A stretch of DNA of 64,000 nucleotides. Source: Haloferax elongans ATCC BAA-1513. GTDB taxonomy: Archaea; Halobacteriota; Halobacteria; Halobacteriales; Haloferacaceae. Position 1 is the stretch's first letter. Each line of letters opens with the position of its first letter. Location of the stretch: assembly GCF_000336755.1 (NCBI RefSeq), contig NZ_AOLK01000021.1, forward strand, positions 188,253 through 252,252, read 5' to 3'. The notes under the pieces are model-generated. The model was not told the origin of the DNA. It worked only from the letters and a program-made list of their open reading frames with translations, and made no database searches. The position numbers and the translations under genes were made by a program. Below, piece by piece: positions 1-64,000 of this stretch.

Positions 1-1
1 C

Positions 2-358
2 GCGCGGGCGGCACTGGCTGCGGTCGACCCCGAGTTCGAACCGTCGCTGTCACCCTACGAGTGGCGAGTCGTCGTCGGAGCCTCGTACGGACCGGGGCAG
101 TACACGTCTGCACCGGGGGCGTTCAAGGAACTCGCGCTCGCCCACCTCACGGCACCAAAAAACGCCTCGCTCACCAAGCTGGAAGAACGGCTCCTCGTCA
201 GGAAGGTGCTGCAGGCGCGGCCGTGGACACCCGTCGCCGAGGAACTCGGCTTCCATTCGACGGCGCAGTGCATGCGCGCCCTCGGAGACGCGTTCGAACC
301 GCTCGTGAACTACTACGGCACCGACGTTGCAGCCGCCGAACGGGAGCGCTACGAGTAA
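2..358 (+). CDS. 3' end of an unidentified protein (5' part outside window)
   Basis: An open frame enters from the left edge and runs 118 codons to a TAA at 356-358. The visible C-terminal part is soluble, with no membrane segment. Its last third (around EERLLVRKVLQ to AQCMRALGDAF) has the spacing of a helix-turn-helix, which hints at DNA binding, but I do not recognise the family. Haloarchaeal base composition and the acidic residues support real coding. The next gene starts three bases after this stop, so the two are probably co-transcribed. The product name would need the upstream sequence. Confidence 0.75.
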   Translation, partial: ARAALAAVDPEFEPSLSPYEWRVVVGASYGPGQYTSAPGAFKELALAHLTAPKNASLTKLEERLLVRKVLQARPWTPVAEELGFHSTAQCMRALGDAFEPLVNYYGTDVAAAERERYE

Positions 359-360
359 CC

Positions 361-525
361 ATGGCTGAATGCACTGAATCCGACTGCGACAACGTCGCGG
401 CGGTCAGACTCCACATTCCGTGGGCTGCCGATAGAGACGTCTGTCCGGGACACGCTCGGGCGCTCGCTCAGCAGGACGGGGTCGTCGCGATTCCGCTCGA
501 CGATGCAGAAGAAAACTGGTCGTAG
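361..525 (+). CDS. Small Zn-finger-like protein, 54 aa
   Basis: A 54-residue protein begins with ATG two bases after the preceding stop. It has a C-x4-C pair at residues 4 and 9 and a C-P-G-H at about residues 37-40, together giving three Cys and one His that could bind one zinc. Such short one-zinc proteins are common in haloarchaea and mostly uncharacterised. It is probably translated together with the gene before it. The cysteine/histidine pattern is seen directly; zinc binding is inferred. Confidence 0.7.
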   Translation: MAECTESDCDNVAAVRLHIPWAADRDVCPGHARALAQQDGVVAIPLDDAEENWS

Positions 526-536
526 GGTGGCTGGCT

Positions 537-1271
537 TCACCGGAGGCTGAAGGCCATCATCACTTCGTCGACGTACTCACCGTTTATCTTGTAGTGGTTC
601 TCGCGGACCGCCTCGGTCTCCCACCCGTGTTCTTCGAGGAACGTGATTGCGCCCTCGTTCGTGGCCGGAACGCTGTTGTACAGTTTTTCGAAGCCGTGTT
701 CGCGCGCCCAACGGACGCCGCGGTCGAGGAGTTTGCTCCCGATGCCGTGGCCGCGGAACTTGGAGCGTGTTCCGACTGTCAGAACGGCCGTATGGCTCAG
801 TTTCTCGGCTTCCGGCAGGTCGAGGTGGACCCATCCGGCGAGGTGGTCGTCGGTCGTCGCGACGAACACCATGCGAGAACTGAGTTCGTTGTGTCGCAGG
901 ACGACTTCCTCGTGGTCGATGATGTCTGCGACAGTCTCGGCTTCGATGTAGGTCCCTTCGTCGGCGACTTCGTGGATGGCCTCGACGAGACTTTCGAGGT
1001 CCACGTCCTGAGCCATCCGAATGGTCACGTCGAGGTCGTCGAGCGTGTGTACCTCCTCTTCGCCGGGCGCGTAGGCGACCTGCACGTGGTTTCCGACCTT
1101 TCGGATGTAACCGTCTCGTCGCAGAATCGTCAGGTGAGTCCCGAGTGCGGCCGGGTCGAAGTTAAGCGCGCGACGTACCTCGTCCTCGCGGACTGTTCCG
1201 TGGCGCTCGATGTACTCGTAGATGTCTTTGCGGTCCTTGTGGTCGAAGTTGAGACTGTCTGTGACTTCCAT
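537..1271 (-). CDS. Winged-helix / GNAT N-acetyltransferase fusion, 244 aa
   Basis: Residues 8-65 form a winged helix of the ArsR/MarR type (helix, turn, then a basic wing around RRDGYIRKVG). Residues 80-244 are a GNAT acetyltransferase with the acetyl-CoA motif RGHGIG at about 173-178 and a C-terminal FLEEHGW. The ATG at 1271 is preferred to the GTG at 1286, because a TATA-like element at 1293-1300 lies 27 bases before it and would give a leaderless mRNA. An inverted repeat (AATAACA/TGTTATT) brackets this promoter, so the protein may regulate itself. It is convergent with the small Zn-finger gene. The acetylated substrate is unknown. Confidence 0.88.
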   Translation of the reverse strand: MEVTDSLNFDHKDRKDIYEYIERHGTVREDEVRRALNFDPAALGTHLTILRRDGYIRKVGNHVQVAYAPGEEEVHTLDDLDVTIRMAQDVDLESLVEAIHEVADEGTYIEAETVADIIDHEEVVLRHNELSSRMVFVATTDDHLAGWVHLDLPEAEKLSHTAVLTVGTRSKFRGHGIGSKLLDRGVRWAREHGFEKLYNSVPATNEGAITFLEEHGWETEAVRENHYKINGEYVDEVMMAFSLR

Positions 1272-1278
1272 GGTACAC

Positions 1279-1307
1279 AATAACACCCATGGTTAATAAT
1301 TGTTATT
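1279..1307. promoter_or_regulatory. Inverted repeat, candidate autoregulatory operator
   Basis: AATAACA at 1279-1285 and its exact reverse complement TGTTATT at 1301-1307 are separated by 15 bases that hold the TATA element. A dimeric winged-helix protein bound here would block the transcription machinery. The repeat is seen directly; the operator role is inferred from its position and from the HTH in the downstream gene. Confidence 0.4.
1293..1300 (-). promoter_or_regulatory. TATA-like box of the winged-helix/GNAT gene
   Basis: The minus strand reads ATTATTAA, centred about 27 bases before the ATG at 1271. This is the expected archaeal box A distance for a leaderless transcript. It lies within the spacer of the inverted repeat 1279-1285/1301-1307. 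Confidence 0.55.
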
Positions 1308-1446
1308 CGTGATAGTAACGACACGAGAATCACCCACATGTCGGACGATGGCTGTTACACGTTGCAGAGTTCGTTTCTTTCAGTGAGGTCTGTAGCTGAC
1401 GCGTCCGTTCAAGAGTAACCCGTGGCGCAAGCGGACGCCGACGCAC

Positions 1447-1866
1447 TCACCGCCGCGCCGGGACGCACGTCAACAGTTGCGCCGTGTCGCGGACGTTGTG
1501 CGTCTTCAGCAGTATCTCTGCGGCCTCGCGGATGGTGAAGTCGGCGTCGAGGTCAACGCCGTAACACCGGGCGTACAGCGAGAGCCAGTCGTTGAGCGCG
1601 CGCTGGAGGAGCCGAAACTCGTCTTCTGTGAACGCGACCATCCGGCCGCCAGTCCGCGCCTCGATGTAGAGAGACACGGCCGGGCCGACGCCCTCGCGGG
1701 CGTACGACATCGCCTGCTCATCTGTGCGCTCCTCGTCCGGCGGCTCGAACGCCTCACGGGCTTCACGCGCCTCGGCCGCGAGGTCGCGGGCGCGCTGGCC
1801 GAATCGGGCGTGTTCCGGGTCGCGCTCGGCGTCCGCCGCGGGCTGCGGTGCAGTGTCTCCCGTCAT
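1447..1866 (-). CDS. Conserved haloarchaeal hypothetical, 139 aa, last gene of the etf operon
   Basis: A 139-residue acidic protein. Residues 15-45 are rich in Ala, Glu and Arg and likely helical. The C-terminal half (around EDEFRLLQRALNDWLSLYARCYGVD and EAAEILLKTHNVRDTAQLL) looks like a compact helical domain. There is no signal peptide and no metal motif. The ATG at 1866 follows the fixC stop by only four bases, so the gene is probably co-transcribed with the electron-transfer genes and may be an accessory factor of that system. The family is not recognised; the functional link rests on operon position alone. Confidence 0.75.
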   Translation of the reverse strand: MTGDTAPQPAADAERDPEHARFGQRARDLAAEAREAREAFEPPDEERTDEQAMSYAREGVGPAVSLYIEARTGGRMVAFTEDEFRLLQRALNDWLSLYARCYGVDLDADFTIREAAEILLKTHNVRDTAQLLTCVPARR

Positions 1867-1870
1867 CGAC

Positions 1871-3535
1871 TCACCCCTGATTGAACTCGACGCCCTTCCC
1901 GCCGCGCGGGTGAGTCCACTCCGTGTCGGCGACGACGGCGCAGGTTCCACACTCGACACAAGGCTGTGTGTCGAGGCTGACGACGCGTTCCTCGGAGCCG
2001 TTGGTTCGGACGAACTCCTCGCGGTAGCAACCGCCGCCGAAGTCGACCGCACTCACCGGACAGGCCGACACAGCGGCCCCACTCGCCTCGAAAGAGTTGT
2101 CGAGAACCGTGATGTGAGGGTTTCCGATGTCGGTGTCGTAGGTGAGGTTCTCGATGCGGGCTTCGAGGTCCGGCGGCGACACGTCGTTGGTCTCCCGTAT
2201 TCGCGTGCCGAGTTCCTCGGCGATGACTGTCGGGAGTGTGACGTACGGTGTTCGCGTGTCGGGAATCATCGACGAGAGCGCAGGCGTGTTGTAGAGGCGT
2301 TCGAGTTGCCCCGAGAGCGCCCGAACCCCGAACCGGCCGACCGACGACGTGAGGACGCTGTCGACGAGGTCAGTGACCGAGTCGCGCTCGGTGATGCCGC
2401 GCATCAGTTCGTATCCCTGCGGGCGGAGCTTCTGCATCACGCCCTCGCGCTTGAGCTTTTTCGCGTAGAGTGTTCCGGCGTCTTCCGGGCTGTTTCGGGA
2501 CTTCGCCTGCGCGTACGCCTCTGCTGCGAGCGCCCCCGCGCTGACGGCGTGGTTCATCCCCTTGATGATGGGGCCTTGCGCCTGCATTTGTCCGGCCGCG
2601 TCGCCGACGACCATGAGCCGGCCGAAGTGCGGTTCGCGGAGTGCGACCTTCTTCGAGTCGGGGACGAGCTTGGCACTGTACTCGACTTCGGTGTAGTCCT
2701 CGTCCAACCACTGGCCGAGAAGCGGGTGGGTCAGCATGGCGTCGAGCAGTTCGTGCGGTTCGGCGCGTTCCGCAACGAGGCTGTCGAGGTGGAAGACGGT
2801 GCCCAGCGACAGCGACTCACGATTCGTGTAGAGGAACCCACCGCCGCGGACGCCCGAAAACAGGTCGCCCGAGAAGAGGTGGGCCGCGCCCTCGTCTTCG
2901 CCCACGTCGAATCGGTCGGCGATGACGTCGGCGGGCATGTCGACGACTGCTTTGACGCCCTGGAACCACTCTTCGGGTTCGTCCCAGTCCATCAGCCCTG
3001 CGTCGCGGGCGAGTTCCGAGTTCACCCCGTCGGCGGCGACGATGACATCCGCCGTAATCGGGTCGAGTTCGTCCGTCGTGATGCCGACTATCTTCCCGTC
3101 TTCGCGGAGGAGACCGTTCACGTGAACGTCGGTCAAGAGGCCGCCACCGGCCTCGCGCGTTCGCTCGTGGACGCGCTCGGCCAGCCACGAATCCATCTTC
3201 CGGCGAAGGACGGCATCGGACCATTCGGTGTCGTGTTCGTGTAGTCGCGTCAGGTCGAACGATTCCACCTTCGAGCCCGCGATGTTGTGGATGCGGTAGG
3301 TGGTGATTGGTCGCTCGGCCGCCTCCTCGCGGAATCCGGGGAAGAGGTCGTCGATGGTGTATGGGGCCGACTCCTCGGCGTAGATGAGCCCGCCAGAGAC
3401 GTTCTTCGACCCCGCTTCGACACCGCGTTCGAGGACGAGCGTCTCGATTCCGTAGTTAGCGAATGTCGCTGCTGCCGCGGCACCGCCGGGGCCTGCCCCG
3501 ACGACGATTGCTTCGTAGTGTTCGTAGTCAGTCAT
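1871..3535 (-). CDS. fixC: ETF-quinone oxidoreductase FixC with C-terminal FixX-like ferredoxin domain, 554 aa
   Basis: This flavoprotein passes electrons from electron-transfer flavoprotein to the membrane quinone pool. The N-terminus holds the FAD-binding GAGPGGAAAA at residues 12-21, and a second FAD contact reads GDAAGQMQAQGP in mid-protein. The last ~70 residues carry SACPVSAV and QPCVECGTC, a FixX-like 4Fe-4S ferredoxin domain that is a separate gene in many bacteria. Its ATG overlaps the etfA stop (ATGA, 3532-3535), which indicates translational coupling. Whether the complex bifurcates electrons, as some FixABCX systems do, cannot be told from sequence. Confidence 0.93.
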   Translation of the reverse strand: MTDYEHYEAIVVGAGPGGAAAAATFANYGIETLVLERGVEAGSKNVSGGLIYAEESAPYTIDDLFPGFREEAAERPITTYRIHNIAGSKVESFDLTRLHEHDTEWSDAVLRRKMDSWLAERVHERTREAGGGLLTDVHVNGLLREDGKIVGITTDELDPITADVIVAADGVNSELARDAGLMDWDEPEEWFQGVKAVVDMPADVIADRFDVGEDEGAAHLFSGDLFSGVRGGGFLYTNRESLSLGTVFHLDSLVAERAEPHELLDAMLTHPLLGQWLDEDYTEVEYSAKLVPDSKKVALREPHFGRLMVVGDAAGQMQAQGPIIKGMNHAVSAGALAAEAYAQAKSRNSPEDAGTLYAKKLKREGVMQKLRPQGYELMRGITERDSVTDLVDSVLTSSVGRFGVRALSGQLERLYNTPALSSMIPDTRTPYVTLPTVIAEELGTRIRETNDVSPPDLEARIENLTYDTDIGNPHITVLDNSFEASGAAVSACPVSAVDFGGGCYREEFVRTNGSEERVVSLDTQPCVECGTCAVVADTEWTHPRGGKGVEFNQG

Positions 3536-5229
3536 CGCGTGTCACCTCCCTCGTTCGCCGTGTCTCCACCGTCGCTGGCGATAGCCTCCCCTAACTGTCC
3601 TTCTTTCAGCGCTTCGGTCAGACGCGGAAGCACTTCGAAGAGGTCGCCCTCGATGAAGTAATCAGAGAAGTCCCTGATTCGGGCGTTCGGGTCGGTGTTG
3701 ATGGAGACGATAGTGTCCGATTCGTCCATGCCGACCTTGTGCTGGACGGCACCCGAGATACCCGCCGCGATGTACAGTTTGGGCGCGACTATCTGGCCCG
3801 TCTCGCCGATTTGCCTGTCTTCGTGGGTGTACTGCTCGACGTGGCCGTCGAATTGGTACGAGCCGGTGACGATACCGCGGGTGACGCCGATTTCGGCGTC
3901 GTCGAACTGCCCCGCGAGTTCTTGGGCGAGTTCGATGCCCCGCGTGGGGTCGTCGCCGATACCACGGCCGACCGCGACGATAACGTCGTGTCCGGTCAGG
4001 TCGATTCCCTCGTCGAGTTGGTCGTAGTCGGTCACCGTGACGGTGAACCAGTCGTCGTCGAGTGGCGCGTCGTGTTCGACGACGAGTCCCTCACGCGCGG
4101 GGTCTGGGTCCGGGATGTCGAAGCTTCCGGGGATGACCGACGCGCCCTGTGGGTGGAACTCTCTGGTCGGGTTGTCGATACAGAGAATCGTCGAATACTC
4201 GAATCCGGAGAAGTCCGGGCGCTTCATATGGAGGATGCGCTCGAACTCCTTTTTCTCCCCGGCGACGCCGGTCTTGACGGGGTTCGAGATGACCTCTTCT
4301 GTGATGTAGAGCCCGGAGCAGTCGCTCGCGAGACCCGAGTCGAGTTCGCCCTGCACGAGCGCCGAGAGGTCGCGGCCGTTGTTCGTCGCCGGGAAGAGGA
4401 CGTACCGCGGCTTGTCGTAGTCGCGCCAGTCTTCGTCGCGGCCGCCGTGGACCTCGCCACCGTCGTGGCTCGCACCAGCCCGCGCCATGTCGCAGAACAC
4501 CTCTGTGTAGGCCTTGTGTTGGAACCGGCCGAGTCGGTCGTCTTCGCGGACGACGACCACGTCTGCGCCGTACTCGACGACGTCCTCGACGTGCTTCGAC
4601 ACGTCGTCGCCGATGAGGACCGCGACGACTCGTTCCTGTTCGTCGTAGTCGTCGTTGTACTGGTCCATCAGTTGACGGGCCTTGCCGAGCATCTCTTTGG
4701 ACACGTCGATGAGTTCGCCCACCTGTGTCTCGCAGTAAACCCACATGTCGCGGTAGACGCCACCGCGAAGCGCCCGAACGTGGCGTTTGTCCCGTGTCGG
4801 GTGGTCGAGGTTCGGGTGTCGCTCCTCGGGTGGGCGCTCGTCGATTTCGGCCTCGGCCGCCTCCTCGTCGCTTCCTTGTACCGAGTCGATACGGTTCTGG
4901 ATGAGACGCTTGACTGACCCGCGGTCTTCACCCGACTCCTCGCGTTCGAGGAGTGATTCGAGGTCCGAGATGTCGTCGATGTCTTGGAGCGCGTTCCCGA
5001 CGTCGGCCGCGCTCATCCCCGAGAGGTCGAGACTGTCGGCGTCGGCTGGCTCCTCGTCGTCCTCGGAGAACTTCTCGATGCGACTCTCGATGAGCGCGAT
5101 GGCCCCTGCACGGTTCTCGCCGCGGTGTTCCTTCTGGAGAATCTCTTCTAACTCGGCGACGTCGTCGATGTCCTTGATAGCTGGCCCGAGTTCTGCAATC
5201 TCGTAGTCTCCCGGGTCGAAGTCGGTCAC
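3532..5229 (-). CDS. etfA: Electron transfer flavoprotein alpha subunit with duplicated N-terminal helical repeats
   Basis: From about residue 158 this is a standard ETF alpha chain. The C-terminal FAD domain includes GVTRGIVTGS and PKLYIAAGISGAVQH, followed by SINTDPNARI. The first ~120 residues are an extra region with two copies of a ~42-residue unit (AIKDIDDVAELEEILQKEHRG and ALQDIDDISDLESLLEREESG), joined by acidic linkers. I chose GTG at 5229; a TTG at 5235 would overlap the etfB stop and add two residues. It pairs with EtfB as a heterodimer and delivers electrons to FixC. The role of the repeats is unknown. Confidence 0.92.
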   Translation of the reverse strand: MTDFDPGDYEIAELGPAIKDIDDVAELEEILQKEHRGENRAGAIALIESRIEKFSEDDEEPADADSLDLSGMSAADVGNALQDIDDISDLESLLEREESGEDRGSVKRLIQNRIDSVQGSDEEAAEAEIDERPPEERHPNLDHPTRDKRHVRALRGGVYRDMWVYCETQVGELIDVSKEMLGKARQLMDQYNDDYDEQERVVAVLIGDDVSKHVEDVVEYGADVVVVREDDRLGRFQHKAYTEVFCDMARAGASHDGGEVHGGRDEDWRDYDKPRYVLFPATNNGRDLSALVQGELDSGLASDCSGLYITEEVISNPVKTGVAGEKKEFERILHMKRPDFSGFEYSTILCIDNPTREFHPQGASVIPGSFDIPDPDPAREGLVVEHDAPLDDDWFTVTVTDYDQLDEGIDLTGHDVIVAVGRGIGDDPTRGIELAQELAGQFDDAEIGVTRGIVTGSYQFDGHVEQYTHEDRQIGETGQIVAPKLYIAAGISGAVQHKVGMDESDTIVSINTDPNARIRDFSDYFIEGDLFEVLPRLTEALKEGQLGEAIASDGGDTANEGGDTR

Positions 5230-5231
5230 TG

Positions 5232-6104
5232 TCAATCACCTCCCGCGGCGGCCGCGTCACCAGCAAGTGCGGACTGCATCGCTTCCAACACATCGTCCAT
5301 CGCCTCCGAATCGTCGGGGTCAACCATCGTCGCTTCGCGCTCTGCGGGTGCTTTCGGTATTGGGTCCACGGAGGAGACGATAGTCGGCGACCCATCGAGT
5401 CCGATGTAGTCCGGGTCGAGATTGACGTCGGTGTGGTCCCACACCGTCAGGTGGTCTTCGTAGTTTTCGGCGCGCGCTTTCGTCTCTTCGCGGAGGTCCT
5501 TCAGCGTGAGTCGGTCACCCGCCGAGCGATACGACGGGGCGAACTCCGGGTCGGTGACGACGAACGCCGGAAGCGACGTCTCAACCGTCTCTATTTCCTC
5601 GATATCTCCCTCGACGAGACGTTTCGCTCGCAGGATGCCCTCGTCTTCGTCGACATCCAGTGAGATGACGTGGGTGACAAGCGGCATGTCGAGACACCAG
5701 TTCGCCTGCGGTCCAGTGTGGCCCGTCTCCCCGTCGGCCGTCTTGAATCCGGCAAATACGATGTCTGGTTCGCCGAGTTTCTCGATGCCTGCGCTGAGTG
5801 TAATCGCCGTCGCCCACGTGTCCGCAGCGGCCATCTCACGGTCGGAGACGAGAAAGAGGTCGTCGGCGTACACCGACTCCATCGCCTCCTGTAGCACCTC
5901 CTTGTATCCCGGCGGTCCCATGCTCATCACGCTGACCCGACCGCCGTGTCGAACCCGTGTTTGCAGTGCGGCCTCCAGAGCGAACTGGTCGTTCGGGTTC
6001 ATCACCGTGGGCGTCTTCCCCCGTTCGAGGTGGCCATCCTCGTCGAACGATACCTGGCCTTCCCGGAAGTCAGGAACGCCTTTCGTGAGTACGACTGTGT
6101 GCAT
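5232..6104 (-). CDS. etfB: Electron transfer flavoprotein beta subunit, 290 aa
   Basis: The protein begins MHTVVLTKGVPD and has the ETF beta features DEDGHLERG, VMNPNDQFALEAAL and FAGFKTADGETGHTGPQ, with the AMP/FAD site in the last. It has the usual length for the family plus a ~35-residue acidic tail. It forms the ETF heterodimer with the next gene, whose start touches its stop. A TATA-like element on the minus strand at 6141-6148 suggests that the etfB-etfA-fixC transcript can start here, separately from the ferredoxin gene upstream. Confidence 0.94.
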   Translation of the reverse strand: MHTVVLTKGVPDFREGQVSFDEDGHLERGKTPTVMNPNDQFALEAALQTRVRHGGRVSVMSMGPPGYKEVLQEAMESVYADDLFLVSDREMAAADTWATAITLSAGIEKLGEPDIVFAGFKTADGETGHTGPQANWCLDMPLVTHVISLDVDEDEGILRAKRLVEGDIEEIETVETSLPAFVVTDPEFAPSYRSAGDRLTLKDLREETKARAENYEDHLTVWDHTDVNLDPDYIGLDGSPTIVSSVDPIPKAPAEREATMVDPDDSEAMDDVLEAMQSALAGDAAAAGGD

Positions 6105-6140
6105 TGAGAACTTCCCTCACGTTATTGTGGCCTCAGATTC

Positions 6141-6148
6141 ATAATAAT
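6141..6148 (-). promoter_or_regulatory. TATA-like box before etfB
   Basis: The minus strand reads ATTATTAT about 40 bases before the etfB ATG. This predicts a transcript with a leader of roughly 14 bases. It is an AT island within a GC-rich spacer. Confidence 0.45.
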
Positions 6149-6243
6149 CTTTTGTGCACTCCACACGGAAATTCAGCGAAGGCAGCGGCTCAACGGCCGC
6201 GAAACAGTGGAATAGTTGACGTTGCTCGGGCAGGACAGCGCGC

Positions 6244-6588
<345 letters not shown>

Positions 6589-6601
6589 TCATCGACGAGA
6601 C

Positions 6602-6608
6602 AATAAAT
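6602..6608 (-). promoter_or_regulatory. TATA-like box of the ferredoxin gene
   Basis: TTTATT on the minus strand, centred about 27 bases before 6578. It favours the shorter ferredoxin start at 6573. Confidence 0.45.
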
Positions 6609-6697
6609 CATACCCCGAATGACCGTCCGACACCCCGGTAGTGGGTTCGTCCTCCCGGTCGAATACGTGATTACCCTCCCGCTCGAACCGGCCCGAC

Positions 6698-7177
6698 ATG
6701 GACCTGTTCTTCTGGATTGCTATCGCCCTCCTCGTCCTCGGAATCGTCGGGAGTGTGCTCCCGTTGCTCCCGGGTGCGCTCCTCTCGGTCGTGGCCGTCC
6801 TCCTCTACTGGTGGTCGACGGGATTCTCAGACCCCGGTCTGCTCGGTGTCGTCGGCCTCCTGCTGGTTGGCCTCGTGGCCCTCGCAGCCGATTACGGGGC
6901 TGGCTTCGTCGCGGCCCGCGTCGGCGGTGCATCGAGTCGAACCTCGCTGCTCGCGGCGGTCGTCGGGTTCGTCCTCATGTTCGTCCTCGGCCCGCTCGGT
7001 ATCTTCGTCGGCGTCGCCGGGACCGTCTTCGTCGTCGAGTACCTCGAACACGAGGACGCCGAACAGAGCGGCCTTCGGGCACTCTACGCGACCGTGGGCG
7101 TCCTCGCCTCGTCGGCAGTGCAGGTGTTCCTGACGTTCTCGATGCTGGTTGGGTTCGTCCTCGCCGTCGTATTCTGA
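6698..7177 (+). CDS. DUF456-family membrane protein, 159 aa
   Basis: Nearly the whole protein is hydrophobic, with about four to five membrane segments. It shows the Gly/Pro-rich pattern of the DUF456 family: GSVLPLLPGALLS near residue 17, ADYGAGFVAARVGGASS in the middle and GPLGIFVGVAGTVFVVEYLEH after it. The function of the family is unknown. The gene is alone on the plus strand between two minus-strand genes. ATG at 6698 starts directly at the first membrane segment. Confidence 0.85.
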   Translation: MDLFFWIAIALLVLGIVGSVLPLLPGALLSVVAVLLYWWSTGFSDPGLLGVVGLLLVGLVALAADYGAGFVAARVGGASSRTSLLAAVVGFVLMFVLGPLGIFVGVAGTVFVVEYLEHEDAEQSGLRALYATVGVLASSAVQVFLTFSMLVGFVLAVVF

Positions 7178-7223
7178 ACTCAGTCCGCTGTGCCGTTGTG
7201 CCTGTGTGGTCCCGTCTTCCGAC

Positions 7224-7850
7224 TTAAACCTCCGCGACGACTCGGGCGGGTGCCCCGTCGGCATCGACGCGAAGCGGCATCACGAAGAGGTCGAACTGGC
7301 GGTCCACGGGGAGCGCGTCCAGCCCGCGGAGGTTTTCGACGATGAGTAGTTCCGAACCCAAGACCGCGTGGTGGACCGGGACGCCGTCGTTACCTGTTGG
7401 GTCGGGACTGAGCGCGTCGATGCCGACCGAAACCCCGTGGTCTGCACACCACTGCCCCGTCTCGGGTGCGAGCACCGGATGGTCGGTCATTCGCTCGGTT
7501 CCCCACTCGCGTTCCCAGCCAGTTCGAAAGACGAGGAAGTCCGTATCGTCGGCTATCCCATCGGGAATCGACCCGGGTCCGACGAGCTCTCCCGCGCCGA
7601 CATCGCGGCAGTCGACCGCTTGGGCCGTAAAGCGCAAGTCCGCCACCGCGTAGTCGTCGAGTGTTCGCCCGTCCGGTTCGGTGTGGGATGGTGCATCGAC
7701 GTGCGTCCCGGCGTGTGTTCCAAGTTCGAGACGCGAAACGCGATAGCCGTCGGTGTCGAAGTCCGCGTGCGATTCGACAGAGATGGGTGGGTCGCCGGGG
7801 TAGGTCGGCATCCCCGATTCGACGAGGCGAGTGAGGTCGACGAGCGTCAT
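7224..7850 (-). CDS. Cyclase-family metal-dependent hydrolase (kynurenine formamidase-like), 208 aa
   Basis: The metal-binding signature of the cyclase/formamidase family is present as H46-A-G-T-H50-V-D52-A-P-S-H56, and ATG begins MTLVDLTRLVESGMPTYPGD, typical of the family start. It is likely a zinc or manganese amide hydrolase. Members open N-formylkynurenine or related amides and esters, but the tryptophan-degradation genes that would confirm kynurenine formamidase are not nearby, so the substrate is open. The stop lies about 70 bases from the gltX stop side, but the two genes are not overlapping. Confidence 0.88.
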   Translation of the reverse strand: MTLVDLTRLVESGMPTYPGDPPISVESHADFDTDGYRVSRLELGTHAGTHVDAPSHTEPDGRTLDDYAVADLRFTAQAVDCRDVGAGELVGPGSIPDGIADDTDFLVFRTGWEREWGTERMTDHPVLAPETGQWCADHGVSVGIDALSPDPTGNDGVPVHHAVLGSELLIVENLRGLDALPVDRQFDLFVMPLRVDADGAPARVVAEV

Positions 7851-7916
7851 GGCTGTCCGTTCGTCGGTGGCCGTAAAACGAGTGTTCGTATCGAGCGGTT
7901 CGACGCGAGGGTCGAA

Positions 7917-9629
7917 TTACTTGTGCGCGAAGTAGACGACTGTCTCGTCGTCGTCGCGGTCGTCCACGCGGACGAAGCCGACGCGCTCGAACTGGACGAG
8001 TTCGTCGACAGGCACGTCGGCGAAGTCGGGTTCTGCGACGCCCGTCACGTCGCCGTCCATGGTGCGCATCCGAACCGAGACACCGTCGGCGGGTGCCCAG
8101 TGAATCACGTCGACGTCGCCCTCGCGGACCACGTCGAGGTCGTCGCCGGTAGCGACGAGCGTGTCGTCTTCGCGGCGGACGGCACCGAAGCCCTTGAGCC
8201 AGACGCGGTCGCCCTCGGCGGGCACGTCGCCCGATTCGAGGAGGACGCTGTCGCCGACGGGGATGTCACGGGTGCCGCGGTCTTCGAAACTCGGGTGCAG
8301 CGGCGGGTGGGCGGTGTCCGGGCCGCCCTCGACGGCGAACTCCTCTCCGTCGCGGACGAGGAAGTAACGGTCCGTCTCGTCGTCGACGAGGTCGCGGTTG
8401 TTCGAGTAGATGGAACTCATCGAGAGGTCCACGTTCGAGGTTGACGTGCCGAGTGCGACCATCGCGTCGACGATGGCCTGTCCGCGGATACCGCGGCGAC
8501 GGAGGCTCTTGAGCGTCGGCGCGCGCGGGTCGTCCCAGCCGTCGAGTTCGCCGTCGTCGATGAGTTGCTTGAGCGTCGAGGTGGACATCTTCACGCCGTA
8601 GGCGTCGACCTGCACGTGGCCCCAGTGGATGACCTCGGGGTACTCCCAGTCGAAGTAGTCGTAGACGAACTGCTGGCGCTTGGCGGAGTCCTGCAGGTCG
8701 ATACCACGGATGATGTGGGTGACGCCTGTGAGGTGGTCGTCGACGCCGGACTGGAAGTCGAGCATCGGCCACGCACGGTAGTCTGCGGCTTCTTCGCGCG
8801 GGTGCGGCGTGTCTATCATGCGGAAGGCGACCCAGTCGCGCAGTGCGGGGTTCTTGTGCTCGATGTCGGTCTTGACGCGGAGAACCATCTCACCGGACGA
8901 GTACTCGCCTGCGACCATGTCCTCGAACTCCTCGAGGGTCGTCTCGGCGTCCTTGTCGCGGTGTGGACACGGCTTCCCGTCGTTCTTGAGGTTCGAGAAG
9001 TCCTCGCCCGAGCACGAACACGTGTACGCGCCGCCCATCTCGATGAGTTCGCGGGCGTGGTCGTAGTAGGTCTCGACGCGGTCCGACGCGCGAATCACGT
9101 CGTCGGGTTCGAAGCCGAGGAAGTCGATGTCGTCGAGGATGGCGTCGTAGGCGTCGAGGTCCGGGCGCTTCGTCTCCGGGTCGGTGTCGTCGAACCGGAC
9201 GATGAAGGAGCCATCGTACATCTCCTTGTAGGTCCCAATGACGGCGGGCATGCGTGCGTGGCCGATGTGCCACGGGCCGTTGGGGTTCGGCGCGGCGCGC
9301 ATGCGAATCTCGTCGTACCCGTCGGCGTTCGGCAGGTCGGGAAGCAGCGAGTCGTCTTCCTCGTCTTCCGCTTCCATCTCGGCGAGTTCCTCGGGCGCGA
9401 GGTCTTCCAGTCGGTCGCGCTTTTCGGTGTTCGAGAGGCTGTTGACCTCCGAGACGACCGGGCCGATGACGCCCGGAATCTCACCGCCGTGCTGACGGAA
9501 GTCGGGGTTCTCGCCCATCAGCGGGCCCATGATGGCACCCACGTCGGCGTCGCTGTCGTGTTTGACCGCGTTGAGGAGGGCGTGTTTCTCTGCTTCTCGC
9601 TCTACGCGCTCTCGAAGCTCGTCGTCCAT
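7917..9629 (-). CDS. gltX: Glutamyl-tRNA synthetase, archaeal type, 570 aa
   Basis: This class I synthetase charges tRNA-Glu. The HIGH motif appears as PNGPWHIGHARM after a ~105-residue N-terminal extension, and the KMSKS motif as VKMSTSTLKQL. The archaeal GlnRS-like anticodon-binding beta barrels follow. In archaea this enzyme normally also charges tRNA-Gln with glutamate for later GatDE amidation; this is family knowledge. The ATG at 9629 gives the usual MDDELRERVE start; 31 extra upstream codons in frame look non-coding. A highly acidic stretch (EMEAEDEEDDS) precedes the catalytic domain. Confidence 0.95.
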   Translation of the reverse strand: MDDELRERVEREAEKHALLNAVKHDSDADVGAIMGPLMGENPDFRQHGGEIPGVIGPVVSEVNSLSNTEKRDRLEDLAPEELAEMEAEDEEDDSLLPDLPNADGYDEIRMRAAPNPNGPWHIGHARMPAVIGTYKEMYDGSFIVRFDDTDPETKRPDLDAYDAILDDIDFLGFEPDDVIRASDRVETYYDHARELIEMGGAYTCSCSGEDFSNLKNDGKPCPHRDKDAETTLEEFEDMVAGEYSSGEMVLRVKTDIEHKNPALRDWVAFRMIDTPHPREEAADYRAWPMLDFQSGVDDHLTGVTHIIRGIDLQDSAKRQQFVYDYFDWEYPEVIHWGHVQVDAYGVKMSTSTLKQLIDDGELDGWDDPRAPTLKSLRRRGIRGQAIVDAMVALGTSTSNVDLSMSSIYSNNRDLVDDETDRYFLVRDGEEFAVEGGPDTAHPPLHPSFEDRGTRDIPVGDSVLLESGDVPAEGDRVWLKGFGAVRREDDTLVATGDDLDVVREGDVDVIHWAPADGVSVRMRTMDGDVTGVAEPDFADVPVDELVQFERVGFVRVDDRDDDETVVYFAHK

Positions 9630-9867
9630 TATCGTCCGATTCCGCGGCGCGCGTAAAAACAGGCCCGGATTGCGGGAAGGGTAGTTCTCGCACGCGGGCA
9701 GGGGTACGGTACATGTTAGCATTTGTGAATAGATATGTATTGCGCTGACAGCGTTACAACTCGTTTTCAGTTACTGCACTGCTCACGTGGTGGTACGTTC
9801 AGGAGAAAGACGGCGAGTGCGACGAGTACCACCGAGCGGGACTCGGTGGTCGCCGCGAGCTGCGTCC

Positions 9868-10914
9868 TCAGTAGCCGCGCGTGATGAGGTAGTCCGCGAT
9901 ATCGCGGAGTAGGTCACGGGCCTCGTTGTCCGGGAGGACGTCGAGGTCGGCCTTTGCCTGGTCGGTCAGGTCTTGGGCCATGTCGCGCGCGAAGTCGATG
10001 CTGCCGGCCGCTTCGAGGTCGGCGACAGCGGATTCGACCTCGCTTTCGGTGAGTTCCTCGGCCGTCTCGGCCTCGACGAGGTCGTCCACGTCGACGCCCT
10101 GCTGGCGCGCGTGGAGGAAGATGATGGTCTCCTTGCTTTCGACGAGGTCAGAGCCGCGCTGCTTGCCCAGTTTCTCCGACGGGACCGTCAGGTCGAGCAC
10201 GTCGTCCTGAATCTGGAACGCGCTTCCCGACTTGAGGCCGTACTGGTAGAGTGCCTCGACCACGTCGTCGTCAGCACCCATGAGGACCGCCGGGATGGCG
10301 GCCGCAGTGCCGTAGAGCACTGCCGTCTTGAGTTCGACCATCTGGAGGTACTCGTCGGGGAGCACCCCGGTCCGGTGTTCGAACTCGATGTCGAGCGCTT
10401 GCCCTTCGCAGATTTGCGTACACGTGGTCGCGAGCCGACGAACGGCTTCGAGACCGTCGGCCGGGTCCGACCCGGTCTTCGTCAGCAGTTCGAAGGCTTT
10501 CGCGTACAGCGTGTCGCCCGCGAGGATGGCGGTCTCGGTGTCGTATTCCTTGTGAACCGCCGGAACGCCGCGCCGAAGGGCATCGTCGTCCATGATGTCG
10601 TCGTGGATGAGCGTGAACGACTGGATGACTTCGATGCCGACGGCGGCGACCATCACGTCGATGGCGTCGCCCGAAAGCGTCGGGAACGCGCGGTAGTCTT
10701 CCGACATCGGTTCGACGTCGGCGAGGGACTCGGCCGTCAAGAGTGAGACTGTCGGGCGAAGGCGCTTGCCGCCAGCCTTCAGGAGGTACCGAGAGGCTTC
10801 GTAGAGCCGCTCCGGCTCCGCCATCGGCACGTCCTCGTCGAGTGCCTCGTTCACGAGTTCGCGTCGCTCGCGAATCGCTTCGAGCACTCGCTGTTCCGTC
10901 GCGTCAGGACTCAT
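9868..10914 (-). CDS. idsA: Polyprenyl (geranylgeranyl) diphosphate synthase, 348 aa
   Basis: This trans-prenyltransferase condenses isopentenyl diphosphate with allylic diphosphates to make the C15/C20 chains of archaeal lipids. The first aspartate-rich motif is HDDIMDDDALRRG, the second QIQDDVLDL, and KRLRP near residue 50 binds diphosphate. The residues before the first motif, which set chain length, were not used to decide between C15, C20 or C25 products. The ATG overlaps the RNase J stop by one base (TGATG), so the two are coupled. Confidence 0.93.
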   Translation of the reverse strand: MSPDATEQRVLEAIRERRELVNEALDEDVPMAEPERLYEASRYLLKAGGKRLRPTVSLLTAESLADVEPMSEDYRAFPTLSGDAIDVMVAAVGIEVIQSFTLIHDDIMDDDALRRGVPAVHKEYDTETAILAGDTLYAKAFELLTKTGSDPADGLEAVRRLATTCTQICEGQALDIEFEHRTGVLPDEYLQMVELKTAVLYGTAAAIPAVLMGADDDVVEALYQYGLKSGSAFQIQDDVLDLTVPSEKLGKQRGSDLVESKETIIFLHARQQGVDVDDLVEAETAEELTESEVESAVADLEAAGSIDFARDMAQDLTDQAKADLDVLPDNEARDLLRDIADYLITRGY

Positions 10915-12266
10915 CAGTCCACCAGTTGGATCATGTTGCCGTTCCGCGTCACGTGGAGGTCGCGGCCGAGGGCGTAGCCCTGACTCTCCGCGAGGTCCAC
11001 GTACGGAGCGAAGCCTTTCAGGTTCTGGTGAGCCGGGATGAGGTGTTTGGGCTGGAGTGCCTGCAGCATCTCGTAGTGGCCCTCCTCACGAAGGTGACCA
11101 GAGACGTGGATGTCGTCGTAGATGCGGGCACCCTGCATGCGCAGGAGGCGCTCGGACTGGTAGCGCTGGCCCTCGTTGGTCGGCTCCGGGATAACCCGTG
11201 CCGAGAAGATGACCTTGTCGCCGTCTTCAATCTCGTACGGCGTCTCGCCGCGACCCATGCGGGTGAGCATCGCGCGCGGCTCGCCCTGGTGGCCCGTGAC
11301 GATTGGCAGGAAGTTCTCCTTGCCCTCCTTCATGATTCGCTTGAAGGTGCGGTCGACGGACTTCCGGTGACCGTACATCCCGAGGTCGTCGGGCAGGTCG
11401 ACGAAGCCGAGGCGCTCGGCCGTGCCGGAGTACTTCTCCATCGAGCGGCCGAGGAGGACCGGCTGACGACCGATGTCCTTGGCGAATTCGACGAGCGAGG
11501 AGACACGCGAGATGTGCGACGAGAACGTCGTCGCGACGATACCGCCGTCGTAGTCCTCGACGGAGGTCATGACGTCCTTGAGGTGGCGACGAGCGACGGA
11601 CTCAGAGGGCGTGCGGCCCTTTCGACCGGCGTTCGTACAGTCCTCGATGTAGGCGAGGACACCGTTGCCCTCGCGGCCGATTTCGCGGAAGCGCTTCATG
11701 TCGATTGGGTCTTCGAGGACCGGCGAGTGGTCCATACGCTTGTCGAGACCGTAGACGACGGCACCCTCCGGCGTGTGAAGAACCGGGTTGATGGCGTCGA
11801 TGATGGAGTGAGTGACGTGGACGAACTCGAGTTCGACCTGTCCGGAGTCGCCGATGGACATCATCTCGCCCGCTTCCATCTTGACGAGGTCGTTGTTGAC
11901 GTTGAACTTGTTCTCGCCCTCGATTTGCTGTTTCACCAGTTCGATGGTGAACGGTGTCGCGACGATGGGCGCATCGTAGCGGTGTGCCAGCTTGGAGATG
12001 GCACCGATGTGGTCGAGGTGGCCGTGCGTCGGCACGATTGCCTGCACGTCACCCTCGAGGTCGCTCATGACACGGTCGTCCGGGATGGCGCCCATGTCGA
12101 TGAGGTCGAGGCTGTGCATCTTTTCGGTCTCAACGTTGTCGTGGATCAGAACCTGCGACAGGTTGAGGCCCATGTCGAAGACGACGACGTCGTCGCCCGC
12201 ACGGACTGCCGTCATCTGACGGCCAACTTCTTCGTATCCGCCTATGGTTGCAATTTCAATTTCCAT
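10914..12266 (-). CDS. rnj: Ribonuclease J, 450 aa
   Basis: A metallo-beta-lactamase/beta-CASP nuclease that acts as a 5'-3' exoribonuclease in archaea. The zinc motif HGHLDH is at residues 81-86. Later beta-CASP motifs include [26 protein letters not shown] and the conserved HVSGHLREE and LIPAHQN near the C-terminus. It has no long C-terminal extension, as expected for archaeal forms. The gene lies divergently from lsm, so two RNA-metabolism genes share a 510-base upstream region. ATG at 12266 gives the canonical [15 protein letters not shown]. Confidence 0.94.
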
Positions 12267-12747
12267 GGTTTATCTCTCGATATTCCGAGCATCGAAAGCC
12301 ACGATGTGGCGAAGGTGCTCACGGAAAGACGGGTGTCTGGGGGCCACCGGCCCCGGCGTCTTGCAGCTCGTCGGTCGAATGACCCCGCGTGCGAGGTGGC
12401 CCGCATCTGGTTCGAATCGGGCACACCCGCACTTACCCGCGGGTTTGTGGTACTCCCAACTACTCACGGGGGTACTAAAAACTACGTGGGTTCACTGCGC
12501 CCGCCTGCTCGCCCGACGACGCCGGGATATGTTGTCTAATTGGAACGAACCGGCACGGAGCGATGGTGTGGCTCCGATTCGGTCGCAAGATTGTGAATCA
12601 CAAGCAACGTTGTCTCGAACGACGTTTTCAATCGACACATCGAGAGGCCGATACGCACAAAGTGCGAGGCGGAAGGTGTCACTAACTGGTATTAATATCG
12701 ACCAAATGGGCGTGAACGTGGGGTGACGTGGCCCTCGGTCCGGCACC
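12267..12747. other. Long intergenic region between RNase J and lsm
   Basis: No convincing gene is seen in these ~480 bases. Notable elements are a GC hairpin (GGGGCC-ACC-GGCCCC, about 12344-12358), a palindrome ACCCGCGGGT near 12436, and repeated ACTAC/TACT words around 12450-12485. A short GGTTCGAATC string near 12409 resembles a tRNA T-loop, but its flanks do not pair. The region presumably holds the RNase J promoter and a long leader. An unannotated small RNA is possible but not shown. Confidence 0.4.
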
Positions 12748-12756
12748 TTTAAGATA
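12748..12756 (+). promoter_or_regulatory. TATA-like box of lsm-rpl37e
   Basis: TTTAAGATA lies about 27 bases before the lsm ATG at 12778, predicting a leaderless transcript. Confidence 0.6.
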
Positions 12757-12777
12757 ACCACGAGATGGAGTTCAAAC

Positions 12778-13005
12778 ATGAGCGGTCGACCTCTCGACGT
12801 CCTCGAAGAGTCACTGGACGAACCGGTGACCGTTACTCTCAAGGACGGCAGCGCATACTACGGCGTCCTCGCTGGCTACGACCAGCACATGAACGTCGTT
12901 CTCGAAGAGTCACTCGACGACACCATGCCCGGGGATATCGAACTCGAGCAAGTCGAAGACACAACCATTATACGCGGCGATAACGTCGTGACCATCAAAG
13001 CATGA
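12778..13005 (+). CDS. lsm: Sm-like (LSm) RNA-binding protein, 75 aa
   Basis: The complete short Sm fold is present: Sm1 with [23 protein letters not shown] and Sm2 with [10 protein letters not shown]. Archaeal LSm proteins form heptameric rings that bind U-rich RNA. The stop overlaps the start of rpl37e (ATGA at 13002-13005), an arrangement described for Haloferax. The upstream TATA-like box indicates a leaderless bicistronic mRNA. Confidence 0.96.
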
Positions 13006-13178
13006 CGGGTGCAGGAACCCCTAGCCAAGGAAAGAAGAACAAGACGACGCACGTCAAGTGCCGTCGCTGTGGCGAGAAGTCCTACCACGTGAAGAAGAAG
13101 GTCTGCTCGTCCTGTGGCTTCGGCAAGTCGAAGAAGCGTCGTAGCTACGCCTGGCAGTCGAAGTCTGGCGATAACTAA
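13002..13178 (+). CDS. rpl37e: 50S ribosomal protein L37e, 58 aa
   Basis: A small, very basic zinc-ribbon ribosomal protein. Cys pairs CRRCG and CSSCG flank a Lys-rich loop, and the start [17 protein letters not shown] is typical of archaeal L37e. ATG at 13002 overlaps the lsm stop by four bases, so translation is coupled. A hairpin with a pyrimidine tail follows at 13190-13218. Confidence 0.97.
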
Positions 13179-13189
13179 CCAACACACTG

Positions 13190-13218
13190 ACGGTCGATTC
13201 GACCGTTTCTGTCTTTTG
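13190..13218 (+). terminator. Hairpin plus T-rich tail after rpl37e
   Basis: ACGGTCGA and TCGACCGT pair around a very small loop at 13190-13206, followed by TTTCTGTCTTTT. It starts twelve bases after the rpl37e stop, the right place for transcript release. Confidence 0.55.
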
Positions 13219-13385
13219 TCTCGCCGCTTTCGGCGGGCACCGACAGCAACCTTCCTGACACCCGGTTCGTTCTGCAACTGTGCTACCAGTTACCACTAGT
13301 CGGGATACTGGCTTTCCTTCGAGAACCTTGTCACTTTGATAGCACGCAAGTCGCCGGGAGAGTGTCCCGTCCGGGAAATGCTCGC

Positions 13386-13428
13386 TACACAAATTTGTCG
13401 CCCGCGAACGACAATATACACAAACTTG
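13386..13428. promoter_or_regulatory. Two direct repeats TACACAAAYTTG upstream of purF
   Basis: TACACAAATTTG (13386-13397) and TACACAAACTTG (13417-13428) are 31 bases apart, about three helical turns, on the same face of the DNA. The first contains the palindrome ACAAATTTGT. They lie about 80-120 bases before purF and could bind a regulator of purine synthesis. The repeats are seen directly; the role is inferred. Confidence 0.4.
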
Positions 13429-13444
13429 GATAATTCGGGGTTGG

Positions 13445-13479
13445 AAAACCCGTGGTTACCGCATAAGGACGGGTTTTTT
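13445..13479 (+). promoter_or_regulatory. Hairpin with embedded T-run just before purF (promoter or attenuator)
   Basis: AAAACCCGT (13445-13453) pairs with ACGGGTTTT (13469-13477), and the T-run continues to 13479. As a hairpin it looks like a terminator. However, the same TTTTTTA (13474-13480) sits about 28 bases before the ATG at 13506, where box A of a leaderless purF mRNA would be. Both readings remain open. Confidence 0.45.
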
Positions 13480-13505
13480 ACCCCATGGCTGCCCTACCAT
13501 CTGGT

Positions 13506-14984
13506 ATGGCAACTGGGCGGGACGACTCCCACCACATCGGCGGACTGACTGAGAAGTGTGGCGTCGTCGGCGTCGCACTCGACAGTCGAGACGCCGCACG
13601 ACCCCTGTACTACTCCCTATACGCCCTCCAGCATCGGGGACAGGAGTCGGCAGGCATCGTTACCCACGACGGGTTTCAACAGCACAGCCACGTCCAGATG
13701 GGTCTCGTCGGCGACGCCTTCGGCCCTGACGACCTCGACGGGCTGAAGGGGACGACTGGTATCGGTCACGTTCGGTATCCAACCGCTGGCGACGTGACGA
13801 AGTCATGTGCGCAGCCGTTCGCCGTCTCGTTCAAGTCCGGGTCGCTCGGGCTCGCACACAACGGGAACCTCGTCAACGCAGACGAACTGCGCGACGAGTT
13901 GGAGAACCACGGTCACGCGTTCACGTCGACGGGCGACACCGAAGTCATCGCTCACGACCTCGCGCGCAACCTCCTCGAAGAAGACCTCGTCCGTGCTGTC
14001 AAGCGAACGATGGAGCGAATCCACGGCTCCTACGCGCTGACTATCATGCACGACGAGACGGTCCTCGGCGTGCGCGACCCCGAAGGGAATCGCCCGCTCT
14101 GTATCGGCAAAGTCGACGACGGCTACATCCTCGCCTCCGAATCTGCGGCCATCGACACACTCGATGGAGAACTCGTCCGCGACGTTCGACCGGGCGAACT
14201 CGTCGTCCTGTCTCCCGACGGCTCCGGATTCGACTCGTATCAACTCGTCGAACGCGAGAACACGGCCCACTGCTTTTTCGAACACGTCTACTTCGCGCGC
14301 CCCGACTCCGTGATGAACGACACGCTGGTCTACGAAGTCCGTCGCGGACTCGGTCGTAAACTCTGGGAAGAGGCGGGTGTGGATTCAGACGTAGTCATGC
14401 CCGTCCCCGACTCCGGGCGGGCGTTCGCCTCCGGCTACGCCGACGCTGCGCAGGAAGACGGGGCAGGCGTAGAGTTCGCCGAGGGCCTGATGAAAAACCG
14501 CTACGTCGGTCGGACGTTCATCATGCCGACGCAGGACGAACGCGAGCGCGCCGTGCGCCTGAAACTCAATCCTATCAAGAGCACTGTCAAAGGAAAGTCG
14601 GTCACACTCATCGACGACAGCATCGTCCGCGGGACAACCTCGACCCAACTCGTCGAACTGCTCTACGAGGCAGGCGCAGAGGAAGTTCACATGCGTATCG
14701 GTGCCCCGCCTATTGTCGCGCCGTGTTACATGGGCATCAACATGGCCACCCGCGAGGAACTCATCGCCTCGGACAAATCCGTCGAGGACGTGCGCGACAC
14801 CATCGCCGCCGACAGCCTCAGTTATCTCTCTATCGACGCCATCTCGGAGGTGCTCGGGAAGTCCCGCGCAGACCTGTGTCTCGGTTGTGTCACCGGCGAG
14901 TACCCGTACGACATCGACGACGAGACGACCGACCGCGACGTCACCCGCCCCGCAGTCGGTGTCGACGTGCCGGTCAGCGACTGA
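13506..14984 (+). CDS. purF: Amidophosphoribosyltransferase, 492 aa
   Basis: First committed enzyme of purine synthesis, making phosphoribosylamine from PRPP and glutamine. An N-terminal nucleophile glutaminase starts at Cys18 (CGVVGVAL), after a 17-residue propeptide that must be removed. GHVRYPTAGD follows. The PRPP site is VTLIDDSIVRGTTS. Cysteines in the C-terminal DLCLGCVTGEYPY fit the iron-sulfur form of the enzyme. The ATG at 13506 is preferred over 13485, because the T-rich element at 13474-13480 gives a leaderless transcript. Confidence 0.94.
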   Translation: MATGRDDSHHIGGLTEKCGVVGVALDSRDAARPLYYSLYALQHRGQESAGIVTHDGFQQHSHVQMGLVGDAFGPDDLDGLKGTTGIGHVRYPTAGDVTKSCAQPFAVSFKSGSLGLAHNGNLVNADELRDELENHGHAFTSTGDTEVIAHDLARNLLEEDLVRAVKRTMERIHGSYALTIMHDETVLGVRDPEGNRPLCIGKVDDGYILASESAAIDTLDGELVRDVRPGELVVLSPDGSGFDSYQLVERENTAHCFFEHVYFARPDSVMNDTLVYEVRRGLGRKLWEEAGVDSDVVMPVPDSGRAFASGYADAAQEDGAGVEFAEGLMKNRYVGRTFIMPTQDERERAVRLKLNPIKSTVKGKSVTLIDDSIVRGTTSTQLVELLYEAGAEEVHMRIGAPPIVAPCYMGINMATREELIASDKSVEDVRDTIAADSLSYLSIDAISEVLGKSRADLCLGCVTGEYPYDIDDETTDRDVTRPAVGVDVPVSD

Positions 14985-15314
14985 CGGCCACTCACGGGGG
15001 TCGAATCGCTCCAGCCACGACGTTTTATCATCTATCCAGACGGTCACGAATTCCACGATAGCATAGTCAACACGGCGTTTCTTGACCCACGCGTCCGTCT
15101 GTGGAATCGTACTTCAGCCCATCCAGACCGGGTTTTGGGATGGAGTACGGAGTGCGACACCGACGAGGCGCTCGTCTCTCTTACGTTTGCTCGAGCGCCC
15201 TCGTCTTAGTGACCTGCCGGTCGCGTCCACGTACCACTCCCGCCTGCTCGCCGCGTGCGGTGACGGACACTCCGCCAGCGCCACGGTGCAGACGGGACTC
15301 TCCCTACACGCAGG
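14985..15314. other. Intergenic region between purF and the DUF420 gene
   Basis: No gene is apparent. A weak hairpin, CCATCC/GGATGG at 15119-15143, and short T-runs near 15026 and 15134 could end the purF transcript or the convergent DUF420 transcript. Nothing else stands out. Confidence 0.4.
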
Positions 15315-15875
15315 TTAGTAGAGCACGTAGAGGAGGAGATAGACGACGTTCCCGAGGACGAACGACACGAGCCACAGCGACGCCGCTAGGCGTCCAAACC
15401 GAGCGTGGTCCGTTCCGAACACTTCGGAGATGGGGCGCGTCATCGCCAAGAGCAGGGCGTAGTAGACGACGGGGACACAGATGATTGCGAGAAGCATGTG
15501 AATCGCCAGCGTCGGGAGGTAGACGAATTGGTAGATTGTCTCTGGCCCGGGGAACTCCGTCGTGCCCTGGACGACGACCTTGTAGAGATAGAGGACGAGA
15601 AACGTCGCAAACAGGGCGAACGAGGTGAGCATCATCTGGCGGTGGCGCGCTATCTCGCCGCGTCGGACGAACCGAATGCCGGCGAGAATCGTCACGATAG
15701 CGATGGTGCTGATGACGGCGTTCACGTGCGGAATCGCGCGCAGCACCTCCTCGGATGCGTGCGGGATGGCTGCGCGTGGAATCGCCCCGAGAACTGCACC
15801 GAAGACGAGCGTGAGCGAGACAACCGAGAGCGCGGCAGTCAGGCCGCCGACGTGGTTGCGGGCACGGAACTCCAT
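15315..15875 (-). CDS. DUF420-family membrane protein, 186 aa
   Basis: About six hydrophobic segments are separated by short loops. Conserved polar residues within them include the histidines in IPHVNAVIST, RHRQMMLTSFALF and IHMLLAI, a pattern of the DUF420 family, some members of which are implicated in cytochrome oxidase assembly. The ATG at 15875 is chosen because the 33 codons before it lack membrane character and are not typical of the family. It is convergent with purF and divergent from the tRNA-Leu gene. Confidence 0.85.
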   Translation of the reverse strand: MEFRARNHVGGLTAALSVVSLTLVFGAVLGAIPRAAIPHASEEVLRAIPHVNAVISTIAIVTILAGIRFVRRGEIARHRQMMLTSFALFATFLVLYLYKVVVQGTTEFPGPETIYQFVYLPTLAIHMLLAIICVPVVYYALLLAMTRPISEVFGTDHARFGRLAASLWLVSFVLGNVVYLLLYVLY

Positions 15876-15973
15876 ACCCGTACTGGAGGCCTGCGCACGC
15901 AAAATCGTTCTGTCCGAACACAGTCCCACGGCGTCTGCAAACGCCCGACATTGCCGCGCCGAAAGGAAAGTCA

Positions 15974-15980
15974 TTTAAAT
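15974..15980 (+). promoter_or_regulatory. TATA box of the tRNA-Leu gene
   Basis: TTTAAAT lies 45 bases before the mature tRNA 5' end. With a start about 27 bases downstream, the transcript would have a leader of around 15-18 bases to be removed by RNase P. Confidence 0.6.
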
Positions 15981-16018
15981 TACCGCGGGGTAACGTGGAA
16001 TGCAGTAAGACACAGCGA

Positions 16019-16103
16019 GCGTGGGTAGCCAAGCCAGGCCAACGGCGCAGCGTTGAGGGCGCTGTCCTGTAGAGGTCCGCCGGTTCAAATCCGGTCCCAC
16101 GCA
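16019..16103 (+). tRNA. tRNA-Leu (anticodon GAG)
   Basis: The 85-base gene folds as a class II tRNA. Acceptor GCGTGGG (16019-16025) pairs with CCCACGC (16096-16102), with discriminator A at 16103. The anticodon stem CAGCG/CGCTG holds the loop TTGAGGG, giving anticodon GAG for CUC and CUU leucine codons. A long variable arm and the T-loop GGTTCAAATCC follow. No intron is present and the CCA is not encoded. Bases 16059-16084 recur exactly at 16241-16266. Confidence 0.96.
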
Positions 16104-16168
16104 TCGCAAGATGCAGGTGATTTCCTACATGGACATCACCCACGCACAATCCTTCCGAACACTACACT

Positions 16169-16195
16169 CCTGAGAGACACCTCTCGGGTTCTTCT
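16169..16195 (+). terminator. Hairpin after tRNA-Leu
   Basis: CCTGAGAG (16169-16176) pairs with CTCTCGGG (16181-16188) around an ACAC loop, followed by TTCTTCT. Its position 65 bases after the tRNA fits a terminator, or it may be one of a series of hairpins in this spacer. Confidence 0.45.
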
Positions 16196-16230
16196 CCGAC
16201 ACAGTCCCGCGACACAGTACCACGACAATA

Positions 16231-16266
16231 GACAGCGACTGCGCTGTCCTGTAGAGGTCCGCCGGT
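16231..16266 (+). repeat. Duplicated fragment of tRNA-Leu
   Basis: Bases 16241-16266 repeat exactly 26 bases of tRNA-Leu(GAG) (16059-16084: the 3' side of the anticodon stem, the variable arm and the start of the T stem). The copy is preceded by GACAGCG, which pairs with CGCTGTC over a four-base loop, imitating the tRNA anticodon stem. It is not a functional tRNA. It could be a relic of integration into the tRNA gene or part of a structured RNA. Confidence 0.7.
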
Positions 16267-16327
16267 GAACAGTCGCCATGTCGAGTGCTCACAGTGCCCG
16301 ACCGCCTGCCCCGGCCGGGGCCGCGAG

Positions 16328-16334
16328 TTTAAAA
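16328..16334 (+). promoter_or_regulatory. TATA box of the MBF1 gene
   Basis: TTTAAAA is 27 bases before the ATG at 16358, predicting a leaderless mRNA and supporting that start. Confidence 0.6.
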
Positions 16335-16357
16335 GGGTCGAACGAGTAACACGCCCC

Positions 16358-16879
16358 ATGGCGAAGTACTCGACGAATCGGGGTGGAGGCGGCTCCGACG
16401 GCGATAGTTGCGAACTCTGCGGCCGAACGACGGGGAAACTCCGGCGCGCGAACGTCGCTGGTGCCGACCTACTCGTCTGTTCTGACTGCGCACCGCACGG
16501 CGACAACCGCCACGCCGACAAGAAGCGCGAGGAGTCGTCGTCCTCTCGTGACTACTCCGAGCAGAACCGCCGCAAGCGCGCCGCCCAACGGACGGCGAAG
16601 ATGTACGACAGCGCGAAGGGCGACTCGAAACACTGGGAAGAAGAAGGGACGAACTACGAGAAAGACCGGCTTCCGTACCTCGTCTCCGGCTACGGCGGCG
16701 TGGTCGAGTCGGCTCGGCAGGATGCTGGCCTCCAACTCGCCGAACTCGCCGACGAACTCGAACTCGACGAGAAGCAACTGCTCGCAATCGAGCAGGGACG
16801 GGCGACGCGAGCCAACATCGGTGGGTCGGTCATTCGCGCGCTCGAAGAACGCCTCGACGTGTCACTCGTCGACGAGTAG
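16358..16879 (+). CDS. mbf1: Multiprotein bridging factor 1 family protein, 173 aa
   Basis: An N-terminal zinc ribbon (CELCG near residue 18 and CSDCA near 42) is joined by a charged, Lys/Arg/Glu-rich linker to a C-terminal Cro-type helix-turn-helix (residues ~115-173, around ARQDAGLQLAELADELELD and LLAIEQGRA). This is the archaeal MBF1 architecture. Archaeal MBF1 has been linked to ribosomes and translation rather than to classical co-activation. The start follows a strong TATA box at leaderless distance. Confidence 0.93.
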   Translation: MAKYSTNRGGGGSDGDSCELCGRTTGKLRRANVAGADLLVCSDCAPHGDNRHADKKREESSSSRDYSEQNRRKRAAQRTAKMYDSAKGDSKHWEEEGTNYEKDRLPYLVSGYGGVVESARQDAGLQLAELADELELDEKQLLAIEQGRATRANIGGSVIRALEERLDVSLVDE

Positions 16880-16914
16880 CACGACTTTTCTTTCTCGGGC
16901 GTCTCGACGCTCCC

Positions 16915-18105
16915 ATGCCACTCTCTCTCGCACCGTCGAACCCGGAGGTCCGGGCATTCGAGGCAACGGTCACGAGTGTCGACGAGCGGTCTGTCGTCCT
17001 CGACGAGACGTACTTCTATCCGGAAGGCGGCGGGCAACCTGCCGACCGGGGTGTCCTCGGCGGTGTCGAACTCGCCCACGTCTACGCGGAAGACGACGTC
17101 GTCGTCCACGAACTCGCGGAGACTCCTGACTTCGATGTTGGGGACGAAGTCACTGGCGTCGTCGACGACGACTATCGAACCTACTGCATGCGAGCGCACA
17201 CCGCGAGTCACGTCCTCTACGGCGCGGCGCGGCACATCTTCGACGACCTCGGATACGGTGGCTTCGACATCACAGAGGAGAAAGTCCGCGTCGACTTCGA
17301 GACCAGCACGGACGTCGACGACGCAGCACTGGTCGAACTGGAGCGCCTGGTCAACCGTGCCGTCTGGGACTCCCGCGAGGTGTCGTGGGAAGAGATTCCA
17401 GTCTCAGAAGCGCGCGAGCGCGACGAAATCGCGTTCAACGTGAAGACCGAAGAAGGCGTCTTCGCCGATGCCGACGAGGTCCGAGTCGTCACCGTCGACG
17501 GGTGGGATTGGGGTGCCTGCGGCGGAACCCACGTCTCGAACACCATCGAAATCGGCCCCGTGGAGGTCCTGGGTCGCTCGAATCCCGGCGAAGGACTCAC
17601 GCGCGTCGAACTCGCTGTCGGCCCGTCGGCCATCGACCACCGCGCGGAACTCCAGACGGCCGCCTACGACGCAGCGCGGGCGCTCGGCACGAATCTCGAA
17701 GACCTTGGTGACGTTGCAGCCGAAACAGTCGAGTCACGCGCCGCGCTCGAAGGCGAACTCGCCGACCTGAAAGCAGAGACACTCGGGACGCGCCTCGCGA
17801 ACTTCGAGACGCTCGAACGAGACGGCGGCACGTGGAAGGTCGGGTCGGTCTCGGGATTCGAAGCGAACGACGTCGGCGAGGCCGCGAAGGACACCCGCGG
17901 CGAGGCAGACGTCCTCGTCGCCGTCGGCGACTCCAACGCACCGTTTATCGTCGTCGCCAGCGCGGGTGACGTTTCGGCGGGCGATATCGTCGACGACGTG
18001 ACAGACGAGTTCGGTGGTGGCGGTGGTGGCAGCCCGACGTTCGCTCAGGGAGGCGGTCTCGGTGCAACCGCCGACGAGGTACTCGCGTTCCTCCACGAGT
18101 ACTGA
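16915..18105 (+). CDS. AlaX-type alanyl-tRNA editing protein with DHHA1 domain, 396 aa
   Basis: It hydrolyses mischarged Ser- or Gly-tRNA-Ala. The N-terminal barrel has the GGGQPADRG pattern, and the zinc site is made from H95-T-A-S-H99 and C202-G-G-T-H206. A coiled segment (around EGELADLKAETLGTRLANFE) leads to a C-terminal DHHA1 domain with the Gly-rich GGGGGGSPTFAQGGG. There is no aminoacylation domain, so this is a free-standing AlaX of the long type rather than AlaRS. It follows mbf1 on the same strand with a short gap. Confidence 0.93.
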   Translation: MPLSLAPSNPEVRAFEATVTSVDERSVVLDETYFYPEGGGQPADRGVLGGVELAHVYAEDDVVVHELAETPDFDVGDEVTGVVDDDYRTYCMRAHTASHVLYGAARHIFDDLGYGGFDITEEKVRVDFETSTDVDDAALVELERLVNRAVWDSREVSWEEIPVSEARERDEIAFNVKTEEGVFADADEVRVVTVDGWDWGACGGTHVSNTIEIGPVEVLGRSNPGEGLTRVELAVGPSAIDHRAELQTAAYDAARALGTNLEDLGDVAAETVESRAALEGELADLKAETLGTRLANFETLERDGGTWKVGSVSGFEANDVGEAAKDTRGEADVLVAVGDSNAPFIVVASAGDVSAGDIVDDVTDEFGGGGGGSPTFAQGGGLGATADEVLAFLHEY

Positions 18106-18185
18106 TAGCGCCCATCACTGTCGGATTTGAACCCGTCGCGGGACAATTCACTCATCTTTTTCAATTATGGTTCGTAGAAGAGACC

Positions 18186-19331
18186 ATGGTAACAGTAGGG
18201 TCCGACATCGCGCTGACCGACGAGCAGCGGGCCATCCGCGACCTCGTCCGCGAGTTTGCGGTCGAAGAGATTCGCCCGACCGCCAGCGAGGCGGACGAAA
18301 CGGAGACGTTCCCCGAGGACGTGTGGGACGGTCTCGCCGAACTCGACCTGACCGGGCTGACTGTCCCCGAGGAGTACGGTGGCTTCGGTGCCGACCGAAT
18401 GACGTACTCCGTCGTCAACGAGGAGGTCGCCTACGGCCAACTCGCCGTCGCGACTGCCCTCTCGGTCCACTGTCTTGCGACCGAGTGTATCGCCGAGTTC
18501 GCAACCGACGACCAGAAAGAAGAGTGGCTCCCGAAGATGGCCGACGGCCGCCCAGTTGGGATGTTCGCACTCTCGGAACCCGAAGCCGGGTCGAATCCAG
18601 CGGAGATGTCCACTGTCGCGCGCCGCGAGGGCGACGAGTTCGTCATCAACGGCAAGAAACAGTGGATTACGAACGGCCAGCGCGGTGGCGTCTGTATCCT
18701 CTTCGCGAAGACGGACCCGGAGGACCCCGGCTCTGTCACGCAGTTCCTCGTCCCCGAGGACGCCGGCTACGAAGTCGGCAAGAAAGAAGAGAAGATGGGG
18801 CTTCGCGCCTCCGACACGACGGCGCTTCTCTTCGACGACGTGCGCATCCCGGCAGAAAATCAGCTCACCGAAGAGGGCCGCGGTCTCTCTGCTGCGTTCC
18901 ACATCCTCACCGGCGGCCGCATCGGCATCGCTTCGCAGGCGACCGGTCTCGCGCAGGCCGCGCTCGACGAGGCGGTCGAGTACGCGAACGAGCGCGAGCA
19001 GTTCGACAAGCCGATTTCGAAGATTCAGGCCATCCGCCACAAGATTGCGGAGATGGGGACGCAGGTCCACACCGCGCGGACGCTGGTCCGCGAGGCCGCT
19101 CGCGTCGCTGACGCTGGCGAAGACCCGCGCACCCCCGCCGCGATGGCGAAGTACTACGCGAGCGAAGCGGCGGTCGACGTAACCAACGAGGCGGTGCAGG
19201 TCCACGGTGGCTACGGCTACACGACCGACTTCGACGTGGAGCGCTACTACCGCGACGCCAAGATTACGACCATCTACGAGGGCACGAGCGAGATTCAAAA
19301 AGAGATTATCGCGCGGTCCCTCCTCGACTGA
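18186..19331 (+). CDS. acd: Acyl-CoA dehydrogenase, 381 aa
   Basis: A FAD enzyme of the acyl-CoA dehydrogenase family that introduces a double bond into acyl-CoA. Typical motifs are LTGLTVPEEYGGFG, MFALSEPEAGSNPAEM, the FAD contact KQWITNGQRGGV, and near the C-terminus VHGGYGYTTDFDVERYYRDA and IYEGTSEIQKEII. The catalytic glutamate is probably in YEGTSE. Electrons would go to an ETF such as the one at 3.5-6.1 kb. Chain-length preference cannot be read. An oligo-T tract follows at 19355. Confidence 0.93.
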   Translation: MVTVGSDIALTDEQRAIRDLVREFAVEEIRPTASEADETETFPEDVWDGLAELDLTGLTVPEEYGGFGADRMTYSVVNEEVAYGQLAVATALSVHCLATECIAEFATDDQKEEWLPKMADGRPVGMFALSEPEAGSNPAEMSTVARREGDEFVINGKKQWITNGQRGGVCILFAKTDPEDPGSVTQFLVPEDAGYEVGKKEEKMGLRASDTTALLFDDVRIPAENQLTEEGRGLSAAFHILTGGRIGIASQATGLAQAALDEAVEYANEREQFDKPISKIQAIRHKIAEMGTQVHTARTLVREAARVADAGEDPRTPAAMAKYYASEAAVDVTNEAVQVHGGYGYTTDFDVERYYRDAKITTIYEGTSEIQKEIIARSLLD

Positions 19332-19354
19332 GCGGCTCCGTCGCCCGAAGCGTC

Positions 19355-19360
19355 TTTTTT
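19355..19360 (+). terminator. Oligo-T tract after the acyl-CoA dehydrogenase gene
   Basis: Six T residues within GC-rich DNA lie 24 bases after the acd stop. T-runs without a clear hairpin are common archaeal terminators. The next gene begins 23 bases later. Confidence 0.3.
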
Positions 19361-19382
19361 CTCCGCTGTCTTAGACCGGGCA

Positions 19383-19937
19383 ATGACTCTCCCGGACCTC
19401 TCCGGTTTCGACGCCGTCGTCTACGACCTCGACGGCACGCTCGTCAATCTCCGTGTCGACTGGGACGAGGCTGCCCGAGACGCCGCGCTGGTCCTCCGCG
19501 AGGCTGGCGTCGAGGCAGACGCGATGGACCTCTGGGGCATGCTCGACGTTGCGGACGACCACGGTGTCCGCGACGACCTCGAACGCGAACTCGCGGCGCA
19601 CGAACGACAAGGCGCGTGGACATCGGACCGCCTGCCGCTTGCTGACCACCTCCCTGAGGACGGCGTTCCCTCTGGCATCTGCTCGCTCAACGCGGAGAGT
19701 GCCTGCCGTGTCGCGCTCGACGTGCACGAACTCGAACCCCACGTCGATGCCGTCGTCGGCCGCGACTCTGTGGCGACCGAGAAACCGGACCCTGAACCAC
19801 TTCTCGCTACGCTCGAAAAGATGGGCGTCAGTCCCGGCTCAGCGGTGTTCGTCGGCGACTCCGCTCGGGACGAAGTGACTGCCGACCGCGCCGGTGTCGC
19901 GTTCAGATACGTCGGCGATGGACCGTCTGGTGTCTGA
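19383..19937 (+). CDS. HAD-family hydrolase, 184 aa
   Basis: The protein starts with the HAD nucleophile motif VVYDLDGTLVN near residue 12. Later it has motif III with EKPDPEPLL and motif IV VFVGDSARDEVTA, so it is a phosphatase of the haloacid dehalogenase superfamily. A small helical cap sits between residues ~25 and 85. It resembles phosphoglycolate-phosphatase-like members, but the substrate is not determinable. It follows acd on the same strand with a 51-base gap. Confidence 0.88.
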   Translation: MTLPDLSGFDAVVYDLDGTLVNLRVDWDEAARDAALVLREAGVEADAMDLWGMLDVADDHGVRDDLERELAAHERQGAWTSDRLPLADHLPEDGVPSGICSLNAESACRVALDVHELEPHVDAVVGRDSVATEKPDPEPLLATLEKMGVSPGSAVFVGDSARDEVTADRAGVAFRYVGDGPSGV

Positions 19938-20067
19938 GTAGAGACTCTCTGCAAGGGTATTGAGGGCGAACAGGCGGCACGACTGCTCCGCGGAGCGGTG
20001 TGCCGCACACCCGCAGTCCGCCCCACGGCGATGGTCAACGCACGAGGGGGCTGGCCGCGGAATCGAA

Positions 20068-20074
20068 TATAAAT
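20068..20074 (+). promoter_or_regulatory. TATA box upstream of the CPHCG protein gene
   Basis: TATAAAT predicts a transcript start near 20098. That would make GTG 20102 a possible leaderless start, or give the ATG at 20138 a ~40-base leader. Confidence 0.5.
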
Positions 20075-20137
20075 CTTCGCTGGGGCGACTGCTGATTCTC
20101 CGTGTGGGTTAAGCCCGCCGCGTCCTACCTCCTTTTC

Positions 20138-20557
20138 ATGGGATACCCGGTCTCGTACTACTGTCCGCACTGCGGCGCAGTGGTCGAAGTCGAACGTGAC
20201 GGCTACCTCGCAGACAAGTCGGTGACGCCGTATCCGCTGGCCGGGTGGGCGTACGTCGACCCGGACGACGACTTCGAGGCGGACGACGCCGACGGCGTCC
20301 ACTTCGTCTGCGGCGAGAGCGATGCGCCCGATCTGACGTGGACAGACGTGGTCAGCGAGGCCGACGACGTGGTGAATCCAGGGTTGGAGTCGCCGTGCGG
20401 TCGCGACTTCTATCTCTCGTTCGTACGGTACGAAAACGGACGCGAGGTGGAGTCAGTTCCCGAAAGCGACTACGTCGTTATCGGCGGGCAAGGGCCATCG
20501 AGTCCGCGGGGGCCGGACGCCGGGCCACGTGGTCCCGGCGGATTTTCCCCGAGATAG
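20138..20557 (+). CDS. Conserved haloarchaeal protein with N-terminal CPHCG, 139 aa
   Basis: It begins MGYPVSYYCPHCGAVV, a half zinc-ribbon, followed by an acidic ~95-residue domain and a Pro/Gly-rich tail. Further cysteines at HFVCGE and ESPCGRD may complete a metal site. The start is uncertain: the in-frame GTG at 20102 adds twelve residues and fits a leaderless transcript from the TATA box at 20068, while the ATG at 20138 gives a clean start at the conserved-looking region. Function unknown. Confidence 0.72.
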   Translation: MGYPVSYYCPHCGAVVEVERDGYLADKSVTPYPLAGWAYVDPDDDFEADDADGVHFVCGESDAPDLTWTDVVSEADDVVNPGLESPCGRDFYLSFVRYENGREVESVPESDYVVIGGQGPSSPRGPDAGPRGPGGFSPR

Positions 20558-20602
20558 CCGCTGTCACTGGTAATTCAATACGTCACGCGGCGATGGTCTG
20601 GT

Positions 20603-20959
20603 ATGTTCCCAATTCAGACTGCCTCCGGCATCGGTGACGCGCTGTTCTTCGCACCGTTTGCCCTCCTCGGAATCGCTATCCTCGGGTTCGGCGCTGTGGC
20701 CGTCTACCTCGACCACAAAAAGGAGATGGCGCTCATCGAAAGCGGCCAGTACGCTGACGCCGACCGCGACTCGCGGGCGTGGGTTCTCGGCGGCGGACTC
20801 CTGTTGCTCGCACTCGGTCTCGGGAGCGTCGTCTCGTCGTTCCTCTCCGGTGGGCTCGGTGCCGTTGGAGAAGGCGTTACTGCCGTCTTCGTCGGCCTCG
20901 CGGCGCTCGCGTACTACTTCTACAAGCGCCGGGCAGCGGCCGCGACGGCGGCGGTCTGA
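20603..20959 (+). CDS. Small membrane protein, 118 aa
   Basis: One hydrophobic segment (residues ~13-36) is followed by a charged stretch LDHKKEMALIESGQYADADRD, then two more membrane segments. The IESG pattern after the first segment recalls small bacterial membrane proteins of unknown function (DUF6249-like), but that resemblance is weak. It is convergent with rtcB. No function is assigned. Confidence 0.7.
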   Translation: MFPIQTASGIGDALFFAPFALLGIAILGFGAVAVYLDHKKEMALIESGQYADADRDSRAWVLGGGLLLLALGLGSVVSSFLSGGLGAVGEGVTAVFVGLAALAYYFYKRRAAAATAAV

Positions 20960-20986
20960 GAGCCGCCGAATCGAGGGCGTTCGAAC

Positions 20987-22447
20987 TCAGCCCTTGATGT
21001 TGCAGACGGGGAAGGTGCGGACGACCTTGTCGCCGATTCCTAACTCGTCGGAGACGCGGACGACTTCGTCGACGTCCTTGTAGACGCCCGGCGCTTCTTC
21101 GGCGACCGTCGCGCCGGACTGCGCCTTGACGTAGATTTTCTGTTGCTCGCGGAGTTCTTCTTGCACCGTCTCGCCCCAGTACTCCTGTTTCGCCTTTGTT
21201 CGGCTCATCAGTCGACCCGCACCGTGAGCGGTCGAACCGAACGTGAGGTCCAGCGACGAGTCGCCACCGCGGAGGACGTAGCTTCCGGCACCCATGCTGC
21301 CGGGGATGATGACCGGCTGCCCGACCTCGGCGTACGCAGGCGGGAGTTCGGGTCGGCCCGCGGGGAACGCTCTGGTCGCACCCTTGCGGTGGACGTAGAG
21401 TTCGCGTTCGTCGCCGTCGACGGTGTGAACCTCCTTCTTGGCGATGTTGTGCGCCACGTCGTACAGCAGGCGCATGTCCATCTCGCGCCAGTCGCGGTCG
21501 AACACGTCGGCGAACACCTCGCGCGTGCGGTGCATGATGAGCTGTCGGTTCACCCACGCGAAGTTGATGGCGGCGCACATCGCGCCGTAGTACTCTTCTG
21601 CGAGTTCCGACCCGGCGGGCGCGGCGGCGAGTTCCTTGTCCGGCAGTTCGTCGAGCAAGTCGGCGTGTTCCTTCTCGATGCGCCGGAGGTAGTCCGTACA
21701 GGTCTGGTGACCGAGGCCGCGGGAGCCACAGTGAATGAGGACGACGATTTGGTCGGCTTCGAGCCCGAACGACTCCGCGACGTCCTCGCGGTACACGTCG
21801 GTGACGCGCTGGACTTCGAGGAAGTGGTTGCCGGAGCCGAGGCTACCAATCTGGTTGCGTCCGCGGTCTTTCGCCTTCTGTGAGACGAATTCGGGGCGCG
21901 CGTCGTCGCGGAAGCCTTCGTCTTCGCAGTGTGCGAGGTCGTCTTCGGTGGCGTAGCCCGCATCGACCGCCCACTCCATCCCGCGTGCGAGAATGTCGTC
22001 GATAGTCTCCGCGTCGCCGGTCACGACACCGCCGCCGCCGAGGCCGCTCGGGATGGCGTCGAACAGCGCCTCGACGAGTTCTGCTTCCTTCCCTTGGAGG
22101 TCCTCGTAGGTGAGGTTCGTCGTCATCATGCGGACGCCGCAGTTGATGTCGTAGCCGACGGCTCCGGGCGAGATACACCCGTCTGTCGTGTCCGTCGCGC
22201 CGACGCCGCCGACGGGGAACCCGTACCCCTGATGGCCGTCGGGCATACAGATGGCGTGGTTGGTGATGCCCGGCAGGTGCGTCGCGTTTCGCAACTGTTC
22301 GAGTGTCTTGTCCTGTCCAATGTGTTCGAGCAACGCTTCGGAGGCGAGCACCCGCGCCGGGGCGTTCATCTCGCCCTCCTGCGGAATCTCCCAAACGTGC
22401 TCGCGAACTCGTCGCAGTTCGATGTCTCCGAACTCGCGTGTGGTCAT
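20987..22447 (-). CDS. rtcB: tRNA-splicing ligase RtcB, 486 aa
   Basis: It joins 2',3'-cyclic phosphate and 5'-OH RNA ends, completing splicing of intron-containing tRNAs, with GTP and Mn2+. Signature regions are MPDGHQGYGFPVGG, the metal-binding GAVGYDINCGVRM, GSLGSGNHFLEVQ, HCGSRGLGHQ, PGSMGAGSYVLRG and the FGSTAHGAGR region containing the histidine that becomes guanylylated. It ends at the usual VCNIKG. The ATG at 22447 (MTTREFGDIEL) is preferred over one nine codons upstream. Its activator archease is the next gene upstream on the same strand. Confidence 0.96.
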   Translation of the reverse strand: MTTREFGDIELRRVREHVWEIPQEGEMNAPARVLASEALLEHIGQDKTLEQLRNATHLPGITNHAICMPDGHQGYGFPVGGVGATDTTDGCISPGAVGYDINCGVRMMTTNLTYEDLQGKEAELVEALFDAIPSGLGGGGVVTGDAETIDDILARGMEWAVDAGYATEDDLAHCEDEGFRDDARPEFVSQKAKDRGRNQIGSLGSGNHFLEVQRVTDVYREDVAESFGLEADQIVVLIHCGSRGLGHQTCTDYLRRIEKEHADLLDELPDKELAAAPAGSELAEEYYGAMCAAINFAWVNRQLIMHRTREVFADVFDRDWREMDMRLLYDVAHNIAKKEVHTVDGDERELYVHRKGATRAFPAGRPELPPAYAEVGQPVIIPGSMGAGSYVLRGGDSSLDLTFGSTAHGAGRLMSRTKAKQEYWGETVQEELREQQKIYVKAQSGATVAEEAPGVYKDVDEVVRVSDELGIGDKVVRTFPVCNIKG

Positions 22448-22547
22448 ATCCGAACGTTCGAGATGGCGATTCAATAGGATTCCGTCACGAGCCGGGTCGG
22501 GTCGAGTCGAGCGCCAGAAAATCAGTTGGTGGTCGGGCAGGCCGCGC

Positions 22548-22958
22548 TCACACGTCGAAGACGACGTAGGCGTCCCACCCCGCGTCGCTTTCTTCGAGTC
22601 GCATCTCGGAGTAGGTGACTGCCTTCACGTCGCGGGCGGTCACGTCGTCGAACGGGACGCCGCGTGCCGAGGCTTCGACGACCCACTCGTCTCCCTCCTG
22701 CCGGACCGTCGCGTCGTGGTCGGCGGGGAGGACGCCGCGCACGTCGCGCTCGTAGATGAGTTCGTCGAGGTAGTCGAACAGCGCCGCCTCTCTGCTCTCG
22801 GCGCGCACGGAAAGTGAGAATCGGTCGCCGGTGTCCGCAACCTCGTCGCACATCGCGGCCGTGAGGCCGTCTGCGACCGCGGCGAAGACGTCGCCGAGAC
22901 TGTCTCCTGCAGCCTCGACGGCCACGTCGGCGGTGTGTTCCCGGAGTGTGAAGCTCAT
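22548..22958 (-). CDS. Archease, RtcB-activating protein, 136 aa
   Basis: The short acidic protein has the archease start FTLREHTADVAVEAAG and the C-terminal KAVTYSEMRLEE with the conserved YxxM-type region. Archease speeds RtcB guanylylation. The pairing with rtcB 100 bases downstream on the same strand supports the call. The ATG at 22958 gives the canonical start; upstream in-frame codons are not family-like. Confidence 0.94.
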   Translation of the reverse strand: MSFTLREHTADVAVEAAGDSLGDVFAAVADGLTAAMCDEVADTGDRFSLSVRAESREAALFDYLDELIYERDVRGVLPADHDATVRQEGDEWVVEASARGVPFDDVTARDVKAVTYSEMRLEESDAGWDAYVVFDV

Positions 22959-23052
22959 ACCGACTCGTCGGTGACAGGCACCCCTCGTCTTTTCGGTCGG
23001 CGGGAGGAGATGTAAACAGACATCGTGTGCGCCGTTCACACGGACGGTGGAG

Positions 23053-23059
23053 TTATATT
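23053..23059 (+). promoter_or_regulatory. TATA box of the GNAT gene
   Basis: TTATATT is about 26 bases before GTG 23082, supporting a leaderless GTG start. Confidence 0.55.
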
Positions 23060-23081
23060 CTCCCTCCGGTTACCTCGATTT

Positions 23082-23558
23082 GTGAGCGTCAACGTGAAGA
23101 TACGGGTCGACGGACCCGGCGAGACTGCGTACGCCGAGGAGGCGTGGGACCTCAAGGAGGTCATTCGGGTCAACGAGGGACTCCTGAAACAACGCCGCGG
23201 CTTCTTTATCGACGCCTATCGTCGTTCGACCACGTATCTTCTCTTCGAAAACGACACGCTCGTCGCGTTCGCCTCCACACGGCGCGACGGCTACATTCTC
23301 TTTCTCGCCGTCTCCCCCGAGGCACGAGGCGAAGGCCACGGGAAACGACTCGTCGCCAAAGTCGCCAACAACCATCCGGTCGTCACCTGCCACGCCCGCA
23401 CGACGAACACGAACGCGCTCGAATTCTACAAAAACCTCGGCTTTACCGTCCGCCGGCGCATCGACGGCTACTACGAAGACGGCGGCGCGGCGTACTACCT
23501 TCGCCTCGGTGAAGAGGCGGGGCTTCGAGAGCGCCTCTCCGAATTCTTGCGTCGCTGA
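23082..23558 (+). CDS. GNAT-family N-acetyltransferase, 158 aa
   Basis: The acetyl-CoA motif is EARGEGHGKRLVAKV, preceded by the strand YILFLAVSP and followed by NALEFYKNLGF, the usual GNAT C-terminal helix-strand. The likely start is GTG 23082 (VSVNVKIRVDG), because a TATA box sits at leaderless distance; a longer frame opens at 23025. It is divergent from archease. The acetylated target is unknown, though proteins of this shape often modify N-terminal or small-molecule amines. Confidence 0.87.
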   Translation: MSVNVKIRVDGPGETAYAEEAWDLKEVIRVNEGLLKQRRGFFIDAYRRSTTYLLFENDTLVAFASTRRDGYILFLAVSPEARGEGHGKRLVAKVANNHPVVTCHARTTNTNALEFYKNLGFTVRRRIDGYYEDGGAAYYLRLGEEAGLRERLSEFLRR

Positions 23559-23630
23559 CTACGAGCTCCGTCTGGTGAATTTCCGACAGCTATTCATCAT
23601 CCCATTGCAGTTGGCAATTCGAGTGACAAA

Positions 23631-26216
23631 ATGGGATTCCGTTCGTTTATTGCCAACATCTTTGGCAGCGATACGCAGTCGGGAGCGACTGATAGCGGTA
23701 CGGGGGCGGACATCGGTGATGAACACTCACGTTCTACCTCACAAGAGGAACCTGTCTCGCATCCTGGACCAGTTCGCTACGATGACGAGGAGCGGGCAAA
23801 CAGACTCCTCGAAAAGCACCACGACCTCTTCTTCGTCGAAGAAGAAGACGGCCGGTACGAACTCAATCCCCGGCAGAAAGAAGCGATTGTCAAGTTGGGA
23901 ACGCACAACCAGATCGTCGCGGGCGCGGGGACGGGAAAGACGTTCTCACTCACCTACCGCGCCAAGTTTCTCGTCGAAGAAGGAGTCAAACCACACGATA
24001 TCATCGCACTCACATTTACGAAAGACGCAGCCGAGGTGATGGGTCAACGGCTCGCTGGTGAGCCAGAAGAACGGTTATTCGACGAACCGGTCAGTATCGA
24101 CACTCGGACACTTCACTCGCTTGGCTCGAACATTCTTCGGAAGAAGTACGATTTCGAACTCCTCGTCGAGCAACGTCAACACACACTCGTCGCAGACATC
24201 CTTTCGGAGTTCTGGGAACAGGACCCTGAATTTCGAGACCGGTTCCACGCCTTCCGGGCCGCGTACCAACAAGAGCGGTTTGCTCCCGACAAACCCAATG
24301 TCATCACGGGCTATTTCTACTCGCAGCTCCCGAAGTCTTCCTCACTCGCGGGGGACGCTATCTCACAGTTCCCATTTGCAGAACGAATCGCCCACGAGAC
24401 GATTGCAGACTTCTTGTTCGAACACGGTGTCAGATATCGAAAAGACAAGCTGGCGTCTGTCACCAAGACCGACAACTTGCCGTATTTCAGACTCTTTGAA
24501 CTCCCACAGTACGACCTAACGGTTGAGTACGTTCTCCCTGCTCGTCTCAGGGACGAGAAACCAATCTACAAGCGTCGCCCGGGAGCGTCGGAACTGAGAC
24601 GACTCCACAGCGGGACCGACCACGACGTCCTCATCATCGAACACGACGAACTCTTCGATACCGACCGGGTCAACAAGCAGACACTGAAACGAACTCTCCG
24701 AAGAGAACTCCGTAACCACGGCGTCTCACTCGACGCCGATGGATTCGAATTCGACGTGCCAGAAATCTCCGACTGGCACACCTCTCGTGACGTCAAACAA
24801 GAACACTGGCGGGTGTACTGCTACAACGTCCTCTGGACCGACATCGTCGACCAGTTCGTAGATTTCATCTCTCGAACGAAAGAGAACCAAAAAGACCCAC
24901 GAGACGAACTCAGACGCGCGAGTGAAGACGAGTACTTATCGATGGTCTGGGACTTCAGCCACTGTGCGGTCGAAGTCTACGAGGAGTACGTGTCACGTCT
25001 CGACCGCGACGACCTCTTCGATTTTTCGGACCTCATCATCGAAGCGACCGACCTGCTCCACAATCCTCCCGAATCAGTCGACCTCTCCGAGTTCGAGTAC
25101 GAGCACGTGATGGTCGACGAGTTCCAAGACCTCAACCTCAGCCAACTCGAACTCGTCCAAGCGCTGCTCGACACGAACGACGAGTCGTGTCTCTTCGCGA
25201 TTGGCGACGACTGGCAGAGCATATACGGGTTTAAAGCGGCCAAACCAGAGTTCTTTATCGACTTCCACAAACACTTCACGCCTGCAACGCAGACAGAACT
25301 CGTAACGAACTACCGGTGCGACGAGACGATTGTCGAAGCTGGAAACACGCTCATTTCGAACAACGAAGACCAAATCGACAAATCGGTCGATGCTCACTCG
25401 AACGACAGTGGCGAAATCTACGTTCACACAGTCCCTTTCTCCGACGAATACGAACAGCAGACACTCGAGAAAATCATCGAACTCGTCGAAGATTCGCCGT
25501 ACCTTCACCCCACTGGCGATGGGAAGCGTGGAGGAGACATCATGGTGCTCGCGCGAACTCGTACCGGTTCGCCGTCGATTCAAAAGATACGGAAAGAGCT
25601 ACGTGACCGAGATATCGTCGTTGGGGACCATAGCGAACCGATGGCCGTGAGTGTCGACACCGGGCATAGTTCGAAGGGCGAAGAAGCAGCACACGTCATC
25701 GTCACCAACGCAATCGAGGACACGGGTGGCTTCCCCACCAGCGACCAAGTGAGCCTCCAGTCGCTCGTCGAAAGTCGACCGACCGGTGACGAGTTCATCG
25801 AAGAAGAGCGACGCCTGTTCTACGTCGCCGTCACTCGGGCAGAATCGCGACTCGATATTCAGACGAGCGACGAAGCACCGTCGCGATTCATCAACGAGAT
25901 TCGTGAATTCGCCCAATTCGACGAGCGAGGGAACCCTGCTGATATCGAGTCGCTTCGCGCGTACGAAGGAGAGAGAATCACTGCGAGCATAACCGTCAGT
26001 GACCAGTTTACCGACGCCGTCGGGAAAGCCAAAATCGACGCTATCTCCCGCGACTCGCTCCAACACCTCGTCGGAACATCCGTAAAATACGTTCAGTTCA
26101 CAGAGCTGTCCCCGAAACCGGGTGACGAACTCGAACTCACGAATGCACTCGTCGACGAGTACCAAGGCAGCATACAGCTCAAAGTCGACAATACTGCGAG
26201 CATCTCTCGTCAGTAA
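23631..26216 (+). CDS. UvrD/HelD-like superfamily 1 helicase with apparent C-terminal OB fold, 861 aa
   Basis: Walker A is GAGTGKT (residues 98-104), motif Ia ALTFTKDAAEVM, Walker B VMVDEFQDLN, motif III GDDWQSIYGF, and the last motifs TGHSSKGEEAAHVIV and RRLFYVAVTRAESRL. This is closest to helicase IV (HelD)-like enzymes. The first 75 residues are non-helicase, and the last ~60 (YVQFTELSPKPGD..., GSIQLKVDN) look like a single-strand-binding OB fold. By eye the gene is lower in GC than its neighbours and stands alone, which suggests acquisition. DNA repair or defence are both possible. Confidence 0.88.
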   Translation: MGFRSFIANIFGSDTQSGATDSGTGADIGDEHSRSTSQEEPVSHPGPVRYDDEERANRLLEKHHDLFFVEEEDGRYELNPRQKEAIVKLGTHNQIVAGAGTGKTFSLTYRAKFLVEEGVKPHDIIALTFTKDAAEVMGQRLAGEPEERLFDEPVSIDTRTLHSLGSNILRKKYDFELLVEQRQHTLVADILSEFWEQDPEFRDRFHAFRAAYQQERFAPDKPNVITGYFYSQLPKSSSLAGDAISQFPFAERIAHETIADFLFEHGVRYRKDKLASVTKTDNLPYFRLFELPQYDLTVEYVLPARLRDEKPIYKRRPGASELRRLHSGTDHDVLIIEHDELFDTDRVNKQTLKRTLRRELRNHGVSLDADGFEFDVPEISDWHTSRDVKQEHWRVYCYNVLWTDIVDQFVDFISRTKENQKDPRDELRRASEDEYLSMVWDFSHCAVEVYEEYVSRLDRDDLFDFSDLIIEATDLLHNPPESVDLSEFEYEHVMVDEFQDLNLSQLELVQALLDTNDESCLFAIGDDWQSIYGFKAAKPEFFIDFHKHFTPATQTELVTNYRCDETIVEAGNTLISNNEDQIDKSVDAHSNDSGEIYVHTVPFSDEYEQQTLEKIIELVEDSPYLHPTGDGKRGGDIMVLARTRTGSPSIQKIRKELRDRDIVVGDHSEPMAVSVDTGHSSKGEEAAHVIVTNAIEDTGGFPTSDQVSLQSLVESRPTGDEFIEEERRLFYVAVTRAESRLDIQTSDEAPSRFINEIREFAQFDERGNPADIESLRAYEGERITASITVSDQFTDAVGKAKIDAISRDSLQHLVGTSVKYVQFTELSPKPGDELELTNALVDEYQGSIQLKVDNTASISRQ

Positions 26217-26257
26217 TCGCAACTGATCGACTGGAATCACGGGCTGCCTATTCCTTA

Positions 26258-26278
26258 ATTTTTATTCGCTTCGTAGTA
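26258..26278 (+). promoter_or_regulatory. Promoter of the isomerase/oxidoreductase operon with near-match TrmB box
   Basis: An AT-rich element TTTTTATT (26258-26265) is about 28 bases before the ATG at 26291. Overlapping it, TATTC-N7-AGTA at 26263-26278 is the reverse orientation of TACT-N7-GAGTA with one mismatch. The same box precedes the TrmB-type gene at 46.2-47.2 kb. Confidence 0.4.
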
Positions 26279-26290
26279 GTATGTCTGTGT

Positions 26291-27259
26291 ATGTACATCG
26301 GAGTGCTCACTGTCCCGCTCGGGAACGAATCCCTCGACGACGCGCTCGACTACCTGTCGAGTATCGGCGTCGAAGGTGTCGAACTCGGTGTCGGTGGCTG
26401 GCCCGGCGAAGACCACGTCGACCGCACAGCAGTCCTCGGTGACGAAGACGCGCAGGCCGACCTGCTCGCGGCCGTCGAAGACCGAGACATGCAGATTAGC
26501 GCGCTGGCGACCCACAACAACCCGCTTCACCCGGACGAAGAGACGGCGGCCGAAGCGGACACGGAACTCCGCGAGGCTATCGAACTCGCCGACGCGCTCG
26601 ACGTGAACACCGTCACCTGTTTCTCCGGCCTGCCCGCGGGCGGCCCGAACGACGAAGTCCCGAACTGGATTACGGCCCCGTGGCCGACCGAGCACGCCGA
26701 CGCCCACGAGTACCAGTGGGACGTCGCCGTCGACTACTGGTCCGACCTCGCCGAGTTCGCAGACGACCACGGCGTCGACATGGCTATCGAGATGCACCCC
26801 AACATGCTCGTCTACGAACCGACGGGGATGCTGAAGCTCCGCGAGGCGACAAACGAGCGCATCGGCGCGAACTTCGACCCCTCGCACCTCTACTGGCAGG
26901 ACATCTCGATTACCGACGCGATTCGCTTCCTCGGCGAACACGACGCCATTCACCACTTCCACGCGAAGGACACGAAGGTCTACGAGTCCGAATCGCGCGT
27001 CAAGGGCGTCCTCGACACCACCTCCTACGCCGACACCGCCGACCGCTCGTGGCTCTTCCGGTCTATCGGCTACGGCCACGGCGAAGAACACTGGAAAGAC
27101 GTCGTTTCGACGCTCCGGATGGTCGGCTACGAGGGCGCGCTCTCTATCGAGCACGAAGACGCACTCACATCCTCGAACGAAGGCCTCGAAAAGGCCGTGG
27201 ACGTCCTCGACCGCGCCGTCTTCGAGACGCAACCCGGCGACGCCTACTGGGCGGAGTGA
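26291..27259 (+). CDS. Sugar phosphate isomerase/epimerase (TIM barrel), 322 aa
   Basis: A xylose-isomerase-like barrel. The metal ligands expected for this fold are visible as Glu in AIEMHPNM, Asp in NFDPSHLYW, His in HHFHAKD and Glu in LSIEHED. Such proteins isomerise or epimerise keto sugars or dehydrate inositol-type substrates. The gene forms an operon with the Gfo/Idh oxidoreductase that starts six bases after its stop, a common pair in cyclitol and unusual sugar breakdown. Substrate not assigned. A leaderless or short-leader start at 26291 fits the TATA-like element. Confidence 0.9.
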   Translation: MYIGVLTVPLGNESLDDALDYLSSIGVEGVELGVGGWPGEDHVDRTAVLGDEDAQADLLAAVEDRDMQISALATHNNPLHPDEETAAEADTELREAIELADALDVNTVTCFSGLPAGGPNDEVPNWITAPWPTEHADAHEYQWDVAVDYWSDLAEFADDHGVDMAIEMHPNMLVYEPTGMLKLREATNERIGANFDPSHLYWQDISITDAIRFLGEHDAIHHFHAKDTKVYESESRVKGVLDTTSYADTADRSWLFRSIGYGHGEEHWKDVVSTLRMVGYEGALSIEHEDALTSSNEGLEKAVDVLDRAVFETQPGDAYWAE

Positions 27260-27265
27260 ACAACG

Positions 27266-28396
27266 ATGACTGAACCCCTCACAGTCGGTGTCCTCGGTTA
27301 CCGATTCATGGGCAAAGCGCACTCCAACGCGCTCGCCCGCCTCCCGATGTTCTTCCCCGACGCGCCGGACGTCGAGCGCTCGGTCATCATCGGCCGCGAC
27401 GAAGAGGCCCTCGCCGATGCCGCCGAGCGATTCGGCTTCGAATCGACGGCGACCGACTGGCGCGACGTCGTCGACGACGTGGACGTGTTCTACAATCTCG
27501 GGCCGAACCACCTCCACGCCGAACCCTCGATTGCGGCGCTCGAAGCAGGCGCACACGTCTTCTGCGAGAAACCGCTCGCGCCGACGCTGGACGAAGCCGA
27601 AGCGATGCGCGACGCCGCCCGCGACGCCGCCCGCGACGCCGACGGCGTGGCCGGGTGCGCGTTCAACTACCGCTTCGTCCCGGCTATCCAGTACGCGAAA
27701 GGCCTCATCGAAGACGGCGAACTCGGTGAGATTCACCACGTCCGCGGCCGCTACCTCCAAGACTGGCTCGTCGACCCCGAGGCACCGTGGGCGTGGCGCA
27801 TGGAGAAGGAGTACGCTGGGTCCGGCGCGCTCGGCGACCTCGGCGCGCACACGGTCGACCTCGCGCGCTTCCTCGTCGGCGAGGTTGCGGGCGACATCGA
27901 GCGCGTCTCCGGGCACCTCCAGACGTTCGTGGACGAGCGTCCGGTTCCCGGCACGGACGAGTACAAGCCCGTCACGGTCGACGACGCGTACACCGCACAG
28001 GCCGAGTTCGAAAACGGCGCGGTCGGGTCGTTCGAGGCTTCGCGCTTCGCCAACGGCCACAAGAACGACCACACCATCGAGATTCAGGGCTCGGACGGGA
28101 GTCTGAAGTTCTCGCTCGAACGCCTCAACGAACTGGAGGTCATGACGGGCGATTCGCGCGGCTACGAAACGGTTCTCGTCACCGACGAAACAGACCCGTA
28201 CGTGGACCACTGGTGGCCGCCAGGCCACGTCATTGGCTGGGAGCACACCTTCGTCCACGAGAACTACGAGTTCCTGTCGGCGGCCGCCGAGGGAAGTGAG
28301 TTCTCCCCGTCGTTCGAGGAGGCCTACGAAGTACAGGAGATTCTCGACGCAATCGAGCGCTCCGACGACAGCGGCGAGTGGGTCAGTCTGGACTAA
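27266..28396 (+). CDS. Gfo/Idh/MocA-family oxidoreductase, 376 aa
   Basis: An N-terminal Rossmann fold (VGVLGYRFMGKAHSNAL) with the family marker CEKPLAPT near residue 105 binds NAD(P). The C-terminal alpha/beta domain includes DLGAHTVDLARFLVG, where the His and Asp are catalytic in relatives. A 12-base tandem duplication near 27608-27640 encodes a repeated RDAA unit. It follows the isomerase/epimerase with a six-base gap, so the two enzymes probably act in one sugar pathway. Substrate unknown. Confidence 0.91.
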   Translation: MTEPLTVGVLGYRFMGKAHSNALARLPMFFPDAPDVERSVIIGRDEEALADAAERFGFESTATDWRDVVDDVDVFYNLGPNHLHAEPSIAALEAGAHVFCEKPLAPTLDEAEAMRDAARDAARDADGVAGCAFNYRFVPAIQYAKGLIEDGELGEIHHVRGRYLQDWLVDPEAPWAWRMEKEYAGSGALGDLGAHTVDLARFLVGEVAGDIERVSGHLQTFVDERPVPGTDEYKPVTVDDAYTAQAEFENGAVGSFEASRFANGHKNDHTIEIQGSDGSLKFSLERLNELEVMTGDSRGYETVLVTDETDPYVDHWWPPGHVIGWEHTFVHENYEFLSAAAEGSEFSPSFEEAYEVQEILDAIERSDDSGEWVSLD

Positions 28397-28435
28397 CCTC
28401 GCTGCGTCGTCGACTCGAAAACCAGCGACTCGCCT

Positions 28436-29284
28436 TCAGTACTCTACGACGCCTTCGTCAGTGATGACCTCGTCGATGAGGTCGACCGGTGTGGCGTCGT
28501 AGGCAGGGTTCTCGATGTCGATGCCCTCGACGGGTTCGAGCATGACCTCGCTTGGCGACCGAATCTCGTTTTCGAAGCGGAACCCGTCGTCGACGAGTTT
28601 TGCGCTCGACCCGACGACAGTCACGGGGACGCCGACTTCGTTCGCGGCGGCGACGAGCGGGAAGGTGCCGACGCGGTTGTAGAGCGTCTCGTCGACGATA
28701 CAGTCCATCCCGATGACGACGCGGTCGCACTTCGGGAGGAAGATGCCCGAGGCACCGTCGACCATCAGGTGCGGTTCGACGCCGTCGATGTCGGAGAGTT
28801 CGCGGGCAAATTTGCGGCCGAGGAAGCGCGGCCGTGCCTCCGTGACGTACGCGCGCAAGTCAGCCCCGTCTTCGACGGCGAGTTCGACGGCCTCCATGAC
28901 CGTCGACGAGTAGTCGTGTGTGAGGAACGTCGCGCCGTCTTCGAACATCTCGGCAGCGTTCTTCGCAGCGCGGTGTTTGCCCGTCTCGACTTTCTCGACG
29001 ACGCGGTCGATGGTCGAAAGCGTTCGTTCGCGCGCCTCGTCGATGTCGTCGGTCTGCCCCTGCACGTCGTTGAGGACCTCCTGTAACGCATTGTAGAGAG
29101 AGGCGTGCGACGGGTTCGCGCGTTTGAGGGCGCTGACGTTTCGTTCGAGGTCGCGTTCGAACTCCTCGACGGTGACGTAGTCGCGCTCGGTTAACTCCGC
29201 GAGCGACTGCGCTGCCTTGACGGCGACGACCGAGGAGCTGTGCGTCTGCATCTCACGAATCTCCTCGATGGTCTCGTCTATCAT
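28436..29284 (-). CDS. eIF-2B alpha/ribose-1,5-bisphosphate isomerase family protein, 282 aa
   Basis: A helical N-terminal part is followed by the Rossmann-like IF-2B domain, with VTEARPRFLGRKFA, GIFLPKCDRVVIGMD (conserved Cys and Asp) and NRVGTFPLVAAANE. In archaea these proteins are mostly ribose-1,5-bisphosphate isomerases of nucleotide salvage, although the family is also annotated as translation factor eIF-2B. The conserved Cys and Asp favour the enzyme. The ATG at 29284 is chosen over 29335. It is convergent with the Gfo/Idh gene. Confidence 0.85.
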   Translation of the reverse strand: MIDETIEEIREMQTHSSSVVAVKAAQSLAELTERDYVTVEEFERDLERNVSALKRANPSHASLYNALQEVLNDVQGQTDDIDEARERTLSTIDRVVEKVETGKHRAAKNAAEMFEDGATFLTHDYSSTVMEAVELAVEDGADLRAYVTEARPRFLGRKFARELSDIDGVEPHLMVDGASGIFLPKCDRVVIGMDCIVDETLYNRVGTFPLVAAANEVGVPVTVVGSSAKLVDDGFRFENEIRSPSEVMLEPVEGIDIENPAYDATPVDLIDEVITDEGVVEY

Positions 29285-29376
29285 ACGCGAACGTCGCCGT
29301 ATCGTGTGAAAGAGTTTCCGGGAGTCGTCAGGCACTGGGAGCGGGACGCCTTGAGGAGAGACAGCGTGGAGTGTCG

Positions 29377-29748
29377 TCAGTCGCCAGCCCCAGCGTCCGA
29401 CTCGGAATTGCTGGTGGGCGAGGTGCCGTCCGAGTTACTGGCGCTTTCCGGAGTGGTGGCCTTCTTTGGGTTGATGTCGTCGTCCGGCTTGGTGCCGCCG
29501 TCGCCTGCATCGGTGCGCTTCGCGTAGACGTACACGGCGATTGCGGTGAGGAACCAGATGACTGCACCGACGCGGATGGCGAACTCGGCTTTGTCTCCCC
29601 ACGTCGGGAGCGTCGCGTTCAACGAGAGGAGAGCGACGATTGGGGAACCGACGAGAATCGTCGTGACGAAGGTCGTCTGCATGACCCAGCCGTAATCGAC
29701 ACCGTCGGGATTCGAGCGCTCGACAGGTTGCACGGGTAGTGGTATCAC
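29377..29748 (-). CDS. Haloarchaeal two-TM protein, 123 aa
   Basis: After a short N-terminus with the conserved-looking DGVDYGWVMQTT come two membrane segments (residues ~22-42 and ~58-75). A long disordered tail rich in Asp, Ser, Thr and Pro follows. It resembles the haloarchaeal DUF5822 family from memory; the function is unknown. It lies 48 bases from the pilin gene on the same strand and may be co-transcribed with it. Confidence 0.72.
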   Translation of the reverse strand: MIPLPVQPVERSNPDGVDYGWVMQTTFVTTILVGSPIVALLSLNATLPTWGDKAEFAIRVGAVIWFLTAIAVYVYAKRTDAGDGGTKPDDDINPKKATTPESASNSDGTSPTSNSESDAGAGD

Positions 29749-29796
29749 GGTGGGGGCTAATGCGTGCCGATTCCCGTCGCCCGCGACGGTTCGAGT

Positions 29797-30291
29797 TCAA
29801 CAGTTGCTGCTGGTCGAGGTCGGGTCGGACGGAATCTCGTAGTCGACGAGCATCTGTGACGAGCCGTCTTCGTACTCGATGATGACACGGTAGCGCTGTC
29901 CGGCGTTGCAGATTGGATTCAGCACGCCGTCCGACCCCTCACCATCGATGTGAGCGTACTCTCCGGCCGGACCGACCTGTGGCCCGCCGGTCCAGACGTC
30001 CTCCCACGCGATTCGGTTGCCGCTGTCGTCGACGACGAACACGCTATCGCCGTCTTCGAAACTGCCGCGGTCGTGGGAGATGTTGATGTACGCCCCACTT
30101 CCGCTGTTTCCCTCCCCGTCAGGGTGGTACGACACGTCGAACGCGACTTGCGGCCGTGGTTCGCGAAGCGTGTCGCCGAATCCAGTGACCATGATACCGA
30201 GGATAGCCGCGAGGAGGACGACGACGACGAGCATGAGTGCGACGCCGATAACTGGTGAGACACCGCGGCGCGCGGGTGTCTGGGAGGGCAT
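29797..30291 (-). CDS. Type IV pilin-like protein, 164 aa
   Basis: A class III prepilin signal is present: the positive stretch PARRG, then VSPVIGVALMLVVVVLLAAI, with PibD-type cleavage expected before the Val-Ser-Pro. The mature domain (residues ~40-164) is acidic and beta-rich with two cysteines, one of them the C-terminal residue. No pilus ATPase or membrane core gene is next to it, so it would rely on machinery encoded elsewhere. It is probably a minor pilin or pilin-like adhesin. Confidence 0.88.
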   Translation of the reverse strand: MPSQTPARRGVSPVIGVALMLVVVVLLAAILGIMVTGFGDTLREPRPQVAFDVSYHPDGEGNSGSGAYINISHDRGSFEDGDSVFVVDDSGNRIAWEDVWTGGPQVGPAGEYAHIDGEGSDGVLNPICNAGQRYRVIIEYEDGSSQMLVDYEIPSDPTSTSSNC

Positions 30292-30457
30292 AATTGTCTC
30301 AATGAAGTGGCTGCAATCGATATGATCCTATCTCACTCGTTTATCCTAGTTTGACACTCCAGCCCTCTCACACCGTTTGCACGCTTCGACCGCCTTACTG
30401 CTCTGAGTCGCGTCGACAAAGGGGGACGCTCATAACCCGGACGGATGAATGGCAACT

Positions 30458-31267
30458 ATGGCCACGGTACGTTCCCTTCGGGCGAAGGCTGGAGACGAGC
30501 CAATCACGATGCTCACGGCGTACGACGCGCCGACAGCACGCATCGTCGACGAGGCCGGAATCGACATCATCCTCGTCGGCGACAGCATGGGCAACGCGTC
30601 GCTCGGATACGACTCGACGCTCCCAGTCACGGTCGAAGAGATGCACAGCCGGACCGCGGCAGTCGCCCGCGCGACCGACGACGCGCTCGTCGTCGCCGAC
30701 ATGCCGTTTCTCTCGTTCGGTGTAGACGAGGCTGCGAGCATCGAGAACTGCGGCTGCATGCTCAAGGAAGCGGACGCCGACGCGGTTAAATTAGAGAGTG
30801 GACCTCACACCGTCGAACTGACCGAGCGACTCGTCCAACTCGGCATCCCCGTGATGGCACATCTCGGTCTCACGCCGCAGCGCGTGAAAGAACTCGGGCT
30901 CAGCAGACAGGGAACCGACCGCGACGACGCCCGCGAAATCATGGACCTCGCGAAGAAACACGCCGAGGCCGGCGCGTTCTCGCTCGTGCTCGAACACGTC
31001 CCCGCGAACCTCGCACAGCAGGTCACGGAGGCAATCGACATCCCGACAATCGGCATCGGTGCTGGTCCCGACTGCGACGGGCAGGTGCTCGTCATCAACG
31101 ACGTGGTCGGCATGGGCGACAGCGTCCCGCCGTTCGCGGCGCAGTTCGGCGACGTGAAATCGGAGATGGAGTCCGCAGTCGATTCCTACCGCGACGCCGT
31201 CGAATCCGGCGAATTCCCCGCGGACGAACACAGCCACGTCGAAGGCGACCTCGACGAGTTGTACTGA
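30458..31267 (+). CDS. panB: 3-Methyl-2-oxobutanoate hydroxymethyltransferase, 269 aa
   Basis: It transfers a hydroxymethyl group to 2-ketoisovalerate to give ketopantoate, for pantothenate and CoA synthesis. Family motifs are ITMLTAYDAPTARIVDEAG, ILVGDSMGN, VVADMPFLSFG, VMAHLGLTPQ and the metal/substrate site VLEHVPANLA with IPTIGIGAGPDCDGQVLV. The ATG at 30458 (MATVRSLRAK) matches the usual start; another ATG three codons upstream is possible. It is a single gene between a pilin and a hydrolase. Confidence 0.95.
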   Translation: MATVRSLRAKAGDEPITMLTAYDAPTARIVDEAGIDIILVGDSMGNASLGYDSTLPVTVEEMHSRTAAVARATDDALVVADMPFLSFGVDEAASIENCGCMLKEADADAVKLESGPHTVELTERLVQLGIPVMAHLGLTPQRVKELGLSRQGTDRDDAREIMDLAKKHAEAGAFSLVLEHVPANLAQQVTEAIDIPTIGIGAGPDCDGQVLVINDVVGMGDSVPPFAAQFGDVKSEMESAVDSYRDAVESGEFPADEHSHVEGDLDELY

Positions 31268-31300
31268 GGAAATCGCCGAAATCGGGTCTATTGGGGGTGT

Positions 31301-32080
31301 TCAGACCCGGCGGTCGAGGAAATCCTGTACAGCCGCGTTGAACGCGCGGGGCTGTTCGAGCATCGCGAGGTGTGCAGCGTCTTCTATCGTCGCGAGTTCG
31401 CAGTCCGGTATCTCGTCGGCGAGATACTCGTGATAGCTCAGGGGCGTCAGCTTATCGTGTTCGCCGACGAGCGCGAGCGTCGGTACGTCGATACTGCCGA
31501 TTTCGCCGCGAATGTCGAAGGTGTGACACGACCGAAAGTCGCGGCTGGTGACTGCTTGTCCCGCGTCGTACATCGCCTGCTTCGACCCCTCGATGAACCG
31601 CTCGTCGGTCGTGTGAAACAGGTGGTCGTCGCCGTGGAGGAACTCCACTGCCCTGTCGAAGTCGTTGTCGAGCCATTCGAGCAGGTCTTGGAGGACCGAG
31701 AGCTTTGCCCCGGTGCCCGCGAGGACGAGTGCGTCGAGGTCGATGTCGCGTTCGAGAGCGACCATCATCGCGACGGCACCGCCGAGTGAGTTTCCGACGA
31801 GGACGCTCGCACCCGTCTCCTCGGCGACGGCAACCACGTCGTCGACGTAGGCCGAAAGCGCTTCGTACCCCGCATCGGCGTCCACGTCGTCGCTCTCACC
31901 GTGGCCGCTGAGGTCGAGTGCGGCCACAGGATAGTCGCTCGCCAGTCGGAACTGTCCACGCCACGCGCCCAATGCGCCGCCGCTGCCGTGAATACACAGA
32001 ATCGTCGGGCCGTCACCGCCAGCATCACGGAGACGATAGTTCGTCGTCCGCCCGTGGTGGTCTACCGTCGCTGTCTCCAT
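31301..32080 (-). CDS. Alpha/beta hydrolase, 259 aa
   Basis: The nucleophile elbow GNSLGG, the oxyanion strand ILCIHGSGG, the acid in LALVGEHDKLT and the His in EDAAHLAMLEQP make a complete Ser-Asp-His triad. ATG 32080 gives METATVDHHGR; the frame upstream is not family-like. It resembles small carboxylesterases and haloperoxidase-type hydrolases. The substrate cannot be told. It is convergent with panB and divergent from the cdc48 operon. Confidence 0.88.
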   Translation of the reverse strand: METATVDHHGRTTNYRLRDAGGDGPTILCIHGSGGALGAWRGQFRLASDYPVAALDLSGHGESDDVDADAGYEALSAYVDDVVAVAEETGASVLVGNSLGGAVAMMVALERDIDLDALVLAGTGAKLSVLQDLLEWLDNDFDRAVEFLHGDDHLFHTTDERFIEGSKQAMYDAGQAVTSRDFRSCHTFDIRGEIGSIDVPTLALVGEHDKLTPLSYHEYLADEIPDCELATIEDAAHLAMLEQPRAFNAAVQDFLDRRV

Positions 32081-32363
32081 ATGTATGAACGTGTGCCCGC
32101 CGGGTGAATAAACCCCTACGACGTGGTGAGTTCTCCCTCCCAATCGGGCGGTACGGTGAGCTCTTCCCCCGTTCGACCGGGGTTCTGGTCGCCTTTCCTG
32201 GCGTTGTGCACTCTCGCCGCAGACCTGTCTATGTCAAGCCACTAGTTTGACATTACCCCATCACGAACTACGAACTGAGGTGAATCTGGTGTGAACCGCA
32301 ATACAACTGAAATTCGGGATTCCCTACCCTGTCACCCGATTCATCGGAGAAAGATATTAATAC
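32081..32363. other. Intergenic region between the hydrolase and the cdc48 operon
   Basis: No gene is apparent. It contains a CCCC/GGGG hairpin near 32166-32182. It also has a perfect inverted repeat ATGTCAA (32231-32237)/TTGACAT (32247-32253) with a nine-base spacer, about 110 bases before the TATA box of the next operon. Confidence 0.45.
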
Positions 32364-32369
32364 TATAAA
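32364..32369 (+). promoter_or_regulatory. TATA box of the Hsp20-like/cdc48 operon
   Basis: TATAAA is 27-30 bases before the ATG at 32394, predicting a leaderless mRNA. Confidence 0.6.
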
Positions 32370-32393
32370 CACTAACCTTGGGTTAGAGATATT

Positions 32394-32642
32394 ATGAGCA
32401 TGCAACAGTTCGCCGGCGGCAACGAGCGGTTCCTTCGCCGGTACGAATACGACGACAGTTGGGTCATCGCCGCCGACATCGGCCTCTCGGAGGATGAGGT
32501 CGACGTCGATATCGTCGGCTCGACGGCCATCGTCGTCGCCGACACCGGAGCCAGCGTGACCGAGACGGAGTTCGAACTCCCCGCCGGCGACGCCGAGGTC
32601 GGCGTACAAAACGGCGTGCTCACCATCACCATCCAGAAATAA
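32394..32642 (+). CDS. Hsp20/alpha-crystallin-like small protein, 82 aa
   Basis: A small acidic protein of beta strands with the skeleton of an alpha-crystallin domain. VIAADIGLSEDEVDVDI corresponds to the early strands, FELPAG to the middle, and GVLTITIQK at the end to the Hsp20 NGVLTITIPK signature. It lacks the flanking arms of typical Hsp20 chaperones. Its stop directly adjoins the cdc48 ATG (TAAATG), so the two are co-translated and the protein may be a cofactor or substrate adaptor of Cdc48. An ATG two codons later is an alternative start. Confidence 0.8.
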   Translation: MSMQQFAGGNERFLRRYEYDDSWVIAADIGLSEDEVDVDIVGSTAIVVADTGASVTETEFELPAGDAEVGVQNGVLTITIQK

Positions 32643-34901
32643 ATGAAACTCATCGTCAAACCCCTGAAGCAGAAAGACGCCGGTCGTGGACTCGCTGCTA
32701 TCGACCGGGCCGCCGCGAATAAGCTCGACCTCGAAGGCGGAGACTTCATCCGCATCGAAGGTCCCGACGGCGGTACCGCCATCGCACGTGTCTGGCCGGG
32801 ATACCCCGAAGACCAGAACACGGGTGTCATCCGTATCGACGGCCGACTCCGGCAAGAGGCCGGCGTCGGCATCGACGACCGCATCGACGTGGAGAAAGCC
32901 GACGTCAAGCCCGCACAGAAAGTCACGATTGCCCTCCCGCAGAACCTCCGTATCGGCGGGAACGTCGGTACCTACATCCGCGACAAGCTCTCCGGACAGC
33001 CCGTCACGAAGGGTCAGAACGTCCAGCTCCCGCTCGGATTCGGCTTCATGAGCGCGTCGAACCAGTCGGTGCCAATCAAAATCGCCTCGACGCAACCGTC
33101 CGGGACGGTCGTCGTCAACGACAACACCGAGTTCCAGGTCAGCCAGAAGCCCGCCGAGCAAATCGCCGACACCTCCTCTGGTACGAGTGACGGTCCCTCT
33201 GTGACCTACGAGGACATCGGTGGTCTCGACAAGGAACTCGAACAGGTCCGCGAGATGATCGAACTGCCGATGCGTCACCCGGAACTGTTCAAGCGCCTCG
33301 GCATCGAGCCGCCGAAAGGTGTCCTCCTGCACGGCCCGCCGGGGACGGGTAAGACGCTCATCGCCAAGGCCGTCGCCAACGAAATCGACGCCTCCTTCCA
33401 CACGATTTCCGGCCCGGAAATCATGTCGAAGTACTACGGCGAGTCCGAAGAGCAACTCCGTGAAATCTTCGATGAGGCAACGGAGAACTCCCCGGCTATC
33501 GTCTTTATCGACGAAATCGACTCCATCGCGCCCAAGCGCGGCGAGGCTGGCGGTGACGTCGAACGCCGTGTCGTCGCACAACTGCTGTCGCTGATGGACG
33601 GTCTCGACGAGCGCGGCGAAGTCGTCGTCATCGGTGCGACCAACCGCGTCGACGCCATCGACACCGCACTCCGGCGCGGTGGTCGCTTCGACCGCGAAAT
33701 CGAAATCGGTGTCCCGGACCGCGACGGCCGCAAGGAGATTCTGCAGGTCCACACGCGGAACATGCCGCTGACCGACGAGGTCGACCTCGACTCCTACGCG
33801 GACAACACTCACGGCTTTGTCGGTGCCGACCTCGAATCGCTGGCGAAGGAGTCGGCGATGCACGCGCTGCGTCGCATCCGCCCGGAACTCGACCTCGAAG
33901 CCGAGGAAATCGACGCCGAAGTCCTCGAAAGCCTGCGCGTCACTGAAGACGACTTCAAGGAGGCGCTCAAGAGCACCGAGCCCTCCGCGCTCCGCGAAGT
34001 GTTCGTCGAAGTGCCGGACGTCACCTGGGAGGACGTCGGCGGCCTCGGAGACACCAAAGAACGCCTTCGTGAGACCATCCAATGGCCGCTCGAATACCCC
34101 GAAGTCTTCGAGAAAATGGACATGGCCGCTGCGAAAGGCGTCCTGATGTACGGTCCGCCGGGGACGGGGAAGACCCTCCTCGCCAAGGCCGTCGCCAACG
34201 AGGCGGAGTCGAACTTCATCTCCATCAAAGGCCCCGAACTGCTCAACAAGTTCGTCGGCGAGTCCGAGAAGGGCGTCCGCGAAGTGTTCAAGAAAGCCCG
34301 CGAAAACGCCCCGACTGTGGTGTTCTTCGACGAAATCGACTCCATCGCCGCAGAACGCGGGAGCGACTCCACGAGTTCCGGCGTCACAGAGCGCGTCGTC
34401 TCGCAACTCTTGACCGAGTTGGACGGCCTCGAATCGCTCGAAGACGTGGTCGTCATCGCGACCACGAACCGCCCGGACCTCATCGACGCGGCGCTCTTGC
34501 GCCCCGGTCGCCTCGACCGCCACGTCCACGTTCCCGTGCCGGACGAGGATGCTCGCCGCGCCATCCTCGACGTCCACACGGAGCACAAGCCGCTGGCCGA
34601 CGACGTCGACCTCGACAAAATCGCGTCGAGAACCGACGGCTACGTCGGTGCCGACATCGAAGCGCTCTGCCGCGAGGCGTCGATGAACGCCAGCCGTGAG
34701 TTCATCACGAGCGTGGAGAAAGACGAAATCGAGGAGAGTATCGGCAACGTACGCGTCACGATGGACCACTTCGTCGATGCACTTGACGAGGTCGGACCGA
34801 GCGTCACCGACGAGGTCCGCCGCCGCTACGACGAAATCGAAGAGCGCTTCCACCAGAGCGAAGTCCAACACGAAGACGAAGCCGGCCGGACCTTCTACTA
34901 G
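32643..34901 (+). CDS. cdc48: CDC48/VCP-type AAA+ ATPase, 752 aa
   Basis: The full p97/VAT layout is present: N domain (double-psi barrel, residues ~1-175), D1 with Walker A GPPGTGKT at 231-238 and Walker [12 protein letters not shown], and D2 with a second GPPGTGKT near 505 and [15 protein letters not shown]. It unfolds ubiquitin-like-tagged or misfolded proteins for the proteasome. The C-terminus is charged and ends in TFY, and whether it docks onto the proteasome is uncertain. It is translated right behind the Hsp20-like gene. Confidence 0.96.
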
Positions 34902-35169
34902 GTCCGCTCGCACGTTCGGTGAGTCGGCTGTCGTTCCGACCCGCCCTGGTAACTGCCGCTCCGACCCGGACTACCCCCGGCGGACCGACATGTTCTTATT
35001 ACTCCTGTCTGCTATGTAGTGGTACCCACTGCTAGGGATACTAAATTTTCAACGAGCTTCGCGTTTGTTTCACCGGAAATGCGGTGTGCCTGCCTGCGTT
35101 TGTAAAGAAGGTACTCGGAGCAGAGTTGCAACGGGAGCGCTGGTCGCCGCTCGCGACGGCGAAGGGCAG

Positions 35170-35628
35170 TTAGTCGTCGAGGTCGGCGAGAATCTCTTCG
35201 GCGTGGCCGTCGGGTGAGACGCCTTCGTAGACCTGTTCTATCGTTCCGTCCGGTCCGACGAGGTACGTGTTTCTGAACACGCCGTCGAAGGTCTTGCCGA
35301 ACATATTTTTCTCGCCGTAGGAGTCGTACGCGCCGGAGACGCTACCGTCTTCGTCAGACAGAAGCGAGAACGGCAGGTCGTACTTGTCGGCGAAGGAGTC
35401 GAGGTCCGAGACTGGGTCGTCGCTGATGCCGAGGACTGCCACGTCGCGTTCGCCGAACTCGTCCCACGAATCACGGAAGCCACACGCCTCTGTGGTACAC
35501 CCCGGCGTGTCCGCTCGGGGGTAGAAGTACACCACGACGTGCTGGCCGCGATACTCGGACAGCGAGACGGTGTCGCCGTGCTGGTCTGAAAGTTCGAAAT
35601 CGGGTGCCGCGTCACCTACTGAGAGCAT
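35170..35628 (-). CDS. bcp: Thioredoxin-dependent peroxiredoxin (BCP/PrxQ), 152 aa
   Basis: It reduces hydrogen peroxide and organic peroxides. The peroxidatic Cys44 lies in ADTPGCTTEAC and the resolving Cys49 five residues later, the PrxQ spacing that forms an intramolecular disulfide. Other family features are GDAAPDFELSD, VVVYFYPRAD and RNTYLVGPDG. ATG 35628 gives MLSVGDAAPDF. It precedes the gins51-priS genes in the opposite-to-cdc48 orientation. Confidence 0.94.
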   Translation of the reverse strand: MLSVGDAAPDFELSDQHGDTVSLSEYRGQHVVVYFYPRADTPGCTTEACGFRDSWDEFGERDVAVLGISDDPVSDLDSFADKYDLPFSLLSDEDGSVSGAYDSYGEKNMFGKTFDGVFRNTYLVGPDGTIEQVYEGVSPDGHAEEILADLDD

Positions 35629-35664
35629 GGCTGTGTCTTCACACGGACCGGAGAAGGGTCTTTC

Positions 35665-36660
35665 TCACTCGAGTTTCTCGGCCGCACCGCGCTCGACGAG
35701 TGGGTCGGCGTTTGCCGCGGGAAGCGTCACCACATCCTCGCGAGCAAGGTCGTACTCCCGGTCGTCGATGCCGAGAATCGTCCCCACGTCGGCGGTGATT
35801 CGAACCGTCTCGCGGTCGTCGACGAGTCCCGCGAGCGGGTCGTCGTCAGAGTCCGAATTCGGGGGTGTGGTCGAATCCGCGTCCGAGCCTTCGTCTGCGA
35901 CGGTTGCCCCGTCGTCGCCGAGGACCGCGTCGGCCTCGCTTGGGGGACGGGGAGCGTCGTCGTCTGCCGCGGGTGACTCGGAAGCGGCTGTTGTCGACGA
36001 CTCGGAATCGACCGCCGCCGACTCGTCAGAATCGTCGCCGTCGCCCATCGCGTTGGCGAGTACGTCGCCGGCACTCTCGGACGGCGTGTCGAACGTGGGC
36101 GCAGAATCAGCGGTTTCGGGGTCTGGTTCGTCCGGTGGAATCGTGGGGTCAGACGCAGCTGTTTCGGCTGTGTCGCTGTCGGTGGCTACGTCGGGGGACG
36201 CGCCCGTTTCGTGGTTGCCTGCTGGCCCGTAGTTCCCTGCCGACTCGTGGCCGCCCGCCGGTGTGTCGGCGGCAGCGACGTCTTCGAGCGACGAGAGGAC
36301 CGTCGACCTGTTCTCTTCGATTCGGGAGACGAGGTCATCGAAGAGGCGCTTTTCTTCGGTCGTCAGCCCCTGGGTCGTACTGGACATGCCAGCGGCCGCG
36401 AAACTCGCGGCCTTGACGACTTTGCCGACACGGCGTTCGTAAATCGACGTGACGACCTCTTCTGCAGTCTCGATTTCGTCGGTAATCTGGCGAATGTCGG
36501 GTGAGTAGTGGGTGCCGAGTTCCTCCGCTTTCTGTTCTCTCGCCGCCTTTCGCTCGGCGAGGTAGTCGGAGACGTCTTCGTAGAACGACTCGCGTAGCTG
36601 CTGCAGGCTATCTTTCTGCCGTTCGGTCCGCAGCACACTCCTGAGTTCGTCTACGTTCAT
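35665..36660 (-). CDS. gins51: GINS complex subunit Gins51 with large acidic insert, 331 aa
   Basis: Residues 1-118 form the helical GINS A domain (start [20 protein letters not shown], then [13 protein letters not shown] and [19 protein letters not shown]). Residues ~285-331 match the small B domain ([26 protein letters not shown]). Between them lies a ~150-residue low-complexity stretch rich in Asp, Ser, Thr, Pro and Ala, far longer than in typical homologues. It serves the CMG helicase and primase in replication. It overlaps the priS stop (ATGA, 36657-36660). Confidence 0.87.
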
Positions 36661-37814
36661 TGTTGCACCTTCTCGGCTCGCCCACGGGTCATGAGGAAAA
36701 TCCCGAGACTCTCGCGTACTGATTGGACGCCAGACTGGAGTGTAAATGTATCGCCATCGAACGTCACCGGTCCGGCGTCAGTGACTTTCACTGTCGTCTC
36801 TTCCCCGCGGAAGCGGTCGGGAACGGCGTCGACGAGCGGGTCGAAGTCGTCGATTTCGTCGCGGTCGAGCGGCTGGACGACAAGCCCCGACCCGCCGTGG
36901 AGACTCTTCGGGAGTCGAATCAGGCGCTTCGTGTCAGTCGTCACCGGCTCGTCGATAGGCGACGTTTCGTCTTCGACTGTCTCGTGTGCGAGTGCTTCGA
37001 CGAGCGTGCGAACACCCGGGCCGCCCGCTTCGACGTTCCCGTCACGGATAGCCTCGGAGTTGTTTTGGAACGTTCCGAGGATGGTCTTCGCGCGGCCCTC
37101 CCCAATGCCGTCGAGTTCCATCAGTCGTTCGAGCGCGGCGTCTTCTTCCATCTCCATCAGGCCGTCGGCGAAATCAAGGAGTCGCTGGTGCGTCCGGCGG
37201 CCCCACCCGCCTTCGGTTCGAAGGACGCGCCGTGTCGTCGTTCCGTACTGGCGCGTCTCGATGAGTCCCTCCACGTCGAGGTCGATAGCGCGGATGTAAT
37301 CGACGATTTCGCGTCGTGCGTCGCTGTCGAGTTGTCGGACGGAATCGTCTCTGACGTGGACGTGGTAGCCGCGGCCGCCGGAGAAGACGACCTGCATCTC
37401 GTCGAAGTCGAAGTCACGTTCGAGGAGGTCAACGAGGTCCAACAGCGCCTCTTTTCCGAATTCGAGCATGTCCGCGTAGTTCGTCTCGTCGGGGTCGACA
37501 CCCGGGAGGTGGTCGGCGTCGATGTCGAAGACGAGGTCGGCACCGCGCCAGCCCTTCTCGTCCATGGAGGACGCGCCGGGGTCCGAAAAGCGGGCTGACG
37601 AGAAGTAGACGTGTCTGGGCGCACTGCGCGTGAGGTAGTCGTCGAGCTCGCCGAGGTCTAAAAGCGACTGGTGACGGTGCATCCGTGTGCCGCCCGCAGA
37701 CCAGGGGATGACGCCCCACTCTCGCTCGCCCGGCGCGGGCGGGAGGGGGACGGCGGCGCTCCGGTAGTAGTCACCGAAGCGCCCTTCGAGGTACTCGCGT
37801 GTGCGCCCGTCCAT
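36657..37814 (-). CDS. priS: DNA primase small (catalytic) subunit, 385 aa
   Basis: Archaeo-eukaryotic primase that starts RNA primers. The catalytic acidic pair is D97 and D99 in [10 protein letters not shown], followed by the nucleotide-binding [12 protein letters not shown]. The sequence [17 protein letters not shown] near the N-terminus is typical. ATG at 37814 starts [18 protein letters not shown]. It couples to gins51 by a four-base overlap, a pairing seen widely in archaea. Confidence 0.95.
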
Positions 37815-37922
37815 ACACTCCGGATTCCGGAGGGGTGGGTAAAGCGATTACGTCTCCGAGCGTCGCTCGGCGGTTATCTCACCGTACGCACATTTTTCAC
37901 CGAAGTTTGTGTATGTGTATCT

Positions 37923-38909
37923 ATGGCAGAGATGGAGTACACGTACCTCGGAAACACGGGTCTGGAAGTCTCGCGCTTCTGTCTCGGGTGTATGAACTTC
38001 GGTTCTGGTGCCGAGTGGATGATGAACGACCGGGAAGCGAGTCTCGAACTCCTCGACCACGCGCTCGACGCCGGTATCAACTTCCTCGACACGGCCAATG
38101 CCTACTCTCGCGGCGAATCGGAGCGAATCGTCGGTGACGCAATCGCCGGACGCGACCGAGAGGAACTGGTCATCGCGACGAAGGTGTTCTTCCCGATGGG
38201 TGACGGGCCAAATAAATCCGGGCTCTCGCGCAAGCACATTCTCGACCAGGCGCAGGCGAGTCTCGACAGACTCGGTACCGACTACATCGACCTCTACCAG
38301 ATTCACCGCTGGGACGAGCAGGTCCCAATCGAAGAGACGCTTTCGGCGCTCGACCACCTCGTCGAGGAGGGTCTCGTCCGGTACATCGGTGCGAGTACGA
38401 TGTCGGCGTACAAGTTCACTAAAGCCCTGTACACTGCGGACGTCGAGAACGTCGAACGGTTCGCGTGTATGCAACCCGAGTACAACGCAGTGGACAGACA
38501 CGAGGAAGCGAATCTCCTCCCCGTCTGTGAGGGAGAAGATATCGGTGTTATCCCGTGGTCACCGCTCGCTGGCGGCTTTCTCACCGGAAAGTACGAGCGT
38601 GGTAGTGAGGTTCCCGCAGACACGCGCGCGGACACGGACGACTACACATCCGACCGATTCACGGACGAAAACTGGGCCGTCCTCGACGAGATTCGTGCCA
38701 TCGCTGATGAAAAGGACGCGTCGCCTGCACAGGTGTCACTTTCGTGGTTGTTACACAAACCGGTCGTCGACGCACCAATCATCGGTCCACGCCGACTCGA
38801 CCACCTCGACGAGAATATCGGTGCACTCGACGTCGACCTAACGAGTGCCGATATCGAGCGCATTGAGGCTCCAAAGACGCCTCAATGGCCTGCTCCGGGA
38901 AAAGACTAA
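37923..38909 (+). CDS. Aldo/keto reductase, 328 aa
   Basis: A TIM-barrel NADP oxidoreductase with the complete tetrad: D56 and Y61 in NFLDTANAYS, K87 in VIATKVFF and H128 in DLYQIHRW. GVIPWSPLAGGFLTGKY and the C-terminal IIGPRRLDHLDENIGAL form the cofactor site, as in YajO/Tas-like reductases. ATG 37923 (MAEMEY) is preferred; MEYTYLG at 37932 is also possible. It lies ahead of the sugar ABC operon on the same strand and may reduce or oxidise a transported sugar. Confidence 0.91.
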   Translation: MAEMEYTYLGNTGLEVSRFCLGCMNFGSGAEWMMNDREASLELLDHALDAGINFLDTANAYSRGESERIVGDAIAGRDREELVIATKVFFPMGDGPNKSGLSRKHILDQAQASLDRLGTDYIDLYQIHRWDEQVPIEETLSALDHLVEEGLVRYIGASTMSAYKFTKALYTADVENVERFACMQPEYNAVDRHEEANLLPVCEGEDIGVIPWSPLAGGFLTGKYERGSEVPADTRADTDDYTSDRFTDENWAVLDEIRAIADEKDASPAQVSLSWLLHKPVVDAPIIGPRRLDHLDENIGALDVDLTSADIERIEAPKTPQWPAPGKD

Positions 38910-38994
38910 GGTGTGACAACCCGTATCTAGATATTGATTCTCACAAATATCGGATAGATTGGAATTCGGACTGCAGTGAATATTGACAAGTAGT

Positions 38995-39015
38995 TTACTA
39001 CAACAGCGGTAGTAA
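38995..39015. promoter_or_regulatory. Inverted repeat upstream of the ABC operon
   Basis: TTACTAC (38995-39001) and GTAGTAA (39009-39015) form a perfect 7-bp inverted repeat with a 7-base spacer, just upstream of the TATA box at 39029. Candidate binding site of a sugar regulator or activator. Confidence 0.45.
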
Positions 39016-39028
39016 CTCCCACCAAAAG

Positions 39029-39054
39029 TATAAATAATCACTAAACTTAGAGTA
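39029..39054 (+). promoter_or_regulatory. TATA box and near-match TrmB box of the ABC operon
   Basis: TATAAATAA (39029-39037) is the core promoter, about 27 bases before a start near 39058. Directly downstream, CACT-N7-GAGTA (39039-39054) differs by one base from TACT-N7-GAGTA, the motif reported for Halobacterium TrmB. Located between the TATA box and the start codon, a bound regulator would repress. Confidence 0.5.
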
Positions 39055-39063
39055 CAAACTGTA

Positions 39064-40623
39064 ATGGTTGATACTGACTCACACAGGGGTAAGCGCAATG
39101 GCGTCTCTCGACGCAGTTTCGTGAAGGCTGCCGGCGCATCGGGCGCCGCAGTCGGACTCGCGGGCTGCATTAGCACAGGGGGCGGAGACGACAACGGTGG
39201 CGGCAACGGTGGCGGTGGTGGCAACGGAGACGATGACACACCGATTAACACCGAAGAACCAACCGAGGAGATTACTGTCAAGTGGGCAGCGGACACTCGT
39301 GTTGCCGACAACGAAGACGCGATTTTCGAGGCACTTCGGAACGCCGGACTGCCAGACAATATCACGGTGGAAATCGTCGCTGGGTCGCAGGTGACTGACA
39401 ACCGTCAGGCACAGTACCAGCAGTGGCTCAGTGGTGGTCGGCAAGAACCGACACTGCTAATGATGGACAGTGGGTGGACGATTCCGTTCATCGCGCGGAA
39501 CCAACTGCAAAACCTGTCGAAGTCGCTGCCGAGCGAGATGACGTCGGCAATCGAAGACGAGTACTTCGCTGCCAGTGTCTCGACGGCGAAGGGAACGGAC
39601 GGTGACCTGTACGGACAGCCGCTATTCCCCGACTTCCCGACGATGCAGTACCGAAAGGACCTGCTTCGAAACGCGGGCTATACCGACGACGACTTCGACA
39701 CGTGGGCGACCGAGTCCATGTCGTGGGAGGAGTTCTCGAAGGTCACGAAAGAGGCCATGGAAGCCAACTCCGACGTCCAGTACGGATACACCTTCCAGGC
39801 GAACGTCTACGAAGGCCTGTCGTGCTGTGACTTCAACGAGTTCATGACTTCGTACGGTGGCGCGTACTTCGGTGGCCGCGAGAACCTCTTCGGACCGGTC
39901 GGCGACCGTCCGATTACGGTGGACGAAGAGCCCGTCCTCAACGCCATCCGCATGGTCCGAACTCTCATCCACGGTGAGGACGACGAGCACGCTCTGGAGG
40001 GTATCACGGGCAAGATTGCGCCCGAGGCCGTTCTCCAGTGGACCGAAGAACCGTCTCGCAAGCCGTTCACCGGTGGGGACGCCATCATGCACCGCAACTG
40101 GCCGTACTCCATCGTCATCAACGGTGCCGAGCCGACCGAAGACAACGACCAGACCGGCTTCGGCGAAGACCTCGGTGTCATGCCGATTCCGTACGGTGTC
40201 ACGCCCGACGAGGCCATGTACGAAGGTACTGGTGGCCCCGTCGCCGCACTCGGTGGCTGGCACCTGACGATGAACCCGAACGCGACGGACGCGAAAAAGC
40301 AGGCAGCCGTGCAGGTCTTCAAGGCCATGCAGGACGAGCAGTTCCAGCTCGATATGTTCGAAATCATCGGCTGGATTCCGCCACGCCCGTCGCTGCTCGA
40401 CTCCGAGCGTGCACAGCAGGTGCCCGTCATCGGTCGCTACCTCGACGCGCTGAAGGTCGCTGGCAACAACGCCATCCCCCGTCCGGTCACCGTCGTGTGG
40501 CCGCAGCAGTCCGGGAAGGTCTCGCAAGAGGTCAACAACGCGATGGCCCGAGAGAAGGCCCCGGAGAAGGCGATGTCCGACCTCAAATCGCAACTCGAGC
40601 AGATCGAGCAGAGCGCCGCATAA
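39064..40623 (+). CDS. ABC transporter substrate-binding lipoprotein (sugar type), 519 aa
   Basis: A Tat signal (SRRSFVKAAG) ends in the lipobox LAGC with Cys35 as the lipidated residue. A Gly/Asp-rich linker follows, then an extracellular solute-binding domain of the CUT1 (family 1 sugar-binding) class. It captures a sugar outside the cell and delivers it to the two permeases encoded next. Lysine-poor acidic composition suits high salt. It is the first gene of a four-gene importer operon with a TATA box and a candidate TrmB box upstream. The sugar is not known. Confidence 0.93.
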   Translation: MVDTDSHRGKRNGVSRRSFVKAAGASGAAVGLAGCISTGGGDDNGGGNGGGGGNGDDDTPINTEEPTEEITVKWAADTRVADNEDAIFEALRNAGLPDNITVEIVAGSQVTDNRQAQYQQWLSGGRQEPTLLMMDSGWTIPFIARNQLQNLSKSLPSEMTSAIEDEYFAASVSTAKGTDGDLYGQPLFPDFPTMQYRKDLLRNAGYTDDDFDTWATESMSWEEFSKVTKEAMEANSDVQYGYTFQANVYEGLSCCDFNEFMTSYGGAYFGGRENLFGPVGDRPITVDEEPVLNAIRMVRTLIHGEDDEHALEGITGKIAPEAVLQWTEEPSRKPFTGGDAIMHRNWPYSIVINGAEPTEDNDQTGFGEDLGVMPIPYGVTPDEAMYEGTGGPVAALGGWHLTMNPNATDAKKQAAVQVFKAMQDEQFQLDMFEIIGWIPPRPSLLDSERAQQVPVIGRYLDALKVAGNNAIPRPVTVVWPQQSGKVSQEVNNAMAREKAPEKAMSDLKSQLEQIEQSAA

Positions 40624-40676
40624 AATCCGTCACGGGGTAAGACGTAACTTACCCCAAACAAACGTTATCAATTGTC

Positions 40677-41702
40677 ATGGCTACAGAACAACAATCGGGG
40701 GAGGCAGTTTCTGATTCCCGGCGCACCGGCCCGTATGCGTCGGCGGTAAACTGGATGGAAACGCTTTCGGAGACGCAGTTCGCGTACCTGCTTCTCGCAC
40801 CCGCACTCATCCTTTTGGGGGTAATCGCGGTCTACCCACTGGTCCAGACGTTCAGCATGTCGCTGTTCGCCGACCAGCTAACGGGGTCCGCACGCCTGGG
40901 TGAGTTCGTCGGGCTGCAGAACTACATCGACCTGTTCACCGGAGCACGAGACTTCGCACTGCCGTCTGCGTTCCTCCCGACGTTCACGACACAGTTCCCG
41001 TTCGTAACGGACATTTACTCGAGCGCGCTGATGGTGACGCTCATCTTCACCCTGTTCAGCGTGCTCTTCGAAACACTCATCGGCTTCGGTCAGGCGCTCA
41101 TCCTCGACCAGGACTTCCGTGGTCGGCGATGGGTCCGCGTCGCAATCATCATCCCGTGGGCGGTGCCCATCGTCATCCAGGGGATGATTTTCTTCCTGAT
41201 GTTCCAGCCGAACATCGGCTTCCTCATCGGGACGAGCGACAATCCGGCGCTGTTGAACCAACTCGGACTCATCGGAACGACGCCGCTGCGTGACACCGCA
41301 GACGCGCTGTTCCTCATCATCGTGGCCGACGTGTGGAAGACGTCAGCGTTCATGGCGCTTCTCATCCTCGCCGGGATGCAGAGCATCGACCGGTCGCTGT
41401 ACGACGTGGCGAAGGTGGCTGGCGCGTCGCGCTGGCAGCAGTTCAAGCTGATTACCTTCCCGCTCATCCTGCCGACGGTGCTGGTCGCGATGCTGTTCCG
41501 CACCATCGACGCGATGCGGGTCTACGGTATCATCGAGACGATGGCCGGGTGCCAGACGGTTCCGTCCCTCTCGTGTCTCGTCGTCACCACGTTCAACGCA
41601 CCGCTGTACGGAACCTCGGCGACGGTGGCGTTCGTCACCGCGGGCATCATCGCCGTCGTGGTCTCCGTGTACATCGTCAACTTCGCCAGCGAGGGAATCT
41701 AA
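40677..41702 (+). CDS. ABC sugar transporter permease 1, 341 aa
   Basis: Six or more membrane segments are visible, with the MalF-type EAA loop VAKVAGASRWQQFKLITFPLILPT near residue 245 that contacts the ATPase. A ~25-residue soluble N-terminus precedes the first segment (FAYLLLAPALILLGVIAVYPL). It lies 53 bases after the binding-protein gene and one base before permease 2. Together with permease 2 it forms the membrane channel. Confidence 0.94.
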   Translation: MATEQQSGEAVSDSRRTGPYASAVNWMETLSETQFAYLLLAPALILLGVIAVYPLVQTFSMSLFADQLTGSARLGEFVGLQNYIDLFTGARDFALPSAFLPTFTTQFPFVTDIYSSALMVTLIFTLFSVLFETLIGFGQALILDQDFRGRRWVRVAIIIPWAVPIVIQGMIFFLMFQPNIGFLIGTSDNPALLNQLGLIGTTPLRDTADALFLIIVADVWKTSAFMALLILAGMQSIDRSLYDVAKVAGASRWQQFKLITFPLILPTVLVAMLFRTIDAMRVYGIIETMAGCQTVPSLSCLVVTTFNAPLYGTSATVAFVTAGIIAVVVSVYIVNFASEGI

Positions 41703-41703
41703 C

Positions 41704-42663
41704 ATGTCCAGCGAAACATCCGGCGTCGGTGTCGGAGCCGACGACGCAGAGATGAAACGCGGTCCACTCGGCCGGTGGGTGGACAAGGCAATCAAGAACC
41801 CGGACAGAGTCTACCGCGCGATGTTCTACGTCGCGACGGTGTTCTTCCTGGTCACGACGCTGTTCCCGTTCTACTGGCTGTTGGTGCTGGCGCTCACGCC
41901 GAACCGCCTCATCACCAACATGGGACTGCTGCCGAAGGGCTTCCAGCCTGAGGTGTTCATCACGATGTTCGAACGGGTACCGTTCCACCTGTTCATGTTC
42001 AACAGCTTCGTGCTCGGTATTTCGACGACTGTCATCGTGTTGCTCATCGCGAGCCTCGCGGGGTACGTCTTCGGGCGGCTTCGATTCCCCGGAAAGAGCA
42101 TCCTGATGCTCGGTATCCTCGCCATCTCGTACTTCCCACCGGCAGCGTTCCTCATCCCGCTGTTCGAGCTGTTCACCGGGAACACCGCGCTGAGCATCGG
42201 TGCTGTCACCATCTCGTCGCCGGACCTGTTCAACACGCCGGCACCGATGGTGCTGCCCTTTAGCGCACTGTTCCTTCCCTTGTCTATCTTCATCCTCACG
42301 ACCTTCTACGGACAGATTCCAGACGGGTTGGAGGATGCAGCACGGGTCGAAGGAACCACGCGCCTCGGGGCGCTGTTCCGCGTCATCGTGCCGCTTTCGG
42401 CACCCGGCGTGGCGACCGCGGGCGTCCTCACGTTCATCGCAGTGTACAACGAGTTCTTCTTCTCGTTCCTGATGAACAACGGTGAGGCCTCCTCGTGGGC
42501 ACCCATCGTCGCTGGTATCCTGAAATATCAGGGCCAGTTCGACACGCCGTTTAACCTGATGGCCGCCGCTTCCATCGTGGGAGTCTTACCTGTGGCGGTC
42601 CTTGTTATCATAGCACAAGAGCGCATCGTCAGTGGACTGACTGCAGGAGCACTGAAGGAGTAA
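41704..42663 (+). CDS. ABC sugar transporter permease 2, 319 aa
   Basis: A MalG-type permease with about six membrane segments and the EAA loop EDAARVEGTTRLGALFRVIVPLSAPGVATAG. It starts two bases after the permease 1 stop, so the two are co-translated. The C-terminal segment ends SGLTAGALKE, typical of CUT1 MalG homologues, which reach into the channel. Confidence 0.94.
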   Translation: MSSETSGVGVGADDAEMKRGPLGRWVDKAIKNPDRVYRAMFYVATVFFLVTTLFPFYWLLVLALTPNRLITNMGLLPKGFQPEVFITMFERVPFHLFMFNSFVLGISTTVIVLLIASLAGYVFGRLRFPGKSILMLGILAISYFPPAAFLIPLFELFTGNTALSIGAVTISSPDLFNTPAPMVLPFSALFLPLSIFILTTFYGQIPDGLEDAARVEGTTRLGALFRVIVPLSAPGVATAGVLTFIAVYNEFFFSFLMNNGEASSWAPIVAGILKYQGQFDTPFNLMAAASIVGVLPVAVLVIIAQERIVSGLTAGALKE

Positions 42664-42665
42664 CC

Positions 42666-43853
42666 ATGGGAGACGTTAAACTCGAACACGTAAGCAAGCA
42701 CTACGACGACGTAACGGCGGTCGACGACATGAATCTCGAAATCAACGACGGCGAATTTATCTGCCTCGTCGGTCCATCGGGATGCGGCAAGTCGACGACC
42801 ATGGAGATGATTGCGGGGCTGACTATCCCCTCGGAGGGGAAGGTCTTCATCGGCGACCGCGAGGTCACGAACCTCCCGCCGAAGGACCGCGGGGTGGCGA
42901 TGGTGTTCCAGAACATCGCGCTGTTCCCGCACATGGACGTGTACGACAACATCTCGTTCGGTCTCCGTCTCCGCAACTACGACAAGGAGGAAATCGACCG
43001 CCGCGTCGAGCGCGCCTCCGAGATTGTGCAACTCGGCGGGATGCTTGAGCGCATGCCCGACGAGATGTCTGGTGGGCAGCGACAGCGCGTCGCCATCGCC
43101 CGCGCAATCGTTCGCAACCCCGACGTGTTCCTGATGGACGAGCCGCTTGCGAACCTCGACGCGAAGCTCCGCGTCCACATGCGCACGGAACTCCAGCGCC
43201 TGCACAAAGAGCTGGATACGACCATCGTCTACGTCACTCACGACCAGGCAGAGGCGATGACGATGTCCGACCGCATCGCGGTCATCGACTCCGGCCAACT
43301 CCAGCAAATCGACCCGCCGCTCGTCTGCTACAACGAGCCTGCGAACCTCTTTGTCGCCGGGTTCATCGGGTCGCCCTCGATGAACTTCCTCGACGGGGAG
43401 ATTACCGAAAACGGGTTCGTCTCGACCAACATCGACGTCGAGTTCGACCCCGCCAACGTGGGTGTCGAAGTGGGCAGAGACGTGACGATGGGTATCCGAC
43501 CCGAGGACGTCTACCTCGTCCAGAACGAGCGACAGGTGGCGAACCCGACCCACCGAATCGAGGCGACGACGGACGTGTTGGAGCCGATGGGTGACGAGAT
43601 ATTCGTCTACCTGAAGCTCGCCGAAGAAGCACACGCGGACCTCGAAGAGGCGTCGGTCGCCGCCAACGACCAACTCCTGATGAGCGTCTCGCCGGACTCC
43701 GACATCGAAGAAGACAGAGACGTCGAAGTCGTCCTCGACCGGACCAGAGTCCACCTCTTCGACACGGAGACGGGTATCGCACTCAGTCACGGCATCGAAA
43801 GCACCATCCAGGCCAGCGGGCCTGCTGATGCGGAGGCCGAAAGCGACGACTGA
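42666..43853 (+). CDS. ABC transporter ATP-binding protein (MalK/UgpC type), 395 aa
   Basis: Walker A is GPSGCGKST (residues 36-44), the signature is MSGGQRQRVAIARA and Walker B is VFLMDEPLANLD, followed by the switch His in VTHDQAEAMT. After residue ~240 comes the C-terminal OB-like regulatory domain of the MalK subclass (TMGIRPEDVYL). It starts two bases after permease 2. It powers this importer, and in haloarchaea one such ATPase may serve several importers. Confidence 0.95.
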   Translation: MGDVKLEHVSKHYDDVTAVDDMNLEINDGEFICLVGPSGCGKSTTMEMIAGLTIPSEGKVFIGDREVTNLPPKDRGVAMVFQNIALFPHMDVYDNISFGLRLRNYDKEEIDRRVERASEIVQLGGMLERMPDEMSGGQRQRVAIARAIVRNPDVFLMDEPLANLDAKLRVHMRTELQRLHKELDTTIVYVTHDQAEAMTMSDRIAVIDSGQLQQIDPPLVCYNEPANLFVAGFIGSPSMNFLDGEITENGFVSTNIDVEFDPANVGVEVGRDVTMGIRPEDVYLVQNERQVANPTHRIEATTDVLEPMGDEIFVYLKLAEEAHADLEEASVAANDQLLMSVSPDSDIEEDRDVEVVLDRTRVHLFDTETGIALSHGIESTIQASGPADAEAESDD

Positions 43854-43903
43854 GTCGTCACACCCACACAACGCTTATCCACAACACACGGTATCACGTA
43901 CCT

Positions 43904-44107
43904 ATGGTCAACGAACTCGGAATACTCTACCTCGGCGGGATGACAGTCCTGTTCTTCTTTTGGGCGTACGGTATCGTCTCGTTCGTCCTTGACGTGAAGA
44001 ACAAATTCATCCCGAAGGGGCGACAGTACCTTCGAGGCCGTCGGAAACTCAAGGAAAAAGAGCGCCGCGAAGAAGAGCGCAAGGAGCGCGAAGAACAGCT
44101 CTATTGA
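43904..44107 (+). CDS. Small single-TM protein, 67 aa
   Basis: One membrane segment (residues ~7-30, LGGMTVLFFFWAYGIVSFVL) is followed by a basic-acidic helix rich in Arg, Lys and Glu (about residues 45-66), which could form an amphipathic or coiled cytoplasmic tail. It lies 50 bases after the ABC ATPase on the same strand and may be a small regulator or assembly factor of the importer. No known family is recognised. Confidence 0.75.
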   Translation: MVNELGILYLGGMTVLFFFWAYGIVSFVLDVKNKFIPKGRQYLRGRRKLKEKERREEERKEREEQLY

Positions 44108-44220
44108 CGGCCGGTCGAGACAGCCAGCGACCGGCGCGCTTTCGGGCGATTGCCCTCGATTCTGGCAATACAGACCACAGAACGTGAAACTTAACACCAG
44201 TAGTAGTTAATAATTGAATC

Positions 44221-45309
44221 ATGAATACATCGTCATCAGTCCGGGTCGGTATCGTCGGACTCGGCAACATCGGGCACCACCACGCAGACCGATTGGTCGA
44301 CCTTGGTGCCGACCTCGTCGGCGGCCTCGACATCCAGGCCGACGCCCGACGACGGTTCGCAGAGAAGTACGACGTGAACACCTACGAAGAGAAAGCAGAA
44401 CTGTTCGGTGAGGTCGACGCCGTCGTCATCACGACCCCGAACCGCTTCCACGAGGAGTACGCCGTCGCGGCCCTCGACGCCGGTCTCGACGTGCTTCTCG
44501 AAAAGCCGCTCGCGCACTCGCTCGAATCCGCCGAGCGCATCGCCGACGCCGCGAAGCAGGCTGATGGCTTCTGTATGGTCGGTTTCAACAACCGCTTTGC
44601 CAACCCCGTCGAAGTCGTTCGCCACTACTACGAAGACGGCCGGTTCGGCGACATGTCTCACATCGAAGCCAACTACGTGCGCCGACGCGGCATCCCCGGC
44701 CGTGGGTCGTGGTTCACCTCGAAGGATATCTCCGGTGGCGGCTCGCTCATCGACATCGGCGTTCACGCTATCGACCTCGCGCTCTACTTCCTCGACTTCC
44801 CCAAGGTCGTCGAAGTCTCGGGCGTCACTCGCTCGCAGTTCGGCGACAAAGACGACTACACGTTCGTCGAGATGTGGGGCGACGACGTCGGTCCCGAAGG
44901 GTTCGACGTGGACGACTCCGCGAGTGCGTTCATCCGAACCGCCGAGGGGACGACCATCTCGCTCGAAGTCGCGTGGGCGACGAACCGCCCGACCAACGAC
45001 GAGTTCTTCCTCCGCGGCACCGAGGGCGGCGCTCGCTTCGACCGCGCCAGCCACGAACTCGAAGTGTACGAGGGCGGCACCGGCGGCGGCAACCACCTCA
45101 GCACGGCCAACATCGAAACCCAGCCCAACGACACCCACAAGTCCGAACAGAAGCTCTTCCTCGAAGCAGTCGCCGCGGGCGAACACCCCGGCCGAAACAC
45201 GGTCGAACAGGGCCTCGCGGTCCAGCGCGTCATCGACGCCATCTATCGGTCGTCCGAAGAAGGCCGCTCGGTCCGCCTCGACCCCGTCGAAGCCCCACCA
45301 GCGAACTGA
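44221..45309 (+). CDS. Gfo/Idh/MocA-family oxidoreductase, 362 aa
   Basis: The Rossmann N-terminus GIVGLGNIGHHHADRLVDLGAD binds NAD(P), and the marker LEKPLAHSLESAERIA is at about residue 100. GGSLIDIGVHAIDLALYFLDFP contains the catalytic Asp/His pair seen in glucose-fructose and inositol oxidoreductases. It is the second such enzyme in the window, close to the ABC importer, and probably oxidises the imported sugar or cyclitol. A TTAAC-rich element about 30 bases upstream suggests its own leaderless promoter. Confidence 0.92.
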   Translation: MNTSSSVRVGIVGLGNIGHHHADRLVDLGADLVGGLDIQADARRRFAEKYDVNTYEEKAELFGEVDAVVITTPNRFHEEYAVAALDAGLDVLLEKPLAHSLESAERIADAAKQADGFCMVGFNNRFANPVEVVRHYYEDGRFGDMSHIEANYVRRRGIPGRGSWFTSKDISGGGSLIDIGVHAIDLALYFLDFPKVVEVSGVTRSQFGDKDDYTFVEMWGDDVGPEGFDVDDSASAFIRTAEGTTISLEVAWATNRPTNDEFFLRGTEGGARFDRASHELEVYEGGTGGGNHLSTANIETQPNDTHKSEQKLFLEAVAAGEHPGRNTVEQGLAVQRVIDAIYRSSEEGRSVRLDPVEAPPAN

Positions 45310-45354
45310 ACAGACTCCGATAGCAAAACGCGCACACTCCCTTCGTCTCGTATC

Positions 45355-46146
45355 ATGACACTCCTCGACGCACTCAAACGACCAGAGTACACCGGTGAGA
45401 ACCGCTGTCCTCCCTGTACCGTCGTCAACGCCGTCGTCGTCGCGGCCGCGGCACTCGCGCTCGGATTCCTCTGGATTCCGGCCGGTGTCATCGTCCTCGG
45501 ACTCGGCGCACTCGCCGTCTACTTCCGAGGCTACGTCGTTCCCGGCACGCCATCGTTCGCGCCCGGACTCGTCGCAGCCGTCGGTCTCGCTGGCGTCTTC
45601 GGCCACGACGAAGACGAACCCCGAAAGTCAGAGTCGCTCGACGCCAACGTCGACCCGGAGGTCATGCTCTCGACGCTCCTCGACGCTGGCGTACTGGTCG
45701 AAGAACCGGACGGCCTGTTCCTCGACGACGACGCCCGAGCAGAGTGGGAAGACACGATGGCGACGCTCCGAAAAGGAAGCGACGACGAACTGGCCGACGC
45801 GGTCGAAACCGCCGTTCCGTTCGAAGCCGAGGCGTCACCCGAGTACGACGGCATCGGACTCCACGGCCCCGACCTATCGGTCTGGCTCTCGCGCACGCAG
45901 GCTATCGCCGACGTTGCGACGCTCTACACGGTTATCGAACGCGGTGTCGACCCGATGGTCGCTCTCGCGGCGACAGAGCCGATTCGCATGTTCGCAGAAG
46001 TCTGTCCGTCCTGTGGCGGTGCACTCGAAGAAACGACGACGCGAGACTGCTGCGGTGGCACAGCGAGCATCTACGACTCGCCGGAACAGGAAGTCCTCGC
46101 CTGCGAGGAGTGCGGGTCGGTCGTCTACGAGTTCGACGAGGAGTAA
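45355..46146 (+). CDS. Haloarchaeal membrane/Zn-ribbon protein of unknown function, 263 aa
   Basis: An N-terminal CPPC motif near residue 18 is followed by two to three membrane segments (residues ~25-80). A large acidic soluble domain and a C-terminal zinc-ribbon-like end (CPSCGG, then CCGG, then CEECGSVVYEFDEE) follow. The combination of cysteine pairs at both ends of the membrane-anchored protein suggests metal binding. It sits between the sugar enzymes and trmB but may be unrelated to them. No function assigned. Confidence 0.75.
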   Translation: MTLLDALKRPEYTGENRCPPCTVVNAVVVAAAALALGFLWIPAGVIVLGLGALAVYFRGYVVPGTPSFAPGLVAAVGLAGVFGHDEDEPRKSESLDANVDPEVMLSTLLDAGVLVEEPDGLFLDDDARAEWEDTMATLRKGSDDELADAVETAVPFEAEASPEYDGIGLHGPDLSVWLSRTQAIADVATLYTVIERGVDPMVALAATEPIRMFAEVCPSCGGALEETTTRDCCGGTASIYDSPEQEVLACEECGSVVYEFDEE

Positions 46147-46170
46147 CGAAAAACGAAACGCGGCGACGAG

Positions 46171-47232
46171 TTAGGCGAACTGGTCGCGGTTCGGCACTTC
46201 GTCGCGGCCGAGCAGAATCTCTTGTCCTTCGACGTCTTCGAGCGCAGCGACGAGACCGCCGACTTCGACGATTCCTTCGTCGGTCTCGATGTGGAGCGAC
46301 GCGACTTCTTCGGTGTCTTCGAAGGCCGTCTCGATGACGCGGCCCTCGACGACGATTGGGTCGCCCGTCTCGATGTCGCGGCCGGAGACGGAGGCGTAGA
46401 AGTTGCCGTCGAGTTCGCGGATGTCCTTGACTGCGCGGCGGATAGAGGCGTAGCGGCGCGGGAAGGGTCGCTTCTTGCCGTCGGCGACGATGGTCTCGGC
46501 AGTGCTCCAGAGGACGGTCCCGAAGAAGCCGCTCACGAGGAAGCCGAGCGCGGAGCGGTTGAAGATGACGCCGTAGCGGTCGCGGTCGTCGCGCAGGGCG
46601 TCCTGCGTGGCGTAGATGGAGTACTCGCCGTCGGCGACTGCGAGGACCGGCGTGGTGATGCCGCGGCGCGCGCGGGCGATGGTCGCCACGTCGAGGTAGT
46701 TGAACTCGCTCGGGTCAGGAGCGCGAGAGGCGGGCGTGATGAGCAGGTCGATGCTCACGCCGCTGTCGATGGCGGCGGCGAGGTCGTCGCGGAAGCGACG
46801 CAGCAGGTCGGGCGTCAACGAGAGGACGAGTTCGTACTCTGCGGCCTCGATAATCTCTTCGACGTAGCGCAGGATGGTCGACCGCGACTTCACGAGCGAG
46901 ACGGCCTCGGTGTCGCGGGCGGGTGCGGTGTACCGCGCTTCGAGTTCCTCGATGAGTTCTTCGAGCGAGGTCTTGACGTTCGAAAAGGCGTCGTCGGGGT
47001 CGACGGCGACGATTTTCATCGGGCGCGACTCTCTGAGCTCGACCAGACCGCGGTCCGAGAGACTTCGGACCGTGTCGTACACCCGCGGTTGCGGGATGCT
47101 CGTTCGGTCGGCGATTTCGCTCGCCGTCAGTTGTCCGTGTTCGAGAACAGCGAGATACGCGTCGATTTCGTATTCACCGAGATTGAACCGCTCGCCAACG
47201 CGCTCCATCGTGAGGCGCAGTTCGTCAGCCAT
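46171..47232 (-). CDS. TrmB-family sugar-sensing transcription regulator, 353 aa
   Basis: A winged helix at residues ~10-75 ([32 protein letters not shown]-type region) is followed by a coiled linker and the large TrmB effector domain, where sugars bind. The ATG at 47232 ([16 protein letters not shown]) is chosen; the upstream codons do not look like the family. TACT-N7-GAGTA lies upstream at 47266-47281, so it likely regulates itself and, through related boxes, the ABC and isomerase operons. The gene end is convergent with the Zn-ribbon membrane protein. Confidence 0.92.
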
Positions 47233-47265
47233 GGTCGTGTCCTCTACGGCATCACGTAAACCATT

Positions 47266-47281
47266 TACTAAAATTCGAGTA
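47266..47281. promoter_or_regulatory. TrmB box upstream of the TrmB-type gene
   Basis: TACT-N7-GAGTA is present exactly (TACT at 47266-47269, GAGTA at 47277-47281), 34 bases before the ATG on the other strand. This matches the Halobacterium TrmB consensus TACT(N7-8)GAGTA as I recall it. It may overlap the promoter and mediate autoregulation. Confidence 0.6.
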
Positions 47282-47323
47282 GCACCCCGTTCCGTAACGG
47301 GTGTAAAACGAAGTATCGGTTCA

Positions 47324-47671
47324 TCACATATACATCCTATCATCGGGCAGGTCGGGTTCGCTTTCCTGGAGTCGGTCGGCGAGTTCGGCGTAGTACTGGC
47401 GGACTTCTGCGGCAAACGAATTCAGCGGAGCGGACGTTGCACCGAGGTCGTACACGTCGTTTGCGGCGTCGACGAGCCGAATCGCGGCCTCCACGTCTGG
47501 TGCCTGTGCGTGGACCGGCGTGACGAAGACGCCGACACCGAGTGGTGAGTCGATGCCGCGTTCGACCAGCGCCGCGTTCGCCCCGTCGAAGAACCCACAC
47601 AGCAGCACGTTACTCGGTGTCGTCTCGTGAGTTATCTGGAACGCCGGTTGGTGTGCCTCACTGTAATCCAT
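47324..47671 (-). CDS. Shortened PAC2-family protein, 115 aa
   Basis: The start [17 protein letters not shown] looks like the N-terminus of PAC2-family (proteasome assembly chaperone 2-like) proteins, and the rest ([25 protein letters not shown]..., ending LPDDRMYM) looks like their C-terminus. The middle, about 110-130 residues of a usual ~245, is missing. The reading frame is intact. It may be an internally deleted remnant or a real small variant. It is divergent from mscS. Confidence 0.65.
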
Positions 47672-47745
47672 GCTGTTCTTACAAGTAATTGACACATATC
47701 CGTTCGTCCCGAGTCTGCCGCCACCGGCTCCGACAGTGACAACCC

Positions 47746-47751
47746 TTTTTT
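47746..47751 (+). promoter_or_regulatory. TATA-like T-run upstream of the mscS upstream ORF
   Basis: TTTTTT is centred about 27 bases before ATG 47775, the expected distance for a leaderless transcript that starts at the upstream ORF rather than at mscS itself. Confidence 0.4.
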
Positions 47752-47774
47752 CGTCGCTCCCCGTTGCGATTGCT

Positions 47775-47834
47775 ATGCGCGGAGTCGAGCGAAACACCGG
47801 CGATGTGGGTCGATTAGCGGGTGAGTCGCGGTGA
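47775..47834 (+). CDS. Upstream ORF of 19 residues coupled to mscS
   Basis: A 19-codon ORF (start MRGVERNTGDVG) opens at a leaderless distance from a TATA-like T-run. It ends in TGA at 47832-47834, which overlaps the mscS GTG start at 47831 (GTGA). mscS has no nearby ATG or SD-type alternative, so its translation probably depends on termination of this ORF. The peptide has no recognisable domain; a regulatory leader role is inferred from the overlap and spacing. Confidence 0.5.
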   Translation: MRGVERNTGDVGRLAGESR

Positions 47835-48952
47835 CTGCCACAAATTCCGCCTCCGTCGCGCTCCAGACGAGTGGCGTGACTCCGCCGGAGTTCGTCCCCG
47901 ACTCGCTGATTTTCCCGGGATGGAACATCGTCACTGCAGTCCTCGTCATCGCGCTCAGCATCGTCGTCTCGAAGTACGTCGTTCGCCTGATTGGCCGCCC
48001 GGTCGCCCGTCAGTTCCACCGCCAGAGCGTCGCACAGACCATCCTCCGCATCGTTCGTCTGTCGATTGTCTTGACCGGGGCCGCGGCCGCCGCGAGCCTG
48101 GTCGGCCTCCAACTCGGCGACATCGTCCTCTCGGTGACGGTGTTCTCGGCCGTCCTCGGTATCGTGCTCGCGCCCATCGTCGGAAGTATCATCAACGGGG
48201 TGTTCATCCTCGCCGACCAGCCCTACGAAATCGGCGACATGATAGAACTCGACGACGGCACGCGCGGCTTCGTCGACGAGATAAACCTCCGCTACACGAA
48301 GGTGTTCACCCTCGACAACACCTTCCTCGTGATGCCGAACTCGACCATCCGCGAGCGCGACGTCATCAACTACTCCGCCGAGGACGAGCGCACACGCCTA
48401 TCACTCGACATTCTCGTCACCTACGAGTCGGACCTCGACGCCGCCCGCAACCTCATCGAACGCGCCGCCCGCGACTGCGACCAAGTCATCGAAGGCGGGC
48501 CGGACATCCGCATCGGGAGCGCCCGCTACCCGGCGAAACCGACCGCGTACATCCAGTCGTACGCCGACAACGGCGTCCTCTTTCGCCTCCGGTACTGGTC
48601 GCTCAAGCCGTACAAACTACTTCGAATTCAGTCGGAGGTCCAGACGCGCCTCTGGGACCTCCTCGAAGAGTCCGACGCCAACATCGAGTTCGCGTACCCG
48701 CACACCCACCTCGTCTTCGACGAGACGAGTGGAGCGGTCCGCGTCACCGGCGACAGCGCAAACGGCGCGGCTCAAGTCGCCGGAGGGACCGCTGAATCGG
48801 ACGCGCGGCACGTCGTTGCGTCGCCGCCGACAGATGCTGAGTCGGTGGCTGACACGCCGCTCGACGAGGAAGGGGATGGTGGCGACGAGAAGGGCGACGG
48901 CGAGAAAGGTGCTGCCGACGAGAAAGGCGACGGCGAGCGAGACGACGAGTAA
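47831..48952 (+). CDS. mscS: MscS-family mechanosensitive channel, 373 aa
   Basis: Three membrane segments (residues ~33-50, 70-95 and 105-130) are followed by the MscS domain. The pore helix runs GIVLAPIVGSIINGVFILADQPYEIGDMIEL, and the beta domain contains GFVDEINLRYTKVFTLDN and the NSTIRERDVINYS core. It opens under membrane tension and releases osmolytes in hypo-osmotic shock. The last ~40 residues are a repetitive acidic/lysine tail. GTG 47831 overlaps the stop of an upstream ORF. Confidence 0.92.
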   Translation: MTATNSASVALQTSGVTPPEFVPDSLIFPGWNIVTAVLVIALSIVVSKYVVRLIGRPVARQFHRQSVAQTILRIVRLSIVLTGAAAAASLVGLQLGDIVLSVTVFSAVLGIVLAPIVGSIINGVFILADQPYEIGDMIELDDGTRGFVDEINLRYTKVFTLDNTFLVMPNSTIRERDVINYSAEDERTRLSLDILVTYESDLDAARNLIERAARDCDQVIEGGPDIRIGSARYPAKPTAYIQSYADNGVLFRLRYWSLKPYKLLRIQSEVQTRLWDLLEESDANIEFAYPHTHLVFDETSGAVRVTGDSANGAAQVAGGTAESDARHVVASPPTDAESVADTPLDEEGDGGDEKGDGEKGAADEKGDGERDDE

Positions 48953-49018
48953 ACGAGACGCGAGACGACGAGAACAGCACCGCCGAAGCGTGACAGTCCG
49001 CGACCTCTCTTACCTGCC

Positions 49019-49426
49019 CTAACTGTCTGCGCGAACCGTAATCACCGTACAATCCAGTTTCTCCCGGAGGTACATGTCGATGTCAGGGTCGTCGAGGAAG
49101 CGCCGGAGCATCCGCCGCCAGCGACTCGCCTGCTTCGACCCGATGACGACGATGTCCGCTTCCTCGGCGGCCACCTCTTCGAGAATCGTCTCCTCGACGA
49201 GGAAGCCGCGACGGACGACGTAGCGGGCGCGAACGAGGGGGCCGAACTCGCGTTCGACCGCCCGTTTGAGTTCGGTTCGCGTCACCCCGCGGTTCGACTG
49301 GTAGAGGTCGACGTGGAGGACTGTCAACTCGGCGTCGCGCTCACGGGCGATTCGGACGGCCTCTTCGAGCGTCGCCCGCGAGTGTTTCGAAAGCGGGTAC
49401 CGAACCGGGACCACGACGCGTGTCAT
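49019..49426 (-). CDS. Universal stress protein (UspA family), 135 aa
   Basis: The single Usp domain starts MTRVVVPVRYPLSKHSRATL, with the strand LTVLHVDLY near residue 35 and the C-terminal CTVITV. The usual nucleotide-binding Gly-rich loop is replaced by IVVIGSKQASRWRRMLRRF, so ATP binding is doubtful. It is separated from the mscS stop by 66 bases, on the opposite strand. Confidence 0.87.
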   Translation of the reverse strand: MTRVVVPVRYPLSKHSRATLEEAVRIARERDAELTVLHVDLYQSNRGVTRTELKRAVEREFGPLVRARYVVRRGFLVEETILEEVAAEEADIVVIGSKQASRWRRMLRRFLDDPDIDMYLREKLDCTVITVRADS

Positions 49427-49509
49427 ACTCGGAACCCACTTGCCGGGCGTGCCTGAACCTTTCCCTCGCGGACGGACTCGCCGACGAGGGCGCGGACTGT
49501 CACCACGGG

Positions 49510-50889
49510 TCAGTCCTCTGCCGGGCGTGCGGACCGGCGCTCGATGCGTCCTTCGACTGCCGCGTCGAAGCCGACCTCGCGGGCATACTCCGCCAGCACC
49601 TCGTGTTGGATGCCGTACTCGCCAGCGCGGTGGGACTGCGTGACCGCCGGGAACTCCTGTGTCGTGTGGAGGATGTAGTCGCTCGTCGCGAGCGTGTAGT
49701 ACGCGTCGGGGTCGATTGCCTCGCCGTCGACAGTCGCCTCGATGACCTCGTTTTGCTCGTCGTCCCAGACGATTCGCGCACCGCTAATCTGGGCGTGCCA
49801 CCAGTCGGGTTCGCCGAATCCCATCGTCGCGCCGCGGGCGGCGTTGAACACCGCGAGGAGTTCCGTGCCCGTCACTTCGGCGACCACGAGTTGTTCTTCG
49901 AACGGGACCAGACTCACGAGGTCGGCGTGAGTGACGTCGGGACCGATTGGCGGGCCGGACCGGATGCCGCCGCTGTTTTGCAGGCCCACGTCGGCACCAG
50001 TCGCCCACCGGTAGGCGTCGGCGATGGCGTTGCCGATGCGACATTCGCCCGCGGCGACCGTCTCCTCTGAGCGGTCCATGGGCCGGTCGATTCGACACAG
50101 CACCTCGTCGAGTCCTGCGGCATCGACGCGACCGTTGAGCGCCCTGACGAACGATTCGTCGGGTCGGTACTCGGCGGTCTTGTGCCGAACCGTCTCCACG
50201 CGGTCGTCGTCGATGCGAACTTCCCAGACGACGTGACCGTTCGCGCCGGGGCGGACGATGGGGACGCCCTCGACCACGTCGTCGCGCTCGGCGTGGACGT
50301 GACCGCCGAGGATGAGGTCCACGTCGCAGCGGCGGGCGAGTTCGTCGTCGCCGCTGCCGAGGTGCGAGAGGGCGATGACGTAGTCGGCTCCGTCGTCGCG
50401 GAGGGCTGTTGCGGCCGCTGTCGCTTCGACGTAGGGGTCGTCGAACGTCACGTCGACCGCCTCGGGGTTGATAGAGCCGGTCGCAGGGTCGGTAACGCCG
50501 AAGAAGCCCAGCGTGACACCGTCTACGTCTCGGGTCGCCCACGGGACTGTCCCTTCGTCGGCGGCGAAGCGCTCGCCGTCCTCGTCGCGGATGTTACACG
50601 AGACCCACGTCGGAAGGCTGGCGGCGACGAGTTCGCGGAGGCGGTCGGGGCCGTAGTCGAACTCGTGGTTGCCGAACGTCTCCAGGTCGGCGTCGACGGC
50701 GCGGTAGAAGTCGAGAACTTGCCCGCCGCGTTCGACCAGCGAGAGGACGCCCGGCGCGCTGTTGTCGCCCGTGCCGACGACGAGCGTGTCGTCGTCGTCG
50801 AGCGCCGTGACGCACCCGGCGAGACGGCCGGCGCGCTCGGGGTCGTCGTAGACGTTTTCGAGGTCGGAGTAGTGGAGGAGCCGTGGCAT
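49510..50889 (-). CDS. 5'-Nucleotidase / bifunctional metallophosphatase, 459 aa
   Basis: The N-terminal metallophosphoesterase has VVGTGDNSAPGVL, the GNHEFD motif and LILGGHVHAE; the usual first Asp-His pair near the N-terminus is not clear. The C-terminal nucleotidase domain (VGLQNSGGIRSGPPIG and the substrate-capping region) binds the nucleoside. There is no signal peptide at either start, so it may act inside the cell. ATG 50889 is preferred to 50922. Substrates could be AMP, UDP-sugars or cyclic nucleotides. Confidence 0.89.
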   Translation of the reverse strand: MPRLLHYSDLENVYDDPERAGRLAGCVTALDDDDTLVVGTGDNSAPGVLSLVERGGQVLDFYRAVDADLETFGNHEFDYGPDRLRELVAASLPTWVSCNIRDEDGERFAADEGTVPWATRDVDGVTLGFFGVTDPATGSINPEAVDVTFDDPYVEATAAATALRDDGADYVIALSHLGSGDDELARRCDVDLILGGHVHAERDDVVEGVPIVRPGANGHVVWEVRIDDDRVETVRHKTAEYRPDESFVRALNGRVDAAGLDEVLCRIDRPMDRSEETVAAGECRIGNAIADAYRWATGADVGLQNSGGIRSGPPIGPDVTHADLVSLVPFEEQLVVAEVTGTELLAVFNAARGATMGFGEPDWWHAQISGARIVWDDEQNEVIEATVDGEAIDPDAYYTLATSDYILHTTQEFPAVTQSHRAGEYGIQHEVLAEYAREVGFDAAVEGRIERRSARPAED

Positions 50890-51033
50890 TCGCTTCTCGT
50901 CAGTGATGTTTCGGGTGGACAAGAAGCCGTCGGGACGGTGTGGCCGACGAGGCCGACCGGGAGCACTCCAGGTACGGGACCGTGCCGCTCCGACGGTCGT
51001 CGGACGGTTCGACGCGTCAGTTCGGTGGTGCTA

Positions 51034-51240
51034 CTACTCGCCTTGTTGCAGTTCGAAGGCGACTGTGACCTCTGCTTGGTACTCTCGCGTGTCGACAGAC
51101 GCGATTTCGACGCCGAGTTCGTCTACCTCGACCCAGTGGACGCCCGCGAGCGTCTCTTCTGCGCGGTCGATGGCATCGTCCACGGCAGCGTCGAAACTCT
51201 CGTTACTCCGACCGATGAGGGTGATTTTCTTGAACACCAT
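51034..51240 (-). CDS. Dodecin, flavin-binding protein, 68 aa
   Basis: The short protein has the dodecin pattern: [23 protein letters not shown], then [17 protein letters not shown] with the flavin-stacking Trp36, and a C-terminal [11 protein letters not shown]. Dodecins form dodecamers that store riboflavin or FMN and are well known in halophilic archaea. It stands alone with a 50-base gap to the next gene. Confidence 0.95.
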
Positions 51241-51291
51241 CTCTCGTGACTCTTCGTTTTACTATCACAAATAATCATTCCCGACTACGGT

Positions 51292-51951
51292 TCATCGCGG
51301 GGTCCGTTCGAGCCGCGTCTGAATCGCCCCGACGACGTCCGAGAGATGCGCCGTGCCCCAGAGCGCGACGATGAGGCCACCGACGGCGTCGAAGACGAGG
51401 TCCATGAGCGTGTCGTCGAGTCCGTACTGGGTCAGCACCGACCCAGTGCCCGCGAGTTCGGCGACGCCGGAGATGGCGAACTCGATGACCTCCCAGAAGA
51501 CCCCAAACGCGAGGACGAAAAGCAGGATGAAGACGAACATGAACCGCGGCGGGAGGTAGATGGCGTCGGTGTGTTCGTCGAGCGCGCGCACCGTCGCGTA
51601 GCCCGCGCCTGCGACGACCGACGACGACAGGGCGTGCGTGAGGTGGTCCCACCACCAGATACCGGCGTAGAAGTTCGTCTCTGACCCGGGGAGTCCAACG
51701 GTCCCGAGGGCGTGGAGAAACGCCGCCGAGGAAATCCAGAGGGTCAGCCCGGTGTCCATCGGAATCCGGTAGTCGCGTTCGAGAATAGCGGGCAGGTACG
51801 TCACTCCGAGGCCGACCGAGGCGTTGACCACGATACCGATGTCACCCCTGTCGAGGCCGATGAAGACGAGACCGATGAGGATGACCTGCATCGCCCGCGA
51901 GAGTTGCTGCTGGCGGTGCGTACTGATGCGGAGTTTATCGCGAATTCTCAT
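51292..51951 (-). CDS. Polytopic membrane protein, 219 aa (DUF2238/YjdF-like)
   Basis: About five to six membrane segments are present, with a conserved-looking WWWDHLTHALSSSVVAGAGYA in the third and FGVFWEVIEFAISG near the fifth. His and Asp within the membrane give a YjdF/DUF2238-like pattern, whose function is unknown. Its start overlaps the stop of the upstream membrane gene (ATGA at 51948-51951), so they are co-translated and probably work together. Confidence 0.78.
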   Translation of the reverse strand: MRIRDKLRISTHRQQQLSRAMQVILIGLVFIGLDRGDIGIVVNASVGLGVTYLPAILERDYRIPMDTGLTLWISSAAFLHALGTVGLPGSETNFYAGIWWWDHLTHALSSSVVAGAGYATVRALDEHTDAIYLPPRFMFVFILLFVLAFGVFWEVIEFAISGVAELAGTGSVLTQYGLDDTLMDLVFDAVGGLIVALWGTAHLSDVVGAIQTRLERTPR

Positions 51952-52679
51952 CGCGTCCCACCCCCGTCGTGTTCGACACGACCACTCGCGTCGGGGACGG
52001 TCCCCTCGGCAGCAGCGTCGTTCGACTCACCCACGTCGGCGAGGTCGGTCGGGAGTCGCTGTTTCGACCCAGAGCGTCGGCGGAAGTAGTACTCGAAGAG
52101 CAACCCTGCGAAGAGTCCGGCGACGGTCGCAGCGACGAAGTCCCACATCATCGCCTCCTCGATGACTGGGTCTGGGCGGCCATTGAACAGCAGTTGCGTG
52201 CCGAGATAGAGGTCCGAAAGCCACTGGACGACGGCCCAGACGCCCGCGGCGGCCATCGTCGCGATGACGACGAAGAAGACGGCGAACGTTCGGTTCATCC
52301 GAACCGGTGTGAACACGTCCAACTCGACGGCGACGATGAGCGCGACTGCTGCGACCGCGAGGTACGTCGAGAGCCGGCCGGTGAAGGCAAAGCCGCCGAT
52401 AGTCTGCCCGCTGACGAGGACGCGAGACACGAGCGGCAGCGACGCGAGCGCGACCACCTCCCACGGGAGCATCGCAGTCGGTTCCCGGAAGGAGACCGCT
52501 GGAACGACCACGAGCACAGCGACGGCCGCAGCGAATCCGCCCCAGACGAGGTCACCACCGGTCACGACGCTTCCGATAGCGACTGCGACGAGGAAGCCTG
52601 CGAACAGCCACGCCAGTGCTGCGTTGAGGCGTCGACTACGAACGAATCGACGGAGCCCAGTCTGCGCGGGTTGCGACAT
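51948..52679 (-). CDS. Polytopic membrane protein, 243 aa
   Basis: Six membrane segments are followed by an acidic tail. Mid-protein has PWEVVALASLPLVSR and the segment VEEAMMWDFVAATVAGLFAGLLFEYYF, distantly like membrane proteins of the DUF2238 type in the next gene. ATG 52679 (MSQPAQTGLRRF) is chosen; the longer frame starts outside the usual coding pattern. It overlaps the next gene by four bases. Function not recognised. Confidence 0.76.
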   Translation of the reverse strand: MSQPAQTGLRRFVRSRRLNAALAWLFAGFLVAVAIGSVVTGGDLVWGGFAAAVAVLVVVPAVSFREPTAMLPWEVVALASLPLVSRVLVSGQTIGGFAFTGRLSTYLAVAAVALIVAVELDVFTPVRMNRTFAVFFVVIATMAAAGVWAVVQWLSDLYLGTQLLFNGRPDPVIEEAMMWDFVAATVAGLFAGLLFEYYFRRRSGSKQRLPTDLADVGESNDAAAEGTVPDASGRVEHDGGGTR

Positions 52680-52726
52680 ATCCGCACTATGTATTGGGCT
52701 GAGAAAACGTTTCGGCGGAAACGACG

Positions 52727-53071
52727 CTATGCGTTCACACCGTGGACGACTTGGTAGTCGTCTCCCCCCATGTTCGATACCCCGATAATGGCCCACTCGT
52801 ACGGTAGGTCCACGCCACTGAGACGCTTTCGCAACGTCTCAGCGTGGTCGTTCCACGTCACGAAACAGCGAAGGCGATATTCTGTCTCCTCGCCTCCGTC
52901 CGGAAGTGCCGGTCGGCACTGAGACGCTTCACGCGAACCCATTGCGGTCACCTGGACCGTACGCCACTTGCGCTCGGCAAGCATATCGGGGCCATCACCT
53001 TTGATGGTGTACCCCAGCTTGCCGAATATCGACCGAGCCTCCTGAACAGGAGGCATCGAAGCCTGGGCCAT
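52727..53071 (-). CDS. Conserved haloarchaeal protein, 114 aa (DUF7116-like)
   Basis: A soluble protein with an ERKWRTVQVTA motif, the LRCFVTWNDHAETLRKRL helix and YEWAIIGV near the C-terminus. It resembles a haloarchaea-restricted family annotated DUF7116, from memory. The ATG at 53071 (MAQASMPP) is preferred over 53080 and 53122, because a TATA-like TTTATGT at 53097-53103 gives a leaderless start there. Function unknown. Confidence 0.75.
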   Translation of the reverse strand: MAQASMPPVQEARSIFGKLGYTIKGDGPDMLAERKWRTVQVTAMGSREASQCRPALPDGGEETEYRLRCFVTWNDHAETLRKRLSGVDLPYEWAIIGVSNMGGDDYQVVHGVNA

Positions 53072-53096
53072 GCACGTCATCGTACCACGCCACGTG

Positions 53097-53103
53097 ACAT
53101 AAA
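53097..53103 (-). promoter_or_regulatory. TATA-like box of the DUF7116-like gene
   Basis: TTTATGT on the minus strand lies about 27 bases before 53073, next to ATG 53071. Confidence 0.4.
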
Positions 53104-53204
53104 GATTGTCACGGTATGACATACCAAAAGTTGAGAGGTGGCTGTTCCCACCCTCGATTTTGTCGCATTCAAAACCTCACAACTCCCGCTCATCGTCGCC
53201 GGGA

Positions 53205-53244
53205 GTGACCAGAGTGACCAGAGGGACGATGACCAGAGGGACGA
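53205..53244. repeat. Short tandem repeats GACCAGAGGGACGAT and GTGACCAGA
   Basis: GTGACCAGA occurs twice in tandem at 53205-53222, merging into two copies of a 15-base GACCAGAGGGACGAT unit at 53216-53244. They lie in the spacer between two genes with no other feature. Confidence 0.6.
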
Positions 53245-53301
53245 AAGAGACGAGCACCCAGAGAAAGACAAAAAGCCAGTGTCGGCTTCGAGTTGCGGTC
53301 G

Positions 53302-53550
53302 TTATTCGTGGGCAGCGTCCCACTCTTCGGGCTTTCGGACGTTACTGCACACGGTACACTCGACGCGACCCATCGTGTCCATCGCCGTGTCGAACGAGTC
53401 GCAGTTCCCGCAGCGGTATCCCCAGCGGCTTTCGGCATCTTCCGTCGAGTAGACGATGAAAAACGGTCCTTTCGCCCCGCGTTCGACCTCGTCGCGGGCG
53501 ACGAAGACAGTCTTCCCACTGGATATGGTGTGAGATTCGAGTTCGGCCAT
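53302..53550 (-). CDS. Small Zn-ribbon protein, 82 aa
   Basis: Two cysteine pairs, CGNC near residue 47 and CTVC near 66, form a zinc ribbon at the C-terminal half of a short basic-acidic protein. The N-terminal half (SGKTVFVARDEVERGAKGPFFIVYS) is a beta region. It resembles small haloarchaeal proteins of the DUF5816 type from memory. It is followed 40 bases upstream on the same strand by the IscA-like gene. Function unknown. Confidence 0.76.
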   Translation of the reverse strand: MAELESHTISSGKTVFVARDEVERGAKGPFFIVYSTEDAESRWGYRCGNCDSFDTAMDTMGRVECTVCSNVRKPEEWDAAHE

Positions 53551-53590
53551 GAAGCCCGGTTTGTCCTCGGGTGGCTTAAGGAGTCGGGGC

Positions 53591-53956
53591 CTACGTTCGG
53601 AAGGATTCACCGCACCCGCAACTGCTCGTCGCGTTGGGATTCTCGACGTGGAAGCCCGCACCCTGCAAGCCGCCTTCGTAGTCCAGTTTCGCACCGCTGA
53701 TGTAGTTGAGGCTCGCCGGGTCGACGAAGACACGCAGGCCGTGTCGTTCCACGACGGTGTCGTCGTCCTCGGGTTCGTTGTCGAACCGCATCCCGTACGA
53801 GAGTCCGGCACAGCCGCCCTGTTGGACGAACAAGCGAAGCCCAGCGACGTCTGTATCCATCGACTCACCTTCGAGGAGGGAAATCGCCTCCTCCGCCGCG
53901 TCGGGCGTGACCACGACAGCCTTGTCTTCCGTTCCGGTCGTGGATTCCGTGCTCAT
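53591..53956 (-). CDS. HesB/IscA-family iron-sulfur cluster assembly protein, 121 aa
   Basis: The A-type carrier fold is complete: LFVQQGGCAGLSYGM with the first cysteine, and the C-terminal SSCGCGESF with the pair. These cysteines hold a cluster for delivery to target proteins. The ~20-residue N-terminal extension is short and charged. It lies among small conserved genes; which targets it serves is not shown. Confidence 0.93.
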   Translation of the reverse strand: MSTESTTGTEDKAVVVTPDAAEEAISLLEGESMDTDVAGLRLFVQQGGCAGLSYGMRFDNEPEDDDTVVERHGLRVFVDPASLNYISGAKLDYEGGLQGAGFHVENPNATSSCGCGESFRT

Positions 53957-54028
53957 ACTACCCGTTATACTGTGGGAACGGTTAACTGTGGCGCCGGTTC
54001 AACACGACTCGCCTTCTGGTGGCTCACT

Positions 54029-55711
54029 TCACCCCTGTCGCAACTCGCGTTCGAGCGCGTCGGCCGCTTTCAGCGACAGTGCGGCGATAGTGAGCGTCGG
54101 ATTGGCGGCCCCACCGGTGGTAAAGGCCGCACTCGACGCCACGAACAGATTGTCCACGTCGTGGGCTCGTAACTCCGCGTTCACGACGCTCGCCTCGGGG
54201 TCGTCGCCCATCCGTGCGGTTCCCATGTGGTGTGCACCGAGGCCGAAGGTATTGCTCGACGAGATGTCTGCGGTCGGAACGGGGAGCGCCCCCAGTATCT
54301 CCCGTTGCTTTTCCGTGGCGAACTCGCCGGTGGCCCGGGCGTGGGCGTCCGGTGAGAGGCGAACGTTCGGGACGGGGTCGCCGAAGGCGTCGGTCGTACT
54401 CCTGTCGAGCGTGATGCGATTGTCGGGGTCCGGCAGCATCTCGACGGCACCGTAAATCGCGAGTTTACCCGGCGTACTGTTGACGCGTGACTGGAGCGAG
54501 TCGAGCAGTTCGTCGCCCCACCGATTGCCCATGATAGTGTCGTCGAGGTCTTCGCGAAGGACGGCGTCGCCACCGCGGAGCGCGACTTCGATAGGCTTCA
54601 CCGGCTGGATGTTTCCGAAGGTGAGCATGACGCTCCCCGGCGTCGGGTCGTCGTGGTCGTAGAACTCCTGTGACTGACTCGTGACGTAGCCGATTGGCTC
54701 CTGCTGAAGCGGTTCAGTGAGCGTCGCAAGCGAGTTCACATAGAGGTGGTCCATGAAGTTCTGCCCGACCGCACCGGACGAGTTTGCGAGTCCGTCAGGA
54801 TGGGCGTCGGACGCCGAGAGCAACAGGAGGCGAGCGGTCTCGACACCCCCTGCGGCGAGGACGAACGAACGCGCTTCTTGACGGTATTGGGACCCATCGG
54901 GCGTCGCATACACCGCCGCTTCGAGTGTCTTCCCGTCAGCACCGTGTTCGAGGCGTCGAACGGTCGCCCTGTCGATGACCCGTGCCCCCGCTTTCTCGGC
55001 CTTGCGGATGTGGACGAACCCGGTGTACTTCGCGCCCGAGGGACAGACCGGCGTGCACGTACTGTAGCCGAGACACGGGCTTCTGCCGTCGTACGGCTCA
55101 GAGCAGATTGCCTTCGGCAACGAGTGGAACGCGATTCCCAGCTCCTCGCATGCGTCCCTGAACAGCGTGTCCGTGTGGCTTGGTGGGAACGCTGGCATCT
55201 GGAAGGGCGCACTGCGCTCGACGAACGGGTTATCGTCGTTTCCCGCGACACCGAGTTCCTCCTCGGCGCGAACGTAGTACGGTTCGAGGTCGTCGTAGGA
55301 GATGGGCCAATCGCTCGCGAGACCGTATCGAGACTGCATCTCGAAGTCTTTCTCGTGGAACCGAGGCGAGTATCCACCCCACGCGAGCGTCGTCCCGCCG
55401 ACGCCCTTGACTCGCAGGTCGTTGAGCGGGTAGGTCACCTCTCCAGCAGTCGTGTACCGGTCGCGAGCACCGCCCATCTCCCAGACGTCGCCGAGCGAGT
55501 GAACCGGTCGAAGTCCCGTCTCCATACGGGCGAGGTCGTCGCTGCGGTCGAATCGGGGACCTGCGTCGAGGACGACGACGTCGAAGCCGGCGGTTGCGAG
55601 TTGGGCGGCGACGAGGCCGCCAGCGACACCAGCGCCGACGATACATACGTCGGCACGGGGGCTGGGCGTCCGGTCTGCGGTCGTGTCAGGTGTGCGGTTG
55701 GGGATGGGCAT
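54029..55711 (-). CDS. GMC-family FAD oxidoreductase with 3Fe-4S-type cysteines, 560 aa
   Basis: FAD binds at GAGVAGG (residues 26-32). C213-x5-C219-x3-C223 (in CLGYSTCTPVC) matches the 3Fe-4S motif of FAD-dependent glucose dehydrogenase alpha subunits, whose cysteines sit at almost the same positions. The catalytic His region is GLGAHHMGTARMGDD. The partner gene, a subunit-3 fusion, ends one base into its start (TAATG). It probably oxidises a sugar or alcohol and feeds electrons into the membrane; the substrate is unknown. There is no obvious signal peptide, so export with the partner would be needed if extracellular. Confidence 0.9.
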   Translation of the reverse strand: MPIPNRTPDTTADRTPSPRADVCIVGAGVAGGLVAAQLATAGFDVVVLDAGPRFDRSDDLARMETGLRPVHSLGDVWEMGGARDRYTTAGEVTYPLNDLRVKGVGGTTLAWGGYSPRFHEKDFEMQSRYGLASDWPISYDDLEPYYVRAEEELGVAGNDDNPFVERSAPFQMPAFPPSHTDTLFRDACEELGIAFHSLPKAICSEPYDGRSPCLGYSTCTPVCPSGAKYTGFVHIRKAEKAGARVIDRATVRRLEHGADGKTLEAAVYATPDGSQYRQEARSFVLAAGGVETARLLLLSASDAHPDGLANSSGAVGQNFMDHLYVNSLATLTEPLQQEPIGYVTSQSQEFYDHDDPTPGSVMLTFGNIQPVKPIEVALRGGDAVLREDLDDTIMGNRWGDELLDSLQSRVNSTPGKLAIYGAVEMLPDPDNRITLDRSTTDAFGDPVPNVRLSPDAHARATGEFATEKQREILGALPVPTADISSSNTFGLGAHHMGTARMGDDPEASVVNAELRAHDVDNLFVASSAAFTTGGAANPTLTIAALSLKAADALERELRQG

Positions 55712-57045
55712 TACTCGGGTTTCCGTTGGTAGTCGTCGTATCCACCGGGGTAGCCAGTGGGGTTCTCGATGCCGAGGAGCTTCGAGCCCTTCGGCGAACT
55801 GTACAGCGCGTAGAGAAGCGCGTCGACGATGTAGTAGCGAAGTCGCGCGGCGGTGTCGCCGGTCGGGTCCGACGGGACGCGGTCGACAGCGAGGTCTTTC
55901 AGGTACTCGTCTCGGGTCTCCACCGAGAGGTCGGCGAAGTGCCGACCGAACTCGCGTCGCGACTCGCGGTCGAGTTCGGCGAGCGCCCGCTTGAGCTCTC
56001 GCGCTCGGTCATCGCCCGTTCGTCTGAAATAGGTCGTGACGAACCCAGATTCGACCGTGACGACCGACGGCAGAACGACTTCGGCGACGGCCAACATCGT
56101 CTGCACGTCGCGGTCTTCGAGCGTCCCCGGGTCGTTGGGTTGCAGTGGCCGTTGCGCGCCCACGACGCCGACGGCGACGGCACCGGCGGCCGCGAAGGTG
56201 ATGAGCGCGTCGCGCCGGGTGAGGACGATAGCCTCCTGTCGCGAGTCCGGGCGGTGTCGCTCGGCGACCAGAATCGCGGCGAGCACCGAGAGCGCGGCGA
56301 CGCCGAGGGCGATTTGGAGATGTCGCGCGCCGGGGCCGAAAAGCGGCGTGTCGAGCTGCAACAGGAAGCCGAGGCCGCGGTCAGTGAACTGTTTCGGACT
56401 GCTGGTCGCGACGATTTCGAACGTCCGGTATCCGATGCTGCCGACGACGCCGAGACCGAACCAGGCGAGGACGGTTACGATGAACGCAGTGCCGCCGTAG
56501 GTCCCTCGAAGTGGGAGTATCGGTGATGCGCGTTTCGCGATGTCGAGGTCGATGCCGCGGCGCGTCCCCACGCCGAACACGAGCGCGACGGCGACGAGCG
56601 GGCCGACGACTTGCGGGAAGAACAGCCGCGGCGCGACGAGAAACGGGACGGTTCCGAGCAGTTCGCCACCCCACGCGAGGGTCGCGACGCCGCCGAGAAC
56701 ACCAACCATGACGGCGAATTCGAGGGCAACGAAGTCACGAAGTGAGGAGAGTCGTACGTCGTCGCCGACCGCGAGGCGACGGAGCGCAAAGGGAACAATC
56801 GCAGTCACGCACGCCGAAAGGGCCCGAATCGGTGTCTCCCACCCGAGCGTCCCGCGGGAGATGTCGATAAACACCGCTCCAAGCGCCGACCCGATTGCAC
56901 CCGGTGCGCCCCCAAGGAGACCCGCGACGACCCACACACTCGTCGCAACGTCGACTGTGCTGCCGACGAAGCCCGCGACGAGAGAGAGCACCACCCCGAT
57001 GAGGGACGTCGCAATCACGACGGCCGTCACCTCACTTCTGGTCAT
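55711..57045 (-). CDS. Membrane protein fused to gluconate 2-dehydrogenase subunit 3-like domain, 444 aa
   Basis: The first ~270 residues form about seven to eight membrane segments. Then a Tat-like motif TRRDALITFAAAGAVAVG leads to a ~140-residue C-terminal domain like the small subunit (subunit 3) of gluconate/sugar dehydrogenases, which ends GYPGGYDDYQRKPE. In related systems the subunit is a free Tat-exported protein, so the N-terminal membrane module is an addition. It is translationally coupled to the GMC dehydrogenase that follows. ATG 57045. Confidence 0.82.
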   Translation of the reverse strand: MTRSEVTAVVIATSLIGVVLSLVAGFVGSTVDVATSVWVVAGLLGGAPGAIGSALGAVFIDISRGTLGWETPIRALSACVTAIVPFALRRLAVGDDVRLSSLRDFVALEFAVMVGVLGGVATLAWGGELLGTVPFLVAPRLFFPQVVGPLVAVALVFGVGTRRGIDLDIAKRASPILPLRGTYGGTAFIVTVLAWFGLGVVGSIGYRTFEIVATSSPKQFTDRGLGFLLQLDTPLFGPGARHLQIALGVAALSVLAAILVAERHRPDSRQEAIVLTRRDALITFAAAGAVAVGVVGAQRPLQPNDPGTLEDRDVQTMLAVAEVVLPSVVTVESGFVTTYFRRTGDDRARELKRALAELDRESRREFGRHFADLSVETRDEYLKDLAVDRVPSDPTGDTAARLRYYIVDALLYALYSSPKGSKLLGIENPTGYPGGYDDYQRKPE

Positions 57046-57210
57046 CAGTCTCTAGTCGTCGTCTGACAAGATAAAAAGACGGGGCGACAGTATTTCACTA
57101 ATCTCCGAATTTCGGAGGTTATAGACTATCTAACCTCGTTTTGAACGACGTAACTATGTGTCATAAAAATGGTTAGAAAGAAATTCAGACTCGTCGAAAG
57201 CGGTCGGCAG

Positions 57211-58500
57211 TTACTCGTCGAGACGCTCGCGGACGCTCTGTGCGTGCGCGTCGAGGCCCTCTGCCTCTGCGAGCGTCGTAATCGTCTCCGAGAGGTCTTC
57301 TAACGCAGCTTCGTCGAGTCGCTGGACGGTCGTCGAGCGGACGAAGTGGTCCACGGAGAGGCCGCCCTGTCGCTTTGCGCCCGCGCCGGTCGGGAGGACG
57401 TGGTTCGTCCCGGAGGCGTAGTCACCCGCCGCGACGGGGGTGTACGGTCCCAAAAAGACGCTTCCAGCCGAGTCGATGCGGTCCAAGAGGGCTTCGTCGT
57501 CGTCGGCCTGAATCGACAGGTGTTCGGCGGCGTACTCCTCGGCGAAGAGCACTGCCTCCGACATCGACCGCGCGAGGAGGACGCCAGAGGCGTCGTTCTC
57601 CAGCGCGGCCTCGATGGTCTCAGTCCGATTTCTCTCGGCGGCCTGGTTCTCGACTTCCGCGACGATGGCGTCTGCAATCTCCTCGTCGTCGGTGACGGCA
57701 ACGACCGAGGCGTTGGGGTCGTGTTCGGCCTGTGCGACGAGGTCGGACGCGACGAACCGTGGGTCTGCGGTCTCGTCGGCGACGACGAGAATTTCGGATG
57801 GACCGGCGAGGAAGTCGATATCCACGTCGCCGCGGACTTCGGCCTTGGCGGCGGTGACCCACTTGTTGCCCGGCCCGACGACTTTCTGGACGGCGTTCAC
57901 CGTCTCGGTCCCGTATGCGAGCGCGGCGATGCCCTGCGCTCCGCCGACAGAGTAGACGGCATCGACATCCGCGACGTGCATCGCGGCCAGCGTGACCGGG
58001 TTCATCGTGTCGGCCGGGGGCGTCGCAACTGCGACGTGTTCGACGCCAGCGACCTTCGCAGGGATGACGCCCATCAGGACGCTCGACGGGTACGCTGCCG
58101 TCCCGCCGGGGGCATAGACGCCGACGCGTTCGAGCGGGCGATAGCGCCGACCCAGTTCGCGCGTGCCCGAGTCGCCGCCGAAGTCCTCGCGCCAGTCGTC
58201 GGGTACCTGTCGCTCGTGGAACTCGCGGATGTTCGCCGCGGCCGTCTCGATGGCCTCGCGCACGTCGTCGTCGATTTCGTCGTAAGCGCGCTCTGCGGCG
58301 TCTGTCACGTCGATATTACCCACTTCGACCTCGTCGAACTCGCGGGAGAACTCGCGGAGTGCGACGTCGCCTTCAGTTCTGACGCGCTCGACGATGTCGC
58401 GGACGTCCGCCCGGACCTCGGCGACACCGGCGTCTCGCTCGAAGAAGGCGTGGCGAGCGTCGGGGCCGAGACCGGCCAGTTCGCGAACCTCGATGTTCAT
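57211..58500 (-). CDS. hisD: Histidinol dehydrogenase, 429 aa
   Basis: It carries out the last two steps of histidine synthesis, oxidising histidinol to histidine with NAD. Typical motifs are YAPGGTAAYPSSVLMGVIPA, QGIAALAYGTETV, GPGNKWVTAAKAEV and DFLAGPSEILVVADE, with zinc ligands in the following region. ATG 58500 (MNIEVRELAG) is chosen over a longer frame. No other his genes are nearby; histidine genes are scattered in haloarchaea. Confidence 0.95.
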   Translation of the reverse strand: MNIEVRELAGLGPDARHAFFERDAGVAEVRADVRDIVERVRTEGDVALREFSREFDEVEVGNIDVTDAAERAYDEIDDDVREAIETAAANIREFHERQVPDDWREDFGGDSGTRELGRRYRPLERVGVYAPGGTAAYPSSVLMGVIPAKVAGVEHVAVATPPADTMNPVTLAAMHVADVDAVYSVGGAQGIAALAYGTETVNAVQKVVGPGNKWVTAAKAEVRGDVDIDFLAGPSEILVVADETADPRFVASDLVAQAEHDPNASVVAVTDDEEIADAIVAEVENQAAERNRTETIEAALENDASGVLLARSMSEAVLFAEEYAAEHLSIQADDDEALLDRIDSAGSVFLGPYTPVAAGDYASGTNHVLPTGAGAKRQGGLSVDHFVRSTTVQRLDEAALEDLSETITTLAEAEGLDAHAQSVRERLDE

Positions 58501-58587
58501 ACCCGGCGTTGGCAGGCGGCGCGAAAAGTCGTTGCGGAACCGGTGGGGGTTGGCGGAGTGATGTGCGCCCGACAACCGTGGGCTGTC

Positions 58588-59166
58588 TTAGACCACGTCC
58601 CGACGCTCAGTGTAGGTCAGCGTCTGCTCGTCGCTTTGAATCGTCGTCTGGATGGTTATCCACCCGTCGGCTTGCTGGACCGCGAACGCCTCAGTGAACG
58701 AGAGTTCGACGCGACGCGTCGCGGTGTAGGACTCACCGCTTTCGAGGCCGCCAATCTCCTCTTTTCCTTGCCAGACGACGTCGTCTTCGGCGGTGCTGTT
58801 GCCGACGTAGATTCGACTGTAGACCGTGACACCGGTCGCAGCGTCGTCCTGCTGGTTCGTCACGCTACTCGTCACGTCGCGGCACGTCTGCCCGCACTCT
58901 TCGATGTCTTCGATGACGAACGTAAACGGCGGCGTCGAGGTCTCGTCAGACGAAGACTCGTCGGAATCGCCGCCGCTACTGTCACCGCCGTCGCCACCGC
59001 CGGACGAGTCGCCTCCGGAGCTCGGTGTTGCCGTCTGCGTCGGGAACTCACCGTCTAGCTCGTCGTCGTCGCTGGCGAACGGGCCGACGCCGGTCACAAA
59101 GGCGGTCGCAACACCGCCACCGACGAGTGCGAGGACCGCGAGGACGACCAGTGTAGATCGCTTCAT
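58588..59166 (-). CDS. Secreted or anchored hypothetical protein, 192 aa
   Basis: An N-terminal hydrophobic segment (residues ~5-25) is followed by a disordered Gly/Ser/Asp-rich linker (to ~residue 80) and a C-terminal ~110-residue beta-rich domain with a pair of cysteines (IEECGQTC). The layout is that of an archaeal surface or lipoprotein-like domain, but the lipobox is missing. Function unknown. It lies between hisD and the aminotransferase gene on the same strand. Confidence 0.76.
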   Translation of the reverse strand: MKRSTLVVLAVLALVGGGVATAFVTGVGPFASDDDELDGEFPTQTATPSSGGDSSGGGDGGDSSGGDSDESSSDETSTPPFTFVIEDIEECGQTCRDVTSSVTNQQDDAATGVTVYSRIYVGNSTAEDDVVWQGKEEIGGLESGESYTATRRVELSFTEAFAVQQADGWITIQTTIQSDEQTLTYTERRDVV

Positions 59167-59284
59167 TTCGGGCTCGATAGAGTGCTTGGGCTAGTTCGGG
59201 ATGTATGCTTGGGCCGATGAGAGATGAGAGAGTGCCCACAGGTGGGGTTCGTCGGTGGTCGCCGTTCGGTGAGGTCCAGTACCG

Positions 59285-60472
59285 CTATTGGTGCAACCGT
59301 TCGCGCATCGCCGCGAATCCGGCGTCCACGTCAACGTCCACATCCTGCGCCTCCAGCGCCTCTCCCAGTGCGGTCATGAGGAACGCGACGTTCTCGGGCT
59401 GTGCAGCGTAGCCCATACACCCGATTCGGAAGATGTCGCCCGCGAGCGCGCCGAGACCGCCCGCGATTTCGAGGTCGTAGTGGTCGAGGACGTAGTCGAT
59501 TGCCGCGCCAGCATCGACGCCACCGGGGACGAGCACCGCGTTGAGGCTCGGCAGCCAGTACTCGTCTTCGGGGTTGAGGCCGAGACCCATCGCTTCGACA
59601 CCGGCTTTGAGCGCGCCCGCAACCCGGCGGTGGCGCTCCCAGCGACTCTCGATACCTTCCTCGGCGACGAGGCGGAGCGCCTCCCGAATCGCGTAGACGT
59701 TGGTGATGGGTGCAGTGTGGTGGTACGAGCGGTCGTCGCCCCAGTAGCCTTCGAGAAGCGAGAGGTCGAGGTACCACGACCGGGGTTCTTCCTCGCGTGA
59801 GAGCACTTTGTCCATCGCGCGGTCGTTGAGCGTCAACGGACTCGCACCCGGGGGACAGGAGAGGCACTTCTGCGGGCCGGAGTAGGCCACGTCGATGCCC
59901 CAGTCGTCGACTTCGAGTTCGACGCCGCCCAGAGAGGTCACGCAGTCGGCGACGACGTAGGCGTCGTGGTCGTGGGCGATGCTCGTCAGTTCGGGGACGT
60001 TCGGCTGCTTCACGCCGGTCGAGGTCTCGGCGTGGACGAAGCCGAACACGTCCGGTTGGTGTTCGTCGAACGCGTCCTGTACGTCGGCGGGGGCGAGCGG
60101 CTTGCCCCACGGGGCATCGACGTGGACGACACTCCCACCGGCGCGTTCGGCCATCGACTCCATGCGACCACCGAAATAGCCGTTCGTCGGCACGAGGACG
60201 GTATCACCCGGTTCGACGAGGTTGCCGATGGCCGCCTCCATCGACGCCGACCCGGTCCCCGAGACGGGTATCGTCCACTGGTTGTCGGTTCGGAACGTAT
60301 AGCGCATGAGTTCCTGCACCTCGTCCATAATCTCGATGAACGAGGGGTCGAGGTGCCCGACGAGCGGCGTCGACATCGCGCGGAGGACGCGCGGATGAAC
60401 GTCGCTCGGACCCGGCCCCATCAGCGTTCGATTCGGCGGATTGAGTTCGCCGACATCGGGTGCATCTGACAT
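59285..60472 (-). CDS. PLP-dependent aminotransferase (serine--pyruvate / alanine--glyoxylate type), 395 aa
   Basis: A class V aminotransferase. The PLP-binding lysine is K202 in SGPQKCLSCPPG, preceded by TSTGVKQP and VVADCVTSLGGVEL. The typical start is LNPPNRTLMGPGPSDVHPRVLRAM. It uses amino groups of serine or alanine and keto acids such as glyoxylate or pyruvate; substrate choice is not determinable. ATG 60472 (MSDAPDVGEL) is chosen. It lies just downstream of the large lactate-dehydrogenase-type gene, on the same strand. Confidence 0.92.
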   Translation of the reverse strand: MSDAPDVGELNPPNRTLMGPGPSDVHPRVLRAMSTPLVGHLDPSFIEIMDEVQELMRYTFRTDNQWTIPVSGTGSASMEAAIGNLVEPGDTVLVPTNGYFGGRMESMAERAGGSVVHVDAPWGKPLAPADVQDAFDEHQPDVFGFVHAETSTGVKQPNVPELTSIAHDHDAYVVADCVTSLGGVELEVDDWGIDVAYSGPQKCLSCPPGASPLTLNDRAMDKVLSREEEPRSWYLDLSLLEGYWGDDRSYHHTAPITNVYAIREALRLVAEEGIESRWERHRRVAGALKAGVEAMGLGLNPEDEYWLPSLNAVLVPGGVDAGAAIDYVLDHYDLEIAGGLGALAGDIFRIGCMGYAAQPENVAFLMTALGEALEAQDVDVDVDAGFAAMRERLHQ

Positions 60473-60571
60473 GGTGTGTGCTGTGATGCCCCACCGTAGT
60501 GTAAAAGGTGTGTTTGCGGAACCGACACCCGGCTTCGGTGCCACACCATGGCGTCCCGACCCACGAAATCA

Positions 60572-63500
60572 TCACCGAAGCAACTCGGCGACTTTCTCAA
60601 TCGGGTGCGGAGGTCTGTGCGTGGCTTCATCTCGGTCTGTGAGTTGCGTCCGACACGACGCCCCGGGTGCGACCACGGTGTCGCCGCTGCTCTCGTCCAC
60701 CTGCTCGAACAGGATTCGGCCGATGGCTTTCGAGAGGTCATAATGCTCGGACTCGTAGCCGAAACTCCCGGCCATCCCGCAGCATCCCGAATCGAGTGGG
60801 TCCACGTCGTAGCCGACGCGCCGGAGCACACCGACTGCGTGGTGGTCCTTGTTCAGCGCCTTCTGATTACAGTGGCCGTGGTAGGTCAATGACTCGGGCG
60901 AGTTGCGGCCGCCGTCTGCCGCGGCTTGGGGAGTCGCAGCCGAACTCCCCGCTCGTCCTCGAACGTCGAGTTGTTCGTCGAGTCGGAATACGTCGATGAA
61001 CTCCATGACGCCGTAGGCGGCCGCGCCGACGTCCAATGCGGCCTGTCCATCGAGCAGGTCGGCGTACTCGTCTTGGAACATCACCGCGTCGGACGGTTCG
61101 GTGAACACGACCGACCAGCCGTCTTCGACGAATGGCCGCAAGCGCCGGACGTTGTGATGTGCCCGCTGGCGCGCCACGTCGAGGAAGCCGCCGGAGAAGG
61201 CTGCCCGGCCGCTCGGAGCGACGTTTTCGGCGAGTTTGACGTGGACGCCCGCCGCTTCGAGGGTTCGCACTGCGGCCTTGCCCACCTCGGGAGACACGTA
61301 GTTCGTGTACGTATCTGGGAACAGAAGCACCCGGTGGGTCGCGTCGGTCGGGGAGACTGCAGACCGTCGGCTGTTCATCCAGCGTTCGAGCGTGTTCCGG
61401 GTGAACGTCGGCAGGTCTCTGTCGGCAGCGATGCCGAGATAGCGGTCCATCACGGCCCGTGCCCCGGGAACCGCCGTGAGCCAGTTCGAGACTGGTGCGA
61501 GTTTGCTCCCTAACTTCGCCGCGGCGTCGATTTGCGCGAAGAGTCGCTCCCGGACTGACGACCCTTCTTCGGTGTGGTACTGGTGTTTGACCTCGGCTTT
61601 CAACTTCGCGAGGTCCACGCCCGTCGGGCAGTCGTTCTTGCAGCCCTTACACCCGATACAGAGGTCGAGCACCTCTTTTTGGAATCGCTCGGCGTACAGC
61701 TCTGATTCGGGCAGGTCGCCGCTGATGGCCGCGCGAAGCATGTTCGCCCGGCCGCGGGTCGTCTCCATCTCGTCCCGTGAGGCGCGGTAGGTCGGACACA
61801 TCGTTTCGGACCCCGTCTGTCGGCAGGTGCCACACCCGTTGCACAGTTCGACGAGATGCGAAAACCCGCCTTCGTCGTCGAAATCGAGTGCCGTGGTTGG
61901 TTCGAGCGAAGAGTATTCTGGCCCGTAGCGAAGGTGCTCGCGCATATCAGTCGGGTCGTCGTCGCGATAGACGACTTTCCCCGGGTTCATCCGCCACTCG
62001 GGGTCGAACGCGGATTTGAGGTCCTTGAACGCCTCCCAGAGGTCCGGGCCGTACATCTTCGGATTCCACTCGGTTCGCGCGAGACCGTCGCCGTGTTCAC
62101 CCGAGAACGCGCCGTGGTGCGCCAACACGAGGTCGGTCACGTCGTCGGTAATCGAGTGCATCGTCTCGATGCCGTCGGCGTCTTTCAGGTTCAAGATGGG
62201 CCGAATGTGGAGCGTGCCGACCCCGGCGTGGGCGAAGTAGGCGGCCGACGTGCCGTGGTCGGCCAGCACCGCCTCGAACGACTGGACGTACTCGGCGAGT
62301 TCCTCGGGCGGAACGCTCGCGTCCTCGATGAACGGGTAGGGCTTCGGGTCGCCCGGAAGTGACATGAGAAGCGGAATCGCCGCCTTTCGGAGCTTCCAGA
62401 TGTCACCCTGCGCCTCGTCGGAGTAGGCTTCGATGGCGTCGAAGGCGGTGCCGCCGCCGTCCTCATCGGTGTGGGCGTCCCGTTCGGCGTGGGCATCTCC
62501 GTCGTTGTGGGCATCCCCGTCGGCGTGGCTGTCGTCCGATTCGAGGAAGTGCTCGTTCGCCCGCCGAATCGTCGCCTCGAAGTCGTCGTGCAACTCGGAG
62601 TCGAACTCCAGCATCAGCGTCGCGGCCGCCCCGTCGGGAATCTGCTCGACGTACTGGGCGTACTCGCTGGACTCGCGGGCCATCCGAAACACCTCGTCGT
62701 CCATGAGTTCGACCGCGCTGGCGTCGAAGTCGAGAGCGTCCGGAACCGCGGCCATCGCGTCGACGAGGTCGTTGTAAGCGTAGAGGACGAGCGCCGTTTC
62801 CTCGGGGACCGTCACCAGCGAGATGGTCGCTTCGACCACCACGCCGAGTGTCCCCTCGGCACCGACGAACAGCTTCGAGAGGTTGATGACGCGCTCGCCG
62901 TCGTCGTTCTCGAAGACGACCTTGTGGAGGTTGTAGCCAGACACGCAGCGTTTGAGTTCGGGATACCGGCGTTCGATTTCGGCGTCGTTGTCCTCGACGA
63001 GCGCCCGGACAGTCCGATAAATCTCGGCCTCGCGGTCGTCTTTCGAGACGATGTCGTCCCACTCGTCGCTGTCGAGCACGACGTCGCGGGTGTGAATCTC
63101 CGACCCGTCGGCGAGGACGACGCGCAACTCCTCGGTGTAGGCGTCGGTGATACCGTACCGAACCGAGTGCGCACCGGTCGAGTTGTTGCCGATGCCGCCG
63201 CCGATGGTGGCGCGGTTCGACGATGCCGGGTCGGGCGCGAACTTGAGACCGTACTGCGCAAGGTGGTCGTCGAGGTCGTCTTGCACCACGCCGGGTTGGA
63301 CTGTCGCCCGGCGGTTCTCGGGGTCAACCGCGACGATGTCGTCCATGTACTTCGAGAAGTCGAGGACGACACAGCCGGGACCGACAGACTGTCCCGCGAG
63401 CGACGACCCGGCACCGCGCGGCAGAATCGGTACGTCGTGCTCGGCCGCTGTCTCGACTGCTGCGCGAACGTCCGCGACGGTTTTCGGGATGACGGCGCCC

Positions 63501-63739
63501 GCCGGGCGCGCCCCGTAAATCGACCCGTCGGTCGCGTACAACACCTGCGTGTACTCGTCGAACCGAACCTCTCCAGCGACGACGCTACGCAAGTCTGCCG
63601 CCAGCGCGGCGTACTCGGCCACGTCAGCTACGTCGTAGGCCTGCGACTCCTGAAACGCCTGCAAGTCACTCAGGTCGCCGCCGCCCGTCGTCGCGGGTGG
63701 TCGGGTCGCCCGCGTCTGGTCGTCGCCAGTCATTATCAT
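60572..63739 (-). CDS. dld: FAD/Fe-S D-lactate dehydrogenase-type protein, 1055 aa
   Basis: An N-terminal FAD-binding PCMH domain (ILPRGAGSSLAGQSVG and GGGIGNNSTGAHSVRYG) and FAD-linked oxidase C-terminal domain are followed by two ferredoxin motifs (CNGCGTC...CP and CIGCKGCKNDCP). A CCG domain with SGCCGMAGSFG ends the protein. Such one-chain proteins oxidise D-lactate or glycolate to the quinone pool. A His/Asp-rich insert at residues ~400-426 contains repeated DAH units. ATG 63739 or 63733. It lies downstream of an uncharacterised gene on the same strand. Confidence 0.9.
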   Translation of the reverse strand: MIMTGDDQTRATRPPATTGGGDLSDLQAFQESQAYDVADVAEYAALAADLRSVVAGEVRFDEYTQVLYATDGSIYGARPAGAVIPKTVADVRAAVETAAEHDVPILPRGAGSSLAGQSVGPGCVVLDFSKYMDDIVAVDPENRRATVQPGVVQDDLDDHLAQYGLKFAPDPASSNRATIGGGIGNNSTGAHSVRYGITDAYTEELRVVLADGSEIHTRDVVLDSDEWDDIVSKDDREAEIYRTVRALVEDNDAEIERRYPELKRCVSGYNLHKVVFENDDGERVINLSKLFVGAEGTLGVVVEATISLVTVPEETALVLYAYNDLVDAMAAVPDALDFDASAVELMDDEVFRMARESSEYAQYVEQIPDGAAATLMLEFDSELHDDFEATIRRANEHFLESDDSHADGDAHNDGDAHAERDAHTDEDGGGTAFDAIEAYSDEAQGDIWKLRKAAIPLLMSLPGDPKPYPFIEDASVPPEELAEYVQSFEAVLADHGTSAAYFAHAGVGTLHIRPILNLKDADGIETMHSITDDVTDLVLAHHGAFSGEHGDGLARTEWNPKMYGPDLWEAFKDLKSAFDPEWRMNPGKVVYRDDDPTDMREHLRYGPEYSSLEPTTALDFDDEGGFSHLVELCNGCGTCRQTGSETMCPTYRASRDEMETTRGRANMLRAAISGDLPESELYAERFQKEVLDLCIGCKGCKNDCPTGVDLAKLKAEVKHQYHTEEGSSVRERLFAQIDAAAKLGSKLAPVSNWLTAVPGARAVMDRYLGIAADRDLPTFTRNTLERWMNSRRSAVSPTDATHRVLLFPDTYTNYVSPEVGKAAVRTLEAAGVHVKLAENVAPSGRAAFSGGFLDVARQRAHHNVRRLRPFVEDGWSVVFTEPSDAVMFQDEYADLLDGQAALDVGAAAYGVMEFIDVFRLDEQLDVRGRAGSSAATPQAAADGGRNSPESLTYHGHCNQKALNKDHHAVGVLRRVGYDVDPLDSGCCGMAGSFGYESEHYDLSKAIGRILFEQVDESSGDTVVAPGASCRTQLTDRDEATHRPPHPIEKVAELLR

Positions 63740-63820
63740 ATATAATCATGTAAATAGTGAAAAGTGTGTGTGCAGGCCGTCACATTTGCCAGCCTCGGTA
63801 ACTGTCACAGTTACTGGAAC

Positions 63821-63854
63821 GTGATACAGTGGTCGAGGTGATACAGTGGTCGAG
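63821..63854. repeat. 17-base tandem repeat near the window end
   Basis: GTGATACAGTGGTCGAG is repeated exactly twice in tandem (63821-63837 and 63838-63854). It lies between the lactate-dehydrogenase gene and the end of the next gene, close to the latter's stop. Confidence 0.7.
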
Positions 63855-63859
63855 AGGAC

Positions 63860-64000
63860 TCACTGTGGCAGATTTCGGGGATAGTTTCCGACACCAGTCT
63901 CGGCGGCCCCCTCGACGATGACCCACCCGCGCTGGTCGGCCGGTAGGTCGTAGACGTACACGCGGTCGGTGTACTCGTTGTAGTTCCATCCGCCGACCCA
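63860..64000 (-). CDS. 3' end of an unidentified protein (5' part outside window)
   Basis: On the minus strand an open frame enters at the right edge and runs 46 codons to a TGA at 63860-63862. Translated, it is rich in aromatic residues (WVGGWNYNEYTDRVYVYD, then RGWVIVEGAAE), typical of a soluble or surface domain. The last residues are PRNLPQ. The family cannot be named from this fragment. Its stop lies 121 bases upstream of the lactate-dehydrogenase start. Confidence 0.65.
   Translation of the reverse strand, partial: WVGGWNYNEYTDRVYVYDLPADQRGWVIVEGAAETGVGNYPRNLPQ

Follow-up and report, generated by a model that had tools for sequence, protein, structure and literature searches.

Directly behind tRNA genes of haloarchaea lie non-coding repeats of about 85-180 nt, which occur one to four in a row and are here termed echo units. 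In the window (the whole stretch of 64,000 nucleotides of Haloferax elongans DNA that was analysed), a 26-bp copy of part of the tRNA-Leu(GAG) gene is most simply regarded as a truncated echo unit and not as a fresh copy of the tRNA. The explanation considered probable, though with some reserve, is that this copy represents the decayed left end of an echo unit and that such units act in tRNA 3′ maturation.

The copy and its surroundings

The source of the copy is the tRNA-Leu(GAG) gene identified by ARAGORN at positions 16019-16103 of the forward strand. The window contains two exact occurrences of the 26-mer GCGCTGTCCTGTAGAGGTCCGCCGGT, one within this gene (16059-16084) and the other on the same strand at 16241-16266, as a reading of the sequence alone had claimed. 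It corresponds to tRNA positions 41-66 of 85 (the last loop base, the 3′ strand of the anticodon stem, the variable arm, the 5′ strand of the T-stem and one T). Zero occurrences are expected by chance, even with three mismatches allowed, and a chance match was ruled out as the source of the copy. The anticodon-stem-like hairpin reported to precede the copy was also recovered, both in the sequence and in the centroid fold: it consists of 7 bp (16231-16248, forward strand; GACAGCG-ACTG-CGCTGTC), with arms at 16231-16237 and 16242-16248 flanking the loop ACTG, and overlaps the start of the copy. This stem is retained with one G-U pair in a related genome (G009, the window genome being coded G000). 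An outer stem around the copy, GCGACTG/CAGTCGC, is not retained in G009 and was dropped.

The 26-mer is followed on the forward strand by nine nucleotides that are not tRNA-derived (GAACAGTCG, 16267-16275); they match part of the intact extended unit in G009 (L013), which reads GAGCAGTCG, the tRNA itself continuing with TCAAATCC. The remnant as a whole (16231-16275) begins 128 nt downstream of the tRNA gene on the same strand. It stops at tRNA position 66 and is without the anti-T-arm, the core hairpin and the T-arm/3′ acceptor tail that characterise the units described below.

Between the tRNA gene and the copy lies a conserved structured trailer (16104-16150, forward strand), composed of a hairpin (GGTGATTTCC/GGACATCACC, 16116-16140) and then CACCCACGCACAAT (16137-16150). 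The latter is a repeat of the end of tRNA-Leu(GAG), CCCACGCA, and therefore offers an alternative partner for the 5′ acceptor strand (GCGTGGGT/ACCCACGC); this pairing would provide the sequence basis of a role in 3′ maturation. The trailer motif (hairpin plus CACCCACGCACAAT, with zero to two mismatches) was found in all 30 tRNA-Leu(GAG) loci of highest similarity and in two others, giving 32 of 38 loci checked, a fraction biased upward because the loci were ranked by similarity. The exact 14-mer CACCCACGCACAAT occurs in most of these 30 loci, and the hairpin stem is preserved across tRNA-Leu(GAG) loci despite base changes. Sequence and fold also indicate a second short hairpin followed by a T-rich stretch (16169-16188, forward strand), the latter being a possible end of the tRNA transcript. 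The intergenic region is bounded by a gene for an HVO_2718-like HTH regulator (16361-16879, forward strand; Pfam PF24250, 9e-103), with other genes nearby encoding an LSm protein, a PurF-like protein and a DUF420 protein. In plasmid records, most of the sequences that match the window DNA are haloarchaeal.

The tRNA-Leu(GAG) locus in related genomes

Comparison with relatives for insertions at this point, as the sequence-only reading had proposed, showed that genomes of the genus do differ by insertions behind tRNA-Leu(GAG). A second copy of the 26-mer (with at most two mismatches) is present in five of the fifteen genus genomes (G000, G006, G008, G009 and G010) and absent from the other ten. 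In G006, G008, G009 and G010 the 26-mer, with one mismatch in G009, is the start of a complete unit, whose 21-nt tail is GTTCAAATCCGGTCCCACGCA. The order of this extended unit is a copy of the anticodon arm and variable arm, a hairpin, an anti-T-arm, a core hairpin and the tRNA’s own T-arm with its 3′ acceptor strand. In all four relatives the copy corresponds to the start of the tRNA 3′ half and is followed by GGTGAG and then by a hairpin with co-varying arms (AATCCGGC/GCCGGATT, AATCCAGC/GCTGGATT, CAGTCGGT/ACCGACTG); past this hairpin come CGAACGTCGAGACGAG..GAGTCTCGGAA, then GTTCAAATCCGGTCCCACGCA and then a second copy of the trailer.

The window aligns to the distal end of the G009 locus, where the flanks are nearly identical and the copy is kept in both genomes. 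Since GAACAGTCG matches GAGCAGTCG of G009 and the flanks align, truncation of a unit is the simplest account of the window copy. The anti-T-arm and compensating core hairpin are present in the four relatives and absent here, which makes the window copy a remnant and not a member of the family; as anti-T-arm, core and tail are all missing, it can be tied to the family only through descent from an extended unit. Having lost core and tail, the window copy itself is probably inactive. In G006 the breakpoint of the duplication falls within a short homology, GGCGCTGTCCTGT, common to the tRNA and its downstream flank, and unequal recombination would fit such a breakpoint.

An extended unit with an anticodon-arm/variable-arm copy was also seen in another family of the order (L033, G049:C23). 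Here the copy follows the variant of its own genome (CCCGTCGGGG; tRNA CCCGTAGGGG), suggesting either that the extended unit is old or that it has been homogenised repeatedly.

Echo units behind haloarchaeal tRNA genes

An echo unit is built from a hairpin, an anti-T-arm (GGATTTGAAC) and a core hairpin whose stems show compensatory changes, and in most cases it closes with the T-arm and 3′ acceptor strand copied from its host tRNA. The extended form found around tRNA-Leu(GAG) in the genus adds the 3′ strand of the anticodon arm, the variable arm and the T-stem. Echo units occur in haloarchaea behind tRNAs of at least thirteen amino acids; they were read, arranged head to tail, behind tRNA-Leu (GAG, TAG, CAG and CAA), Gly, Glu, Arg, Lys, Ala, Val, Met, Pro and Ser. 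Examples include four near-perfect tandem units of about 87 nt behind tRNA-Leu(CAA) (L053, G029) and two identical 121-nt units behind tRNA-Lys (L055), while the window’s own genome carries units behind tRNA-Gly(TCC), Glu(TTC), Ser(CGA), Ala(GGC) and Arg(CCT). Behind the last unit the trailer is clearly duplicated in only about 8-10 of 42 loci, and the proposal that it is always duplicated there was discarded. Past the last unit behind tRNA-Leu(GAG) in G029 (L032, contig C2), several near-identical tandem palindromic repeats were observed (GAGCGGTGAGCGAAGCGAACCGC...).

The spread of the units was assessed with an anti-T/T pattern (GGATTYGAA-N20..50-GTTCRAATCC), using the reversed pattern as a control. 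Matches were obtained in 48 of 59 relatives. In an even sample of the phylum they were found in 41 of 43 genomes of the order versus 1 of 204 others, with the reversed control giving zero throughout. The two remaining sampled haloarchaea have no match to the pattern and ten of the fifteen genus members have no copy at tRNA-Leu(GAG); given this patchy presence, the units are not essential.

A second search employed the core only (patterns AGTCGCGCGCARCG..GAGCACGTCT and KCAGGGAGCGAAC..GTGAGCGACCG, containing no T-arm or tRNA letters) and yielded 50 readable loci. A same-strand tRNA gene lies no more than 800 nt upstream in 43 of these (Arg, Lys, Ser, Val, Leu, Asp, Ala, Pro, Glu, His and Gln), and in 39 of the 43 the last 18 nt of that same tRNA (with at most three mismatches) recur within 60 nt after the core. 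The seven other loci have no detected upstream tRNA, three of them lying in an unrelated repeat of G030. These three (L233, L237 and L240) carry a type-B-like core, CAGGGAGCGAAC..GTGAGCGACCG, in this different, non-tRNA repeat, two of them together with GTGGGACTGAAAGGGGCCGCGGC. Of a larger set of 65 tail copies, 48 agree exactly with the host tRNA over their last 13 nt, and tRNAs of other amino acids gave 0 matches in 2104 comparisons; as these copies had been selected for resembling the host tail, this statistic shows specificity only, the own-tail figure free of such selection being that of the core-only search.

When 17 type-A units are placed in the proposed fold, 98.5% of cells are paired. 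Core-stem cells with double changes number 26, compared with 6.1 in shuffles (0 of 500 as high), and sliding the partners gives a maximum of 3. Because the search pattern itself dictates part of helix 1, independent evidence of covariation comes from helices 2 and 3, in which pairs alternate among GC, AU, CG and UA. Fold stability favours the tRNA-sense strand over its complement by 43:6 for hairpin A and by 38:18 for the core, and many of the pairing deviations are G-U or tandem G-A on the tRNA strand (e.g. GG-GA-GC-GA-AC-GAA-GT-GA-GC-GA-CC). Such asymmetry suggests that one of the strands is constrained, whether in the form of RNA or of single-stranded DNA. At their variable positions, cores from one genome resemble each other more (0.74) than do cores from different genomes (0.61; p=0.016 by permutation, on a small sample), an indication of spread or conversion from one tRNA locus to another. 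The idea of a hammerhead-like core (CUGAUGAG...CGAAAC) was rejected, the core bases being unsuited and Rfam giving no match.

Possible origin and role, and relation to known systems

Echo units would function either as a structured pre-tRNA trailer module or as a non-autonomous hairpin element that uses the T-arm. For the former, which is the preferred reading, the units, being on the same strand, would lie in the tRNA transcript and fold as RNA. Their extra copies of the tRNA 3′ end could compete for the 5′ acceptor strand or for tRNase Z, and competition of this kind would modulate or buffer 3′ maturation of the tRNA. Recombination between the repeated tRNA tails would allow units to grow and shrink, and cores would spread among the tRNA loci of one genome. 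The strand-specific folding is not decisive for a role as RNA, because a DNA element in single-stranded form should show it too.

It is conceivable, although held with low confidence, that haloarchaea possess a previously unrecognised class of tRNA-addressed hairpin elements, in which the anti-T-arm guide would read the site, the copy of the host 3′ end would keep the gene whole and tandem arrays would be built, the window then representing a late stage of decay. A rival proposal, thought somewhat unlikely, is that the units are REP- or MITE-like non-autonomous hairpin DNA elements mobilised in single-stranded form, whose anti-T-arm guide would pair with the T-arm target, hence the match to the host tRNA. 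Their patchy presence, tandem arrays and within-genome homogeneity, the same cores at tRNAs of different amino acids, the conserved order of guide, hairpin and target and the strand asymmetry of folding are all in keeping with this proposal. However, no transposase has been assigned to echo units, viruses and plasmids are almost without them (one IMG/VR contig per pattern; none in plasmids) and they are nearly always found behind tRNAs and on one strand.

The sequence-only reading had raised integrase attachment while doubting it, as the copy is internal and nothing large lies between it and the tRNA gene. Those doubts were well placed: the copy covers positions 41-66 of 85 only and the spacer measures 137 nt. 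In the corresponding explanation, a tyrosine integrase acting at the anticodon loop of tRNA-Leu(GAG) left the tRNA 3′ half downstream (attR), after which the element was deleted and the scar decayed to 26 bp. Tyrosine integrases do use haloarchaeal tRNA-Leu genes, and this part of the idea stood. In G057 (L046 and L047; C30, about 79.2-100.3 kb) an element of about 20 kb occupies tRNA-Leu(GAG), with an integrase-like frame adjoining the tRNA and, at its far side, a tRNA fragment that spans the part between anticodon stem and 3′ end. In G022 (L045; C14:342700-345400) a decayed 2.2-kb element at tRNA-Leu(TAG) has a broken integrase-like frame and a tRNA 3′ fragment; the frames in both genomes were recognised by eye. 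Archaeal integrases are described as favouring the 3′ parts of tRNAs, including the anticodon loop (PMC8371274), and the second copy of G009, which starts with the anticodon stem, takes in the whole loop (AGCGTTGAGGGCGCTG). The application to the window fared worse: no element, integrase or second boundary was found at tRNA-Leu(GAG) in the fifteen genus genomes or in the spacer itself, and the copy stops within the T-arm instead of reaching the tRNA 3′ end, running on into sequence common to the hairpin repeat behind many tRNAs. The trailer occurs both before and after the copy, and the G006 breakpoint would be explained by unequal recombination. Core hairpins common to different tRNAs would not be expected of a scar, which also leaves the anti-T-arm and the arrays unexplained, and this explanation is judged unlikely. 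Because integrase scars start at the anticodon stem, like the extended copy of G009, an old scar may nonetheless have supplied the extended form. At tRNA-Glu(TTC) of G009 (L069; C19:695500-700300), a decayed 3.6-kb element with an integrase-like fragment and an ATPase-like frame has an echo unit at both ends.

Retention of the 26-mer as a functional tRNA-mimic RNA (an anticodon-arm decoy) would suit its exact identity in the window and the survival of the preceding stem through a G-U change in G009, but is very improbable, as no more than 13 nt remain exact in the orthologous distal copy of G009 and such a copy is absent from 10 of 15 relatives.

The family of echo units is apparently new, a grading that applies to the family, the window copy alone being a remnant. 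No description of such units was found in the open-access papers searched, an earlier one in subscription papers being possible, and the parts seen of a paper on the haloarchaeal splicing endonuclease (BHB) contained no tRNA-Leu trailer substrate. No Rfam family besides tRNA matches, and BLAST against plasmid and phage records gave no useful match, although the low-complexity filter may hide some. If confirmed, the tRNA genes of a whole archaeal order would be trailed by a repeated, structured unit that copies their tails, with consequences for the 3′ maturation of tRNAs, for the way in which tRNA loci attract and tolerate repeats and for the erroneous identification of integration scars and tRNA fragments.

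Attachment sites in archaeal tRNA genes have been reviewed (PMC8371274) and tRNA fragments have been described as products of integration (PMC9897764). Like the attR fragments of these reports, echo units place partial tRNA 3′ sequence downstream of an intact gene; unlike them, they are structured tandem units of about 85-180 nt with cores shared across tRNAs, an anti-T-arm and no element in between. With REP/BIME palindromes and MITEs they share the character of short non-coding palindromic repeats, many per genome, with strand-specific hairpins, but they are tied to tRNA genes in one orientation and end in host tRNA sequence. Integron attC sites and the ends of IS200/IS605 elements may be comparable, being likewise single-strand hairpins with a short target-like sequence at the foot. 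Echo units would differ from these in that their target part follows the local tRNA and in that no integron integrase or Y1 transposase is assigned to them. Casposon-like insertion at tRNA 3′ ends would entail a target duplication of fixed length and a Cas1-like casposase; the repeats seen here vary in length. Structured pre-tRNA trailers and tRNA-derived RNAs resemble echo units in their position behind the tRNA and in sense-strand folding, whereas echo units are repeated, lineage-specific and equipped with copies of the tRNA tail.
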